From Oceanococcus sp. (GTDB lineage: Bacteria; Pseudomonadota; Gammaproteobacteria; Nevskiales; Oceanococcaceae), in assembly GCA_030147945.1 (NCBI GenBank), contig JASBUL010000125.1, forward strand, positions 1 through 64,000: 64,000 bases of DNA, in the 5' to 3' direction. The notes beneath the pieces are model-generated. The model searched no databases. It was not told the origin of the DNA and was given only the letters and a program-made list of their open reading frames with translations. The position numbers were made by a program, and so were the translations under genes. Shown here one piece after another: positions 1 through 64,000 of this stretch; the first letter of the stretch is position 1, and the number at the start of each line of letters is the position of its first letter.

Positions 1-1
1 G

Positions 2-1261
2 AGCGCCCGATTCGGGCGTGGCGGTGCGCTTTTGATGGCCTTGCTTTTCAGTGCGGGCGTGCAGGCGTCAGCTTCGATCAGTGCGGCTGAGCTGGTTCGC
101 GAGGTGTTGCAGCGGCATGCTGGACAGCAGGCTTTGAGCGCAGCTGTTGATGCGGCTGAGTCTCGCATCATGCCGGCAGGGGCCTTGCCGGATCCGATGC
201 TCAGTTGGTCGGTTGCGCCAAACACCATTGGCGATGCGCGCTTCGGTACGCGACAGACCTGGCAATTCAGTCAGGCCTTGCCGTGGCCGGGCAAGTTGGG
301 GCTGGCCCGTGAAGCGGCAGCGGCGGCTCATCAGATGCAGGCCCACGATCTGGCCAGCCTTCAGCTGCAGGTTGCCGAGCACACCCGGCAATACTTCGGG
401 CAGTGGTACTGGGTGGATCAGGCGCTGGCCATCAATGCCGCCAACCAGGCGCTGCTGGGCGAGCTGAGTGCGGTGGCGACACAGCGTTATGCCAGCGGGC
501 AGGGCACCCAGCAAGCGGTGTTGCAGGCCGAGCTGCGGCAGGCCAGCCTGCAACGCGAAAATCTCCAGCTGGAGCAACGCAAGCACAGCCTTCAGGCCGC
601 CATCAACGCCTTGCGTGATCGGCCCTTCGATGCCCCGCTTGCGGCCCCGCAGCCGTGGTCCGAGCCTCCGCCCTTGCCGCCGCTGGATGTCCTGGTGGCC
701 AGCGCTCAGCGGCATCAGCCAGCGCTCAAAGCCCTGGATGCGCGCGAGCAGCAATCACGCCAGCAGCTTGCGCTGGCGCAGCGCGACAGCTTGCCGGATC
801 TGCGCCTGAATCTGGCTCACGTGGGCACCATGGACCCAGCGGAGAAACGTTTGCAGGCCGGCATCAGCCTCAACCTGCCGCTCAACTTCGCGCGCCGACG
901 TCATCAGGTCGATGCGGCCGAAGCCCAGATCCAGCAGGCGCGCTGGGCTCAGCGTGATGTGGCTGCGCAACTTGCGGCCGCGGTGGCCCAGGCCTACAGC
1001 CAGGTGCAGCAGTCGCGCCAAACCATCGCCCTGTATCAATCCGATCTGTTGCCGTTGGCGGAACAGAACTTGAGCGCAGCGCGCGCTGACTGGCGCAGCG
1101 GTGCGGGTGATTTTCAAGCCGTGATCGACGCCGAACAGCAGCTGCTGGCCACCCGGTTGGGTATCCAGCGCGCCCGCGTTGATGAATGGTCGGCACGCGC
1201 CACGCTGGCGCGCCAGGTGGCCGACCCCGATTTGAATCTGTTTGAGGAGACTCAGCCATGA
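2..1261 (+). CDS. TolC-family outer membrane efflux protein (CusC/CzcC type), 5' end cut by window edge
   Basis: Outer membrane channel of a tripartite heavy-metal RND exporter. About 420 residues are visible. The reading frame is open to base 2 and its first residues (Arg-Phe-Gly-Arg, then a Leu/Ala/Gly-rich stretch ending QASA) read as a signal peptide, so the true start is probably upstream of the window; the in-window TTG/ATG at 32/35 would cut the signal peptide. The body has the long Ala/Gln/Leu-rich helices and duplicated repeat of OEP proteins, including MPAGALPDPML near the N-terminus and QVQQSRQTIALY in the second half. The stop overlaps the adaptor gene by 4 bp, marking an operon with the two genes downstream. 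Copper specificity is inferred from those neighbours, not from this protein. Confidence 0.9.
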   Translation, partial: SARFGRGGALLMALLFSAGVQASASISAAELVREVLQRHAGQQALSAAVDAAESRIMPAGALPDPMLSWSVAPNTIGDARFGTRQTWQFSQALPWPGKLGLAREAAAAAHQMQAHDLASLQLQVAEHTRQYFGQWYWVDQALAINAANQALLGELSAVATQRYASGQGTQQAVLQAELRQASLQRENLQLEQRKHSLQAAINALRDRPFDAPLAAPQPWSEPPPLPPLDVLVASAQRHQPALKALDAREQQSRQQLALAQRDSLPDLRLNLAHVGTMDPAEKRLQAGISLNLPLNFARRRHQVDAAEAQIQQARWAQRDVAAQLAAAVAQAYSQVQQSRQTIALYQSDLLPLAEQNLSAARADWRSGAGDFQAVIDAEQQLLATRLGIQRARVDEWSARATLARQVADPDLNLFEETQP

Positions 1262-2991
1262 GTTTGCGTCATGTGATGGCCGCTTTGGTCTTGTTGTTGG
1301 TGGGCGCAGGTGCGGGTTTGTGGTTCGGCGCTGCGCCGCAGGATTCGGCGGCAGCTGTGGGGGACGGGCCGTGTGCCGGCGGAGCGCAGCCTGTGCACTG
1401 GGCTGCGCCGATGGATCCGAGCTATCAGCGCAAGGCCCCGGGCAAGTCTCCCATGGGCATGGATCTGGTCCCGGTGTGCGCCGAGGGCGGCTCTGGCGGT
1501 GGTGTGGATGTCCGCATCGATGCCCATGTGGTCAACAATCTTGGCCTGCGAACGGGTGTGGTCGAGCGCGGCGCGCTGCCGCGTGATATCGCGGCTGTCG
1601 GCGTTGTGAGTTACGACGAAAACAGTTTTCAGATGATTCACGCGCGGGCCGAGGGCTGGCTGGAAAATCTGGCTGTGGAAAGTGAAGGCGCACGGGTTGA
1701 GCGCGATCAGGCGTTGTACGCCCTGTTTTCGCCCAAGCTGGTGGCCGCGGAGCAGGAATATCTGAGCGCCGGTCGATCACAACGTCCGGCGCTGGTCGCG
1801 GCGGCCGCCGAGCGTCTGCTGGCCTTGGGTTACAGCCGCGAGCAGATTGCCGCACTTGAGCGTCGCGGTACCCCGGACAAGCATCTGCTGCGTCGTGCGC
1901 AAAGTGATGCGGTGGTGTCCATGCTGGGGGTGCGTGACGGACAGTTTGTCTCGCCCGGGACCCACATGATGACGCTGGCCAGCCTCAACACGGTGTGGGT
2001 GCTGGTGGACGTGATGGAACGTGATGCTGCCCATTTGCGCCTGGGGCTTGAAGCCAGCGCGCAGTTTGATGCGTGGCCGGGGCGGCGCTGGCAGGGGCGG
2101 GTCGAGCATGTTTACCCGAGTCTCGATGCGGTCACACGCACGCTGCGTGTGCGGCTGGTGTTTGACAACAGCGATGGCGCATTGCGGCCCAACATGTTTG
2201 CCCGTGCGACCATCCATGCCACGCCGCTGGCCGATGTGCTCAGCGTGCCCGCCGCAGCGGTCATCCGCAGCGGCCATGGGCAACGCGTCGTGCGGCGTAT
2301 CGAGGCCGGCGGCTTCGATGTTGTGCCGGTTCGCACCGGCGTGCAGGCCGGTGATCGCGTGCAGGTGCTCGACGGCTTGCAGGCGGGCGATGAAGTGGTG
2401 GTGTCGGGGCAGTTCCTGATCGACTCAGAGGCCAATCTGGATGCCGAGGCCTTGCGCCTGAAAGCGGCCCATCCGCAGGGGCGTACGCGCGCGGTGATCA
2501 ACGCGCTGGATACCGCGGCGCGCCGCATCACCCTGCGCCACGAGGCGATCCAGCCGATGGGTGAGCAAGGGCTGTCGATGCCGGGCATGACCATGCCGTT
2601 CGAGCTGGCGGTTGATGCCGACGGTTTTGAGCCGGGTGACCGGGTTGAGGTGGTGGTGCGCCAGCCCGGCCCCGGGCGTTTTGAGGTGGTGCAGCTGGAC
2701 GCGTTGGCGGACCAGCCCCACGCCGGACATGATCACGCGGCCATGCATGGCAAGACGGCGTCCGCTGAGCGGGGCGATCTGACCCGTGGCCGGGTGGTGT
2801 CCATCGAGCCGCAGCGGCGCCGTGTGACCCTGCAGCATGAGGCGATTGAATCGGTCGGCATGGCGGCCATGACCATGCCCTTTGCCTGGGCTCCGGGGCT
2901 GCCCATTCCGGACCTTGAGCCGGGTGATGAGGTACGCTTCAGCATCGACCCCGAGACCATGCAGATCGACCATCTGGAGCTGGCGCCATGA
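1258..2991 (+). CDS. cusB: CusB-like RND periplasmic adaptor with two C-terminal CusF-like copper-binding domains
   Basis: Membrane fusion protein linking the pump to the outer membrane channel; 577 residues against roughly 400 for E. coli CusB. Order: N-terminal membrane anchor (residues 8-25), heavy-metal-binding segment with PMDPSYQRKAPGKSPMGMDL (Met52, Met66, Met68 in positions like the three Cu-binding Met of CusB), hairpin/lipoyl/beta-barrel core (about 80-400), then two tandem CusF-like beta-barrel domains. In these the expected His and Met-Thr-Met ligands are present (His428, Met444, Met446; His527, Met538, Met540), but the Trp of E. coli CusF is Met in both (Met441, Met535). A His-rich linker (His488, 491, 493, 497) joins them. 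Overlaps both neighbours by 4 bp. The metal is most likely Cu(I)/Ag(I), inferred from these ligands. Confidence 0.92.
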   Translation: MSLRHVMAALVLLLVGAGAGLWFGAAPQDSAAAVGDGPCAGGAQPVHWAAPMDPSYQRKAPGKSPMGMDLVPVCAEGGSGGGVDVRIDAHVVNNLGLRTGVVERGALPRDIAAVGVVSYDENSFQMIHARAEGWLENLAVESEGARVERDQALYALFSPKLVAAEQEYLSAGRSQRPALVAAAAERLLALGYSREQIAALERRGTPDKHLLRRAQSDAVVSMLGVRDGQFVSPGTHMMTLASLNTVWVLVDVMERDAAHLRLGLEASAQFDAWPGRRWQGRVEHVYPSLDAVTRTLRVRLVFDNSDGALRPNMFARATIHATPLADVLSVPAAAVIRSGHGQRVVRRIEAGGFDVVPVRTGVQAGDRVQVLDGLQAGDEVVVSGQFLIDSEANLDAEALRLKAAHPQGRTRAVINALDTAARRITLRHEAIQPMGEQGLSMPGMTMPFELAVDADGFEPGDRVEVVVRQPGPGRFEVVQLDALADQPHAGHDHAAMHGKTASAERGDLTRGRVVSIEPQRRRVTLQHEAIESVGMAAMTMPFAWAPGLPIPDLEPGDEVRFSIDPETMQIDHLELAP

Positions 2992-5900
2992 TTGCGCGCA
3001 TCATCGACTGGTCGGTGCACAACCGGCCGCTGGTGTTGCTGGCCGCCCTGTTTCTGGTTGCGGCCGGGCTGCTGGCGCTCAAGGACACGGCGGTGGATGC
3101 CATTCCGGATCTGTCCGATGTGCAGGTCATCATCCGTACTCCGTTTGCCGGGCAGGCACCGCGGGTGGTCGAGGAGCAGGTCACCTATCCCTTGTCCACC
3201 GCCATGCTGGCGGTGCCCGGGGCCGCGTCGGTGCGGGGCTATTCGTTCTTCGGGGATTCCTACGTGTACATCCTGTTCGAGGACGGCACGGATCCGTACT
3301 GGGCGCGCTCACGGGTGCTGGAATCGCTGTCCCAGGTGGCGCCCAATCTGCCGGATGCGGCACGTCCCGCGCTGGGCCCGGATGCCACCGGGGTGGGCTG
3401 GGTTTACGAGTACGCCCTGGTTGACCGCAGCGGGCAGCATGATCTGTCGCAGCTGACTTCCTTGCAGAACTGGTTTCTGAAGTACGAACTGCAGACGGTT
3501 GAAGGGGTGGCTGAAGTGGCCACCGTGGGCGGCATGGTGCGGCAGTATCAGGTGGTGGTGGACCCCGATCGCCTGCGTGCGCTGAACATGCCTCTGGCAC
3601 AGGTGCGCAAAGCCATTCAGTCTGCCAATCAGGAGGCCGGCGGCGCCGTGGTGGAAATGGCGGAGGCCGAATACATGGTGCGCGCCACCGGCTATCTGCG
3701 CGGTGTTGACGATCTCAAAGCGATTCCGCTGCGCAGCACGACCGATGGCGTGGTGGTGAGTCTGGCCGATGTGGCCGAGATCCAGATCGGGCCTCAGCTC
3801 AGGCGTGGTATCGCCGAGCTCAACGGTCAGGGTGAGGTGGTTGGCGGGATCATCGTGATGCGTTACGGCGGCAACGCGCAGGCCACCATCGAGCGGGTCA
3901 AGCACAAGCTTGAACAGCTCAGTTCGAGCCTGCCTGACGGGGTGGAAGTGGTGCCGGTGTATGACCGCTCCGAGCTGATCGGGCGGGCGGTCGACAATCT
4001 GTATCGCACCTTGCTGGAAGAATTTCTGGTGGTGGCCCTGGTCTGCGCGGTGTTCCTGTTCCACCTGCGTTCGGCCCTGGTCGCCATTGTCAGCCTGCCG
4101 GTGGGCATTCTGGTCGCGTTTCTGATCATGCGCTGGCAGGGGCTCAACGCCAACATCATGTCGCTGGGCGGCATTGCCATTGCCATTGGTGCGATGGTCG
4201 ATGCGGCCATCGTGATGATCGAGAACCTGCACAAGCACATGGAGCGAAAAGACGATGCGCGCACGCACTGGCAGCGCGTGGTCGAGGCCTCCAGCGAGGT
4301 TGGGCCGCCGCTGTTCTTTTCCCTGCTCATCATCACCCTGAGCTTTCTGCCGGTGTTCACGCTGGAAGCGCAGGAGGGGCGTCTTTTCACACCGCTGGCG
4401 TACACCAAAACCTATGCCATGGCAGTCTCGGCGGGTCTGGCCATCACCCTGGTGCCGGTGCTCATGGGTTATTTCGTGCGCGGACGCATACGCGCGGAAC
4501 AGGACAACCCGATCAACCGCATCTTGATGAGGCTCTACACCCCGGTGATTCGGACGTTGCTGCGGGCGCCATGGCTGGTGGTTGGCGGCGGGGCGCTGGC
4601 CGTGCTGGCCACGCTGTACCCGGCCACCCGGCTGGGTTCGGAGTTCATGCCGCCGCTGGATGAGGGTGACTGGATGTATATGCCCACCACCCGCCCTGGC
4701 ATCTCGATTGGCAAGGCCCGCCAGGTGCTGCAGCAGACCGACAAGCTGATCAAATCGGTGCCGGAGGTGGATACCGTGTTCGGCAAAATCGGGCGTGCCG
4801 AGACCGCCACGGATCCGGCGCCGCTGACCATGATCGAGACCACCATCACCTTCAAACCGCAGAGTGAATGGCGCGAAGGCATGACCCTGCAGGACATCCG
4901 TGAAGAGATCAAACAGCGGGTTCAGCTGCCGGGGGTGACCAACGCCTGGGTGATGCCGATCAAGACCCGCATCGACATGCTTGCCACCGGCATCAAAACG
5001 CCGGTCGGGATCAAGATCGGTGGATCCGATCTGGCCCAGATTCAGGCTATTGGTCGTTCGCTGGAGGCCCTGCTGCCGCAGCTGCCGGGCACTGCCAGTG
5101 TGTACGCCGAACGCGTTGCTGGCGGGCGTTACATCACGGTGGATATCGATCGCCAGCGGGCTGGTCGCCTGGGCCTCAATATCGATGATGTGCAAGCCGT
5201 GGTGCGCAGTGCGATCGGTGGCATGAATGTGACGCAGACGGTGGAAGGTCTGGAGCGCTATCCGGTGAATCTGCGTTACCCGCAGAGCCTGCGCGATTCG
5301 GTGCAGGCAATAGACGCCTTGCCGATCGTGACGCCGGGTGGGGCACAGGTCGCGCTGGGTGATGTGGCCGAGGTGCGGGTGGAGGACGGCCCGCCGATGA
5401 TCAAGAGCGAGAATGCCCGTCTGTCAGGCTGGGTTTTTGTCGACATCCAGGGCCGTGATGTGGGCTCCTACGTGCGCGAAGCTCAGGCCCTGGTCGAGCG
5501 TGAACTCAAGCTGCCGCCGGGTTACGCACTGAGCTGGTCGGGGCAATACGAGTACATGCAACGGGCCAAGCAGAAGCTTGCGCTGGTGGTGCCGGCGACC
5601 CTGGCGGTGATCACCTTGCTGTTGTTCCTGGCTTTTCGCAGCTTCGCCCAGGTCGCGATTATCCTCGGCACCGTACCGCTGGCACTGATCGGCGGGGTGT
5701 GGTTGCTGTTTGCGCTGGGCTATCCCCTGTCGGTGGCCGTTGGGGTCGGGTTCATAGCGCTGGCCGGCGTTGCGGTGGAGATCGGTGTGGTGATGCTGGT
5801 GTACCTGAACATGGCCCGCGCGCGGCTGATCGAAGACAGCCGTGAACGTGGCTACGCGCCCACGCTTGAAGACTGGCGTCAGGCGGTTGCGGACGGTGCC

Positions 5901-6110
5901 CGTCTGCGCCTGCGTCCGGTGGTGATGACCACCGCCACGCTGATTTTCGGGCTACTGCCGGTGATGCTGAGCAGCGGAACCGGCTCGGAGATCATGCACC
6001 GCATCGCCGCGCCATTGTTCGGCGGGGCCATCAGCGCGCTGCTGCTGAGTTTGCTGGTGATGCCCTGCGTTTATTTGCTGTGGGTCACGCGTGGGGCGCG
6101 GCGCGAGTGA
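2988..6110 (+). CDS. cusA: CusA-type heavy-metal efflux RND pump
   Basis: Inner-membrane proton-driven pump exporting Cu(I)/Ag(I) from periplasm or cytoplasm through the adaptor and outer membrane channel. Length 1040 is standard for the HME-RND family. It has the N-terminal helix, two large periplasmic loops, and the transmembrane segment with IGAMVDAAIVMIEN. The three methionines that form the metal site in E. coli CusA (573, 623, 672) have counterparts at Met565, Met615 and Met664 with identical spacing (50 and 49), in MYMPTT, LTMIET and RIDMLATG. This points to monovalent copper/silver rather than Zn/Co/Cd. Last gene of the operon; an inverted repeat follows at 6121-6150. Confidence 0.96.
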   Translation: MIARIIDWSVHNRPLVLLAALFLVAAGLLALKDTAVDAIPDLSDVQVIIRTPFAGQAPRVVEEQVTYPLSTAMLAVPGAASVRGYSFFGDSYVYILFEDGTDPYWARSRVLESLSQVAPNLPDAARPALGPDATGVGWVYEYALVDRSGQHDLSQLTSLQNWFLKYELQTVEGVAEVATVGGMVRQYQVVVDPDRLRALNMPLAQVRKAIQSANQEAGGAVVEMAEAEYMVRATGYLRGVDDLKAIPLRSTTDGVVVSLADVAEIQIGPQLRRGIAELNGQGEVVGGIIVMRYGGNAQATIERVKHKLEQLSSSLPDGVEVVPVYDRSELIGRAVDNLYRTLLEEFLVVALVCAVFLFHLRSALVAIVSLPVGILVAFLIMRWQGLNANIMSLGGIAIAIGAMVDAAIVMIENLHKHMERKDDARTHWQRVVEASSEVGPPLFFSLLIITLSFLPVFTLEAQEGRLFTPLAYTKTYAMAVSAGLAITLVPVLMGYFVRGRIRAEQDNPINRILMRLYTPVIRTLLRAPWLVVGGGALAVLATLYPATRLGSEFMPPLDEGDWMYMPTTRPGISIGKARQVLQQTDKLIKSVPEVDTVFGKIGRAETATDPAPLTMIETTITFKPQSEWREGMTLQDIREEIKQRVQLPGVTNAWVMPIKTRIDMLATGIKTPVGIKIGGSDLAQIQAIGRSLEALLPQLPGTASVYAERVAGGRYITVDIDRQRAGRLGLNIDDVQAVVRSAIGGMNVTQTVEGLERYPVNLRYPQSLRDSVQAIDALPIVTPGGAQVALGDVAEVRVEDGPPMIKSENARLSGWVFVDIQGRDVGSYVREAQALVERELKLPPGYALSWSGQYEYMQRAKQKLALVVPATLAVITLLLFLAFRSFAQVAIILGTVPLALIGGVWLLFALGYPLSVAVGVGFIALAGVAVEIGVVMLVYLNMARARLIEDSRERGYAPTLEDWRQAVADGARLRLRPVVMTTATLIFGLLPVMLSSGTGSEIMHRIAAPLFGGAISALLLSLLVMPCVYLLWVTRGARRE

Positions 6111-6120
6111 GCGTGAACCG

Positions 6121-6150
6121 CGGCGGTGCGCATGCACGTGCGTACCGCCG
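6121..6150. terminator. Inverted repeat between convergent cusA and response regulator
   Basis: A 12-bp stem (6121-6132 with 6139-6150, one G-U pair on the plus-strand transcript) and a 6-nt loop TGCACG lie in the 53-bp gap between convergent genes. There is no T-tract, so it is a terminator-like hairpin rather than a classical intrinsic terminator. Confidence 0.45.
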
Positions 6151-6163
6151 TGTCGCGGATGTC

Positions 6164-6580
6164 TCACACCTCAAGATCAGGAAAATGCTTGCTCAGCAAT
6201 TCACCGAGTGTTTCACGCGTCAGCGGTTTGGACACGAAATCGGAGATCGCGGCCTTGGAATCGGCCAGTGATTTGTCATCCGGGTTGAGCGAGGTGGTCA
6301 GCATCATCAGCACCACGCCGCCACGCAGGTTGTCGTCGAGCTGCTCGTAAGCCTCAAGGAATTCCCAGCCGTTCATCACCGGCATGTTGATGTCCAGGCA
6401 GATCAGATCCGGCCGGGGCAGCTGGCCATCCACCGGCGTGGTCAGGTACTCCAGCGCCTCCTGGCCGTTGAGTTTGACCACAACCTCCTCGGCGCAGCCC
6501 ATTTCCTCGAACAGCATTTCATGCATGAAGTTGTCGGCTTCATAGTCATCAATCAACAGTACACGCTTCAATTTTTTCAT
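6164..6580 (-). CDS. Single-domain response regulator (CheY/Rcp1-like)
   Basis: Stand-alone receiver domain of 138 residues with no output domain. The acidic pocket is Asp11-Asp12, the phospho-acceptor is Asp63 in CLDINMPVMNG, the switch Thr is in LMMLTT, and the conserved Lys is Lys118 in VSKPL. It starts with ATGA overlapping the stop of the upstream kinase by 4 bp, so it is co-translated and is probably phosphorylated by it. Small receivers of this kind are often paired with phytochrome-type kinases carrying the same HisKA subtype as seen here. The downstream target is not visible; it may pass phosphate onward or act by protein-protein contact. Confidence 0.93.
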   Translation of the reverse strand: MKKLKRVLLIDDYEADNFMHEMLFEEMGCAEEVVVKLNGQEALEYLTTPVDGQLPRPDLICLDINMPVMNGWEFLEAYEQLDDNLRGGVVLMMLTTSLNPDDKSLADSKAAISDFVSKPLTRETLGELLSKHFPDLEV

Positions 6581-8508
6581 CCGTGTTTTATCCCCTGGGG
6601 CGCCACTCTGGCCAGTTCATGCAAGGTGAACACAAAGCGGGAACCCCCGCCCGGTGCGTCTTCGATCCAGATGTTACCGCCATGCATCTCGACGATCTTG
6701 CGGCAGTGCGCCAGACCGATGCCGGTGCCTTCATACTCGTTGCGATTCTGCAGTCGCTGGAAAATCAGAAAGACTTTTTCGCGCGCTTCAGGGGCAATGC
6801 CCAGACCATTGTCGGTGACGGCGAACTGCCAGCCACGCCCGCTGCGCGATGCGTCGATGGAAATGGCCGGCTTGACATCAGGGTGCGTGAACTTGAGCGC
6901 ATTGCCGAGCAAATTCTGGAACAGCAGGCGCACCTCCACGGCATACACATGCAGCGTGGGCAGCGACGCCACCGTGATGCGCGCCTGCTTGCTTTCTATC
7001 GAGGCGTGCAGATCATCCAGCACACCTTGGATCATGCTGGCCAGGTCCACATCTTCCGGTTCGGCCTTTTTGCCGAGGCGGCTGTACTCCAGCAATCCAT
7101 GGATCAGTGCCTGCATGCGCTGACATGAATCCAGGATGAAGGTCAGGCTCTTGTGGCCGCGCTCGTCGAGCTGGTCGGCATAGCGGGTGTTGAGCATGGT
7201 CGAGAAACTGCTGATGGTGCGCACCGGTTCCTGCAGATCGTGCGAGGCGATGTAAGCGAACTGCTCCAGTTCCTTGTTCTTGGCCAGCAGCTGCTCGTTG
7301 CGTTTGCTTACAGCCTCGAGACTGCTTTCCAGCGCGTGGGCCAGTTCGCCGGCTTCAGCCGGCAGCGCGGGCGGGATGCTCAGGGCCGCGTTGTCGACAT
7401 CCAGGTTGCGCACTGATTCGGCGAGTTTTTCGATCGGCTGCACGATTCTTCGGGCCAGGATGATGCCGATAACAAAAGCGCCGCCGGCCAGCGCAATGAT
7501 CAGCACGGCGGCCTGCTTGGCCACGGCCCGCGAGACCACGGTGATGTCCTGAAAACCGTCGGTGACAACGACATACAGGCTGCGTGCGGATTCGGCCGGG
7601 CCGAAACGGATTTTGCGTGAACTCAGCACCTGCTTGTTCTCGGCATCAACCGTCGACAAAGCCGCGCCGCCGGTCTTCATCAACTCGCGCAGCAGCGGGA
7701 AATCGTCCTGGGCTTCGGCCTCGATGCCCTGTTCGAACTCGAATTCGCGGCTGCGCTGCGGATGAACCAGGTAGTGATTGTCGGCATCGACCACGTAATA
7801 GGTCTGGCGCGGGTCCACGCTGGTGGTCAGCTCACGCAGGGCGCTGTTCACCGCCAGGTTGATCACCACAATGCCGAAGACTTCGCCGGTGACCTCATTG
7901 AAGATCGGGGTCGAGGACCGAATGACCGGCACATACGGTTCTTCGATGACACCCTGCTCCCGGTTCAGATTGATCGGCGACAAATCAATCTGGCCTTCCT
8001 CTTTGCGGATGGCAGAGGTGAAGTAGGGTTCCAGGCCCTTTTGCTGCAGAGACTGATCGCCGATGGGCAGGACCTGGCCGGCCTCGACGTCGCGGTCCAC
8101 TCGAACCAGCTCGCGGCCGCCATCGGCCAGCCCGATGAAACGCACCTGGAGGTAGTCCGGCTTGTTGCGAATCACGCCTTCGAAGATGATCTCCAGGCGC
8201 CGCCGCCACAGTGCCAGGGTCGAGCCATCGGTGGCATCCAGTCCATCTGCACCCGCAGAGCTGGAGCGGATGATGCCCTGTATCGGCGGGGTGTTGGCCA
8301 GCAGCAGGGTGTCGCGCATCAGCTCATCCATGCGGCTGACAAACTTGGTGGCCTGGATTTCGGTTTCACGTTCCAGTTCCGCCGATGTGGATTCGATCAG
8401 CACACTGTTGAGACGCGAAAAAATCAGCGCCGAGGCGGCCAGCGCCGTGAGGGTCACGATCAGCACCATTACCAGTGCTAGGCGCGAGGAAATGCTGTTG
8501 CGCGTCAT
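6577..8508 (-). CDS. Membrane sensor histidine kinase (dCache-like sensor, HAMP, HisKA, HATPase_c)
   Basis: Membrane histidine kinase of 643 residues from the ATG at 8508. An open frame extends 20 codons further upstream, but the ATG at 8508 starts with MTRNSISSRLAL directly before the first membrane helix and overlaps the upstream stop as ATGA. Order: TM1 (about 9-30), a large periplasmic Cache-type sensor (35-330) containing YYVVDADNHYLVHPQ, TM2 (about 335-355), HAMP, then HisKA with phospho-acceptor His423 in ASHDLQEP, and an ATPase domain with NLLGNALKFT, DNGLGI and GTGIGLAHC. All kinase boxes look intact. The ligand is unknown. It is in an operon with a sensorless kinase (upstream) and a receiver (downstream). 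Confidence 0.93.
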   Translation of the reverse strand: MTRNSISSRLALVMVLIVTLTALAASALIFSRLNSVLIESTSAELERETEIQATKFVSRMDELMRDTLLLANTPPIQGIIRSSSAGADGLDATDGSTLALWRRRLEIIFEGVIRNKPDYLQVRFIGLADGGRELVRVDRDVEAGQVLPIGDQSLQQKGLEPYFTSAIRKEEGQIDLSPINLNREQGVIEEPYVPVIRSSTPIFNEVTGEVFGIVVINLAVNSALRELTTSVDPRQTYYVVDADNHYLVHPQRSREFEFEQGIEAEAQDDFPLLRELMKTGGAALSTVDAENKQVLSSRKIRFGPAESARSLYVVVTDGFQDITVVSRAVAKQAAVLIIALAGGAFVIGIILARRIVQPIEKLAESVRNLDVDNAALSIPPALPAEAGELAHALESSLEAVSKRNEQLLAKNKELEQFAYIASHDLQEPVRTISSFSTMLNTRYADQLDERGHKSLTFILDSCQRMQALIHGLLEYSRLGKKAEPEDVDLASMIQGVLDDLHASIESKQARITVASLPTLHVYAVEVRLLFQNLLGNALKFTHPDVKPAISIDASRSGRGWQFAVTDNGLGIAPEAREKVFLIFQRLQNRNEYEGTGIGLAHCRKIVEMHGGNIWIEDAPGGGSRFVFTLHELARVAPQGIKHG

Positions 8509-9218
8509 GCGGCGGCCTCCAGCTGAAAATAGGCGCAGGTGCCTTCCTCCTCGGTGGAGGTCAGCCACAGATGGCCGTGATGCAAGCGCACGATTTTGCT
8601 GGCCACGCTCAAGCCCATGCCAAGGCCATCGCCGTAGACGCCCTCGCGGTGCAGGCGGCAGAACACATTGGGCGCACGCTCCAGTCCGCTGGGTGACATG
8701 CCGATGCCGTTGTCACAGACGAAATACGCGTTGGCCTCCTGATCAAAGCCGATGCGGACCTCGCGTGCGGCGTGATCATTGAACAGCAGCGCATTGCTGA
8801 TCAGTTCCAGCAGCAAACGCTCAAGCAGGGCGCGGTCGCCATGGGCGTCCGGCAAGGCATCGGCAATGTGCAGCGTGCAACTCACGTCAGGAAACTTTTC
8901 CCGCACCTGATTGCTAACCTGTTGGGCCAGCTGGGTCAGATCGATACGCTCTGGCTGCAGCGCCGGCTGGCCAAGGCGGGAATAGTGCAACAGCGCATCG
9001 AGCATGCCTTGTGCTTTGCCCGCCAGTTCCGGAATCTGGCGCAGCAGATCCTGTTCGCGGCTGTCCAGCTTGTCGTGGGCGCGGCGATCAAGCATCTTGG
9101 AGAAATGCAGGATGGCGCGCAGCGGGGCATGCAGATCGTGTGCGACCGAATAGGCGAAGGACTCGAGTTCCTTCTCCATGGCTTGCAGCTGGTGTGCTGC
9201 AGTGTGTTCAGAACTCAT
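8505..9218 (-). CDS. Sensorless histidine kinase (HisKA + HATPase_c)
   Basis: A 237-residue cytoplasmic kinase from the ATG at 9218 (MSSEHTAAHQLQAM). The frame runs on to 9314 but the extra 32 residues overlap the divergent gene and look non-coding. It is almost entirely HisKA (His27 in SVAHDLHAPLRA) plus ATPase (LISNALLFND, CDNGIGM, GDGLGMGLSV), with no PAS, GAF or membrane sensor. It overlaps the next kinase by 4 bp. It probably takes its signal from a partner, possibly the membrane kinase or the divergent receiver-GGDEF protein. Its N-terminal 15 residues look like a short coiled coil. Confidence 0.88.
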   Translation of the reverse strand: MSSEHTAAHQLQAMEKELESFAYSVAHDLHAPLRAILHFSKMLDRRAHDKLDSREQDLLRQIPELAGKAQGMLDALLHYSRLGQPALQPERIDLTQLAQQVSNQVREKFPDVSCTLHIADALPDAHGDRALLERLLLELISNALLFNDHAAREVRIGFDQEANAYFVCDNGIGMSPSGLERAPNVFCRLHREGVYGDGLGMGLSVASKIVRLHHGHLWLTSTEEEGTCAYFQLEAAA

Positions 9219-9283
9219 AAGGACCCATGAGCTGATTTGAATGACAACGGTACAATACGCGCCACTGCAGCGGTTACGCACCC

Positions 9284-10210
9284 ATGACCATGATTGAATC
9301 CCCGCGCATCGCACTGATCGATGACTCCGCGAGCGATCAGCTCATCTTCGGAGACATGCTCAAGGCGGTGTGGCCAGATGCGACGGTCGAGGTCTTCGAC
9401 GATGCGGAGGCCTTTGTCTCCGCACTCGATAGCGCCGATTTCGACTGCATACTGCTTGATCACAATCTGCCCGGCGACAGCGGTCTGGATGTGTTGCAAG
9501 TCCTGCGCCGCGAGGAGCGCTACCGGGTGACCCCGATCATCATGCTGACCGGCCTGGGCAACGAGAGTGTTGCGGTCAAGGCGATCAAGCGTGGCGCCAC
9601 TGACTATCTGTCCAAGCGTGATGCCGATGAGGCTGCCCTGCGGCAGGTGGTGGAAGGGGCATTTCGTGAGTCTTGGCGTGAGCAGGAGCACTATCAGCAG
9701 CTCAAACGCCTGAAATCGCAGGCGCGCACGGATGCACTGACCGGGCTGCTCAATCGCGCCGCTCTGGAAGAGCGTCTGACCCAGCTCGGCGAGGTGCCGG
9801 CGCAGCAACGTTCGTTCGCGGTCCTCAACATTGATCTCAACAAGTTCAAGCCGGTCAACGACCGTTTTGGCCATGTTGCCGGCGACCAGGTGTTGCGCAG
9901 CGTGGCCCAACGCCTGCAGTCGACGGTGCGCTCGGCGGATTGCGTGTTTCGTCTGGGCGGTGATGAGTTTCTGATTCTGCTTGCGCCGGCACCGCAGATG
10001 AACGATCTGCAAGCGACCGCGCAGCGCATTCACAGCCGCCTGGGCGAGCCGGTGCTGGACCGTGACGGACAGTGCATCTACGCGGGTGGCGGCAGTGTCG
10101 GCGTGGCGCGTTGCCCACAAACCTCAGCAACCATTGATGCGGTGCTGTCGGCCGCTGATCGCGCCATGTACGAGGCCAAAAAGCAAGGCTGTGGCGTGGT
10201 GATGGTGTGA
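9284..10210 (+). CDS. Response regulator diguanylate cyclase (REC-GGDEF)
   Basis: A 308-residue protein that should make cyclic di-GMP when phosphorylated. Receiver domain at residues 8-125 with acidic pair Asp13-Asp14, phospho-acceptor Asp59 in LLDHNLPGDSG and Lys in LSKRD. GGDEF domain at about 145-305 with intact GGDEF at 225-229 and an intact inhibitory I-site RSAD at 216-219, five residues before it. It therefore looks catalytically competent and feedback-inhibited. Divergent from the kinase operon by 65 bp, so it is probably the output of that system (inference). A second ATG lies two codons in, at 9290. No clear Shine-Dalgarno. Confidence 0.95.
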   Translation: MTMIESPRIALIDDSASDQLIFGDMLKAVWPDATVEVFDDAEAFVSALDSADFDCILLDHNLPGDSGLDVLQVLRREERYRVTPIIMLTGLGNESVAVKAIKRGATDYLSKRDADEAALRQVVEGAFRESWREQEHYQQLKRLKSQARTDALTGLLNRAALEERLTQLGEVPAQQRSFAVLNIDLNKFKPVNDRFGHVAGDQVLRSVAQRLQSTVRSADCVFRLGGDEFLILLAPAPQMNDLQATAQRIHSRLGEPVLDRDGQCIYAGGGSVGVARCPQTSATIDAVLSAADRAMYEAKKQGCGVVMV

Positions 10211-10229
10211 GTGGCGGTGCGCCCGCCGA

Positions 10230-10406
10230 TCAGCGCTTGAACAGCAGCACCCATTCGGTGGTGCCGATGGGACCCGGTCGGGTTTCGATGCGGTGACCTT
10301 CCTGGCGCAGGGTCTGCTCGAGTGAGGCGCGATGGCCAGGGGCAGGGCTGCACGGCAGCGGCTTGTGCGCGCTGACTTGCGTAGCGAGAGCGTGTGGGTT
10401 GTACAT
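10230..10406 (-). CDS. 58-residue hypothetical protein
   Basis: Small basic protein starting at the ATG at 10406 (MYNPHALATQVS) and ending TTEWVLLFKR; no family recognised. The composition and the ordered C-terminus (LEQTLRQEGHRIE then GPIGTTEWVLLFKR) look like a folded small protein rather than noise. The frame stays open upstream to 10538, but that extension is unconvincing. No strong ribosome site is visible. Rest of the 10211-10584 interval: I see nothing else that I can support, although 10407-10584 must carry any promoter for this gene. Confidence 0.5.
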   Translation of the reverse strand: MYNPHALATQVSAHKPLPCSPAPGHRASLEQTLRQEGHRIETRPGPIGTTEWVLLFKR

Positions 10407-10584
10407 GATGGCTCGTCCATGGTTGTTGAAAACCACATCCGGAGCTGCTGAAGGAATCCCGTTGGTTGCCGAAAGGCCACATCCTACGATTGCAGCACCA
10501 CCTTGCCGGGAGGGCAGGTTGGTGGGACGCCGAAGCATCCGCTCTTGATGTTGGCGCGGATTCTAAGCGCGCTGCGGGCCAGAA

Positions 10585-11325
10585 TCAACGTGGCCGGGCG
10601 TAGGTGATGACCAGAACGTCGCGGAACGAGGGCTCATCAGCACGAATCGGGCTGACCGGCGTCACGCCATGAAAGATGCGGTGGTCATCAATGATCGCCG
10701 CGTCCAGCGGGTTGCTGAGGGTGAAGCTGCCCAGCTCCTGGCCGTCGGGGTCGAAGATCTGGGTGGTTCCGCTGGCGATATTGTGCCGCTGGATGAGTAA
10801 CACCAGCACGTAGTCAACGCCGTCACGGTGCGCCCCTTCAGGCGTGGGCTGGCCACTTTCCCGTTGACTGGCTTCGATGCGGAACTGATGGGCTTCGCAC
10901 TGCCAGTGCAACACATCGGGCGCCAGTTTCTCGAACAGGCGGGCGCCGAAACGCAGGATGGTCTGCATCGAGGCACCCTCGCACACGTCGGGGGCGATCG
11001 GCGAAAACCAGCGTGGGATTCCGCCGTTGAGGCGGTTGTATTCCAGGCTCTGGTAGTGCGCCTGGGGGGGCGACAGTTGCGGGTCAGCCTCCCGGCTTAT
11101 GGCGAAACAGGCATGTCTTCGGCGCCGGTAGCGGCCGCCATCGGCCATGTACGGGTCGACATGCAGATCGTCCCAGCTGGCGCGAAATCGATCCCAGTCC
11201 TGCAATGGGCCAAAGCTTTCGATCTGCGGACGCAGAAGCTCGCCGGACATCAGCGCATAACCGCAATCGGCAATCTGATTTGCAGTGCTTTGCAGTGCGG
11301 CGTGAGGCGTCTGAGGGGCGTTCAT
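10585..11325 (-). CDS. 2OG-Fe(II) dioxygenase family protein (isoleucine hydroxylase-like)
   Basis: Probable non-haem iron, 2-oxoglutarate-dependent oxygenase of the family typified by L-isoleucine 4-hydroxylase (Pfam PF10014). 246 residues. The iron triad is His166-X-Asp168 (in AHRDGVDYV) and His219 (in DDHRIFHGVTP), and Arg235 in FRDVLVITYARP is placed to bind 2-oxoglutarate. Fold markers FDPDGQELGSFTL and the Leu-rich strand YVLVLLI support the jelly-roll core. It stands alone on the minus strand, divergent from katG. The substrate is probably a free amino acid by family resemblance, but nothing in the neighbourhood tells which. Confidence 0.82.
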   Translation of the reverse strand: MNAPQTPHAALQSTANQIADCGYALMSGELLRPQIESFGPLQDWDRFRASWDDLHVDPYMADGGRYRRRRHACFAISREADPQLSPPQAHYQSLEYNRLNGGIPRWFSPIAPDVCEGASMQTILRFGARLFEKLAPDVLHWQCEAHQFRIEASQRESGQPTPEGAHRDGVDYVLVLLIQRHNIASGTTQIFDPDGQELGSFTLSNPLDAAIIDDHRIFHGVTPVSPIRADEPSFRDVLVITYARPR

Positions 11326-11384
11326 GAACCGCGCATTATCTCACTGAAAGCTGATGAGGCGGGGCTTTGCGTGATTGATACGGG

Positions 11385-13791
<2,407 letters not shown>

Positions 13792-13806
13792 GGGCAGGCC
13801 TGCTCT

Positions 13807-13835
13807 GCGGCGGCGTCTTGGACGCCGCCGCTTTA
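13807..13835 (+). terminator. Intrinsic terminator after katG
   Basis: Perfect 11-bp GC stem (13807-13817 with 13821-13831) with a 3-nt loop TTG, followed by TTTATGG. It starts 15 bp after the katG stop. Confidence 0.75.
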
Positions 13836-13930
13836 TGGCGTCAACGGGTCTGAGATCGCGGTCACCGCACACATGAAATGCAGCAGCGCCCTGCTGCACA
13901 ATGGGCGGCATCGTTTTCGGGTTTTTTCTG

Positions 13931-14914
13931 ATGCAGATGTTCAGACAGCTTGCGGTTTTCGGCGTTTTGGCGTGCTTGTTGTTGCTGGCACCGGCGGTGC
14001 GGGCAGAGGCTTATCCCTATCCGCTCAAATCATTTGAATTTGAGAGCCAGCGGCAAACGCTGAGCATGGCTTACATGGATGTACCGGCGCAGGGGCAGTT
14101 GCGCGGTGTCTTTGTCTTGCTCCACGGCAAGAACTTCAACGGGGCCTACTGGGGCGACACCATGGCTTTGCTCGCGCAGCATGGCTTTCGTGTGATTGTT
14201 CCCGATCAGATTGGCTTCGGCGCATCGAGCATGCCGCGGCGTTATCAGTACAGCTTTGCCCAGCTGGCGGCCAACACACGGGCATTGCTGGATTCACTGG
14301 GGCTTAAGGGCACGCGTGTGCTGGGGCATTCCATGGGCGGCATGCTGGCCACCCGCTACGCGCTGCAATATCCCCATGCGGTGGAGCAGCTGGTGCTGCT
14401 CAATCCGATCGGTTTGGAGGACTGGCGCGCGATGGGTGTGCCGTATGTCGCGCCGGAGAAGATTTATCAGGCCGAACGTAAGAAAAGCTACGCCAGCATT
14501 CAGGCGTATCAGCAGGCCAGCTACTACGACGGCAAGTGGAAAGACAGCTACACCCCGTGGGCGCGGATGCTGGCCGAGGCCTACAGCGGCGAGCGTGGCG
14601 ATGCGTTTGCCTGGAGCATGGCGCTGACCGCCGACATGATTCTGTCGCAGCCGGTGGTGTATCAATTTGATCAGCTGCGTGTGCCAACCGTGCTGATCGT
14701 CGGGCTGCGCGACCGCACGGCGATTGGGCGGCCGCTGGTCAGTGACGAGCTGGCCACGCGCATGGGCGACTACCCGGCTTTGACGCGTAAGCTTGCAGCG
14801 CGCATACCGCAGCTTGATGTCATCACCTTTGATGGGGTGGGTCACTTGCCGCACATCGAGGCGCCGCAGAGATTTTTCGGTGCACTGCGCAGCGTGCTGG
14901 AGCCGGATGCCTGA
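13931..14914 (+). CDS. Secreted alpha/beta hydrolase
   Basis: Hydrolase of 327 residues from the ATG at 13931; a further open frame back to 13901 is less likely, and an ATG at 13937 is also possible. An N-terminal signal peptide (LAVFGVLACLLLLAPAVRA) predicts periplasmic location. The nucleophile is Ser134 in GHSMGG, the oxyanion region is LLHGKNFNGAYW, and the catalytic His is His305 in GVGHLPHIEAP; the acid is probably in GLRDRTA. This is the epoxide hydrolase/esterase-like branch. The substrate is not evident. The stop overlaps the next start by 1 bp (TGATG), so it is co-expressed with the YchJ-like gene. Confidence 0.88.
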   Translation: MQMFRQLAVFGVLACLLLLAPAVRAEAYPYPLKSFEFESQRQTLSMAYMDVPAQGQLRGVFVLLHGKNFNGAYWGDTMALLAQHGFRVIVPDQIGFGASSMPRRYQYSFAQLAANTRALLDSLGLKGTRVLGHSMGGMLATRYALQYPHAVEQLVLLNPIGLEDWRAMGVPYVAPEKIYQAERKKSYASIQAYQQASYYDGKWKDSYTPWARMLAEAYSGERGDAFAWSMALTADMILSQPVVYQFDQLRVPTVLIVGLRDRTAIGRPLVSDELATRMGDYPALTRKLAARIPQLDVITFDGVGHLPHIEAPQRFFGALRSVLEPDA

Positions 14915-15306
14915 TGGCCAAATCTTCACAAGCGTGCCCCTGCGGCTACGGTCCGCATTACGAGCAGTGCTGCCAGCCCCTGCATCTGGGGCAACCGGCG
15001 CCCAGCGCGGAGGCGCTGATGCGTGCCCGCTATAGCGCCTACGTGCTGGATCAGCGCGACTATCTGGTGGCCAGCTGGCATCCGGATACGCGACCAGCAG
15101 AGCTTGAGCCCAACAGCCATGCGGCAAGCCGTTGGCTTGGGCTCAAGATCGTGCAGCAGCGGGCTTTGCCCAATGGTGACTGGCAGGTGGAGTTCGTTGC
15201 GCGCTATCGCCAGGCCAGTGGCAAGGCGGTGCGATTACATGAAATCAGCCGCTTCTGTCAGGTTGACGGGCAATGGCGCTATCTTGATGGTCACGCCCCG
15301 ACCTGA
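14914..15306 (+). CDS. YchJ-like SEC-C motif protein (UPF0225)
   Basis: 130-residue protein of the YchJ family. The N-terminal SEC-C zinc motif is visible as CPCGYGPHYEQCC, followed by the NTF2-like body with EALMRARYSAYVL and YLVASWHPDTRP. No biochemical function is established for the family that I can rely on; SEC-C modules bind zinc and, in SecA, contact SecB. It is translationally linked (TGATG) to the preceding hydrolase and convergent with zur. Confidence 0.88.
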   Translation: MAKSSQACPCGYGPHYEQCCQPLHLGQPAPSAEALMRARYSAYVLDQRDYLVASWHPDTRPAELEPNSHAASRWLGLKIVQQRALPNGDWQVEFVARYRQASGKAVRLHEISRFCQVDGQWRYLDGHAPT

Positions 15307-15312
15307 TGCGAC

Positions 15313-15780
15313 TTATGGTGCGGGTTTGCTGCCCTGGGCCAGACAGCGTGCACAGCGCCCCACCACTTCGATGGTGCGGTGGTCAGGCTCGAAACCACGG
15401 GCGTGCGCAGCGTCGTCCAGACTGCCGGTCACGCCGGCACTGTGCAGCTCGTCGACATCACCGCAGTCGTTGCAGATCAGGAACTGGCTGAAGTGCGGAT
15501 GATCCGGATGTTGGCATCCGACATAGGCGTGCAAGGACTCAAGCTTGTGCACCAGACCCTCGGCCTGCAGGAAGTCAAGCGCGCGATACACCGTTGGCGG
15601 CGCGATCTTGGGCTGCTTTTCACGCAGCGCCTCCATGATGTCGTAGGCCCCTAGCGGCCGCGTGCTGGCGCTGATCGCCGCCAGCACATCGCGCCGCTGG
15701 TTGGTCAGGCGAACGCCGCGCTCGCGGCACAGCCGCTCGGCCATCTGGATCGCTTTGGAGGCGGGTTGAGTCTTCGGCAT
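15313..15780 (-). CDS. zur: Zinc uptake regulator Zur (Fur family)
   Basis: Zinc-dependent repressor; 155 residues. The winged helix is at residues 10-85 (RLTNQRRDVLAAI, PPTVYRALDFLQAEGLVH), and the dimerisation/metal domain has HPDHPHF and the structural zinc cysteines Cys103, Cys106, Cys143 and Cys146 (CNDC, CARC), the same numbers as in E. coli Zur. It is the last gene of a minus-strand operon led by a CobW GTPase, 25 bp after the DUF1826 gene, and that operon starts at a Zur operator (17674-17688), so zur is probably autoregulated. Confidence 0.95.
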   Translation of the reverse strand: MPKTQPASKAIQMAERLCRERGVRLTNQRRDVLAAISASTRPLGAYDIMEALREKQPKIAPPTVYRALDFLQAEGLVHKLESLHAYVGCQHPDHPHFSQFLICNDCGDVDELHSAGVTGSLDDAAHARGFEPDHRTIEVVGRCARCLAQGSKPAP

Positions 15781-15805
15781 GGCCGCATTTTAAACCGGTT
15801 TGTGC

Positions 15806-16462
15806 TCAGGCGATCCAGTCCAGGGTCAGGACCAGTCGGCGATCACCTGGGGCGGGTTCGGGTGAGCGATGAACCAGACCACGTCCGTGGTTGCCTTCCC
15901 AGCCTTCGCCTTTCATGAGGGCCACATCGCCCGTCTCCAGTTGCTGGATTGCACGTCCATCGCGGATCAGGCCCGAGGTTTCATCGGCCTGTCCCGCGCC
16001 GGCGCGGCCAAGCCAGCGGCGCTCGACAGCATGCGCCGGCAGCCACTGGGTGGCGACACCATGCAGGGTCGTGATCAGGCGCACCGGCAGGTTGTCGACA
16101 TGAAAACGTGGACACATGGCACGTTCGAGTGTCTCCAGGCGCAGGCCCAGCGCTTCTGCTTCGAACAGCTCGCTGAACATCGCGCAGCACTGGCCCAGAT
16201 GATCCAGCAGCAGCGCGCGCCCCTGATCTGCTGGCAAGCTGGTGGCCAAATGCTGCGAAATCTCCTGCGTGGTCCCAACGATCTTCAAATTGAGTGGACG
16301 GGTGCCCTGGCACAGTGACTGTGCATAGTCGCGGATCGCGCAAGCTGGCTGGGCCTGCCACACCGCCAGGTTGACATGCTCGTGATAGATATCCGCCAGC
16401 ACCGCCGGGTTTTGGCTGTGCACGGCCTGAGTGTCGTGCTCCTTACGCGCAAGGTTCATCAT
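15806..16462 (-). CDS. DUF1826 family protein
   Basis: About 218 residues starting at tandem ATGs (16462 and 16459) that overlap the CobW stop, giving tight coupling. I recognise the DUF1826 family, which has no assigned biochemical role. Visible features: [19 protein letters not shown] in the centre and [17 protein letters not shown] near the C-terminus, a cupin-like layout with His/Asp residues that could bind a metal (FHVDN then VHRSP). Its place between a Zur-controlled metal GTPase and zur points to a zinc-limitation role. Confidence 0.85.
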
Positions 16463-17658
16463 GCAGCCTCGCTGGCCAGCCAGCGGGGGAACGGATCGGG
16501 CAAGGCGGCCCATGCGGCCGGCCCTGCGGCCAGCTCGGCATCGCTCAGCAGGGCCGCATCAAGGCGCTGACGCATCTGTGTTTCGTCCAGCCCCTGGCCT
16601 ATGAACACCAGTTCCTGGCGGCGGTCACCGAACTCACCGTCAAAGCGACTGAGAATGTGTTGGCGTTGTGCTTGCTCCTGTGGCCATTGCTCATCCGGCA
16701 GCGCCGACCACCAGTATCCGGCGGGGCCGTGGCGCATGATGCCGCCGGCCTGTGACCACTGGCCGGCCATATCGAAACGTGAAGCCAGCCAGAAAAAACC
16801 TTTCGAACGCAGCAGCGTGCCTTGCCAGCCACCACCGGTGATGGCGTCCCAGAATCGCTGCGGATGAAACGGTCGTTTGGCCCGATAGGCAAAGCTGCCG
16901 ATGCCGTACTCTTCGGTTTCGGGTTTGTGCTCGCCACGCAATTCACGCAGCCAGCCCGGCGCGCTGGCCGCACGTTCAAAGGAAAAGCGCCCGGTGTTGA
17001 GCAGTTTGTCGATCGGTGCCTGGCCGAAACTGGCGCAGACAACTTCCGCCTCGCGGTTGAGCTGTTGCAACATCGCGATCAGGCGTTGGCGCTCCTCGTG
17101 GCTGATCAGTTCGCTTTTGTTGAGCACGATGACATCGGCGAATTCGACCTGATCCATCAGCAAGTCAGCGACCGTGCGCTGGTCGTCCTCGCCCATGCTT
17201 TCACCGCGCTGGGCCAGGTCGTCAGCCTGATCCAGATCGGTGGGGAAGTTCACCGCATCGACCACGGTCACCATGGTGTCGAGGCGGGCCAGATCCGACA
17301 GGCTCTGGCCGTTTTCGTCGCGAAACGTGAAGGTCTCGGCCACTGGCAGCGGCTCGGAGATGCCGGTGGATTCAATCACCAGGGCATCGAAGCGGCCCTC
17401 GCGGGCCAGGCGTGAGACTTCGATCAGCAGATCCTCCCGCAAGGTGCAGCAGATGCAACCGTTGGACATCTCGACCAACTTCTCATCGGCGCGGTTGAGC
17501 GTGACTTCACGGTTGACCAGATCTGCATCGATGTTGACCTCAGACATGTCGTTGACGATCACGGCCACACGCCGGCCATCGCGATTGTTGAGTATGTGAT
17601 TGAGGGTGGTGGTTTTGCCGGCGCCAAGAAAACCGGACAGCACAGTAACGGGTAGCAT
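16459..17658 (-). CDS. CobW/COG0523 family zinc-starvation GTPase (ZigA/YciC-like)
   Basis: G3E GTPase proposed to deliver zinc to client enzymes under starvation. 399 residues from the ATG at 17658 ([17 protein letters not shown]); the longer open frame runs into the operator and is rejected. Walker [10 protein letters not shown], metal-binding CxCC motif in [12 protein letters not shown], Walker B-region ESTGISEP, base-recognition NKSE, and a C-terminal CobW_C domain (about 265-375). First gene of the operon with DUF1826 and zur, directly under the Zur box. Client candidates in reach include the divergent FolE (inference). Confidence 0.95.
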
Positions 17659-17673
17659 CGTGAAATCCTGCAA

Positions 17674-17688
17674 TGTTATAATGTAACA
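17674..17688. promoter_or_regulatory. Zur operator in divergent cobW / dksA2 promoter
   Basis: TGTTATAATGTAACA is a near-perfect dyad matching the known gammaproteobacterial Zur core (TGTTATAnTATAACA). It lies in the 59-bp gap between the CobW start (17658) and the dksA2 start (17718). TATAAT at 17677-17682 inside it can serve as the plus-strand -10, and TATAAC on the other strand can serve the minus-strand promoter, so one bound Zur would silence both. Confidence 0.88.
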
Positions 17689-17717
17689 AATCGTGCCATG
17701 AATTCCGGTTGCAAGCA

Positions 17718-18152
17718 ATGTCGTTATCGTCGTCCAAAGTGCCCGGGCAGCGCGTCCGTTTTACGCCGCGCTACGAGGGTCATTACCTCACGCCGGAGCA
17801 ACTCGATGTGCTGCGCAGCACCTTGTTGAACTGGCGCGATGATGTGCTGAATGATGCCCAGCACACCATCGATCAGATGCGTGACGACAGTCATTTTGAG
17901 GTTGGTGACGAAGGTGATCGGGCGCAGCGCGAAACCAGCCAGACCCTGGAGCTGCGCACACGCGACCGGCAGCGCAAACTGCTGCGAAAGATCGAGCAGG
18001 CTTTGCTGCGTATTGAAACCGGGGATTACGGCTACTGCGAGGAAACCGGCGAGCCGATTGGTTACGAGCGGCTTCGTATTCGCCCTATGGCCACCATGTG
18101 TGTCGCCGCCCAGGAAGCGCACGAAAAGCGTGAGCGCAATTACCGTGGGTAA
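17718..18152 (+). CDS. dksA2: DksA2, zinc-independent DksA paralogue
   Basis: RNA polymerase secondary-channel factor acting with ppGpp; 144 residues. Coiled-coil body with [16 protein letters not shown] and the acidic tip region [10 protein letters not shown]. The four-Cys zinc finger of DksA is reduced to Cys107-X2-Thr110 and Cys128-X2-Ala131, exactly the Cys-Thr-Cys-Ala pattern and spacing known for P. aeruginosa DksA2, which works without zinc. The ATG at 17718 is preferred over a TTG at 17709. It sits behind a Zur operator, as expected for a protein made when the zinc form fails. The gene overlaps folE by 8 bp. Confidence 0.94.
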
Positions 18153-18741
18153 GTGTCAAGACAACACGCCCGCGAGCTTGATCCGACCGTCACGCGAGCA
18201 GGCCGAAGAGGCGGTGCGGACCTTGATTCGCTGGGCCGGCGATGATCCCTTGCGTGAAGGTTTGCTCGACACGCCGGCCCGCGTGACGCGGGCCTATGAA
18301 GAATTTTTTGCCGGCTATGCCCAAAGCCCGCAAGACCTGCTCCAGGCCACATTTGAAGAGGTTTCAGGCTATCAGGACATGGTTCTGCTGCGTGATATTC
18401 GCCTGGAATCGCATTGCGAGCACCACATGGTGCCGATCATTGGTAAGGCGCACGTGGCCTATATGCCGTCCCGTCGCGTGGTCGGGATCAGTAAGCTGGT
18501 CCGGCTGGTCGAGGTTTTCGCGAAACGATTGCAAACGCAGGAAACCCTGACCGCACAGATTGCTCAGGCGTTGGATGCGGCGCTGGCGCCGCGCGGGGTG
18601 GCTGTGCTTATCGATGCGGCGCATCAGTGCATGACAACGCGCGGTGTCAAACAACCCGGTGTGAGCACTGTGACCTCGCAGTTCAGCGGAGTGTTCGCAG
18701 CGGATGTCGCGTTGCAGGAGCGTATCTGGCGCCTGCTTTAA
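18145..18741 (+). CDS. folE: GTP cyclohydrolase I (FolE, type IA)
   Basis: Converts GTP to 7,8-dihydroneopterin triphosphate for folate and queuosine/preQ0. 198 residues from a GTG at 18145, overlapping the end of dksA2; a TTG at 18178 is the alternative, and no ATG fits. Zinc ligands are present at Cys91 and His94 (in SHCEHHMVP) and Cys162 (in HQCMTTRGV), with the same 71-residue Cys-Cys spacing as E. coli FolE. It is therefore a zinc enzyme, not the metal-flexible FolE2 usually found in Zur regulons. It is co-transcribed with dksA2 and opposite a CobW chaperone. Confidence 0.93.
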
Positions 18742-18748
18742 GCCACGC

Positions 18749-19645
18749 TCAGGCGGGCGCGAGTGCGGTCTGGCTGAGCAGCATGCCGGCTTCGTCGACC
18801 CAGCACTCTTGGGCCTGGGCCTGACCGTTTTGCAGGCTCAGCGCGACATGATGACGCCGCGCGCCCTTGCCACGAATACGCGCCACGCTGGCAGCGTTGA
18901 TGTACAGCACGCCGTCCTGGCGCACCGCTGGCAGGCGCACCCCACCGCCGCGCTTGTGCCGGTGGTGCATGTGGCCGGCGACCACCGCAAGCACCTGCTT
19001 GCCCTGCGTCTGGGCATAGTCGATGGCGACACGCAGATCACGGTCGCCGAAATCACCGAACCGGGGTGAGAAGTCGCAGCCCCAGATGTCGGTCGACTGC
19101 TCGCCCAAGCCGCTGGGGCCATTGTGGGCCAGGAACACCAGCTGGCCCGGTGCGGCATCCACCAGCTGCTTGAGCCGTTCGGCGCTGTCTTGGTAACTGC
19201 GAACGGCGTGCGCCTGGGCCATGTAGCGACGGAAATAGAATCGATCCGGGCCCATGGCATGCGGGCGTGCGGTGATCAGCCCGATGTGTGGGCTGATGGT
19301 GAACAGCTTGTAGCCGCCCAGCGCGATATCGCCAAGGGCACGCTGCAAGGCCTGCATGCGCCGCGGCATGCTGGCAGCGCCTCGATCACACAGCGCCTGC
19401 CAACCTTTGAGTTCGGCCAGAAGCTGCATCGGCGATGGGCCATCGTGGTTGCCCGGAATCAGCCAGGCCGGCTTGTTCAGTTCGGCCAGGCGTCGCGCCA
19501 CCGGCACGGCGTTGGTGAAACGCGGCAGGTCGCCGGTGAACAGCAGGCCTTGATAGTGCGACTGATTGAAATAGCGGGTGTCGGCACGGTCCCAGAACCC
19601 GTGCACGTCACCGATGCAGGCAAGCTGAACCGGGGTTTCGCTCAT
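18749..19645 (-). CDS. Calcineurin-like metallophosphoesterase
   Basis: 298-residue two-metal phosphoesterase. Motifs in order: GDVHG (16 residues or so from the start), FTGDLPR, IPGNHDGPSP, then VFLAHNGPSG and VVAGHMHHRHK, which supply the usual Asp/His/Asn ligands. It resembles a family found in cyanobacteria and gammaproteobacteria with no fixed substrate. The start overlaps the crotonase stop by 4 bp (ATGA), so they form one operon. No signal peptide, so cytoplasmic. Confidence 0.87.
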   Translation of the reverse strand: MSETPVQLACIGDVHGFWDRADTRYFNQSHYQGLLFTGDLPRFTNAVPVARRLAELNKPAWLIPGNHDGPSPMQLLAELKGWQALCDRGAASMPRRMQALQRALGDIALGGYKLFTISPHIGLITARPHAMGPDRFYFRRYMAQAHAVRSYQDSAERLKQLVDAAPGQLVFLAHNGPSGLGEQSTDIWGCDFSPRFGDFGDRDLRVAIDYAQTQGKQVLAVVAGHMHHRHKRGGGVRLPAVRQDGVLYINAASVARIRGKGARRHHVALSLQNGQAQAQECWVDEAGMLLSQTALAPA

Positions 19646-20367
19646 CGCTTGGGTTTGCCGCCCTGCAGGGCAAAGCGCACCGCATCCATGATGTCGAGAG
19701 GAACCTGGCGACGGATAGCTTTGATCTGTTTGGCGCGGATACGGCGCTTGGTGAAGCTGTGCGCCGTCATGTCGAGGTTTTTGAAGTGCTCGGCACGGGC
19801 CCGCGCGGTGTCCATGAGCGTTTCGACGCTGGTGAGTTCATCGTAGAAACCGGCGCTCACGGCGCTTTCGGGGGTGAACGCCTCAGCCAGCGTCACCGCG
19901 CGCTGGAAGGCGGCGGGGGCCAGACGCTGCTTCATCACCGTGATCGGCACGCGCGGCATCGGCAGGCCGATGGCGACTTCATTGGCGGTGATGGTGTAAT
20001 CACCCTGCACGCCGAGGATGTAGTCACTGCTGAGCATCATGAACACGCCCATGGCGTAGGCATGGCCGGTGCTGGCCGTGATCACCGGGTAGGGGTATTC
20101 CATGATGCGGGCGGTCAGCGAGTATCCGGCACGCAGCATACGCAAGGTGTCGGCGTTGCCGGCCTTCATCACCTTGAGATCGTAGCCAGCCGAAAGTATG
20201 CCTTCGCGCCCGGTCAGGATGACGATGGCCTGGTCTTTTTCGGCCTGGCGAAAGGCACTGTAGATGCCTTTGAACACGGCAGGTGAGAGGGCGTTGCGCT
20301 TGCCGTCATCAATCGTGATGGCGGCGATGCCGTCAGTGAGCTGATAGTGGACGCTGTCGCTGGCCAT
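19642..20367 (-). CDS. Crotonase/enoyl-CoA hydratase-isomerase family protein
   Basis: 241-residue member of the crotonase superfamily, acting on an acyl-CoA. The first oxyanion-hole strand is GREGILSAGYDLK, the second GHAYAMGVFMMLSSDY, and ANEVAIGLPMPR sits where a catalytic Glu is often found. The reaction (hydration, isomerisation or hydrolysis) cannot be told from sequence alone. It is transcribed with a metallophosphoesterase downstream. A TACAAT -10-like element lies about 30 bp upstream (plus-strand 20397-20402) without a convincing -35. Confidence 0.88.
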   Translation of the reverse strand: MASDSVHYQLTDGIAAITIDDGKRNALSPAVFKGIYSAFRQAEKDQAIVILTGREGILSAGYDLKVMKAGNADTLRMLRAGYSLTARIMEYPYPVITASTGHAYAMGVFMMLSSDYILGVQGDYTITANEVAIGLPMPRVPITVMKQRLAPAAFQRAVTLAEAFTPESAVSAGFYDELTSVETLMDTARARAEHFKNLDMTAHSFTKRRIRAKQIKAIRRQVPLDIMDAVRFALQGGKPKR

Positions 20368-20548
20368 GAGTGTGTCCCGTGAATGTCAGCCTGCGATTGT
20401 AACGCGGCCTTGGAGACAGCTCGCGACTTCAGGCGCGCTGATCTGGCCTGCGCATGGGTGTATCGTGCAGCACCAGGGCGGACAGGCAGATGGCTAGGCC
20501 ATACGCGCACATTCGGCCCGCTTCGACTACGACATCAAGAGAGACGCC

Positions 20549-20971
20549 ATGAGCCTGCAACCGACCATGATTTTTCTGCCCGTGCTGGTGCAGATCCTGC
20601 TGACCGTGGTGATGTACTTGCGCCTGGCCGGAGCCAAATCACGTGCGCTGGCCAGGCAGGAGGTCGATGAGGCGCGCCGTGGTCTGCATGATGATGCTTG
20701 GCCGGAGAGCGTGCAGAAGATCAACAACAACATCCGCAATCAGTTCGAAGTGCCGGTGCTGTTCTATGTGCTTGCGGTGCTGTTGTATCTGCTCGACGCG
20801 GCCGGTCTTGTGGCCCAGGCCCTGGCCTGGTTCTTCGTTATCACGCGTGTGCTGCATGCCCATGTGCATAGCGGCAGCAATGTGGTGGCACTGCGGAGGC
20901 GGGTGTTCATGCTGGGCTTTGTCAGCGTGCTGGCCATGCTGGTGCTGGTGGCCACCGCGCTGCTGCAATGA
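20549..20971 (+). CDS. MAPEG family membrane protein
   Basis: 140-residue integral membrane protein with four hydrophobic segments (about 7-26, 70-90, 92-108 and 120-138). The central signature NNNIRNQFEVPVLFYVLAVL matches the MAPEG family (eicosanoid and glutathione metabolism). Bacterial members may be glutathione-dependent transferases or peroxidases, but the activity of this one is unknown. It stands alone; a weak inverted repeat (21028-21034 with 21051-21057) follows. Preceding gap 20368-20548: divergent promoter region, no gene seen. Confidence 0.88.
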   Translation: MSLQPTMIFLPVLVQILLTVVMYLRLAGAKSRALARQEVDEARRGLHDDAWPESVQKINNNIRNQFEVPVLFYVLAVLLYLLDAAGLVAQALAWFFVITRVLHAHVHSGSNVVALRRRVFMLGFVSVLAMLVLVATALLQ

Positions 20972-21063
20972 GACACCCGTGATGAGGTTGGACGCTGTGA
21001 CGCCGGCGGAGTAGCATCGATACGCATACGCCGTTGCTGCAATCACTGCTACGGCGTTGTTCT

Positions 21064-21453
21064 ATGACCAGAATGCAGACATCGCACAAATATCCGTGGC
21101 CGGGCACGCTTGCACTGGTGTTCACGCTGCTGCTTTGGCCTGTGCTTGTGGGGCTGGCCCAGGCCCATGGCTGGGCTGGTGCTGGGGCAGGTCATCATCC
21201 GTCGTTGTTCGAGCGCGCAGGGGCTCAAGGTAGCGACCACCGCTACCTGGCACCACATGTGCGACGTGCGTTGCCGCCGCGTGATGGCGATGATGCCTTC
21301 GATGGTGTTGATGCGCAGCCGGATCATCTGGTGCGGGCCGGCCTGGTCTTGCATGCCCTGCCGTCTGCCTGCAGCGGTGGTTCCTCGCCGTCACTGCACT
21401 TCGCACGGTCACCTCGTCATCGTCTGGCTGAGTCGCGCGCACCGCCTTTCTAA
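21064..21453 (+). CDS. Small secreted hypothetical protein
   Basis: Possible 129-residue protein from the ATG at 21064. The N-terminus has a basic patch and hydrophobic run (LALVFTLLLWPVLVGLAQA) that read as a signal peptide, followed by a Gly/Ala/His region and an Arg/Asp-rich tail; no family recognised. GC-rich third positions and a terminator 27 bp after the stop (21480-21516) support a real gene, but there is no good ribosome site and overlapping ORFs exist in other frames. It covers most of the 589-bp interval 20972-21560; the remainder holds the hairpins listed separately. Confidence 0.42.
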   Translation: MTRMQTSHKYPWPGTLALVFTLLLWPVLVGLAQAHGWAGAGAGHHPSLFERAGAQGSDHRYLAPHVRRALPPRDGDDAFDGVDAQPDHLVRAGLVLHALPSACSGGSSPSLHFARSPRHRLAESRAPPF

Positions 21454-21479
21454 AGGGTTTTCTGCGTACCGAGCTTGCC

Positions 21480-21516
21480 GTGTGAAGCCGACCTGTCTGT
21501 CGGTTCGCACCTTTTC
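21480..21516 (+). terminator. Intrinsic terminator downstream of the small secreted ORF
   Basis: A 12-pair stem with one bulged G and one G-U pair (21480-21492 with 21499-21510), 6-nt loop CTGTCT, followed by CTTTTCC. It ends a plus-strand transcript before the CBS gene. Confidence 0.6.
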
Positions 21517-21528
21517 CGCATGACGTAG

Positions 21529-21546
21529 GCATCCATTTCCGGATGC
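21529..21546 (+). promoter_or_regulatory. Hairpin next to the ribosome site of the CBS gene
   Basis: Perfect 6-bp stem GCATCC / GGATGC with loop ATTTCC, ending just before the AAGGAAA ribosome site (about 21549-21555) of the CBS-domain gene. It could modulate translation, but it is short and may be chance. Confidence 0.3.
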
Positions 21547-21560
21547 GAAGGAAACACCGT

Positions 21561-22142
21561 ATGAAAGAACTGAATTTCTGCGACGCCGGGCGCATGAGCC
21601 ACCTGGTCTGGCCCGCTGACGAACAGCATGTGGGCGTGGATTCACCCGCGCTCAGTGTCATGACCGATTTCACCCGCTCGTTGCCGCTGGTCATAGGCAG
21701 CAACCTGAGCATCGCCGATGCGCGGGCCGAGATGAAACATCAGCACACCGGGTTCAAGTGTGTGGTCGACGAGCACGAAGAGTTCATAGGCGTGGTCGGG
21801 CTGGATGATCTCAGCGATCAGGAGATCGTCAAGAAAGTGGCCAGCGGCTATGACCGGTCGGAACTCTCCGTCTCGGATTTCATGTGTCCCAAGCGCGCGC
21901 TGAGGGCGATGAACTACGGACAGCTTGAACCGATGCGGGTTTACGGACTGCTGTGGGCCCTGCGTGGTTGTGATGCACATCATTGTCTGATCATCGATGA
22001 CAGCGGCAGCGCCATTCGTGGTCTGGTGGCCGCATCCGATGTGGTCCACCGCATGGGCTTGCCGCTGGATCAGTGGTCGGCATCTTTTGTGGATGTCTGG
22101 ATGTGTCTCAGCCAGCGTCATTCAGCGCACAAGTCCGCCTGA
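21561..22142 (+). CDS. CBS-domain protein
   Basis: 193 residues from the ATG at 21561, chosen over a start at 21543 because AAGGAAA sits 6 bp upstream. It carries a CBS pair: first repeat around 45-95 (LSIADARAEMKHQHTGFKCVVDEHEEFIGVV, described by position here as residues 50-80) and second around 125-165, with CLIIDDSGSAIRGLVAASDV. CBS pairs usually bind adenosyl nucleotides or sense ionic strength. There is no attached catalytic domain, so it is probably a regulatory partner of an unidentified protein. Monocistronic between two terminators. Confidence 0.85.
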   Translation: MKELNFCDAGRMSHLVWPADEQHVGVDSPALSVMTDFTRSLPLVIGSNLSIADARAEMKHQHTGFKCVVDEHEEFIGVVGLDDLSDQEIVKKVASGYDRSELSVSDFMCPKRALRAMNYGQLEPMRVYGLLWALRGCDAHHCLIIDDSGSAIRGLVAASDVVHRMGLPLDQWSASFVDVWMCLSQRHSAHKSA

Positions 22143-22199
22143 TGATCTAGCGTACTGAGGTGGGGTAGGGATTCCCCCCAAACACGGGCTGTTGATAGG

Positions 22200-22229
22200 C
22201 GCGCAGCGCTTCTACGCTGCGCGCTTTCA
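22200..22229 (+). terminator. Intrinsic terminator or attenuator ahead of the lipoprotein gene
   Basis: Perfect 10-bp stem GCGCGCAGCG / CGCTGCGCGC (22200-22209 with 22216-22225), loop CTTCTA, then TTTC. It follows the CBS gene by 57 bp and ends 18 bp before the next ATG, so it could also sit in that gene's leader. Confidence 0.6.
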
Positions 22230-22246
22230 ACCACCCGGACCATCTG

Positions 22247-23275
22247 ATGAAAAAGGGATTTGTAGCCGCCATCCTGCTGGCTCTGATGAGCGGTTGTGCC
22301 AGTACCGCGGACCTGAGCGGCGCCAAGGCCAGCGAGCGCGGCCGTATCGACAGCAAGAACGTGCAAAATCTGGCCAGTCGCAAAGAGGTCTATATCGGCG
22401 ACTTCCAGGTCACGTTCGTGATCCAGGATGCCAGCACCGCCACGGCCAAGAGCCCGATGATGCGCGGTGCTGACATGAGCGATTACGCCAAGTCGACCTT
22501 GCGAGCACGTTTGAGCGGTGTGCCGGAAGCGTCCTTTCAGAGCATTACGGACCGTGCGTTTGAGGACTTCAAGCGTGGCTTGCAGGCCAAGGGGTACACC
22601 ATCCTCAATCCGGCCGGGCTGGCGTCTCAGTCGAGCTGGTCAAAACTGAGCACGCAAAGCAGTCCCAATCCGCCGTATAACAAGGTGCTGAACAATGACT
22701 CGCTGATGACCGATCTGTTCGGCGGGCGTCCGCATGACATCACTTTCGCACCGACCGGCATGTCGCTGCTCAAGATTGACGGCGGCGGGCAGTATCAGGG
22801 TGGCGTTGCCAAAACCGCAGACAAGCTCGGCAAGCCGATCATCAACGCTCGCTACACCGTGCATTTCGCATATTTCGGCACCGAGACCGACTACACGGTT
22901 GATTATCTGACCAGCGATGTGTGGGAAGGTCAGCGCAAGGCGACGCTGTCGGCGCAGAGCAGCATGGGCCAGGGCATCCAGGTGACGCCCGGTGGTGCGC
23001 TGGTGTTCGTGATCGATCAGGGCGGCACGTTCAGCAAGAACGGGTTTGTTGCACTCGACGACCCGGTGGTCATCGGTGGTGCTTACGGCCGCAATGAAGA
23101 CACCACCTCGGGGGCTCAGAAAACCGCCAATGCGGTGAGCTCGGTGCTGGGTTTCTTCAGCGGAAACAGCGCCAAGACCAAGGAGATCTCGGTAGTAGCG
23201 AATCCCCAGCACTATCAGATGGGTGCTCTGAAGGCATTGACGGAAGCGAACGCACGCCTGCTGCGCCCCTTGTAA
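22247..23275 (+). CDS. Putative lipoprotein of unknown function
   Basis: 342 residues. The N-terminus MKKGFVAAILLALMSGC is a clear lipoprotein signal with lipobox LMSGC (Cys17 lipidated), and Ala at +2 suggests outer-membrane sorting. The mature protein is Ser/Thr/Gly-rich with predicted beta structure (ARYTVHFAYFGTETDYTVDY, QVTPGGALVFVIDQGG) and a C-terminal segment HYQMGALKALTEANARLL. I do not recognise the family. It is flanked by hairpins on both sides, so it is transcribed alone. Confidence 0.82.
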   Translation: MKKGFVAAILLALMSGCASTADLSGAKASERGRIDSKNVQNLASRKEVYIGDFQVTFVIQDASTATAKSPMMRGADMSDYAKSTLRARLSGVPEASFQSITDRAFEDFKRGLQAKGYTILNPAGLASQSSWSKLSTQSSPNPPYNKVLNNDSLMTDLFGGRPHDITFAPTGMSLLKIDGGGQYQGGVAKTADKLGKPIINARYTVHFAYFGTETDYTVDYLTSDVWEGQRKATLSAQSSMGQGIQVTPGGALVFVIDQGGTFSKNGFVALDDPVVIGGAYGRNEDTTSGAQKTANAVSSVLGFFSGNSAKTKEISVVANPQHYQMGALKALTEANARLLRPL

Positions 23276-23282
23276 GGACAAC

Positions 23283-23315
23283 AACCCGGGCCGTGCAGGC
23301 GGCCCGGGTTATATT
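23283..23315 (+). terminator. Intrinsic terminator after the lipoprotein gene
   Basis: Perfect 10-bp stem AACCCGGGCC / GGCCCGGGTT (23283-23292 with 23301-23310), 8-nt loop, then ATATTT. It lies 8 bp after the stop. Confidence 0.75.
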
Positions 23316-23456
23316 TCCGTATGGAATAAGAGTCTGGGTATTTAAGCTTCACAGGCATGACACGGGAAAATCCGGGTATCCTCGCGCCGCCCGGTCGAGG
23401 CGCACTCGCCGGGCGTTCTGCTTGAGATCGCGTCAGGAAGACGCCGGGAGTCCAAA

Positions 23457-24971
23457 ATGTCCATGTCACGCGCTGCTCTGGCCGTGTTGCTGAGCTTGCC
23501 AACTCTGGTTCATGCCACCAATGGCTATTTTTCTCATGGCACCAGCGCAACTCAGAAAGCCATGGCCGGTGCCGGAACGGCGCTGCCGGCAGATGCCTTC
23601 ATCGGCACGATCAACCCGGCCGGCATGGTGTGGATGGGCGACGCCTTTGAAGTGGGCTTGTCCTTGTTCTCACCGGTGCGTGATTACTCGGCCAGTGAGC
23701 GTGGCGAGGGCGCCAGCAATGGCATATTCAAGATCCAGCCGATCGACAAGCATCGCAGTCATAACGAACTGTTTCCGATTCCGGCGCTGAGCTACAACCG
23801 GGCCTGGGGTGAGCGTGCCAGCTGGGGTATCAGTCTGTACGGCAACGGCGGCATGAACACGGAATACAACGGTAATCTGGCCACCTTCGGTGAGGGGCTG
23901 ACCGGTTTCGAGGCCGAATGCGAAGGTGGTTTTGGCGGTGGTCAGGCCACGGGCTCGGACAATGCCGACTTCTGCGGTGGTCGCGGCGACGACCGTTTCG
24001 GTGTCGATCTGATCGTGATGTTCGTTGCGCCCAGCGTGAGCTACAAGCTGAGCGATCGCGTTTCGGTCGGCGTGTCTCCGCTGCTGGCGATGAGCCGCTT
24101 TGCGGCCTACGGTCTGGATGCCTTCGGCAAATTTTCGAATGCCAGCGATCGGGTCTCCAACCAGGGGCATGACCTGGCCTACGGTGGTGGTGCGCGTGTG
24201 GGTGTGCTGGGCAAGCTGCTGCCGGGGGTGACCCTCGGGGCCTCATACCAGTCGCGCGTCTGGATGACCGAATTTGAGGACTATCAGGGACTTTTCGCCG
24301 AGCAGGGGGATTTTGACATTCCGTCCAACTGGAACCTCGGCCTGGCGTTGCGCCTGACTCACGCGCATACGCTGGCGCTGGACTATCAGCGCATCAATTA
24401 CAGCGAAATCGATTCGGTCGGTTTGCCGTTTGACCCCAATGACTTCGTCAACAATTGCGCCATTCCACGTCTGCTGGCCGGTTTTGGTTTCGGCCAGGCC
24501 AGCGCCAGCGAAGCGTGCCTGGGTGCTGACCGCGGGCCGGGTTTCGGCTGGCAGGATATGTCGGTTTGGAAGCTCGGTTACCAGTATGAGCACGGGCGCT
24601 ACCGTTTCCGTGCGGGCTACAGCCGCACCGATCAGCCGATCCCCGAATCTCAGGTGCTTTTCAATGTTCTGGCGCCGGGCGTGATTGAGGAGCACTTCAC
24701 GGTCGGGTTGGGACTGGAATGGTCGAAGAATTTCTTCGTCGATTTTGCGCTGATGTACGCACCCGAGCGTCCGGTCAGCGGCCCCAATCCGCTTTCAAAC
24801 ACCGACGCCAACCTGCTTGGCCTGTTCGGGCAGGGGCTGGGGGCCGGCGGGCTGACCGGCTTGCTGGGCCAGGACACCGCGCAGGCCTTCGGCGCCGATG
24901 CGGATGACCAGATCCTGAGACTGAACATGCGCCAGTACGAAGCCACGATCAGCTTCGGCTGGCGCTACTAG
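23457..24971 (+). CDS. FadL/OMPP1-family outer membrane transport porin
   Basis: Outer-membrane channel for hydrophobic substrates such as long-chain fatty acids or aromatics. 504 residues with a signal peptide cleaved after VHA, leaving ATNGYFSHGTSATQKAMAGA, the typical FadL N-terminal plug start. FadL hallmarks are IGTINPAGMVWMGDAFEVG and SYQSRVWMTEFEDYQG. The C-terminus ends ISFGWRY, an aromatic strand suited to Bam-dependent insertion. A Cys-containing loop (CEGGFGGGQATGSDNADFC) could form a disulfide. Convergent with the YeeE half-transporter, 13 bp apart. Confidence 0.93.
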   Translation: MSMSRAALAVLLSLPTLVHATNGYFSHGTSATQKAMAGAGTALPADAFIGTINPAGMVWMGDAFEVGLSLFSPVRDYSASERGEGASNGIFKIQPIDKHRSHNELFPIPALSYNRAWGERASWGISLYGNGGMNTEYNGNLATFGEGLTGFEAECEGGFGGGQATGSDNADFCGGRGDDRFGVDLIVMFVAPSVSYKLSDRVSVGVSPLLAMSRFAAYGLDAFGKFSNASDRVSNQGHDLAYGGGARVGVLGKLLPGVTLGASYQSRVWMTEFEDYQGLFAEQGDFDIPSNWNLGLALRLTHAHTLALDYQRINYSEIDSVGLPFDPNDFVNNCAIPRLLAGFGFGQASASEACLGADRGPGFGWQDMSVWKLGYQYEHGRYRFRAGYSRTDQPIPESQVLFNVLAPGVIEEHFTVGLGLEWSKNFFVDFALMYAPERPVSGPNPLSNTDANLLGLFGQGLGAGGLTGLLGQDTAQAFGADADDQILRLNMRQYEATISFGWRY

Positions 24972-24984
24972 CACGCCGAGCGGC

Positions 24985-25407
24985 CTAGCGGCTGGTCGCG
25001 CGGTTCTCGATCAGGGCCATCAGCCGATAACCGGCCAGCATGGCCACCACAAAGGCAAGAATTTTGAGGTTGCCGGTGGCCAGGCCGGCCACCGCCGGCC
25101 CGGGGCACAATCCGGCCAAGGCCCAACCCAGGCCGAAAAGCGCGGCGCCACCGATCAGCTTGCGATCGATGGTGTGCTTGCCGGGCAGGTAAAAGCTTTT
25201 CTCGAACAACGGGTAGGGGCGTTTGAGAATGAGGTAGAAGCCGGGCAGGGTGACCGCGACCGCGCCGCCCATCACCAGCATCAGCGACGGGTCCCAGTCT
25301 CCGGCAATATCTAGAAAGCTCAGTACTTTGGCCGGGTCCATCATGTTCGAAAGCGCCAGTCCGAGGCCGAACAGAACGCCACCGATCAGGGCGATCAGAT
25401 TTCTCAT
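24985..25407 (-). CDS. YeeE/YedE-type sulfur half-transporter (DUF6691), second half
   Basis: 140-residue membrane protein from the ATG at 25407 (MRNLIALIGGVLFG). It has four or so transmembrane helices with the conserved motifs LSNMMDPAKV and LAGLCPGPAVAG, whose Cys matches the C-terminal half of YeeE/YedE thiosulfate transporters. It starts 2 bp after the stop of the other half-gene, so the pair makes a split transporter, probably importing or exporting sulfane sulfur. Confidence 0.9.
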   Translation of the reverse strand: MRNLIALIGGVLFGLGLALSNMMDPAKVLSFLDIAGDWDPSLMLVMGGAVAVTLPGFYLILKRPYPLFEKSFYLPGKHTIDRKLIGGAALFGLGWALAGLCPGPAVAGLATGNLKILAFVVAMLAGYRLMALIENRATSR

Positions 25408-25409
25408 GC

Positions 25410-25847
25410 TCAGACTCCTGCGACGTGGCGGATCACGAACACGGTCGCAAAGGCGACCAGCATAAACACCGCCGTTGCGGTTATTGAACGTGGTGATACG
25501 CGACCGATACCGCACACGCCATGACCTGATGTGCAGCCGGAGCCGAGCTTGGTGCCCAGGCCGACCAGCAGCCCGGCCACGATCATGGTGGGCAGCCCAA
25601 CGTCGACATGAATGCTCAGGGCATCGGCGGGCGCGACCCTCAGAAAGGCGAAGGCGCTGCCGATCAGACCGGCGGTAAATGCCAGGCGCCAGGCGAACTC
25701 GCTGCCACGTGATGACATCAGATTGCCGACGATGCCGCTGATGCCCGCGATGCGGCCGTTAAAGCCGAGCATGATCAAGGCTGACAGGCCGATCAGAACG
25801 CCGCCAGCCAGCGCGGTCCAGGGGGTGAATTGTGTGACGGTATACAT
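25410..25847 (-). CDS. YeeE/YedE-type sulfur half-transporter, first half
   Basis: 145-residue membrane protein; helices include LAGGVLIGLSALIMLGFNG. The key motif is GTKLGSGCTSGHGVCG, with the conserved Cys that carries sulfur in YeeE. Together with the downstream half it is equivalent to one full-length YeeE. In other bacteria such pairs sit beside a persulfide dioxygenase, which here is divergent. The promoter carries a perfect 13-bp palindrome over its -10. Confidence 0.92.
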   Translation of the reverse strand: MYTVTQFTPWTALAGGVLIGLSALIMLGFNGRIAGISGIVGNLMSSRGSEFAWRLAFTAGLIGSAFAFLRVAPADALSIHVDVGLPTMIVAGLLVGLGTKLGSGCTSGHGVCGIGRVSPRSITATAVFMLVAFATVFVIRHVAGV

Positions 25848-25871
25848 GCAAGCTCTCAGTGAAACAGTTTT

Positions 25872-25903
25872 TGCTAATTTAGCATCTATTGAAATTCAAA
25901 CAA
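25872..25903 (-). promoter_or_regulatory. Promoter of the yeeE pair with a palindromic operator on its -10
   Basis: On the minus strand TTGTTT (plus 25898-25903), a 16-bp spacer and TAAATT (plus 25876-25881) form a sigma70-like promoter. The perfect dyad TGCTAA-A-TTAGCA (25872-25884) covers the -10 exactly, as a repressor site would. The regulator is not in the window. Confidence 0.55.
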
Positions 25904-25931
25904 GGGTCTGCGCGGTTGATGAGGTCAAATA

Positions 25932-25966
25932 TGCTATTATGGAATGACATTATCGCTTAATGGAAT
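25932..25966 (+). promoter_or_regulatory. Extended -10 promoter and paired ATGGAAT repeats before the persulfide dioxygenase
   Basis: TGCTATTAT (25932-25940) resembles an extended -10. The heptamer ATGGAAT occurs at 25939-25945 and again at 25960-25966, 21 bp apart, which is two helical turns. The first copy touches the -10. This could be a binding site for a dimeric regulator. Confidence 0.4.
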
Positions 25967-25982
25967 ATAAGGGTGGTGTCAT

Positions 25983-26678
25983 ATGCTGTTCCGACAGTTG
26001 TTCGACAGTGATTCAAGCACTTATACCTATTTGCTGGCCTCCGGTCGCGGTCGGGAAGCGCTCATCATCGATCCGGTCAAGACGCAATTGTCGGCGTATC
26101 TTCAGCTCATCGAAGCGCTGGATCTCAAGCTGGTGCGCGCTCTGGACACACACACCCATGCTGATCATGTAACCGCGCTGGGCGATCTGCGTGATCACAC
26201 CCAATGCGTGACCGTGATGGGGCAATACAGCAAAGCGGCATGCGTATCCGAACGGGTATCGGATGGCGATCGGATTGTGATTGATGGTTTGGCTCTGGAC
26301 GCGATCTACACCCCGGGGCACACCGATGAGTCGTTCAGTTTTTACTGTCGTGAAGCTGGACCCGGCATGGTGTTTAGCGGCGATGTGCTGCTGATTCGCG
26401 GCACTGGACGCACGGACTTTCAGGGCGGCGATGCGCATAAATCGTGGGATTCGATCACCAGGCGGCTGTTCACCCTGCCGGACGAAACCCTGCTTTATCC
26501 AGGCCACGATTATCGTGGTTGGACCGTGTCGTCCATTTACGAGGAGAAGCACTACAACCCACGGTTGGCGGGCAAGACTGAAGACGAGTACGTGCACATC
26601 ATGAACACGCTCAATCTGCCCAATCCCAGACTGATGGATATCGCGGTGCCTGCCAATCTGGCCTGCGGTCAGGTCTGA
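25983..26678 (+). CDS. Persulfide dioxygenase (ETHE1/Blh-like metallo-beta-lactamase fold)
   Basis: Mononuclear iron enzyme oxidising glutathione persulfide to sulfite and GSH. 231 residues. Metal ligands by motif: HTHADH (His57, His59, Asp61, His62), His113, Asp134 and His175 in YPGHDY. The ETHE1-specific GTGRTDFQGGD follows the Asp. No rhodanese domain is fused. It leads an operon whose next gene, a SulP anion transporter, overlaps by 1 bp (TGATG), which would suit export of the sulfite/sulfate product. Divergent from a split YeeE transporter. Confidence 0.93.
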   Translation: MLFRQLFDSDSSTYTYLLASGRGREALIIDPVKTQLSAYLQLIEALDLKLVRALDTHTHADHVTALGDLRDHTQCVTVMGQYSKAACVSERVSDGDRIVIDGLALDAIYTPGHTDESFSFYCREAGPGMVFSGDVLLIRGTGRTDFQGGDAHKSWDSITRRLFTLPDETLLYPGHDYRGWTVSSIYEEKHYNPRLAGKTEDEYVHIMNTLNLPNPRLMDIAVPANLACGQV

Positions 26679-28396
26679 TGCAGATTCCGCTGATTGTGCA
26701 TGTGCGTCGCAGCGCCCCGGGCGCGCTGAACGACGACCTGATTGCAGGCGCGATCACCGCGATCTTGTTGATCCCGCAGGGCATGGCCTACGCCTTGCTG
26801 GCGGGCTTGCCGGCGGAAATGGGCCTGTATGCCTCGATTGTTCCGCCGGCGCTGTATGCCGTGTTCGGCACCAGTCGCAGTCTGGCTGTCGGGCCGGTGG
26901 CGGTTGCCGCCTTGATGGTCGCAGCGGCGCTGTCCGAATACGCTGGTGATGAGCCGGCGCGGTGGATGACCGGGGCGATGATTCTGGCCTTTGAGGTTGG
27001 CGCGTTGCTGTTCCTCATGGGTGTTTTACGCCTGGGTGTGCTGGTGAATTTCATCAGTCACCCGGTACTCAGTGGTTTTACCACTGGCGCGGCGTTGCTC
27101 ATTGTCCTGAGCCAGATACCGATACTGCTCGGTCTGGCGCTGAGTCGTGGTTCGGCCTATGACACCGTGTCCGGTGTGTGGCACAAGCTCGGCGACGTGC
27201 ATGGCATGACCATGGCGTTCTCCGTGCTGGCCATGCTGGCCTTGCTGCTGGCGCGCGCGCCGCTTTCACGGGCCTTGCGTCGACTTGGGGTGGCGTCGCG
27301 GGCGGCGCTGCTGCTGACGCGGATGGCGCCTCTGGCCATTGTGGCGCTGGGCACCCTGGGCGCGGCACGCATGCACGGCGCGGACCAAGGCCTGAGCATC
27401 GTCGGTGCCATTCCTTCAGGTTTGCCGCTGCCGGATCTGGGTTTCTTCCTGACCGACGGCTGGCTGGAACTGGCGGGACCGGCCGTGTTGATTGCCCTGG
27501 TCGGGTATGTGGAGAGTATCTCCGTGGCCAAGGCGCTGGCAGCACGCCGGCGCCAGAAAATCGACCCCGATCAGGAGTTGAGGGCGCTTGGTCTTGCCAA
27601 TTTCGGGGCGGCCTTTGCCGGTGCGATGCCGGTGGCCGGCGGATTTTCCCGTTCGGTGGTGAATTTCGATGCCGGCGCGCAGACCCAGCGTGCGGCACTG
27701 GTGACCTCGGCGCTGGTTGCGCTGGTCGCGGTCTTTTTCACGCACTGGTTCTTTCATCTGCCCAAGGCGGTGCTCGCGGCGATCATCGTGGTGGCGGTCT
27801 GGCAGTTGGTCGACTTCCGCTCGATCCGGCGCCATCTGCGCTACGACCGCGCCGATGGCGCCTCGCAAGTGGCAACCCTGGTGGGGGTGCTGGTTTTCGG
27901 TATCGAGCCCGGACTGCTTATCGGCATCGGCCTGTCGCTGGTGCTGTACCTGTGGCGGACGTCTCAGCCACATATCGCGGTGATCGGGCGCGTGCCTGGG
28001 ACCGAGCACTTCCGCAATGTGCAGCGCCATGAGGTGCAAACCCTGCCCACGGCGGTTTTCATTCGTCCCGATGAGAATCTGTACTTTGCCAATGTGGCGG
28101 TGGTGCAGAAGTTCATTGCCGACCAGGTGGCCGAGCAGGGCGACATCACCGATGTGGTGCTGGTGATGTCGGCCGTGAGCTACATTGATGCCAGCGGCCT
28201 GGAAATGCTGGAGCATCTGGTTCAGGACTTTGCCCGTGCGGGCATTCGCCTGCATATGGCCGAGGTCAAGGGGCCGGTCATGGATCGCTTAAAAGCAGCG
28301 CCCGAGGTGCTGGAGCACTTGCCGGTGCATCTGAGCACCGAAGGGGTGTTCGAAGCCTTGCAGGCCTCTTCGCCCGAATTCGCCAGTCAGACTTGA
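26678..28396 (+). CDS. SulP family anion transporter with STAS domain
   Basis: 572-residue membrane transporter for sulfate, bicarbonate or a related anion. The N-terminal transmembrane domain (about 15-410) begins PLIVHVRRS and has the signature GMAYALLAGLPAEMGLYAS. The C-terminal STAS domain (about 440-560) has VVLVMSAVSYIDASGLEML. It is coupled to the persulfide dioxygenase by a TGATG overlap, so sulfite or sulfate is the favoured substrate by context; direction of transport is unknown. Confidence 0.93.
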   Translation: MQIPLIVHVRRSAPGALNDDLIAGAITAILLIPQGMAYALLAGLPAEMGLYASIVPPALYAVFGTSRSLAVGPVAVAALMVAAALSEYAGDEPARWMTGAMILAFEVGALLFLMGVLRLGVLVNFISHPVLSGFTTGAALLIVLSQIPILLGLALSRGSAYDTVSGVWHKLGDVHGMTMAFSVLAMLALLLARAPLSRALRRLGVASRAALLLTRMAPLAIVALGTLGAARMHGADQGLSIVGAIPSGLPLPDLGFFLTDGWLELAGPAVLIALVGYVESISVAKALAARRRQKIDPDQELRALGLANFGAAFAGAMPVAGGFSRSVVNFDAGAQTQRAALVTSALVALVAVFFTHWFFHLPKAVLAAIIVVAVWQLVDFRSIRRHLRYDRADGASQVATLVGVLVFGIEPGLLIGIGLSLVLYLWRTSQPHIAVIGRVPGTEHFRNVQRHEVQTLPTAVFIRPDENLYFANVAVVQKFIADQVAEQGDITDVVLVMSAVSYIDASGLEMLEHLVQDFARAGIRLHMAEVKGPVMDRLKAAPEVLEHLPVHLSTEGVFEALQASSPEFASQT

Positions 28397-29451
28397 CCCC
28401 CGAGCCGTCAGCCTCAACCATCACGTCTGCGCACGCAGATGAAAAACAAAGCATGGTGGTGAAAACGCTGGCCTGGTTTCAGGATGTTCGTGAAAAGCGC
28501 TGGGGCCCATGGGCGCTGGGCGGCGGCCTGGTGCTGATCTTGCTGATGGTGTGGGGCATGTGGATCAGCGCGGCGCCAAGCGTGCCGGTGTTCCCGACCA
28601 CGCGCGATGGACGCGTCGGCGTGCAGACGGTGGATGCCGGTATCGCGGTGGCGGAAACCTTGCTCGACAAACGGGGCGGTTACATCAGCAATGATGTGAC
28701 CCCGCCGGCCTGGTGGCTGGACAATATCCAGAACTGGGAATTCGGCGTGCTCAAGCAGCTGCGTGACTTCAACCGCGTACTGCGCAATGAAATCAGCCGC
28801 AGTCAGAGTCAGTCGGCGGAAGACCCCAAGCTGGCGCTGGCCGAGCCCAAATTCAATATCGATAACCGCAGCTGGATGTTTCCGCGTGCCGAGGCCGAGT
28901 ATCGCAAGGGCATCGAGCTGCTGGACGACTACCGCGTGCGCCTGGCCGCGGGTGATGCCAATTTCTACGCCAATGCGGAAAACCTGGTCGACTGGATGCA
29001 GGTGGTGGAAAAGCGTCTGGGCAGCATGGTTCAGCGCCTGGGTATGAGCGTGGGCAAGATGACGGTCAACGACGCTGTGCTCGAGTCCGGACCGGATGGT
29101 GCGGCCAGCGCGGTTGCGCCGCAGAACATGCGTGAATCGGTGGAACAGACGCCGTGGCTGGAGCTGGACGATGTGTTCTTCGAGGCGCGCGGCACCGCCT
29201 GGGCTCTGCAGGCGTTGTTGCAGGCCGCTGAAGCTGATTTTGCCGAGGTGCTGACCGACAAGCAGGCTGCGCTGCAGTATCGACAGGTGCTGCGCGAGCT
29301 GGAGTCGGCCAACCGGCCGCTACGGACCATCATGATTCTCAACGGTTCGGGGTATTCCCTGTTCGCCAACCACTCGCTGGTCATGGCCTCCTATCTGGGC
29401 TCCGCCAACGCCGCCGTATCGAACTTGATCAATTTGCTGCGTGATGGCTGA
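28393..29451 (+). CDS. DUF2333 family membrane-anchored protein
   Basis: 352 residues if translation starts at the TTG overlapping the SulP stop (TTGA), or 332 from the ATG at 28453; neither has a good ribosome site. One transmembrane helix (WALGGGLVLILLMVWGMWIS) is followed by a large periplasmic domain with the DUF2333 features VAVAETLLDKRGGYISND-like region near 85-105 and helical repeats. Function unknown; conserved in gammaproteobacteria. It is probably co-transcribed with the SulP gene. Confidence 0.85.
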   Translation: MTPEPSASTITSAHADEKQSMVVKTLAWFQDVREKRWGPWALGGGLVLILLMVWGMWISAAPSVPVFPTTRDGRVGVQTVDAGIAVAETLLDKRGGYISNDVTPPAWWLDNIQNWEFGVLKQLRDFNRVLRNEISRSQSQSAEDPKLALAEPKFNIDNRSWMFPRAEAEYRKGIELLDDYRVRLAAGDANFYANAENLVDWMQVVEKRLGSMVQRLGMSVGKMTVNDAVLESGPDGAASAVAPQNMRESVEQTPWLELDDVFFEARGTAWALQALLQAAEADFAEVLTDKQAALQYRQVLRELESANRPLRTIMILNGSGYSLFANHSLVMASYLGSANAAVSNLINLLRDG

Positions 29452-29492
29452 TCCCGCCGCGAATTGGCGCAAAGCCTGCTTATGAAGGGCTT

Positions 29493-30854
29493 ATGACTGG
29501 GATTGAAAATGCGCTGGCGCAGTTCGCGTCGTTTGTATGGGGGATGCCACTGGTCGTCTTGCTGCTTGGCGGTGGCTTGACTTTGTTGCTGTTCAGCCGC
29601 GGCGCACCGTATCGCCTGCTGCCCCATGCCATTGGTTTGCTGCGCGGTGATGCACGGCATCAGGACCAGGATGCACCGGGCCAGCTTAGCCATTTTCAGG
29701 CCCTCAGCGCAGCGTTGGCCGGCACGATTGGCCTGGGCAACATCGCCGGCGTCGCGGTGGCGGTAGAGCTGGGCGGCCCGGGCGCCATCTTCTGGATGTG
29801 GATGACCGCCGTGGTCGGCGTGGCCACCAAGTTCTTCACCGGCACGCTGGCCGTGATGTATCGCGGTCACGATGACCAGGGTGGTCTGCGCGGCGGACCG
29901 ATGTGGGTGATACAGCAGGCTTTGTCACCCCGTTTGCGGCCGCTGGCCTATCTGTTTTGTGTGGCCGGTCTGATCGGTTGTCTGCCGTCACTGCAGGTCA
30001 ATCAACTGGTCGAAACCACCCAGGCTTTGGTGCTGGCGCCGCGCGGTTGGAATCATGATCTGGCGCCTCTCGGCCTCGGGCTGATCATCATGCTGTCGTG
30101 CTGGCTGATCGTGCGCGGCGGCATCGTCAGGATCGGAGCGGTGGCGGCCAGAGTGGTGCCCGCCATGTGCGTGGTCTACCTGCTGGCGATTGCCGGTATT
30201 TTGCTGGCGCACTGGTCGGCCGTGTTGCCGGCGTTGCTGTCGATATTTCGCGAAGCCTTCTCGCTGCAGGCCGCAGGCTCGGGCGGACTGGTGGCCATCA
30301 TCCTGCTTGGCGTGCGCCGCGGTCTGTTTTCCAACGAGGCTGGCATTGGCACGGAAATCATGGCCCATGGCACGGCGCGCACCTCGGAACCGGTGCGCGA
30401 GGGTATCGTGGCGATGCTGGGTCCGATTATCGACACCTTGATTGTCTGCACCGCGACCGCGCTGGCGTTGCTGGTGACCGATGTCGCCAGCGTCAGTGAG
30501 CTGTCCGGGGCGAGCCTGACCAGCCAGGCTTTCGAAAGCGTGTATGCCGGTTATGGTGTGGCCCTGCTGTATTTGATCGTGCTGGTTTTCGGTGTCACCA
30601 CGATCACCACCTACTGGTTCTACGGTGCGCAATGTGCGGTCTATCTGTTCGGCGCGCGGGCCGAAATCTGGTACCGCAGGGTGTATCTGATATCGATCGT
30701 GTTTGTGGCCATGCTGCCGCTGCATGCGGCGCTGAATCTGATTGATGGCATGTACGCCTTGATGGCCATCCCGACCATGACGGCCACTTTACTGCTGGCG
30801 CCAAAGGTGCTGGCGGCAAGTCGTGACTATGTCGTCCGCATGCGTCAGGTTTGA
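29493..30854 (+). CDS. Alanine/glycine:cation symporter (AGCS family)
   Basis: 453-residue sodium-coupled amino-acid importer with about eleven transmembrane helices. Family signatures are ALAGTIGLGNIAGVAVAVE, GPGAIFWMWMTAVVG and GLFSNEAGIGTEIMAHGTA. The ATG at 29493 follows an AAGGGC ribosome site. The substrate is alanine or glycine by family. The gene stops 136 bp before the aldolase, which has its own promoter. Confidence 0.93.
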   Translation: MTGIENALAQFASFVWGMPLVVLLLGGGLTLLLFSRGAPYRLLPHAIGLLRGDARHQDQDAPGQLSHFQALSAALAGTIGLGNIAGVAVAVELGGPGAIFWMWMTAVVGVATKFFTGTLAVMYRGHDDQGGLRGGPMWVIQQALSPRLRPLAYLFCVAGLIGCLPSLQVNQLVETTQALVLAPRGWNHDLAPLGLGLIIMLSCWLIVRGGIVRIGAVAARVVPAMCVVYLLAIAGILLAHWSAVLPALLSIFREAFSLQAAGSGGLVAIILLGVRRGLFSNEAGIGTEIMAHGTARTSEPVREGIVAMLGPIIDTLIVCTATALALLVTDVASVSELSGASLTSQAFESVYAGYGVALLYLIVLVFGVTTITTYWFYGAQCAVYLFGARAEIWYRRVYLISIVFVAMLPLHAALNLIDGMYALMAIPTMTATLLLAPKVLAASRDYVVRMRQV

Positions 30855-30877
30855 GTCGTCCCGGCATCTGCTAAAAT
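30850..30877 (+). promoter_or_regulatory. Promoter of the aldolase gene
   Basis: TAAAAT at 30872-30877 within an extended -10 (TGCTAAAAT) and a weak -35 (TTTGAG, 30850-30855, 16-bp spacer). It overlaps the end of the symporter gene. The leader to the ATG is about 107 nt and ends in a strong AAAGGAG ribosome site. Confidence 0.5.
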
Positions 30878-30990
30878 ACCGGGCTGCATCCCGGCCTGCC
30901 GTTGTTGGTGGTTCCGGCATTCCCAAGCCCTTCGCCCGCCCTCTCCAGAAATCGCGGGCCAAGTGACTGAATCCAAAGGAGTTATAAACA

Positions 30991-32010
30991 ATGAATCTCG
31001 ATGTGCTGAGCGCCACTGCGCGTGAACTGGTCGAGCCGGGTCGGGGTATTCTGGCGGCGGACGAAAGCTCGCCGACGATCAAGAAGCGCTTCGATTCGAT
31101 CAACGTCGAGTCCACCGAAGAGATGCGCCGTGCCTACCGCGACATGCTGTTCTCGGCTGAGGGTGTGGAGAAGTACGTCAGCGGCGTGATTCTGTACGAA
31201 GAGACCCTGTTCCAGAAGTCTGCTGACGGTACGCCGTTCTCCAAACTGCTGGCCGACAAGGGCGTGATCCCCGGGATCAAGGTCGACAAGGGTGCCAAGG
31301 ATCTGGCCGGTGCGGATGGCGAGAAAATCACCGAAGGTCTGGATGGCCTGCGTGAGCGTCTGATCGAGTACCGCAATGCCGGTGCCCGCTTTGCCAAATG
31401 GCGTGCGGTGATCAACATCGACGAAGACCTGCCCAGCATGTACTGCCTGGACACCAACGCCCACGCTCTGGCGCGCTACGCTGCGCTGTGCCAGGAGCAA
31501 GGCATTGTGCCGATTGTGGAGCCGGAAGTGATCATGGACGGTTCGCATGATCTGGAAACCTGCGAAGACGTGACCGCGGCGGCGCTGGCGACCGTGTTCG
31601 GTCAGCTTGACGCCCAGGGCGTGGCCTTCGAAGGCATGCTGCTGAAGCCGAATATGGTGATTTCGGGCACCACCTGCCCGGTGCAGGCTGACGTGCAGAC
31701 CGTGGCCGAAGCCACCGTGCGGTGTCTGACCCGTTACGTACCCGCCGCTGTGCCGGGTATCGTGTTCCTGTCCGGCGGTCAGAGCGACGAGCTGGCAACC
31801 GCGCATCTGGATGCCATGAACAAGCTGGGTCCGCATCCGTGGGCACTGAGCTTCTCCTACGGCCGTGCGCTGCAGGCTGCTGCGCTCAAGGCCTGGGGCG
31901 GTCAGACCGGCAATGTGGCGGCAGGGCAGGCGGCCTTCATGCACCGCGCCCGTTGCAACAGCGCCGCTGCGCTGGGCGAGTACTCCGACGCGATGGAAAG
32001 CGCGGCCTGA
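30991..32010 (+). CDS. Class I fructose-bisphosphate aldolase
   Basis: Glycolytic/gluconeogenic aldolase using a Schiff base instead of zinc. 339 residues, of the animal/plant-like class I type. ILAADESSPTIKKRF is the N-terminal signature; the Schiff-base lysine is Lys219 in FEGMLLKPNMVISG, with catalytic Glu in IVEPEVIMDG. A metal-free aldolase fits a strain that invests in zinc sparing, but class I enzymes are common and this may be coincidence. Own promoter, strong ribosome site and a strong terminator. Confidence 0.95.
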   Translation: MNLDVLSATARELVEPGRGILAADESSPTIKKRFDSINVESTEEMRRAYRDMLFSAEGVEKYVSGVILYEETLFQKSADGTPFSKLLADKGVIPGIKVDKGAKDLAGADGEKITEGLDGLRERLIEYRNAGARFAKWRAVINIDEDLPSMYCLDTNAHALARYAALCQEQGIVPIVEPEVIMDGSHDLETCEDVTAAALATVFGQLDAQGVAFEGMLLKPNMVISGTTCPVQADVQTVAEATVRCLTRYVPAAVPGIVFLSGGQSDELATAHLDAMNKLGPHPWALSFSYGRALQAAALKAWGGQTGNVAAGQAAFMHRARCNSAAALGEYSDAMESAA

Positions 32011-32030
32011 AGGCTCGTCACCCATAACGC

Positions 32031-32060
32031 AAAACGGCCGGTTTAACCGGCCGTTTTTGT
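32031..32060. terminator. Bidirectional intrinsic terminator between aldolase and dapE
   Basis: A long perfect dyad (AAAACGGCCGGT, short loop, ACCGGCCGTTTT) with A-tract on one side and TTTTTGTTTGT on the other. It can end both the aldolase transcript and the map-glnD-dapD-dapE transcript. Confidence 0.85.
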
Positions 32061-32074
32061 TTGTGCGGGGCGCG

Positions 32075-33226
32075 TCAGCCCAGACTCTGTGACAGCTCGC
32101 GGAGCAGGGCGGCGTGGATCTCGCACAGGGCATCGAAGTCATCGAGCTTCAGATGCTCGTTGAACTTGTGAATGCTGGCGCTGACCGGGCCGAGTTCGAT
32201 CACTTCAGCGCCCAGCGGTGCAAGAAAGCGTCCGTCGGATGTGCCGCCACCGGTGAAGTGCAGCGGTTTGCGCCCGGTGACCTGGCCGATGGCTTTGTCA
32301 GCGGCCTCGGTCAAGCGACCGGCCGGGGTGTAATAGGGCTCGCCGGTGTGCCACCAGTCAGCGCTGTAGCGCACGTTGTGGCGATCCAGGCACTCGATCA
32401 CATGCTGCTTGAGCTGCTCTGCGCTAGAGCAGGGGGCGTAGCGGAAATTGAACACCACTTCAGCCTGTCCGGGAATGACGTTGGTCGCGCCGGTGCCGCT
32501 GTTGATGTTGGAAATCTGGAAGCTGGTCGGGGGGAAGTCGGCGTTGCCCTCATCCCAGATTGTGGCCGCCAGTTCCGTCAATGCCGGCAAGACGCGGTGG
32601 ACCGGATTGTCCGCCTTGTGTGGATACGCCACGTGCCCCTGAACGCCGTGCACGGTCAGGTTGCAGCCGATGGAGCCACGTCGTCCGACGATGAAGCGAT
32701 CGCCGATCTGCTCGTCGGCGGTGGCTTCACCGACGATCACATAGTCGGGTTGGGTGCCGCGCTGGCGCAGCACTTCGGCCACATAGCGCGTGCCGTCGCG
32801 GGCTGGTCCTTCCTCATCACTGGTTATCAGGAAAGCCAGATCAATGTTCAGATCGGTCTGGGCCACGGCTTGAGCGGCGCAGGTCATCGCCGCCAGGCCT
32901 GACTTCATGTCGGCCGCGCCACGTCCGTACAGCACGCCGTCACGCTCGCTGGGCACGAACGGATCCGAGGTCCACTGAGCCAGGTCGCCGGTCGGCACCA
33001 CGTCGGTATGCCCGGCCAGCACCACCAGCGGCGCATTGGCGCGGCCACAACGGCGCAGCGACCACAGGTTGGTCACACCGTTGTGATTGAGCCACTCGTG
33101 CTCGAAGCCATAAGGCGCCAGGGCCTCGGCCAGCAGCTGACTGCAGCCGGCGTCGTCCGGGGTCAGCGAGCGACGCGCAATCAGATCCAGCAGCAGGCCG
33201 CGTGCGGCTGCGGTATCGACAGTCAC
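32075..33226 (-). CDS. dapE: Succinyl-diaminopimelate desuccinylase
   Basis: Zinc-dependent hydrolase of lysine/diaminopimelate synthesis: N-succinyl-LL-DAP to LL-DAP. 383 residues, M20 peptidase fold; metal motifs [31 protein letters not shown] and the C-terminal [11 protein letters not shown] are in place. It starts with GTG at 33226, overlapping the dapD stop by 4 bp (GTGA). Last gene of the map-glnD-dapD-dapE operon. Confidence 0.96.
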
Positions 33227-34062
33227 GACTGGGTGGCGGCCTCACGCAGCAATTCGTTGATGCCGACCTTGGCGCGGGTGCTTTCGGTGACCTGCTTAAC
33301 GATGACCGCGCAGTTCAGGTTGTACACGCCGCCGGGGCCGTTCTTGGGCAGTGAACCCGCCACCACCACGCTACCCGCCGGGACCCGGCCGTAGCTGATT
33401 TCGCCGCTCTCGCGGTTGAAGATCGGGGTGCTCTGGCCGATGAACACGCCCATGGAAATGACCGAGCCGCGTTCCACGATCACGCCTTCGACGATTTCCG
33501 AACGTGCACCGATGAAGCAGTCATCTTCGATGATGGTGGGGTTGGCCTGCAGCGGTTCGAGCACGCCGCCAATGCCAACGCCGCCGGACAAATGCACGTT
33601 CTTGCCGATCTGGGCGCATGAGCCCACCGTGGCCCAGGTGTCGACCATGGTGCCCGAATCGACGTAGGCGCCGATGTTTACGTAGCTCGGCATCAGTACC
33701 ACGCTGGGCGCAATGTAGGACCCTTTGCGCACCATCGCCGGCGGCACCACGCGGGCACCCAGGGCGCGGAAATCGGCATCGCTCCAGCCTGTGAACTTGC
33801 CCGGTACCTTGTCGAAATAAGTCGTTTCAGCGCCGTCGATCACCACGTTGTCATGCAGGCGGAAGTACAGCAGCACAGCCTTTTTCAGCCATTGATTGAC
33901 CTGCCAGCCGTTGGCGCTCGGCTCGGCCACGCGCAGGCTGCCGTCATCAATGCCGGCAATGGCCTGGCCTACAGCTTCGCGCAGCGCGGTATCGCTGGGG
34001 TCGATGTTGGCGCGGTTTTCAAAAGCGGTTTCGATCTGGTTCTGCAGGTCTTGTTGTGTCAT
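33223..34062 (-). CDS. dapD: Tetrahydrodipicolinate N-succinyltransferase
   Basis: Succinylates tetrahydrodipicolinate in the DAP/lysine pathway. 279 residues with an N-terminal helical domain and a left-handed beta-helix of hexapeptide repeats ([39 protein letters not shown]). [20 protein letters not shown] is the family signature. Overlaps glnD and dapE by 4 bp each. Confidence 0.96.
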
Positions 34063-36722
34063 TTGGTGCTGTCAGTCAAAAGATTGATGTGTTCGGTGAC
34101 CCCTTCGCGCAGCGCATGCAGCACGGCGGGGTCGGTGAGGGCGCGGCCCTGGCGATCGGTGAGGAAGAACACGTCTTCCGCACGTTCGCCGATGGTCCCG
34201 ATCTTGGCGGCGCGCAGTTCGACGTCCAGTTCATCGAAAACCACGCCAACCGTGGCGAGCAGGCCGGGGCGGTCATCAGCCACCAGTTCCATCAGGGTCT
34301 GGTTCTTGTCGCTGTCGACCGTGAAATAGATTTGTACCGGGGTGGAGAAATGGCGTGCGCGTTGCGACACCCGGCGGGCGACCGGCTGGGGACTTTCCGC
34401 CCGGCTGAGGGTCTGGCCCAGGGTTTTGCCGATTTCCTGGCGTCGGTTGGGGTCGGTGATCTCGCTGCCGTCGGCTTCACTGACGATGAAGGTGTCGAGC
34501 ACGAAATCGTCCAGGCTGGACTGGATGCGTGCATCCAGAATGCTCAGGCCAAGCTGGGCCAGGCATGAACTGGTGATACCGAACAGCTTGGGCGCATCCT
34601 TCATGTAGATCAGCACCGCGGTGCCACGGTCGCGGAAGTGGCGCACCAGGACGCTGGGTTGATCGGCCGGCGCATTGACGATGGCCTGCACATGCCAGGC
34701 AATTTCCTCGGCGCTGTGCTTGAGGAAATAGTCGTCTTCAAACCGCTCCCACACACTGTCGATGCGGGCTTCGGCGAGACCGTATTCCAGGCACATCAGG
34801 CGGGCGGCCTGACGGGTTTCGGCGATCAGCTCGGCCATGCCGACCGGGTCGCCGCGTTCCAGCACGCGTCGCGCCGATGAGTACAGCGAGCGCAGCAGCC
34901 CTTCACGGAAGCCGTTCCACAACTTGGGGTTGGTTGCGCGGATGTCGCACACGGTGAGCAGGTAGAGCAGGTTGAGGCGATCCAGCGTCTCGACCTGCTT
35001 GACGAAGGTGTTGACCACGTCGGGGTCGGATACATCCTTGCGCTGCGCGGTGAGCGACATCAGCAGGTGGTAGCGGACCAGCCAGCTGACGGTCTCGCTG
35101 TCCTGGCTGGAGAGGCCGTGGCTCTGACAGAAGTCGTAGGCATCCTGAGCGCCGAGCTCGGAATGATCGCCTTCGCGGCCCTTGGCGATGTCGTGGAACA
35201 AGCCAGCCAGATACAGCAGTTCCGGTTTGTTCAGCTGATCATGCAGATCGGACAGGGCCGGGAATTCGTGGCGGAATTCCGGCACGGCCAGACGCCGGAT
35301 ATTGCGCACTACGAACAGGGTGTGTTCGTCCACCGTCAGGGTGTGGAACAGGTCGTACTGCATGCGCCCGATGATTTTGCCGAAAGCCGGGATGTAACGG
35401 CCTAGAATCCCGTAGCGATTCATGCGGCGCAGGCTGTGCAGCACGCCGCGCTCCATGCGCAGCATGTCCATGAACAGCTGGCGCGCTTCACGGCTGTCGC
35501 GAATCTCGGCGATGTTTTCACGGTCGCGGCGAATCTCGCGCAGCGTGTCGGCGCTGACGCCCTTGATTTTGAGGTGTTCGTTGTTGGCCCAGGTGCGGAA
35601 AATCTCGAGCAGGGCCAGCGGCCGCTGCTGGAACAGATTGGCTTCGCGGCATTCGATGAAGCCATGGCGCAGCTGGAAGTGGTCATCCAGCACCTGAGGT
35701 TCATCACGCTGCTTGCGATGGAAGATGTCCTCGTCCATCAGCTGCAGGAAAATGTCGTTGAGTGCCGACAGACCCTTGATGGTGCGGTAGTACATCTGCA
35801 TGAACTGCTCGACCGCAAGGTTGTGGCTCTTGTCCTGATAGCCGAACAGTTCGGCCACACGCAGTTGGTGATCGAACAGCAGGCGGTCTTCGGCGCGGTT
35901 GGTCAGCATGTGCAGGGCAAAGCGCACCTGCCACAGGAATTCGCGTCCGGAAATCAGGCTGCTGAGCTCGTTCGATTTGAGCAGGCCCTGAGCGTGCAGT
36001 TCTTCCAGCCCGGCGGTGCCGTAGTGCCGTTGCGTAACCCAGCCGATGATCTGGATGTCACGCAGGTCGCCCGGGCCTTCCTTGACGTTGGGTTCCAGCT
36101 TGTAGGCGGTGTCGTCGTACTGCTTGTAGCGCTGCAGCTGCTCGGCCATCTTGGCCTTGAAGAACTGATCATCCGGCCAGATGTTGTCCGGCCCGATGGC
36201 CTGATCCATCGCCGTGAACAGGTCCTCGCGCCCGGTCAGCAGGCGGCTTTCCATCAGATTGGTGACCACCGTGATATCGGCGGCCGCCTCGCTGGCGCAT
36301 TCGGCCGGTGAGCGCACGCTGTGGCCCACTTCCAGACCCATGTCCCAGGCAAAGGTGATGAAGGCGCCGAGCTCCGATTGGATCTGCTCCAGCTGACCTT
36401 CGGCATAGAGCACCAGCAGGTCAATGTCCGAGCGCGGCAGCAGCTCGCCGCGCCCGTAACCGCCGACCGCAACCAGCGCGGCCGGTGCATCGTCGGGCAC
36501 CAGCGTGGCCCAGGCGGTGACCAGCATCTGGTCAACGATGGCGGTGTAGCGGGTGATCAGCTCGCTGGCCGGCGTGCCATTGCGGAAGGATTCCGACTGG
36601 GCCTGACGGATTTCGGTCAGCAACTGGCGCCAGGCAATCGGATCACCGGGATTGTGGCTGAGCAGCTCGCTCAGCTCGGCCGCGCTCAGCTCGGCCAGCT
36701 CCGGTTTCAGCTGCGCACTCAT
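34059..36722 (-). CDS. glnD: Bifunctional PII uridylyltransferase/uridylyl-removing enzyme
   Basis: Nitrogen sensor that uridylylates PII when glutamine is low and reverses it when high. 887 residues: nucleotidyltransferase domain with [19 protein letters not shown] (about 88-106), helical linker, HD domain with [19 protein letters not shown] (about 510-530), and two C-terminal ACT domains (from about 700, [12 protein letters not shown] and [16 protein letters not shown]). All domains look intact. It overlaps map and dapD by 4 bp each. Confidence 0.97.
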
Positions 36723-37483
36723 GCGGCGCCTGCGGACGTGGTCAGAATCTCGTGGCCGTCAGGGGTGACCAGCACCGTGTGTTCCCACTGCGCAGACAGG
36801 GAGCGGTCGCGGGTCACCACGGTCCAGTCGTCCTGCAGCAGCTTCACGTCCCTGCGCCCGACGTTGATCATCGGTTCGATGGTGAAGGTCATGCCGGCTT
36901 CCAGGGTGACGCCGGTTCCCGGTGTGCCGTAATGCAGAACCTGTGGTTCCTCGTGGAATTCACGACCGATGCCGTGGCCGCAGTACTCGCGCACCACGGA
37001 AAAGCCGGCTTTCTCGGCCAGCACCTGAATGGTGTGACCGATGTCGCCCAGGCGGACGCCGGGTTTGACCATGGCGATGCCGGCGTGCATGGCCTCAAGC
37101 GCCGTGTCGCACACGCGCCGCGCGATGACCGGCACATCTCCGACCGCGAACATGCGGCTGGTGTCGCCATGAAAGCCGTTCTTGATCACGGTGATGTCGA
37201 TATTCACGATGTCGCCGCGCTTGAGCTTCTTGGGGCCGGGAATGCCATGACAGACCACATGGTTGACCGAGGTGCAGATCGATTTCGGAAAGCCGTGGTA
37301 GTTCAGCGGGGCCGGAATCGCGCCCTGTTCGTTCACGATATAGTCGTGGCAGATGCTGTTGAGCTCGTCGGTGCTGATGCCCGGCTGCACATGCGGGGTG
37401 ATCATGTCCAGCACCTCGGAGGCCAGTCGGCCTGCCGTGCGCATGTGCTCGATCTCGTCGGGGCTTTTGATGCTGATGGGCAT
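36719..37483 (-). CDS. map: Type I methionine aminopeptidase
   Basis: Removes N-terminal Met from nascent proteins. 254 residues, pita-bread fold: NHVVCHGIPG, the metal Asp pair in VNIDITVIKNGFHGDTSRMF, YCGHGIGREFHEEP and MTFTIEPMIN are all present. It is the first gene of the minus-strand operon and divergent from rpsB, the usual gammaproteobacterial arrangement. Confidence 0.97.
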   Translation of the reverse strand: MPISIKSPDEIEHMRTAGRLASEVLDMITPHVQPGISTDELNSICHDYIVNEQGAIPAPLNYHGFPKSICTSVNHVVCHGIPGPKKLKRGDIVNIDITVIKNGFHGDTSRMFAVGDVPVIARRVCDTALEAMHAGIAMVKPGVRLGDIGHTIQVLAEKAGFSVVREYCGHGIGREFHEEPQVLHYGTPGTGVTLEAGMTFTIEPMINVGRRDVKLLQDDWTVVTRDRSLSAQWEHTVLVTPDGHEILTTSAGAA

Positions 37484-37620
37484 GAGGGCTCGATGATGGT
37501 TGCGCTGGGCCGGTCATGCGACACAGCAGTGGTGGCCGGATTCAACCGCATATGATCGCAGAATCCGCGCGGGGTTGATACTCGGGCGGCCCGTGAGCGG
37601 GCATGCCTTGTGCCTGGGCG

Positions 37621-37649
37621 TTGGCTGATGGCCGGCAATGTGCTATAAA
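37621..37649 (+). promoter_or_regulatory. rpsB promoter
   Basis: TTGGCT (37621-37626), 17-bp spacer, TATAAA (37644-37649) with an upstream TG (extended -10). The start site would be near 37656, followed at once by a GC-rich discriminator (CGCGCCCCGCGC), which is typical of stringently controlled translation promoters. Confidence 0.75.
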
Positions 37650-37655
37650 GCGCGC

Positions 37656-37801
37656 CCCGCGCAGGCTCCATCGGGTTCTGTTGCGGGATATTCCGCCGAT
37701 ATTCGGCTTAATCCGCACACATGCCAAAAACCTTGCCCGGGGGTCCTGCTTGCAGGCCGGTCATGGGGTATGTGGAGGCCCAACCCCATCTGGAGTAAAT
37801 C
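37656..37801 (+). promoter_or_regulatory. rpsB leader, possible S2 autoregulatory RNA
   Basis: A leader of about 145 nt with a hairpin at 37742-37758 (GG-CCTG/CAGG-CC, tetraloop CTTG) and another pairing ATGGGGT (37763-37769) with ACCCCAT (37783-37789) immediately before the GGAG ribosome site. S2 is known to repress rpsB-tsf through its leader in E. coli; equivalence here is inferred. Rest of 37484-37620: only the map promoter region, nothing else seen. Confidence 0.45.
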
Positions 37802-38590
37802 ATGACTCAGGTCACCATGCGTCAGCTGCTGGAAGCCGGCGCGCACTTCGGGCATCGCACCCGTTACTGGAATCCGCAAATGGCGCCGTACATCTTCGGT
37901 GCGCGCAACCGGATTCACATTATCAATCTTGAGCACACCCTGCCGATGCTCAAGGATGCGTACAACCACGCCAGCCGTATCGCCGCCAATGGCGGTCGCA
38001 TCATGTTCGTGGGCACCAAGCGTTCCGCACAGGAAGTGGTTCGCAAGGAAGCCGAACGTTGCGAAATGCCGTACGTGAACCATCGCTGGCTGGGTGGCAT
38101 GCTGACCAACTTCAAGACGGTCAAGCAGTCGATCAAGCGTATGGAAGAACTGGAAGAGCAGATCAAGGATGCTGCCAAGTACAAGTTCTCCAAGAAAGAG
38201 TCGCTGATGATGCAGCGCGAGTACGACAAGCTGAACCGCAGCTTGCAGGGTATTCGCAACATGACCTCGCTGCCCGATGCGCTGTTCATCATTGATGTGG
38301 GCTACGAAAGCATTGCCGTGAAAGAAGCGCGCAAGCTGGGCATTCCGATCATCGCGGTTGTTGACACCAACAACTCGCCGAAGAACGTCGACAGCATCAT
38401 TCCGGGCAACGACGACGCAACGCGTGCCATTTCGGTCTACGCCTCAGCCATTGCCGATGCTGTTCTGGCTGGTCGTGGTTCCGTGACCACCGCACGCAAG
38501 CCCAAGGACGAAGCGCCTGCCGCTGCCGAGCCTGCCGCACCCGCCGCCGAGGCAACCACTGAAACCCCTGCTTCCGAGGAGTCGAAGTAA
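37802..38590 (+). CDS. rpsB: 30S ribosomal protein S2
   Basis: Small-subunit protein S2, needed for S1 binding. 262 residues; [20 protein letters not shown] at the start and [35 protein letters not shown] are diagnostic. The C-terminus has an Ala/Glu/Pro-rich acidic tail (about 235-262) not needed for the fold. The tsf ATG follows the stop directly. Confidence 0.99.
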
Positions 38591-39475
38591 ATGGCGATTA
38601 CCGCTGCACTGGTTAAAGAACTGCGCGAGCGCTCCGGCGCCGCGATGATGGACTGCAAACGCGCTCTGGAAGCCACCGGTGGCGACGTTGAAGCCGCGCT
38701 GGAGAAAATGCGCAAGGACGGCCAGGCCAAAGCTGACAAGAAAGCCGGTCGTGTGGCTGCCGAAGGTGTGCTGAGCATTGCCGTGGCTGCCGATGGCAAG
38801 CAGGCCGTGATGGTCGAGTACAACAGCGAAACCGACTTCGTGTCCAAGGGCGACGAATTCCAGACGCTGGCTCAGACCGCAGCCGATGTGGCCCTGGCCA
38901 GTGGCAAGACCGATCCGCAGGAGCTGCTGGCCGAGTCGGCCAACGGCCAGACCCTGGACGAAGCCCGCCGTGGTCTGATCTCCAAGCTGGGTGAGAACAT
39001 GAGCCTGCGTCGCGTCGCCAAGCTGGACAGTGCCGGCCAGGTCTTCACCTACCTGCACGGCAGCCGCATCGGTGTGATGGTTGCGCTGGAAGGTGGCAAC
39101 GAAGAGCTGGGCAAGGACATTGCCATGCACGTGGCGGCCAGCGCGCCGGCGCACGTGTCGGCGGATGATGTGCCGGCCGAAGTTCTCGACAAAGAGCGTG
39201 AAATCCTGATTGCCCAGGCTGAAGGCAGTGGCAAACCGCGTGAAATCATCGAAAAGATGGTGGAAGGGCGGGTGCGCAAATACCTGCAGGAAATCACCCT
39301 GGTGGGTCAGCCTTTCGTCAAGGACCCCGACGTCACGGTCGAAAAGCTGCTCGCCGCTGCGGGCGCCAAAGTGACCGGTTTCGTGCGTCTGGAAGTGGGC
39401 GAGGGTATCGAGAAGCAGGAAGCCAACTTCGCTGACGAAGTGGCAGCTCAGGCTGCGGCAGCTGCTGGCGCCTGA
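38591..39475 (+). CDS. tsf: Elongation factor Ts
   Basis: Nucleotide exchange factor for EF-Tu. 294 residues; ALVKELRERSGAAMMDCKRA and the TDFV motif (SETDFVSKGDEF) are intact. It is transcribed with rpsB and ends at the terminator at 39570-39596. Confidence 0.99.
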   Translation: MAITAALVKELRERSGAAMMDCKRALEATGGDVEAALEKMRKDGQAKADKKAGRVAAEGVLSIAVAADGKQAVMVEYNSETDFVSKGDEFQTLAQTAADVALASGKTDPQELLAESANGQTLDEARRGLISKLGENMSLRRVAKLDSAGQVFTYLHGSRIGVMVALEGGNEELGKDIAMHVAASAPAHVSADDVPAEVLDKEREILIAQAEGSGKPREIIEKMVEGRVRKYLQEITLVGQPFVKDPDVTVEKLLAAAGAKVTGFVRLEVGEGIEKQEANFADEVAAQAAAAAGA

Positions 39476-39569
39476 TCCCGCTGTGCGCACGCCGCACATG
39501 ATCGTGTGTGCAGCGTGTGCGTGTTCGCCGATGTGCGGGCAAAATCAGTCATAATAGACAGACGAATCC

Positions 39570-39596
39570 AAGGCCCCGGTTTACGGGGCCTTTTTT
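39570..39596 (+). terminator. Intrinsic terminator after tsf
   Basis: Stem AAGGCCCCG / CGGGGCCTT (39570-39578 with 39584-39592), loop GTTTA, then a run of T to 39596. It separates rpsB-tsf from pyrH, although some readthrough is usual at this locus. Confidence 0.88.
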
Positions 39597-39650
39597 CAGG
39601 CGGCGTTCACGCCCGCCACCATCCATGCTAGGGGATTACCAAGCCAGCTC

Positions 39651-40382
39651 ATGAGCGATCTGCGTTACAAGCGAATTCTTCTGAAATTGAGCGGCGAGGC
39701 CCTGATGGGTGATGCCGAGTACGGTATCTCCCCGGATGTGATGGGGCGTCTTGCGGCGCAGATTGGCGATCTGGTTCAGGCCGGCGCGCAAGTGGCCATC
39801 GTGGTTGGTGGCGGCAACATCTTCCGCGGTGCAGGCCTGGCCGGCGCCGGCATGGATCGCGTTACCGGCGATCACATGGGCATGCTGGCCACCGTGATCA
39901 ACGCTCTGGCCATGCAGGATGCGTTGGAGCGTCACGGCCAGAAATGCCGGGTCATGTCTGCGGTGCGCATCAATCAGGTGTGCGAGGACTACATCCGTCG
40001 CCGGGCCGTGCGTCATCTGGAGAAGGGGCGCATCGTCATCTTTGCCTCCGGCACCGGCAATCCATTTTTTACCACCGATTCCGCAGCCGCCCTGCGCGCG
40101 GTCGAGATCAACGCGGAATTGATGTTGAAAGCGACCAAGGTGGATGGCATATACAACGCCGATCCGGCCAAAGTGCCGGATGCCACGCGATTTGATCGCT
40201 TGAGTTACGACGAGGTTCTGGATCGCCGCCTGGCGGTCATGGATCAAACTGCCATTGTGCTGTGTCGCGACCACAACATGCCGTTGTGTGTGTATGACAT
40301 GACCCAAGATGGCGCTCTGCTCGAGATCCTGCGCGGCGATCGCTCGCTGGGTACCTGGGTAGACAATCAAGACAGCGAATAA
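39651..40382 (+). CDS. pyrH: UMP kinase
   Basis: Phosphorylates UMP to UDP; bacterial amino-acid-kinase type. 243 residues. [14 protein letters not shown] at the start, GGGNIFRG, and [19 protein letters not shown] are diagnostic. It heads the long housekeeping run, 13 bp ahead of frr. Confidence 0.98.
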
Positions 40383-40395
40383 CGGGAGAATCGGC

Positions 40396-40953
40396 ATGAT
40401 CGACGACGTCAAGAAAGACGCCAGCAAGCAGATGGCCAAGGCCATTGAAGCGCTGGGTGCCAGCCTGAGAAAAATTCGTACCGGGCGTGCTCATCCCAGT
40501 CTGCTCGACCATGTGATGGTCGAGTACTACGGTGGTGAAGTGCCGATCGGTCAGTGCGCCAACGTAACGGTTGAAGATGGCCGCAGCCTGGCCATCACGC
40601 CGTGGGAGCGCGATATGGTGGGCAAGATTGAAAAAGCCATCATGACCTCTGAACTCGGTCTCAACCCGAACACCGCCGGCACCGTGATTCGTATCACCAT
40701 GCCGCCCTTGACCGAAGAGCGTCGCCGCGATCTGGCCAAGATCATGCGCGGTGAGGGCGAGAGCGCCCGCATCTCCATCCGTAATGCGCGTCGTGACGCC
40801 AATCAGACCCTCAAGGACATGGTCAAGGAGAAGATGATCAGCGAGGACGACGAGCACCGTGGTGAGCAGGAGATTCAGAAGCTGACCGACAAGTACGTCG
40901 CCGAAGTGGAGGCGCTGCTCGACGCCAAGGAAACCGAGATCATGTCGGTTTGA
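40396..40953 (+). CDS. frr: Ribosome recycling factor
   Basis: Splits post-termination ribosomes with EF-G. 185 residues; LRKIRTGRAHPSLLD and the long helical bundle (LTEERRRDLAKIMRGEGESA) are characteristic. The stop overlaps a possible TTG start of uppS. Confidence 0.99.
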   Translation: MIDDVKKDASKQMAKAIEALGASLRKIRTGRAHPSLLDHVMVEYYGGEVPIGQCANVTVEDGRSLAITPWERDMVGKIEKAIMTSELGLNPNTAGTVIRITMPPLTEERRRDLAKIMRGEGESARISIRNARRDANQTLKDMVKEKMISEDDEHRGEQEIQKLTDKYVAEVEALLDAKETEIMSV

Positions 40954-40964
40954 GCAGTCGCCGC

Positions 40965-41699
40965 ATGCAAGACAACACCAGTGTGGCCGGACGTCCGCGC
41001 CACATCGCCATCATCATGGATGGCAACGGGCGCTGGGCGCAGAAGCGCGCCATGCCGAGGACCATGGGGCATCGCGCCGGTGGCAAGGTTGCGCGCAAGA
41101 TCATCGAAGCCTGTGATGCCCGTGGTATTGAGTGCCTGACCCTGTTCGCCTTCAGCACCGAAAACTGGGGGCGACCCAAGCAGGAAGTGGGCGTGCTGAT
41201 GGATCTGTTTCTCAGCACTTTGCGCGAGCGCATGGACGAGTTCCATGAACGTGGTGCGCGTCTGCGTTTCATCGGCGATCGCAGCAGTTTCGCCGAACCC
41301 CTGCGAGCCGAGATGCAGCGCGCCGAAGACCAGACTCTGGGTAATCAGGGGCTGCAGCTCAACGTTGCGGTCAGCTACGGCGGTCGTCAGGACATTGCCG
41401 CGGTAGCCCGGCGCATGGCCGAGCAGGTCCGCGACGGTGAATTGCAGCCTGCCGATATCACCGAGCAGCGCATCGACGCGTCGCTGGCGCTGGGTGACCT
41501 GCCACCGCCGGATCTGTTCATTCGCACCGGCGGGGAGCTGAGAATCAGCAACTTCCTGTTGTGGCAGCTCGCTTACACCGAGCTGTTCTTCACCGATACC
41601 CTGTGGCCGGACTTTGATGAGGCCGCGCTGGATCAGGCGATCGCCGGTTTTGCCGCACGCGAGCGGCGCTTTGGCGGCTTGCCCCAGGCCAACGCCTGA
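40965..41699 (+). CDS. uppS: Undecaprenyl diphosphate synthase
   Basis: Makes the C55 lipid carrier for peptidoglycan and O-antigen. About 244 residues from the ATG at 40965; a TTG at 40950 overlapping the frr stop (TTGA) is the alternative start. HIAIIMDGNGRWAQKR holds the catalytic Asp, with LTLFAFSTENWGRP and the C-terminal DLFIRTGGELRISNFLLWQ. Confidence 0.97.
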   Translation: MQDNTSVAGRPRHIAIIMDGNGRWAQKRAMPRTMGHRAGGKVARKIIEACDARGIECLTLFAFSTENWGRPKQEVGVLMDLFLSTLRERMDEFHERGARLRFIGDRSSFAEPLRAEMQRAEDQTLGNQGLQLNVAVSYGGRQDIAAVARRMAEQVRDGELQPADITEQRIDASLALGDLPPPDLFIRTGGELRISNFLLWQLAYTELFFTDTLWPDFDEAALDQAIAGFAARERRFGGLPQANA

Positions 41700-41707
41700 A
41701 ACCCACG

Positions 41708-42523
41708 ATGCTCAAACAGCGCATCCTTACCGCCGTCATCCTGATACCGCTGGTTTTCGCCGCGCTGTGGTTCCTGCCCAGCGCTGCCGTAGCCTTGATT
41801 GTGGGCGCGTTGATGCTGGCCTGTGCCTGGGAGTGGACCGGATTCATGCGCCTGCGCGGCCACGCACGGGGTGGCTACGTGGTCATCACTGGCGTGTTGC
41901 TGGGGCTGGCGCACCCGGCCTTATGGGGCGGGCAGCTGCTCAAGCCCATGCTTGTGGTGGGCGTGTTGTGGTGGCTGCTGGCGACCGTGTGGGTGCTGAC
42001 TTACCCGGCCGGCTTTCGTGACGGCAAACCCGGTGTGTGGCTGCGTGGCGCGCTGGGCTGGGCTGCGTTGCTGCCCTGCTATGTCGCAATCTGGAATCTG
42101 CATGCCCTGAATCACGGGCGTGAACTTATCTTTTTGCTGCTGTTTCTGGTCTGGGCCACCGATACCGGCGGCTATTTCGCCGGCAAGCGATTTGGCCGTC
42201 ACAAGCTTGCGCCTCTGGTCAGTCCCAACAAGACCTGGGAAGGCCTGGTGGGCGGTGTGCTGCTGGCCATGGCCTTGGCGGCTGCGGCCGGATGTTGGGT
42301 GTTTGAACCACCCAGAGTAATGGCCTTTACGGCATTGGGCCTCGGTGTGGCCCTGGTGTCCGTGATCGGTGACCTGACGATCAGCATGTTCAAACGCCAG
42401 TGCGGGATCAAGGACACCGGCAAGCTGTTTCCTGGTCATGGTGGCGCTCTGGATCGACTCGACAGCCTGCTGTCCGCAGCGCCGATCATGTTCGTCGCCT
42501 ACATGTATCTGGTGGCGAGTTGA
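41708..42523 (+). CDS. cdsA: Phosphatidate cytidylyltransferase
   Basis: Makes CDP-diacylglycerol from CTP and phosphatidate in the inner membrane. 271 residues with about eight transmembrane helices and the CTP-transferase signature near the C-terminus ([20 protein letters not shown]). The stop overlaps dxr (TGATG). Confidence 0.97.
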
Positions 42524-43713
42524 TGCAGCAACTGGTGATTCTTGGTGCGACCGGCACGATCGGCCGCAATACCCTGGATGTCGCGGCGCGCCATCCCGAT
42601 CGAATTCAGATTCTTGGGGTGTCGGCACGTCGCGATGAAGACGGCTTGTTCGCCATCTGTCAGACGCATCAGGTGCCCTGGGCCGCCATGGCCGACGAAC
42701 AGGCGGCCGCAAGCCTGCAGCAGCGCGTGCGAGAGGCGGGGCTGGCAACCCGCGTGCTTGCCGGCGCGCAAGGTCTGTGTGAGCTGGCCAGCCTGGCCGA
42801 AGCGACAACCGTGATGGCCGCCGTGGTTGGCGCCGCCGGGCTGTTGCCGACGCTTGCGGCGGTACAGGCCGACAAACGGGTGCTGCTCGCCACTAAGGAA
42901 GCCCTGGTGATGAGCGGGCAGGTCTTCATGGATGCCTTGCGCCACAGTCGCGGCGAACTTTTGCCGATTGACAGTGAACATAACGCGATCTTTCAGTGTC
43001 TACCTCCGGGCAGCCATTGCGGCCAGACACCGCGTGGTGTGCGGCGTTTGATTCTGACCGCATCCGGCGGGCCGTTTCGAAGTTTGCCGATGGAGGCCTT
43101 TGCCACGGTGACGCCGGCTCAGGCCGTCGCCCACCCGAACTGGACGATGGGGCAGAAAATTTCTGTGGATTCCGCAACCATGATGAACAAGGGACTGGAG
43201 CTGATCGAAGCCGCGCGGCTTTTTGATCTGCCGTCCGCGCGCATTGATGTTTTGCTGCATCCGCAAAGTGTTATTCATTCGCTGGTTGAATACGACGACG
43301 CGTCGTTCCTGGCCCAGATCGGCTCGCCTGACATGCGCATTCCCATCGCCCATGCGCTGGCCTGGCCGGAGCGCTTTGAATCTGGCGCGGCCTCGGTGGA
43401 TCTGACCGAAGTGGCGCGGATGGATTTCGAAGCCGCCGATCTGGCGCGCTTCCCGAGTCTGCGTTTGGCCCGTGAGTCGCTGGAGGCCGGGGGCGCTGCA
43501 CCGGCTGTGCTCAATGCCGCCAACGAAATTGCGGTCGAAGCGTTTCTGCACGAGCAGGCGGCGTTTCTGGATATTGCAGCCTGCGTTGAAAATACCCTGG
43601 AGGCGATGGATTCGGCCGGTCTGGCGGAGCCCACCTGCATTGATTCGGTGCTGGCGGCCGATGCCTGGGCGCGGCGTCATGCCGCGCAGCACCTCGGAGT
43701 GGCCCATGCTTGA
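42523..43713 (+). CDS. dxr: 1-deoxy-D-xylulose 5-phosphate reductoisomerase
   Basis: Second step of the MEP isoprenoid pathway. 396 residues from the ATG at 42523; the longer open frame lies inside cdsA. NADPH motif [13 protein letters not shown]; metal/substrate motifs [26 protein letters not shown] and [18 protein letters not shown]. It sits after cdsA, as in Pseudomonas, rather than after frr as in E. coli. Confidence 0.98.
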
Positions 43714-45061
43714 GGTGCTTTGGTCGGCCGGTGCCTTCGTCGTCGCGGTCGGCTTCCTGGTGGCGTTTCACGAGTTTGGCCACTTCTGGGTTGCGCGACG
43801 CTGTGGCGTCAAGGTGCTGCGATATTCCATAGGCTTCGGGCCGGTGGTGGCGCGTCGGCATGGCCGTGACGGCGTCGAATACGCGCTTTCGGCCATCCCG
43901 CTGGGTGGTTACGTCAAAATGCTCGACGAGCGCGAAGGCGATGTGCCTGAAGGGCAGAAGGACGAGGCCTTTAACCGCAAGTCAGTGGCGCAGCGCATTG
44001 CGATCGTCGCAGCCGGACCGCTGGCCAACTTCCTGTTTGCCATCGTCGCCTACTGGGCCATGTTCGTCATCGGCCAGGACGGTCTTCGTCCGGTGATTGG
44101 TCCGGTGGCGGAGCAAACCCGCGCCGCCAGTGCCGGTTTGCAACAGGGCGATGAAGTGCTGTCCCTGAACGGACGCGACATCGCAGTGTGGGATGAGCTG
44201 CGTCCACAGTTGCTGGATGCTGCCTTGAGCCAGCAGAGCGTGCCCTTGTCGGTGCGCCGTGCCGACGGACAAGTCGAGCAGTTGAGCCTCAATCTGCGCG
44301 GCGTCAGCGTGGACCCGCAGGACGTGTTTGATCAGATTGGTATCGTGCTGCCACGTTTCGAGTATGCGGCGGTCATCGGTGCGGTGGTTCCGGGTGAGGC
44401 GGCCGAGCGTGCCGGGCTGGAGCCTGGGGATCGCATCCTGCGCCTCAATGGCGTGGCGATTCAGAGCTGGCAGCAGCTGCGCGACTGGGTGCGTGAACAC
44501 CCGGGTGAGATCGTGCGTGTGGATTACCAGCGTGAGGGCCAGAATCTGAGCCTGGAAATGCCGCTCGGTCTGCACGACGACAATGGCCACATGATCGGCC
44601 GCTTTGGCGCTGGCGTGGCAGCTCAACCGGAACTGTGGCAGGATTTGCAAGTTGACTGGCGTCTGTCGCCTTGGGCGGCGGTTCCGGCCGCAGTGAGTCA
44701 GACTGCCGACATGTCGGTGCTGACACTGCAGATGCTGGCCCGCATGGTGACGGGCGATGTATCGGTACGCAACATCAGCGGACCGCTGCATATCGCTGAA
44801 TATGCCGGGGCCACCGCAGCGGTGGGTGTCGTGGCATTTTTGAGCTTTCTGGCCGTCATCAGCATCAGCCTCGGGGTTCTCAATTTGCTGCCCATTCCGG
44901 TTCTGGATGGTGGGCATCTGTTGTATTACCTCGTGGAATGGCTGAAAGGTTCGCCGGTGTCCGAGCGGGTCCAGCTGATGGGGCAACAAGTGGGTATGGC
45001 CGCACTGCTCATGTTGATGAGCGTGGCTTTTTATAACGACATAGTTCGACTGGTCGGGTGA
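43706..45061 (+). CDS. rseP: RseP/site-2 intramembrane zinc protease
   Basis: Inner-membrane protease that cleaves RseA-type anti-sigma factors and remnant signal peptides. 451 residues from the ATG at 43706, overlapping dxr by 8 bp. Zinc motif HEFGH (His22, Glu23, His26), two periplasmic PDZ domains (about 110-290), and the third ligand in [16 protein letters not shown] near the C-terminus. Confidence 0.97.
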
Positions 45062-45104
45062 TGGACGAGGCGGCGTCTTGCGCCGTCACGCGACGTTAAA
45101 GGGA

Positions 45105-47402
45105 ATGCGAGTGTTAAAGCGCTTTGGTCTGTTCGGGGCCCTCATGCTGATTCACGGTTTGGCAGCGGCAATTGCCCCGTTTCAGATTGAGGACATCAGC
45201 ACCCAGGGTTTGCAGCGTCTGGAACCGGATACGGTGTTGTCGTATCTGCCGTTGTCGGTCGGTGACCAGCTCAATGAGGCGAGCAGCCAGCAGGCACTGC
45301 GCGCGCTGTACAACACCGGTTTGTTTCAGAACGTGGTCTTCCTGCGCGAGGGCGGCACGCTCATTGTGCGTGTCGAGGAGCGCCCCGCCATCGTGTCCTT
45401 CGAAATCGAGGGCAACGACAAGGTCGGCGGCGACGAACTCGACCAGGCGCTGGCCGACGCCGGTCTGACACCGGGCGAGCTGTTCCGTCAGTCGCTGCTT
45501 GATCAGGTCAAGCAGGAAATGCAGCGCCAGTACTATGCCAACGGTTTCTATGGCGTCAGTGTCGAGGCCACCGTCACCGAGCTGGACAACAACCGTGTCA
45601 GCATCAAGATCGAGGTGGAAGAGGGTAAGCCGGCCAAGATCAAGTCGATCAATATCGTGGGCAATCAGGCCTTTGACGACGAAACCTTGCTGGATGCGTT
45701 TGAATTGTCGCCAAGCCAGGCCTGGCGGCTGTTCCAGTCCGATGACAACTATTCCAAGCAGAAGCTGCTGGGCGATCTGGAAGGACTCAGCTCTTTCTAC
45801 ATGGACCGTGGTTACCTGCGTTTTGATGTGCCGTCGGTTCAGGTTTCGCTGAGCCCGGACAAGCGTGATATCTACATCACCATCAACGTGTCCGAAGGCG
45901 AGCCCTATCTGGTTGAAGGGGTCAAATTCTCCGGTGAACTGATTCTCAGCGAGGAGTATCTGCGCCAGCTGGTGCTGGTGCGTGAGGACGATACCTTCTC
46001 GCGGCGTCTGGCGACTCAGTCGGCTGAATACATGGAAGGATCGCTGGCCAACGTGGGCTACGCCTTTGCCAAGGTCAACCCGATGCCGGAGCTGAGCGAA
46101 GACGAGCAGAAGGTCACGGTGAACTTCAACGTGGTGCCCGGCAAACGCACCTACGTGCGCCAGATCACCTTCTCCGGCAATCTCAAGACCAACGATGAAA
46201 CCCTGCGGCGCGAAATGCGTCAGCTGGAAGGCGCGGTGTTCTCGCGCAATCAGGTCGAGCGCTCACGCACGCGTATCGCCCGTCTGGCCTTTATCCAGGA
46301 GGCCACGGTTGACACCATTCCGGTGCCGGGCAGCGATGACCTGGTGGACGTCGCGTTCACCGTGGAAGAACGTCCGCCTGGTTCGGTGCAGTTTGGTGTT
46401 GGTTTCTCCGGTTCGCAAGGCTTCCTGGTCAACGGCAGTCTGACCCACACCAACTTCCTGGGCACCGGCAACCGCGTGTCGCTGGAACTGGAGAACAATC
46501 AGATCGCCGACACCATCAGCGTCAGCTGGACCGACCCCTATGCCACGCCGGATGGCATATCGCGTACGGTGGCCGCGTTCTACCGCAAATCCGAAGGGGT
46601 GATTCGCTACTCCTCCGGTTTTGATTCCAACTCGATCGGTTCGTCGCTGACCTATGGCATTCCGATCAGTGAGTACTCCAGCTTCCGCCTCGGTCTGGGG
46701 ATCGAAGAAACCTCGATCAACACCTTCGCCACGGCGACGGCCGATGAAGTGCTGCGCTTTGTCGCCGAGAATGGCAGCAACTTCACCACCTACGAGTTCC
46801 GCACCGGTTTCGGACGTGACACGCGTAACCGCACCATTTTTGCGACCCGCGGTTCGCTCAATCGGCTCAACCTGGATCTGGTCCTGCCCGGCAGCGACAT
46901 CGAGTTTTACAAGGCCTCCTACCAGCTGCAGCATTATCAGCCGCTGTTCCGTGGCGTGTTTGCCGAAATCAACGCCAATATCGGCTATATCGAAAATTAC
47001 GGCGATACCACAACCGTGCCGCCGTACGAGCATTTCTTCGCCGGTGGTACCGGCACCGTGCGTGGTTTCCGCTCCGGCTCGCTGGGCCCGCGCGACACCC
47101 CGTACAACAATGCCTTCGGTGGCAAGTTGCGCACCACCGTGCAGACCAATATCGTGATTCCCACGCCGCTGGAAAGCGACAACAAGACCACGCGTCTGTC
47201 GGTGTTCTATGACATCGGCAACGTGTTCGCCGAGCCGAGCGACTGGGAATATGACGAACTGCGCAGTTCGGCCGGTCTGGCTTTCGAATGGTTCACGCCG
47301 TTCCTGGGCCTGCTTGAGCTCAGCTACGCGTTCCCGATCGAAACCGACCCGAGCATCGATCGTGAAGACCGCTTCCAGATCAATTTCGGCGGCGGCTTCT
47401 AA
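45105..47402 (+). CDS. bamA: Outer membrane assembly factor BamA
   Basis: Central Bam component that inserts beta-barrels. About 765 residues: signal peptide, five POTRA domains (about 25-415), and a 16-strand barrel with VRGFRSGSLGPRD in the lid-lock loop; the C-terminus ends INFGGGF. Start: the ATG at 45105 directly follows AAAGGGA, too close for that ribosome site, whereas a GTG at 45111 has ideal spacing and gives MLKRFGLFGALML; the GTG may be the true start. The frame back to 45078 is unlikely. Confidence 0.97.
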   Translation: MRVLKRFGLFGALMLIHGLAAAIAPFQIEDISTQGLQRLEPDTVLSYLPLSVGDQLNEASSQQALRALYNTGLFQNVVFLREGGTLIVRVEERPAIVSFEIEGNDKVGGDELDQALADAGLTPGELFRQSLLDQVKQEMQRQYYANGFYGVSVEATVTELDNNRVSIKIEVEEGKPAKIKSINIVGNQAFDDETLLDAFELSPSQAWRLFQSDDNYSKQKLLGDLEGLSSFYMDRGYLRFDVPSVQVSLSPDKRDIYITINVSEGEPYLVEGVKFSGELILSEEYLRQLVLVREDDTFSRRLATQSAEYMEGSLANVGYAFAKVNPMPELSEDEQKVTVNFNVVPGKRTYVRQITFSGNLKTNDETLRREMRQLEGAVFSRNQVERSRTRIARLAFIQEATVDTIPVPGSDDLVDVAFTVEERPPGSVQFGVGFSGSQGFLVNGSLTHTNFLGTGNRVSLELENNQIADTISVSWTDPYATPDGISRTVAAFYRKSEGVIRYSSGFDSNSIGSSLTYGIPISEYSSFRLGLGIEETSINTFATATADEVLRFVAENGSNFTTYEFRTGFGRDTRNRTIFATRGSLNRLNLDLVLPGSDIEFYKASYQLQHYQPLFRGVFAEINANIGYIENYGDTTTVPPYEHFFAGGTGTVRGFRSGSLGPRDTPYNNAFGGKLRTTVQTNIVIPTPLESDNKTTRLSVFYDIGNVFAEPSDWEYDELRSSAGLAFEWFTPFLGLLELSYAFPIETDPSIDREDRFQINFGGGF

Positions 47403-47456
47403 ACCATTGACACACAGGGCCGCACTGACGGCTACACAAGACGTATGAGGATAGAC

Positions 47457-47960
47457 ATGAAACGCACTTCCCTGATTGGCCTGATCATGACCGCGAGCCT
47501 GCTGTTCAGCGGCGCGGCCAGTGCCGATGTGCGCATCGCCGTAATCAATGCGGGCCAGCTGGTAACCAGCTCGCCGCAGTTCAAGTCGGCTGAAGAAGCC
47601 ATGCGCAAGGAGTTCGAAACCCGCGCCAAGAAGCTGGAAAGCGATGTGAAAGCGCTGGCGGCCGAGTTCGAAACCTTCAAGCGTGATGCCGACATCATGT
47701 CCAACGCCGAGCGCTCGCAGAAAGAAAAAGAGCTGACCACCCGGCGGATTGATACCGCGCAGGCCGAGCGTCAGTTCAAGGAAGACTTCGCCACGCGTCG
47801 TCAGGAGCTGTTCCAGAATGTGCTGGCCGACATCACCAGCGTGATCGAAAAGGTCGCCAAGGAAGGCAAGTACGACATCGTGCTGCAGGATCCGGTCTAC
47901 GCGGCGGACAACATCGACATCACCGAAACTGTGCTCAAGCGCCTGCAGAAGGGCAAATAA
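47457..47960 (+). CDS. skp: Periplasmic chaperone Skp/OmpH
   Basis: Trimeric holdase for unfolded outer-membrane proteins. 167 residues from the ATG at 47457, which has TGAGGA at good spacing; an ATG at 47445 overlaps that ribosome site. Signal peptide to SAASADV-like cleavage (GAASA), then the short beta base (VRIAVINAGQLV) and a long coiled-coil tentacle rich in Lys/Glu (about 45-115). Confidence 0.95.
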   Translation: MKRTSLIGLIMTASLLFSGAASADVRIAVINAGQLVTSSPQFKSAEEAMRKEFETRAKKLESDVKALAAEFETFKRDADIMSNAERSQKEKELTTRRIDTAQAERQFKEDFATRRQELFQNVLADITSVIEKVAKEGKYDIVLQDPVYAADNIDITETVLKRLQKGK

Positions 47961-47963
47961 GCC

Positions 47964-48989
47964 TTGAACCCGGCGGGTCATGCCGTGGCCCTGACGCTGG
48001 GCGAGATTGCCGAGCGCCTCGGGCTTGAGTGCCGGGGCGATGCCGCGCGAGCCATCACCGGAGTGTGCGCGCTGTCGCCGGGTCAGCCTGGTTGTCTGGC
48101 TTTTGCCGGGCACGCGCGCATGGCTGATGCGCTGAGCAGCACCGCCGCATCGGCTGTCATCGTGCCGGCAGCGCTGGCTGAGGCCACGCCGCACGCGCTG
48201 ATTGCGGCCAATCCGCAACTGGCTTTTGCCCAGGCTGCAGCGCTGTTCGCGCCGGATGACCGTCCGGACGAGGGCATCGCCGCCTCGGCGGTCGTGCATC
48301 CGGATGCACAGCTGGGCGCGTCGGTGCGCCTGGGGCCTGGCTGTGTGATTGGCGCGCGGGCACAGATTGGCGCCGGCGCGTCACTCGGTGCGGGCTGCGT
48401 GGTCGGGCGTGATGCACGGATTGGCGCAGCGGCTGATATCGGCCCCAGGGTCACCATTGGCGACCGCGTCGAGATCGGCGCACGGGCGCTGATTCTGCCG
48501 GGTGCCGTGATCGGCTCGCGCGGTTTTGGCAATGCCCATGACGGCCAGCGCTGGCATGCGATTCCGCAAATGGGCACCGTGCGCATCGGCGACGATGTGG
48601 AAATCGGTGCCAACACCACGATTGATCGGGGCGCCCTGGGCGACACCGTGATTGAAGACAATGTGCGCATCGACAACCTGTGTCAGATTGCCCACAACGT
48701 GCGTATTGGCGCGCACACTGCACTGGCTTCGGGCGTGGGTATCGCCGGTAGCACGGTGGTTGGCCGCAACTGTATGCTCGGCGGCCAGGTTGGCCTCAAC
48801 GGGCACATCCGCATTGCCGATGGCGTGATCATCAACGGCGGATCAAAAGTTCTGCAGGATGTTGATCAACCGGGGCAGTATGCCTCGGGCACACCGTTGA
48901 TGCCGGCCATGGCCTGGCGCCGCTTCATGGCGGTGATGAATCGATTGGAAACGCGTTTGAAAGCATTGGAGCGAGGACGCCGCGCATGA
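47964..48989 (+). CDS. lpxD: UDP-3-O-acylglucosamine N-acyltransferase
   Basis: Third step of lipid A synthesis. 341 residues. N-terminal uridine-binding domain (LTLGEIAERLGLEC), then left-handed beta-helix hexapeptide repeats (about 105-290) with the catalytic His region NLCQIAHNVRIGAHTALASG. No ATG is available; TTG at 47964 has AAGGGC upstream, and GTG at 47985 is an alternative that matches usual LpxD N-termini. Confidence 0.96.
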   Translation: MNPAGHAVALTLGEIAERLGLECRGDAARAITGVCALSPGQPGCLAFAGHARMADALSSTAASAVIVPAALAEATPHALIAANPQLAFAQAAALFAPDDRPDEGIAASAVVHPDAQLGASVRLGPGCVIGARAQIGAGASLGAGCVVGRDARIGAAADIGPRVTIGDRVEIGARALILPGAVIGSRGFGNAHDGQRWHAIPQMGTVRIGDDVEIGANTTIDRGALGDTVIEDNVRIDNLCQIAHNVRIGAHTALASGVGIAGSTVVGRNCMLGGQVGLNGHIRIADGVIINGGSKVLQDVDQPGQYASGTPLMPAMAWRRFMAVMNRLETRLKALERGRRA

Positions 48990-49444
48990 CCCAAACCCTT
49001 GAGGCGATTGATTTCGCGGCGATACAGCGCATGCTGCCGCACCGTTACCCGTTCCTGCTGATTGATCGCGTGCTCAGCTGCGAACCCGGCGAGCGAGTGA
49101 CCGCATTAAAGAACGTCACCGCCAACGAAGAATTTTTCCAGGGCCATTTCCCGGGTAATCCGGTGATGCCGGGGGTGCTGATGCTCGAGGCGCTGGCCCA
49201 GACCTGCGGCGTGCTGGCTTCGAAGACCGCGAACACCGGCGCTGAAGATGGTGTGATTCTGCTCTTCGCTGGTATCGACAAGGCACGCTTCAAGCGCCAG
49301 GTGATCCCCGGTGATCAGCTGATCCTGAGTGGCCAGTTGACCAAGCGCAAACGTGATATCTGGTGTTTCAGCGCTGAGGCGCGGGTGGACGAGCAGCTGG
49401 CCTGCCGCGCCGATCTGCTGTGCGCGATTCACACCCCGGCCTAG
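48986..49444 (+). CDS. fabZ: 3-hydroxyacyl-ACP dehydratase FabZ
   Basis: Dehydrates 3-hydroxyacyl-ACP in fatty acid elongation and competes with LpxA/LpxD for the same substrate. 152 residues, hot-dog fold: LPHRYPFLLIDRV, then the catalytic His in QGHFPGNPVMPGVLMLEALAQ (read as residues around 53-72). Overlaps lpxD by 4 bp. Confidence 0.98.
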   Translation: MTQTLEAIDFAAIQRMLPHRYPFLLIDRVLSCEPGERVTALKNVTANEEFFQGHFPGNPVMPGVLMLEALAQTCGVLASKTANTGAEDGVILLFAGIDKARFKRQVIPGDQLILSGQLTKRKRDIWCFSAEARVDEQLACRADLLCAIHTPA

Positions 49445-49465
49445 TTTTTTCGGAGGCTCACCGTC

Positions 49466-50242
49466 ATGACACAGATCAGTCCGCAGGCTTACGTCGATCC
49501 CAAGGCCGAGGTTGCCGACGATGTCGAGATCGGGCCGTTCAGCTACATCGGGCCCGGCGTCAGCATCGGCTCGGGTACGCGCATTGCCTCAAACGTGTCG
49601 ATCAAGGGGCCGACCCGCATCGGCTGCAACAACGTCATCCATTCCTTTGGTTCGATTGGCGGTGATCCGCAGGATCTGACCTACCGTGGCGAGCCGACGC
49701 GGCTGGAAATCGGTGACAACAATGTCATCTACGAGTTCGTGACCTTCAACCGCGGCACCCTCAAGCAGGATGGCGTGACCCGCATTGGCAGTCACAACTT
49801 CATCATGGCTTATGTCCACGTGGCGCATGACTGCACCATTGGCAGCCACACGGTGCTGGCCAACAACACCACCTTTGCCGGCCACGTTATCGTCGAAGAC
49901 TATGCGTTGACCGGCGGCATGACCGCGGTGCATCAGTTCTGCCGTCTTGGCTCGTACTGCTATGTCGGGCATGGCGGCGCCACGGTGCGTGATGTACCGC
50001 CGTATGTCATGACCAGCGACTACCCGCAGCGGCCGCGGGGCATCAACAAGGTGGGGCTGGAGCGGCAGGGGTTTTCGGCCGAGCAGATCAAGCGGATTCG
50101 CGAGGGCTACAAGATCCTGTATCGCTCGGAGCTGAGTCTGGATGATGCGCGGGCGCGACTGGTCGAATACGGCCAGGGTGATGCGGATATCCAGCGCTAT
50201 ATCGATTTCATCGACCGGTCCGAACGCAGCATCGTACGCTGA
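49466..50242 (+). CDS. lpxA: UDP-N-acetylglucosamine acyltransferase
   Basis: First step of lipid A synthesis. 258 residues; beta-helix hexapeptide repeats from the start (YVDPKAEVADDVEIGPFSYI), catalytic His in YVHVAHDCTIGSH, and the C-terminal helical domain with RRPRGINKVGLERQGF-like sequence (PQRPRGINKVGLERQGFS). The ribosome site GGAGG precedes the ATG. Confidence 0.98.
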   Translation: MTQISPQAYVDPKAEVADDVEIGPFSYIGPGVSIGSGTRIASNVSIKGPTRIGCNNVIHSFGSIGGDPQDLTYRGEPTRLEIGDNNVIYEFVTFNRGTLKQDGVTRIGSHNFIMAYVHVAHDCTIGSHTVLANNTTFAGHVIVEDYALTGGMTAVHQFCRLGSYCYVGHGGATVRDVPPYVMTSDYPQRPRGINKVGLERQGFSAEQIKRIREGYKILYRSELSLDDARARLVEYGQGDADIQRYIDFIDRSERSIVR

Positions 50243-50244
50243 GC

Positions 50245-51387
50245 ATGCGCGTCGCGATTGTCGCCGGCGAAACCTCGGGGGACCTGCTCGCGGCTGATCT
50301 GCTGCGTGCACTCAAGGCCCGGGTGCCTGATCTCAAGGCTGAAGGTGTGACCGGGCCGGCCCTGCGTGAACTGGGCTGTGAAAGTCTGGAAGACATGCAG
50401 GCCCTGTCTGTCATGGGCATTGCCGAGGTTGCCGGCGAACTGCCGCGCCTGTTGGCTCTGCGCAAGCGCCTGCTGCAACACTGGCGCACAAACCCGCCGG
50501 ATGTGTTCATTGGCGTCGATGCCCCTGATTTCAATCTGGGCCTGGAGACACGCTTGCGCGCCCATGGCGTGCGCACGGTGCACTATGTGAGCCCGACGGT
50601 GTGGGCCTGGCGGCCAGGTCGGGTGCACAAGATTGCGCGCGCGGCAGATCTGCTGCTGTGTCTGTTTCCGTTCGAGCCGGCCTGCTACGACGGTTTGCCA
50701 ATCAAGGCTGTGTTTGTCGGCCATCCTTTTGCCGATCAGATCAAAGCGGTGCCCGACAAGGTAGCCTGCCGTGCGGCACTGGGTCTGGATGCGGATGACA
50801 AGGTGCTGGCGCTGTTGCCCGGCAGCCGTGGCGGGGAGGTCGGTCTACTCGCACCGCAACTTGCCCGCAGCGTGGCGCGCTTACGCCGGCGTCTTCCGGG
50901 TATCCGTTTCATCACGCCGGCGGCCAATGCCAAGGTGCGCGGGTTGTTTGAAAGCCAGCTTGCGGCGCATGGCCAGCAGGACGCGGTGCGCATTTTCGAT
51001 GGACGGATGCGCGAGGTGGTGCGCGCCGCTGATGCGGCGATCGTGACCTCCGGAACCGCGACCCTGGAAACCATGTTGTTGGGTACACCGTTTGTGGTCG
51101 CCTACAAAGCTTCACCGATCACCGAATGGCTGCTGCGAGGGCTGGGCATGCTCAAGATTCAGCACGTGGCACTGCCGAATATCCTGGCCGGTGACGAGAT
51201 CGCGCGTGAACTGCTGCAGGACGACGCCAGCGCAGAGAACCTCAGTGCGGCGGCAACCCAGTTGCTGACCCGGCCGCGCTGGGCGCAATTGCAACGCGCG
51301 CAGTTCGCGCCTTTGGCGCAACAGCTGGACCAACCCAGTGGTGACATCGCGGCCGACGCGGTGCTGGCTCTTTGCGCTGCGGCGTAG
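50245..51387 (+). CDS. lpxB: Lipid A disaccharide synthase
   Basis: Glycosyltransferase joining UDP-diacylglucosamine and lipid X. 380 residues, GT-B/GT19 fold: IVAGETSGDLLAADLLRALK, FIGVDAPDFNL, YVSPTVWAWRPGRV and LLPGSRGGEVGLLAP. It starts 2 bp after lpxA and overlaps rnhB by 16 bp. Confidence 0.98.
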   Translation: MRVAIVAGETSGDLLAADLLRALKARVPDLKAEGVTGPALRELGCESLEDMQALSVMGIAEVAGELPRLLALRKRLLQHWRTNPPDVFIGVDAPDFNLGLETRLRAHGVRTVHYVSPTVWAWRPGRVHKIARAADLLLCLFPFEPACYDGLPIKAVFVGHPFADQIKAVPDKVACRAALGLDADDKVLALLPGSRGGEVGLLAPQLARSVARLRRRLPGIRFITPAANAKVRGLFESQLAAHGQQDAVRIFDGRMREVVRAADAAIVTSGTATLETMLLGTPFVVAYKASPITEWLLRGLGMLKIQHVALPNILAGDEIARELLQDDASAENLSAAATQLLTRPRWAQLQRAQFAPLAQQLDQPSGDIAADAVLALCAAA

Positions 51388-51932
51388 ACGAAGCCGGGCG
51401 CGGGCCGCTGGCAGGGCCGGTGGTGGCAGCGGCGGTTATTTTCGCCCAGGTTCCCCCGGGTCTGGATGATTCCAAGCGGCTGAGTGAGAAACGTCGTGCC
51501 GCACTGGTTCCCGCAATCAAAGCGCATGCGCAGGCCTGGTGCATTGCCCAGGCCAGCGCCGCGGAAATCGATCAACTGAACATCCATCAAGCCACCTTGC
51601 TGGCCATGCGTCGCGCCGTTGAAGGCCTGGGGATGGTCCCGGATGAGTGCGTCATCGATGGCAAATTCGTGCCGCCGGGGCTGGCTTGCAGCGCGCGCGC
51701 GCTGGTTGGTGCCGATGCGCAGGTGGCCGAGGTCAGCGCGGCCTCGATCCTGGCCAAGCAGTGGCGCGATGCGGAAATGCTGCGCTGGGACAAGGTTTAC
51801 CCCGATTTCGGCTTTGCCCGTCACAAGGGTTATCCCACAGCACAGCATCTGGCGGCCCTGCGCCGGGTAGGCCCGTGCGTGATTCATCGGTACTCTTACG
51901 CGCCCGTCGCCCAACATAACCTCGCTTTATGA
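51372..51932 (+). CDS. rnhB: Ribonuclease HII
   Basis: Removes ribonucleotides from DNA. 186 residues; catalytic Asp/Glu in GVDEAGRGPLAGPVV and Asp in CVIDGKFVPPG. An in-frame TGA at 51342 rules out an upstream start, and the TTG at 51372 is the only start that keeps the first catalytic motif, placing it five residues from the N-terminus. It lies inside the end of lpxB. Confidence 0.96.
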   Translation: MRCGVDEAGRGPLAGPVVAAAVIFAQVPPGLDDSKRLSEKRRAALVPAIKAHAQAWCIAQASAAEIDQLNIHQATLLAMRRAVEGLGMVPDECVIDGKFVPPGLACSARALVGADAQVAEVSAASILAKQWRDAEMLRWDKVYPDFGFARHKGYPTAQHLAALRRVGPCVIHRYSYAPVAQHNLAL

Positions 51933-54900
51933 GCGCGTTCGTCCACCTGCGGGTGCACACCGAGTATTCCCTGCGTGATAGCACGGTGCGGCTCAAGCCG
52001 CTGTTCGCGCGTGCCCGCAAGCTCGGTCTGCCGGCGCTGGGACTGAGCGACGAGGCCAATCTGTTTGCCCTGGTGAAGTTTTACCGGGCCGCGCAGGCCG
52101 CTGGCGTCAAACCGATTATCGGCACCGATGTCGAGGTGCTGGAAGAGGGCCAGCCGCCACTGCGGTTTGGTCTGTACTGCCAGCATCGGGATGGTTATCG
52201 CAACCTCAGTCGGGTGCTGACGCTGGCGCAGCTCAAGGGCCGCGAGCAGGGCCGAGCGCGGGTTCGGGCCGAATGGCTGCGTGAGCACGCAGATGGTCTG
52301 ATCGCGGTGGCGGTGAGCAGTCAGGCCGGACTCGCCCAGCTGCTGAGTCAGCAGGAGGATGAAGCCGCGCGCGCCCTGCTTGAACCCTGGTGCGCGGTGT
52401 TCGGCGACCGGCTGTACGTTGACCTGCAGCGCACCGGACGCACCGATCATCTGGTGGGTGGCGCGCTGGATATGGCGCTGCGTCTGGATTTGCCGGTCGT
52501 GGCCAGCAATGAGGTGCGCTTTCTCGACAGCGAAGACTTCGCATCGCACGAAGCGCGTGTGTGCATTCACGACGGCGAACGCCTGGATGATGCGCGGCGT
52601 GAGCGCCGTTACACCGACCAGCAGTATCTCAAGTCTGCCGAGGACATGGCGGCGCTGTTCGCAGATATTCCCAGTGCCTTGAGCAACACGGTGGAGCTTG
52701 CTCGCCGCTGCAATCTGGAGCTGGAATTCGGCAACAACGTGCTGCCGGATTTCCCGGTTCCTGAGGGGCATACCGCGGCCAGTTACATCGAACACGTGGC
52801 GCGCGAGGGGCTGGAGAAACGTCTGGCCCGCGGTGTGCTGTTCGGTACCCGCGAGGATTACGAAGCCCGGTTGGTCCGCGAGATCGGCGTGATCAACCAG
52901 ATGGGTTTTCCCGGTTACTTCCTGATCGTGGCGGACTTCATCCGCTGGTCACGCGAAAACGATGTGCCGGTGGGGCCGGGGCGTGGGTCCGGCGCCGGTT
53001 CGCTGGTCGCCTGGGTGCTCGAGATCACCGATCTTGATCCCTTGCAGTTTGATCTGCTGTTCGAGCGCTTTCTCAACCCAGAACGTGTCTCGATGCCGGA
53101 TTTCGACGTCGATTTCTGCATCGCCGGGCGTGACCAGGTCATCGATTATGTCGCCCGCCAGTACGGGCGCGATCATGTCTCGCAGATCATCACTTACGGG
53201 TCCATGGCGGCCAAGGCTGTGGTACGTGATGTGGGGCGTGTGCTCGGCCACGGCTATGGCTATGTCGACCGCATCGCCAAGCTGGTCCCCAATGAGCTGG
53301 GTATCAGCCTGACCGGCGCCCTGACCGGGCTTGACGACAAGGCCATTGCGGCCGAACTGGAGCAGGGGCGCAGCGTACCCGAGCTGATCCGTGCAAGCCG
53401 CACCGAGCTGGCTCAGGCGTATCGGGATGAGGAAGAAATCACCGAGCTGATCGATACCGCGTTGAAGCTTGAAGGGCTGGCCCGCAACGCGGGCAAGCAC
53501 GCCGGCGGGGTGGTGATCGCGCCTGAGCCGCTGACCGAATACACCCCGCTCTACGTTGACCCGGATGGTCATCCGGTAACCCAATTCGACAAGGACGACG
53601 TTGAATCCGTTGGTCTGGTCAAGTTTGACTTCCTCGGGCTGAAAACCCTCACCGTGGTTGATCATGCGACCAAGCTGGTCAACGCCAGTCGCGCGGCCAA
53701 GGGTGAGCCGCCGGTGGACATCCGTAATCTGGCGCTCGACGATCCGGGCGTCTACGAGCTGCTGCAAAGCGGCAAGGTCACCGCATGCTTCCAGATTGAA
53801 TCCGCGGGCATGCGTCAGCTGGTGCGCAAGCTGCGCCCGGACAACTTCGAGGACATCGTCTCGCTGCTGGCCCTGTTCCGGCCTGGCCCGCTGCAGTCCG
53901 GCATGGTTGATGACTTCGTCATGCGCAAGCACGGCGAGGCCGAGATCACCTATCCGCACCCCTCATTGGAACCCATTCTGAAGCCGACTTACGGTGTCAT
54001 CCTGTATCAGGAACAGGTGATGCAGATCGCTCAGGTGCTGTCCGGCTACAGTCTTGGTGGCGCCGACCTGTTGCGCCGGGCCATGGGCAAGAAAAAGCCC
54101 GAGGTGATGGCGGCCGAACGCGGCAAGTTTGTTGACGGGGCGAAGGACAACGGGGTTGATGGCCAGCTGGCCGGGGAAATTTTCGACCTGATCGAGAAGT
54201 TTGCCGGCTACGGTTTCAACAAATCGCACTCGGCGGCCTATGCCTATGTGGCGTACCAGACCGCTTGGCTGAAGCACTATTACCCGGCGCATTTCATGTG
54301 CGCGGTGATGTGCGCCGACCTCGACAACACCGACAAACTGGTGCCGCTGCTGGAAGATTGCCGACTGCTCGAGATTCCGGTCGACGGACCGTGCGTGAAC
54401 CGCTCGGATTATCGCTTTTCCGTGGTCAACGATCGTCGCATCCGTTACGGACTGGGCGCGCTTAAAGGCGTCGGGCAAGGGCCTGTCGACGTGATCCTGG
54501 AGGCACGCGAGCAGGACGGGCCGTTCAAGGATATTTTCGAGTTCTGCCGACGGCTGGATCTCAAGCGCATGAACAAGCGCGTGCTGGAAGCCTTGATCAA
54601 GGCCGGTGCGCTGGATGTGTTTGGTGAGCACCGCGCGGCCTTGCTGGCCGCGCTGCCGCAGGCCATCGCCGCGGCTGAGCAGGATGCCGCCGCCGCCGAG
54701 GCCGGGCAGGTTGATCTGTTCGGTGAGGCCGTGCAGCAGGCTCAGGAAATCGAGATGCCGGACGTGCCGACCTGGCAGACCCAGGAGCTGCTGATTGCGG
54801 AAAAGGAATCGCTGGGCCTGTACTTCACCGTGCATCCCATGGATCTGTACCGCCGCGAGCTGGGTCAGCTGATCAGCAACAATTTTGCCGGCATGATTGC

Positions 54901-55483
54901 CAATGAACCGGCCCAGAGCAGCAGCCGAGGGGGCAAGCGCTGGAAACCCAAGGGGCGTGATGTGCTGGCCGTTGGTGTGTTGTGGTCGGTGCGCTTTCTT
55001 GGCGAATTTCGGGCCATTCTGAGCCTCGATGATGGCAGTGCGCGGATCAGTGCGATGTTGTCCGGTGAGGAGCTTGACCTCAACCGTCAGCGCTTGCGCC
55101 GTGAGCAGCCTCTGGTGATCTGGGGCAAACTGGCTTATGACGATTACGAGGACGGTTATCGCATCCGTCCCGAGGAAATCCTCGACCTGGAAGAAGTGCG
55201 CCAACGCTTTGCGATTGGCGTGCAGATTTCGGTCGATGCCGATTTTGACTATGCTGTGTTGCAACCCATACTCAAACAACATAAGGCGACACCCGGATTG
55301 CCGGTGCTGATGCAGCTGCGGGCCGATGGCCAGCAGGCGGATTTCAAGCTCGGTGCCGACTGGCGGGTGGATATCAGCGATGCACTTGTACGCGACCTGG
55401 AGGGCGTTTGCGGCAAGCAGCGGGTGCTGATTCGTTATCGACGACCGGATTTTGGCCGGTCTCGATCATCGGAGGGTGAATGA
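51929..55483 (+). CDS. dnaE: DNA polymerase III alpha subunit
   Basis: Replicative polymerase. 1184 residues: N-terminal PHP domain ([15 protein letters not shown]), palm with catalytic Asp393 and Asp395 in PDFDVDFC and a further Asp (567) in [10 protein letters not shown], fingers with [20 protein letters not shown], a beta-clamp contact region, and an OB domain (about 975-1080). It overlaps rnhB and accA by 4 bp each. Confidence 0.99.
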
Positions 55484-56439
55484 ATCTGAATTATCTGGAC
55501 TTCGAGCAGCCGATTGCTGATCTGGAAGCCAAGATTGAAGAGTTGCGCAACGTTGCCGATGGCAATGCGGTCAATATCAGCGAGGAAATTGCCCGGCTCG
55601 AGAAAAAGAGTCAGAGCCTGACCGAGCAGATTTTCTCGAAGCTCAGCGCCTGGCAGGTGGCCCAGCTGGCACGCCACCCGCAGCGTCCCTACACCCTGGA
55701 CTATGTGGAGCACATCTTCACTGACTTCCAGGAGCTCAAGGGCGACCGGCACTACAAGGACGATCCGCCCATGGTCTGCGGTCTGGCTCGTTTGCAGGGC
55801 CGTCCGGTGATGGTCATCGGCCAGCAGAAGGGCCGTGACACCAACGAGAAGATCCGTCGCAATTTCGGTATGCCGCGCCCCGAGGGCTATCGCAAGGCGC
55901 TGCGTCTGATGCAGATGGCGGAAAAATTCTCGCTGCCGGTGCTGACATTTATCGACACCCCGGGGGCTTACCCGGGCATTGGTGCGGAAGAGCGTAATCA
56001 AAGCGAAGCGATCGCGCGCAATCTGTTCGAGATGGCCCGTCTGAAGACGCCGATCATCTGCACCGTGATCGGGGAAGGTGGCTCGGGTGGTGCGCTGGCC
56101 ATCGGTGTCGGCGATCACGTGGCCATGCTTCAGCACAGCATCTATTCAGTGATTTCGCCCGAAGGTTGCGCCTCGATTTTGTGGAAGAGCGCCGAGCACG
56201 CCAAGACCGCCGCAGAGGTCATGGGCCTGACTGCGCCACGCTTGCGCGAGCTGGGGCTGATTGACGAGGTTATTCCCGAGCCGCTCGGTGGTGCCCACCG
56301 CGCGCCTGCAGCTCAGGCCAAAGCCGTTTCCGACATGCTGGTGCGCAGCCTGGAGCAGCTGGGCCGGTATTCGATCAGCGAGCTGATCGCGCGTCGTGAG
56401 AAGCGCTATGCCGGGTACGGTCAGTTTCGCGAAGGCTGA
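55480..56439 (+). CDS. accA: Acetyl-CoA carboxylase carboxyltransferase alpha subunit
   Basis: Transfers carboxyl from biotin to acetyl-CoA, with AccD. 319 residues; N-terminal helix pair ([20 protein letters not shown]), then the crotonase-like core with [20 protein letters not shown] and [19 protein letters not shown] overlap with dnaE and about 30 bp overlap with tilS. Confidence 0.99.
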
Positions 56440-57661
56440 AGCCGCGTTGCGCGCCGCGCTGGCGGCGCTGAACGCTGATGCGATCTACCGCGTTGCCTAC
56501 AGTGGCGGGCGTGACTCCAGCGTATTGCTGCATGCGCTAGTACGCTTGCGGCCGGAGCTTGCCCTGGAAGTGATGCATGTTAACCATGCCATCCACCCGC
56601 AGGCTGCGGCCTGGGCCGAACACGCTCGCGCATTCTGCGCGCAGCTGGGCCTGGCGCTGACGGTCAGGCAGGTTCCGGTGTCACCGCCGCGGGCCAATCT
56701 GGAAGCGTGGGCGCGTGAGCAGCGCTATGCACTGCTGGCACAAGGTCTGACGTCCAGGCACGTGGTGCTGACGGCGCATCATCGTGACGATCAGGTTGAA
56801 ACTCTGCTGCTCAACCTGTTGCGCGGCAGTGGGGTTGATGGTCTATCCGCGATGCCTGCTGCGCGTCCGCTGGGTGAGGGGCAACTGCAACGGCCTTTGC
56901 TTCATCTCGGCGCGGATTCCATCGAGGCCTATGCCCAGGCCCAGCAACTGAGCTTTGTCGACGACCCCGCCAACGCGTCCTTGCAGCACGACCGTAACTT
57001 TCTGCGCCATCAGATCATGCCGCGCTTGCTCGAGCGATTCCCGCAGGCCTCAGACAATATCGCGCGCAGCGCCAGTCTGCTGTCGCAGCAACGACAGCCG
57101 CTCTTGCAGGGCACCGCTGCGCCGCTGCGCCTGAGCGAGCTGCGTGAGCAATCAGCGGCTGAGCGCAATCAGATGCTGAGGGTCTGGTTGCGCAGCCAGG
57201 GATTCGCAGCGCCGCGTTTTCGCATGCTTGAAGAGATCTGGCGTCAGATGATCGATGCGGCGCCGGACGCCCAGCCGGTGGTGTGCTGGCCAGGTGTGGA
57301 GCTGCGTCGCTATCGTGATCGGCTGTTTGCTATGCGGCCGTTGGGTGCGCCGCCGCAGCTCAACTGGGAGGTGCCTCGTGCGGGCGTGCGGGCGTGGCCT
57401 GCAGGTGGGCGTTTGCAGTGGCGGGTCGACAGCGACGGGCCGGTACGCATTACAAGCCCGCAAGGTGCTGAAATGCTGCGTCAGGGCGGCATGCATCGAC
57501 GTCTCAAGAACCTCTATCAGAATGCCGGCGTGCCGCCCTGGCAGCGGGTGCGCGAACCCCTGCTTTGGCTTGGTGACGAGCTGCTTGCGGTGGGAAGTCG
57601 CTGGCGTGCCGAGAGCAGCACCCCGTTTGAGTGGTCATGGGCATCTGGAGAAAGTGCTTAA
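56408..57661 (+). CDS. tilS: tRNA(Ile)-lysidine synthase
   Basis: Converts C34 of the AUA-reading tRNA-Ile to lysidine. 417 residues from the ATG at 56408 (GTG at 56396 is the alternative). P-loop [14 protein letters not shown], then [19 protein letters not shown], and C-terminal TilS domains with [20 protein letters not shown]. It overlaps the end of accA. Codon use looks native. Confidence 0.96.
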
Positions 57662-57721
57662 AACGCTTTTGAATCAGTGGTTAAGGTCTGATTTGTCTGG
57701 TTTGTAAGGCACTCGCCACAA

Positions 57722-59427
<1,706 letters not shown>

Positions 59428-59429
59428 GC

Positions 59430-60269
59430 ATGACTGCGATTGCAGGCTACGAGGTAGGGCTGGACCAGCCGCTGCTGTTGTTGGCTGGGCCGGACACACT
59501 GGAAAGTCTGGACATGGTGCTGGAAGTTGCCGGGCATCTGAAGGAGGTCACCGCCAGACTGGGCATCTCCTACGTGTTCAAGGGCAGTTTCGACAAGGCC
59601 AACCGCAGTTCGCACAAGAGCTACCGTGGGCCGGGCATGGACGAAGGTCTGCACATGCTGTCCGAAGTCCAGCGCCAGATTGGTGTGCCGGTGATCACCG
59701 ACGTGCACGAAGACACGCCGATCGAAGAGGTCGCCGCTGTCGCTGATGTCATTCAGACCCCGGCTTTTCTGTGTCGCCAGACCAATTTCATGCAGCGCGT
59801 GGCGCTGGCCGGCAAACCGGTCAACGTCAAGAAAGGACAATTCATGTCGCCCTGGGAAATGGGCAACGTGGTGGCCAAGATGCGCGAGGTGGCACCCGAA
59901 ACACCGGTGATGTTGTGCGAGCGTGGGTTCTCGTTCGGATACAACAACCTGGTGTCGGACATGCGCGGTCTGGCAGCCATGCGTGCCACCGGCTGCCCGG
60001 TGGTGTTTGATTGCACCCATTCGGTCCAGTTGCCGGGCGGGCAGGGCAATGCCTCCGGTGGGCAGCGTGAATATATTCCGGTGCTGGCCCGTGCGGCGAT
60101 CGGCGCCGGGGTTTCCGGTCTGTTCATGGAAACCCATCCCAAGCCGGACGAAGCGCTGTGTGATGGCCCCAATTCCTGGCCGTTGGCTTTGGCCGAAGCG
60201 CTGCTGACCCAGTTGGCCGCACTGCATCAGGCGGTGCAGGCTGCGCCGCTGGCTGAAGATTTACTCTGA
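59430..60269 (+). CDS. kdsA: 3-deoxy-8-phosphooctulonate (KDO-8-P) synthase
   Basis: Condenses PEP and arabinose 5-phosphate for the LPS inner core. 279 residues from the ATG at 59430, which has GGAGG at good spacing; the TTG at 59424 is unlikely. [21 protein letters not shown] (read around residues 51-70), TDVHEDTP and [11 protein letters not shown] are diagnostic. The residue before FMQRV is Asn (RQTNFMQRV), as in the metal-independent class; the metal-dependent class has Cys earlier. Confidence 0.97.
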
Positions 60270-61658
<1,389 letters not shown>

Positions 61659-61697
61659 AAAAACGCCGACATCGCGGCCTTTTGCTAAACTGCGACC

Positions 61698-61970
61698 ATG
61701 CCGCGTTCGACCTGGGTAATCATCGGTGCGGGGATCATCTACCTGCAGTACCGGCTCTGGATAGGGCCGGGCGGCTGGCTTGACGCTGCCGATCTGAGCG
61801 CTCAGGTCGAGGCCGCTGCCGCCCACAACACCCAGTTGCGGGTGCGCAATCAGGCGCTTGAAGCCGAAATCGAGCGGCTGGAAACCGATCCGGATGCCAT
61901 CGAATATCACGCGCGCGCGGATCTCGGCATGATCCGCCCCGGTGAAACCTTTTATCTGATCGTTCATTGA
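61698..61970 (+). CDS. ftsB: Cell division protein FtsB
   Basis: Small bitopic divisome protein acting with FtsL and FtsQ. 90 residues: one transmembrane helix (WVIIGAGIIYLQYRLWI), then a coiled coil (LSAQVEAAAAHNTQLRVRNQ and on to about 70), and the C-terminal ARADLGMIRPGETFY. It follows eno, as in many gammaproteobacteria, and abuts ispD (TGATG). Confidence 0.93.
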   Translation: MPRSTWVIIGAGIIYLQYRLWIGPGGWLDAADLSAQVEAAAAHNTQLRVRNQALEAEIERLETDPDAIEYHARADLGMIRPGETFYLIVH

Positions 61971-62668
61971 TGAATTCGGGTTTGTGGGCGATCGTGCCCG
62001 CCGCGGGCGTAGGGCAACGCCTTCCAGGGGATGTGCCCAAGCAATACCGTATGCTCAATGGCCAGCGCGTGCTGGACCACTGTCTGGCCCGTTTGCTGGC
62101 GCAGCCGCGCATCAGCGCGGTCATGCTGGCGCTGAGCGCCGACGACACACACTGGGCAGATTGTGCGCATGCCGCCGATGCACGGGTGCACACTTGCGTG
62201 GGCGGCGCTGAGCGGGCCGATTCGGTGCTCGCGGCGCTTAACGCGCTGATGGCGTTGCCGCAGCCTCCGGCCACAGACAGCGGCGTGCTGGTGCATGATG
62301 CCGCGCGGGCGTTGCTGCCGGCTGATGCGCTGGCGCGCCTGTTGAGCACGCCGCCCGGTGTCGATGGAGCCTTGCTGGCGGTGCCGGCCCAGGACACGCT
62401 CAAACGCAGCCAGGACGCGCGCACCGTGGCTCAGACCATTGACCGCGGCTGCATCTGGATGGCGCAGACTCCGCAGTACTTTGAGTTCGCGCGCCTGCAT
62501 CAGGCTCTGGAGCGGGCCTTGCAGCAGGGGCTTGCGATCACCGACGAGGCCTCCTGCATGGAGCTGGCCGGGTACGCCCCCCGTCTGGTGCCGGGCGATG
62601 CGCTCAATTTCAAGATCACCACGCCGTCGGATCTGCGTTTGGCCGAGGCTTTGCTGGAGCAGGTATGA
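61970..62668 (+). CDS. ispD: 2-C-methyl-D-erythritol 4-phosphate cytidylyltransferase
   Basis: MEP pathway: MEP + CTP to CDP-ME. 232 residues from the ATG at 61970 that overlaps the ftsB stop. Nucleotide-binding [29 protein letters not shown] and QTPQYFEF are conserved. It overlaps ispF by 4 bp. Confidence 0.97.
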
Positions 62669-63138
62669 GAGTAGGAATGGGTTTTGATGTACACCGCTTC
62701 GGACCGGGTGATTACGTCACCCTGGGCGGTGTTCGTGTGCCGCATGACAAAGGCGTGATCGCACATTCCGACGGCGACGTGCTGTTGCACGCGCTGTGTG
62801 ATGCCCTGCTTGGTGCAGCGGGGCTCGGTGATATTGGTCAGCACTTTCCCGACACCGATTCCAGTTACGCCGGTGCCGACAGTCGGGAGCTGCTCAAGAC
62901 CGTGCTTGAGCGGGTGGGTGAAGCGGGTTGGCGGGTCGAGAATTGCGATCTGTGTCTGATCAGCGAGCGCCCCAAGTTGTCGCCGCACCGTGATCGCATT
63001 CGCCAGACCATTGCTGCGTTGCTCGAGGTGCCGCTGGATGCGGTGAACTTGAAAGCAACCACCACCGAAAAGCTCGGTTATACCGGTCGTGGTGAGGGTC
63101 TGGCCGCCCAGGCTGTGGCTTTGCTCGAGCGCGTCTAG
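62665..63138 (+). CDS. ispF: 2-C-methyl-D-erythritol 2,4-cyclodiphosphate synthase
   Basis: MEP pathway cyclase, trimeric zinc enzyme. 157 residues; zinc ligands in [11 protein letters not shown] (Asp8, His10) and the His of [20 protein letters not shown] (residues 34-53), and C-terminal [18 protein letters not shown]. Last gene of the plus-strand run; 3 bp from the convergent Smr gene. Confidence 0.98.
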
Positions 63139-63141
63139 GCT

Positions 63142-63708
63142 TTAACCGCGGCGCAGCAGCACCAAGGTTGCGCCGTGTCCGCCGGCCCAGGTCGGGGCCG
63201 AACAGTAAGCCAGCACATCATCGTTCTGACGCAAGCTGATCTCGACCCTGTGTTTGAGTACCGGCACGCCACGCGGTGAATGCAGCCCCTTGCCGTGAAT
63301 GATTTTGACGCAGCGCCATTGCCGCTGCTGCGCGGTGATCAGAAAACTCTGCGTTGCACGGTGGGCCTCGTCGCGCCGCAATCCGTGCACGTCCAGGGTC
63401 GATTGAATCGCGAACTGCCCCCGGCGCAGCTTGCGCAAGATGGCCCGTGGCAGGCTGCCGCGACGAAATTCCTGCTCATCGCCGGTATTGAAATCTTCCG
63501 CATCAAACGGCCCGAGCATGGCTTCCTGCATGATCTCGGCGTGCTCGCGCTGGCGCCGTTCGTGTTGCCCCTGGGTCAGGTCGGGCGGCAGTGGGAGCGG
63601 CGCACGCTGGCGTGCATCCAGCGGTTTGACCCGCGCCAGTTCGGCGCGCCACGCGGACAGCTCATCGCCGTCGTCATCGTCCTGGCCAAATCCGTCGTGC
63701 GGCATCAT
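63142..63708 (-). CDS. Smr-domain protein (SmrA/SmrB-like)
   Basis: 188 residues from tandem ATGs at 63708/63705, with AAAGGCAGG just upstream; the frame extends upstream over surE but that part is not coding. N-terminal charged region with a conserved block ([18 protein letters not shown]) then the Smr domain: [24 protein letters not shown], and [21 protein letters not shown]. coli relatives are nucleases or ribosome-rescue factors; which type this is cannot be settled by eye. It occupies the place where truD sits in Pseudomonas. Confidence 0.9.
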
Positions 63709-63730
63709 CCTGCCTTTCTCCCGCGCCGCG

Positions 63731-63758
63731 TTGGGCGTGGCTGCGTTCAACTGATAAT
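63731..63758 (+). promoter_or_regulatory. Possible surE promoter with very short leader
   Basis: TTGGGC (63731-63736), 16-bp spacer, GATAAT (63753-63758). A start 6-8 bp downstream would leave a leader of only about 7 nt before the surE ATG, with no ribosome site visible. Confidence 0.4.
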
Positions 63759-63771
63759 ATTCGCGCCGCTT

Positions 63772-64000
63772 ATGCGCATACTTCTCTCCAATGATGATGG
63801 CATACACGCGCCGGGATTGCGTGCACTGGCACGCGCCCTGGAATCGCTCGGGCAGCTCACCGTGGTGGCGCCCGACCGGAATCGCAGTGGTGCCAGCAAT
63901 TCTCTGACTCTGGGTCGGCCGCTGCGGATCAACGAGATGCAGCCGGGCTGGTATTCGGTTGATGGCACGCCGACGGACTGCGTGCACCTGGCGATTACCG
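63772..64000 (+). CDS. surE: 5'/3'-nucleotidase SurE, 3' end cut by window edge
   Basis: Stationary-phase survival nucleotidase acting on nucleoside monophosphates. The first 76 residues are visible: [15 protein letters not shown] with the metal Asp pair (Asp8, Asp9), [16 protein letters not shown] with the catalytic-site Ser/Asn, and [13 protein letters not shown]. The frame runs off the window. Divergent from the Smr gene by 63 bp. In related genomes surE is followed by pcm, nlpD and rpoS. Confidence 0.95.

Follow-up and report, generated by a model that had tools for sequence, protein, structure and literature searches.

A 13-bp palindrome in the gap between the sulfur genes yeeE and pdo of an Oceanococcus draft genome is probably (we put it at about 0.70) the conserved centre of an operator of the SqrR/BigR/HlyU type of ArsR proteins, which would span positions 25864-25892 and act in trans on yeeE, with the predicted repressor encoded at G000:C76:5195-5518. 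The estimate is held slightly lower than it otherwise would be, because the corresponding site at the bigR operon of a sister species proved weak. What looked like an orphan palindrome thus becomes a testable operator, and the regulator it would serve can be named. The wiring of sulfide and persulfide genes is known, and it is the layout here that is unusual; it suggests that a persulfide regulon has been rewired, from operon to control in trans, within one bacterial family.

The gap, its flanking genes and their relatives

The window, that is, the whole stretch of 64,000 nucleotides analysed, holds a 135-bp gap at 25848-25982, from which yeeE1 (minus strand) and pdo (plus strand) diverge. The genes concerned are the following.

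24985-25407, minus strand: yeeE2 (DUF6691, a YeeE half), an open reading frame; 24985-25434 exceeds the cut-offs of PF20398 and PF04143
25410-25847, minus strand: yeeE1 (Sulf_transp), first of the yeeE pair, an open reading frame; PF04143 at 29 bits, cut-off 27
25983-26678, plus strand: pdo, persulfide-dioxygenase-like, metallo-beta-lactamase fold; PF00753, match to ETHE1 (4chl) at E 2.8e-56
26678-28396, plus strand: SulP-type sulfate permease with STAS, directly after pdo; PF00916, TIGR00815 over cut-off

Besides the ETHE1 persulfide dioxygenase, the pdo protein matches other proteins of known structure with the metallo-beta-lactamase fold, and a search of the NCBIfam equivalogs gave none above its cut-off. 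The sequence-only reading had seen no regulator gene nearby, which is borne out for about 21.5-30.9 kb of the window: none of the nine proteins scanned there matches a transcription-regulator family (Pfam, E 0.001).

Our comparisons refer to the own draft genome (G000, 3.14 Mb), a sister species of the same genus (G001) and a related genus of the same family (G002), among others. A pdo match at E<=0.001 is present in 139 of the 146 genomes searched, the own one included, and layouts were compared across 131 loci with a pdo relative of >50% identity, several of them overlapping or repeated. The arrangement of yeeE1-yeeE2 diverging from pdo-SulP at equal distance recurs in one other genome, that of the sister (L006/L117), and the fact that just one relative has the same layout counts against our preferred reading. 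A Caballeronia locus (L045) has a diverging yeeE too, at 200 bp, with another dyad readable before pdo.

A palindrome on the putative yeeE promoter

Within the gap, the following elements are discussed.

25864-25892, minus strand: predicted BigR/SqrR-type operator; matrix ranks 1 and 2, own and sister half-sites 16/16
25872-25884, no strand assigned: 13-bp palindrome TGCTAATTTAGCA, exact match, with the conserved core CTAATTTAG at 25874-25882
25876-25903, minus strand: putative yeeE promoter, by eye; -35 TTGTTT (25903-25898), 16 bp, -10 TAAATT (25881-25876)
25932-25940, plus strand: putative extended -10 of pdo, TGCTATTAT, by eye
25939-25966, plus strand: ATGGAAT pair, copies at 25939-25945 and 25960-25966; chance-level
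25941-25956, plus strand: GGAATGACATTATCGC, a possible second dyad at the start of pdo; the two top ranks of the window with a 28-bp matrix

The genome search proposed earlier for the 13-bp dyad returned a single exact copy of TGCTAATTTAGCA in the draft genome. As a bare palindrome it is modest, since odd palindromes with arms of at least 6 appear in 4.05% of 2000 dinucleotide shuffles of the gap, and odd or even ones in 8.75%. Taken as a motif it is stronger, with CTAANTTAG arising in 0.35% of 2000 such shuffles, and as a motif it needs explaining. The claim that it covers the yeeE -10 holds in part: the palindrome overlaps a plausible TAAATT, read by eye and with a promoter spacing also readable by eye in the sister, but a consensus scan of 25700-26100 found no sigma-70-like site.

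Loss of the motifs in relatives with the same gene pair had been named as what would speak against them. In the one such relative, G001, the palindrome core stands and the heptamers do not: a MAFFT alignment shows the inner CTAATTTAG kept and the outer TG..CA lost, and at the heptamer places the sister has TAGAAT and ATGAAT, so that GAAT-N17-GAAT is what both species have in common. The ATGGAAT repeats, 21 bp apart, do exist as described; however, they are at chance level and need no explanation, because a repeated 7-mer arises in 44% of 2000 dinucleotide shuffles of the gap.

A predicted operator of the SqrR/BigR/HlyU type

On the plus strand, the predicted operator reads ACAG-N6-CTAA-T-TTAG-N6-TTGA, that is, two overlapping, degenerate TTAG-N6-CTAA dyads. 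Across 25 upstream regions of bigR-like genes, a TTAG-N6-CTAA-n-TTAG-like element stands directly before the gene in 18 (by eye) and is absent in 5; the remaining two are those of the own genome and the sister, where the element precedes trxC instead. Sixteen sites from such promoters of relatives, with the own genome and the sister excluded, were made into a matrix; L163 shows the motif but did not match the regular expression and was omitted, and L131 and L151 show it and were not entered. The remark that the motifs differ from BigR sites is therefore not upheld for the palindrome, which fits the centre of this promoter element of relatives, and the CTAAATTAG in a protected HlyU 35-mer points the same way (PMC4330345, in excerpt).

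When applied to the window, the matrix places the gap first and second of 127,926 positions, once per strand (13.3 and 13.1), the next positions being at 1.2 and, at the pdo start (25936, minus strand), at -0.6. The full score of 13.3 lies below that of the training sites (27.7-52.3), with the outer half-sites ACAG and TTGA degenerate, and the inner CTAA-n-TTAG scores 18.4 within a training range of 17.0-25.6. Shuffled gaps reach the observed score in 2 of 1000 cases for the own gap and 5 of 1000 for the sister's, with gap composition as background; over matrix positions 7-29 the two gaps score 17.3 and 18.4, respectively, and 400 random 135-bp segments drawn from the window reach at most 7.7. 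A profile of the bigR-like sites (R1), run on the window without filters, has the gap as its sole matches up to E 10 (0.041 and 0.43). Searches of 20 chosen genomes gave matches in 15. For the sister genome, the yeeE-pdo gap is the single match at an E value of 10 or lower (E 0.96), and the whole-genome profile search in the own genome gave no match up to E 10.

Both species share AACAG-N6-CTAATTTAG-N4-TATTGAA on the yeeE side. All 16 half-site bases agree between them, against 3 of the 12 spacer bases (one-sided Fisher test, 3.2e-5), in a frame of two overlapping half-N6-half dyads that was picked with the alignment in view. This retention of the half-sites while the spacers diverged, along with the match to an independently derived matrix, makes it quite improbable that the palindrome is a functionless coincidence of an AT-rich promoter, even though the 4% of shuffles with odd palindromes of 6-bp arms, the unconserved outer letters and the empty whole-genome profile search in G000 would all suit such a coincidence.

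Related sites are found elsewhere. A pattern search of the own genome allowing up to two mismatches gave six places, namely the gap (2), the trxC-bigR promoter, the promoter of a second pdo gene (pdo2), and one each on contigs C74 and C13, the last two with no evident sulfur genes; with three mismatches chance prevailed in the search (66/70 matches; 568/630 in the reversed control). The trxC-bigR promoter site scores 19.1 in the own genome and is weak in the sister at 9.3. The pdo2 gene (G000:C12:100272-100961, L115) is 71% identical, and its promoter has a TTAG-N6-CTAA dyad, which pdo2 of the sister also has with a different spacer. SQR was considered as a further BigR target and rejected: in the 1500 bp before the gene, own and sister alike, no position scores above -6.3. 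Of 85 genomes of the order, 11 contain the exact TTAG-N6-CTAA-n-TTAG, at 15 places altogether (reversed control, 4 places); 11 of these places are at bigR-like genes, a partly circular count since most are matrix sites, two (G055, G030) precede a pdo gene by about 0.85 kb, and the other two are in G057 and G008.

The regulator gene and a proposed mechanism

Of 100 genomes, 82 match a bigR-like query from Fontimonas at E<=0.001; the match reaches E<=5.6e-18 in 20 of the 100 and is at 1e-14 or weaker in the others. The strong match of the own genome (C76:5189-5497, 64% identity, 5.5e-38) is unlinked to the gap and belongs to the open reading frame at 5195-5518, of 107 residues. The encoded protein has an ArsR-type helix-turn-helix (PF01022 at 53.5 bits, cut-off 22) and a pair of cysteines, one in the second helix region and one near the C-terminus, both aligned with cysteines of HlyU. 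Among solved structures its closest relatives are HlyU, followed by BigR (3pqj), by entries of the 6o8k-6o8o group (labelled 'ArsR family', probably SqrR), and by NolR and YgaV. It reaches 95 bits against the NCBIfam BigR equivalog NF040642, below the cut-off of 155, and is therefore not filed as BigR in the strict sense.

The regulator gene lies between a preceding thioredoxin-2-like (trxC) gene and a gene for a FieF-like cation efflux protein. The former scores 124.5 bits at an NCBIfam TrxC cut-off of 125, with Zn_ribbon_Thio2 over the Pfam cut-off; the latter is below the cut-off of the FieF equivalog and over that of the CDF superfamily. The trxC-bigR order is seen in the own genome (L155, 5195-5982 of G000:C76) and in the sister (L156). 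Genes like trxC at >=63% identity are also present in the bigR loci L159, L161, L164 and L165, giving 6 of 17 loci in all, and weaker matches (42-46%) in 4 further of the 17. In G002, the end of bigR overlaps the start of yeeE1 (65% identical), and yeeE2 (70%) comes next.

According to our preferred reading, the reduced repressor would sit on the -10 and the start of the yeeE1-yeeE2 promoter and block it. Persulfide would then close a bridge between the two cysteines, the repressor would leave the DNA, and the yeeE transporter genes would be expressed.

Relation to known systems

The persulfide-sensor context (BigR/SqrR) proposed from the letters was right. In Acinetobacter baumannii, BigR controls a yeeE-yedE-pdo2 operon (PMC7315123, in excerpt). 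As here, that system combines YeeE halves with a persulfide dioxygenase, and its repressor is an ArsR-type persulfide sensor; whereas it forms one operon, yeeE and pdo are divergent here and the regulator gene is unlinked. For Vibrio HlyU, the best solved relative of the regulator, the 35-mer that contains CTAAATTAG was protected experimentally (PMC4330345, in excerpt). Activation by HlyU proceeds from a site located 173 bp upstream of the promoter, in contrast to the predicted site here, which covers a putative -10. When scored with the BigR matrix, the HlyU oligo is placed in a different register, and 117 of 2000 shuffles score as well. SqrR of Rhodobacter capsulatus likewise has a cysteine pair and belongs to this ArsR group, but its site, deduced as ATTC-N8-GAAT (PMC9774250, in excerpt), is absent from both strands of the gap. 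SqrR is reportedly reduced and reset by TrxC, the thioredoxin-2 of R. capsulatus (PMC10044876, in excerpt); the TrxC-like gene preceding the regulator gene here fits this resetting, and the feedback can be tested starting from the genome layout. No printed BigR operator sequence was found in the literature searched, the coverage of which ended short of the BigR (2007/2011) and SqrR (2017) papers, and we make no claim that the predicted operator is unpublished.

The pdo side of the gap

The putative pdo -10 lies about 42 bp beyond the predicted operator and is not covered by it, and pdo is probably controlled separately. It is accordingly doubtful that a single BigR-type regulator drives both directions from the gap. 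The BigR-type dyads at pdo2 in both species and the control of a pdo gene by BigR in A. baumannii (PMC7315123, in excerpt) would agree with a single regulator, and the pdo start is the fourth-best BigR-matrix position of the window; yet that position, the gap's sole other candidate, has a score of -0.6, compared with 27.7-52.3 among the training sites.

A tentative alternative, about which we are also sceptical, has a BigR-type regulator at yeeE and a second one at pdo, binding a GAATAACGTTAT-type dyad of relatives of the same order. Such a dyad is found 40-62 bp before pdo in 11 relatives, and with a 28-bp matrix of these sites the pdo start takes the top two ranks both in the window (17.4 and 16.8; next 10.3) and in the 9.5-kb locus of the sister (13.1 and 10.4; next 8.3). 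The sites were chosen after a likeness to L022 had been noticed, so the ranking is partly circular; all 11 served for ranking and 10 for the shuffles, L019 being equal to L022 and dropped. Shuffles reach the score in 1 of 1000 cases for the own gap but in 103 of 1000 for the sister's, and the 16-bp core ranks just fourth in the window, with 12 and 303 of 1000 shuffles, respectively. The 12-mer GAATAWCGWTAT has the pdo promoter as its sole place in 6 of 8 genomes and no place in 2 (reversed control, 2 places), which favours a second regulator, as does the want of a sigma-54-type GG-N10-GC in the gap, on which control by sigma-54/FisR was rejected. Against it, GAAT follows the -10 by 1 bp here and stands farther off in the relatives (by eye), and an adjacent regulator, sought for this dyad, is not evident in the 11 loci listed. 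Own and sister have two identical runs of 9 bases: CTAATTTAG, and ATATGCTAT, in which the TGCTATTAT of the putative pdo -10 sits. We treat the pdo-side dyad as a lead and not as a result; the sister adds no support beyond composition. The initial suggestion of two separate regulators or one unfamiliar one survives in its first half, in that two separate sites are possible, but the palindrome best fits the known SqrR/BigR/HlyU type.

More speculative, and unlikely in its entirety, is a split persulfide circuit, in which bigR would have left an ancestral yeeE operon, would now stand behind the gene of its resetting thioredoxin (trxC-bigR-fieF-like) and control yeeE in trans via a degenerate operator, with pdo under a second, undescribed regulator that has a single site per genome.

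Control of the gap by CstR/CsoR-type proteins was rejected, since ATACCC..GGGTAT-like sites are seen in some relatives and none here; a CsoR-family search gave one partial match in G000 and none in G001. Judging from these promoters, the regulator of pdo seems to have changed repeatedly among relatives. CstR/CsoR-like ATACCC..GGGTAT is readable by eye near the pdo start in L007, L008, L028, L031 and L062. Dyads of the ATAAG..CTTAT type are readable by eye upstream of pdo in L045, L048, L054 and L055, the one in L055 having a diverging SQR-like gene on its other side.
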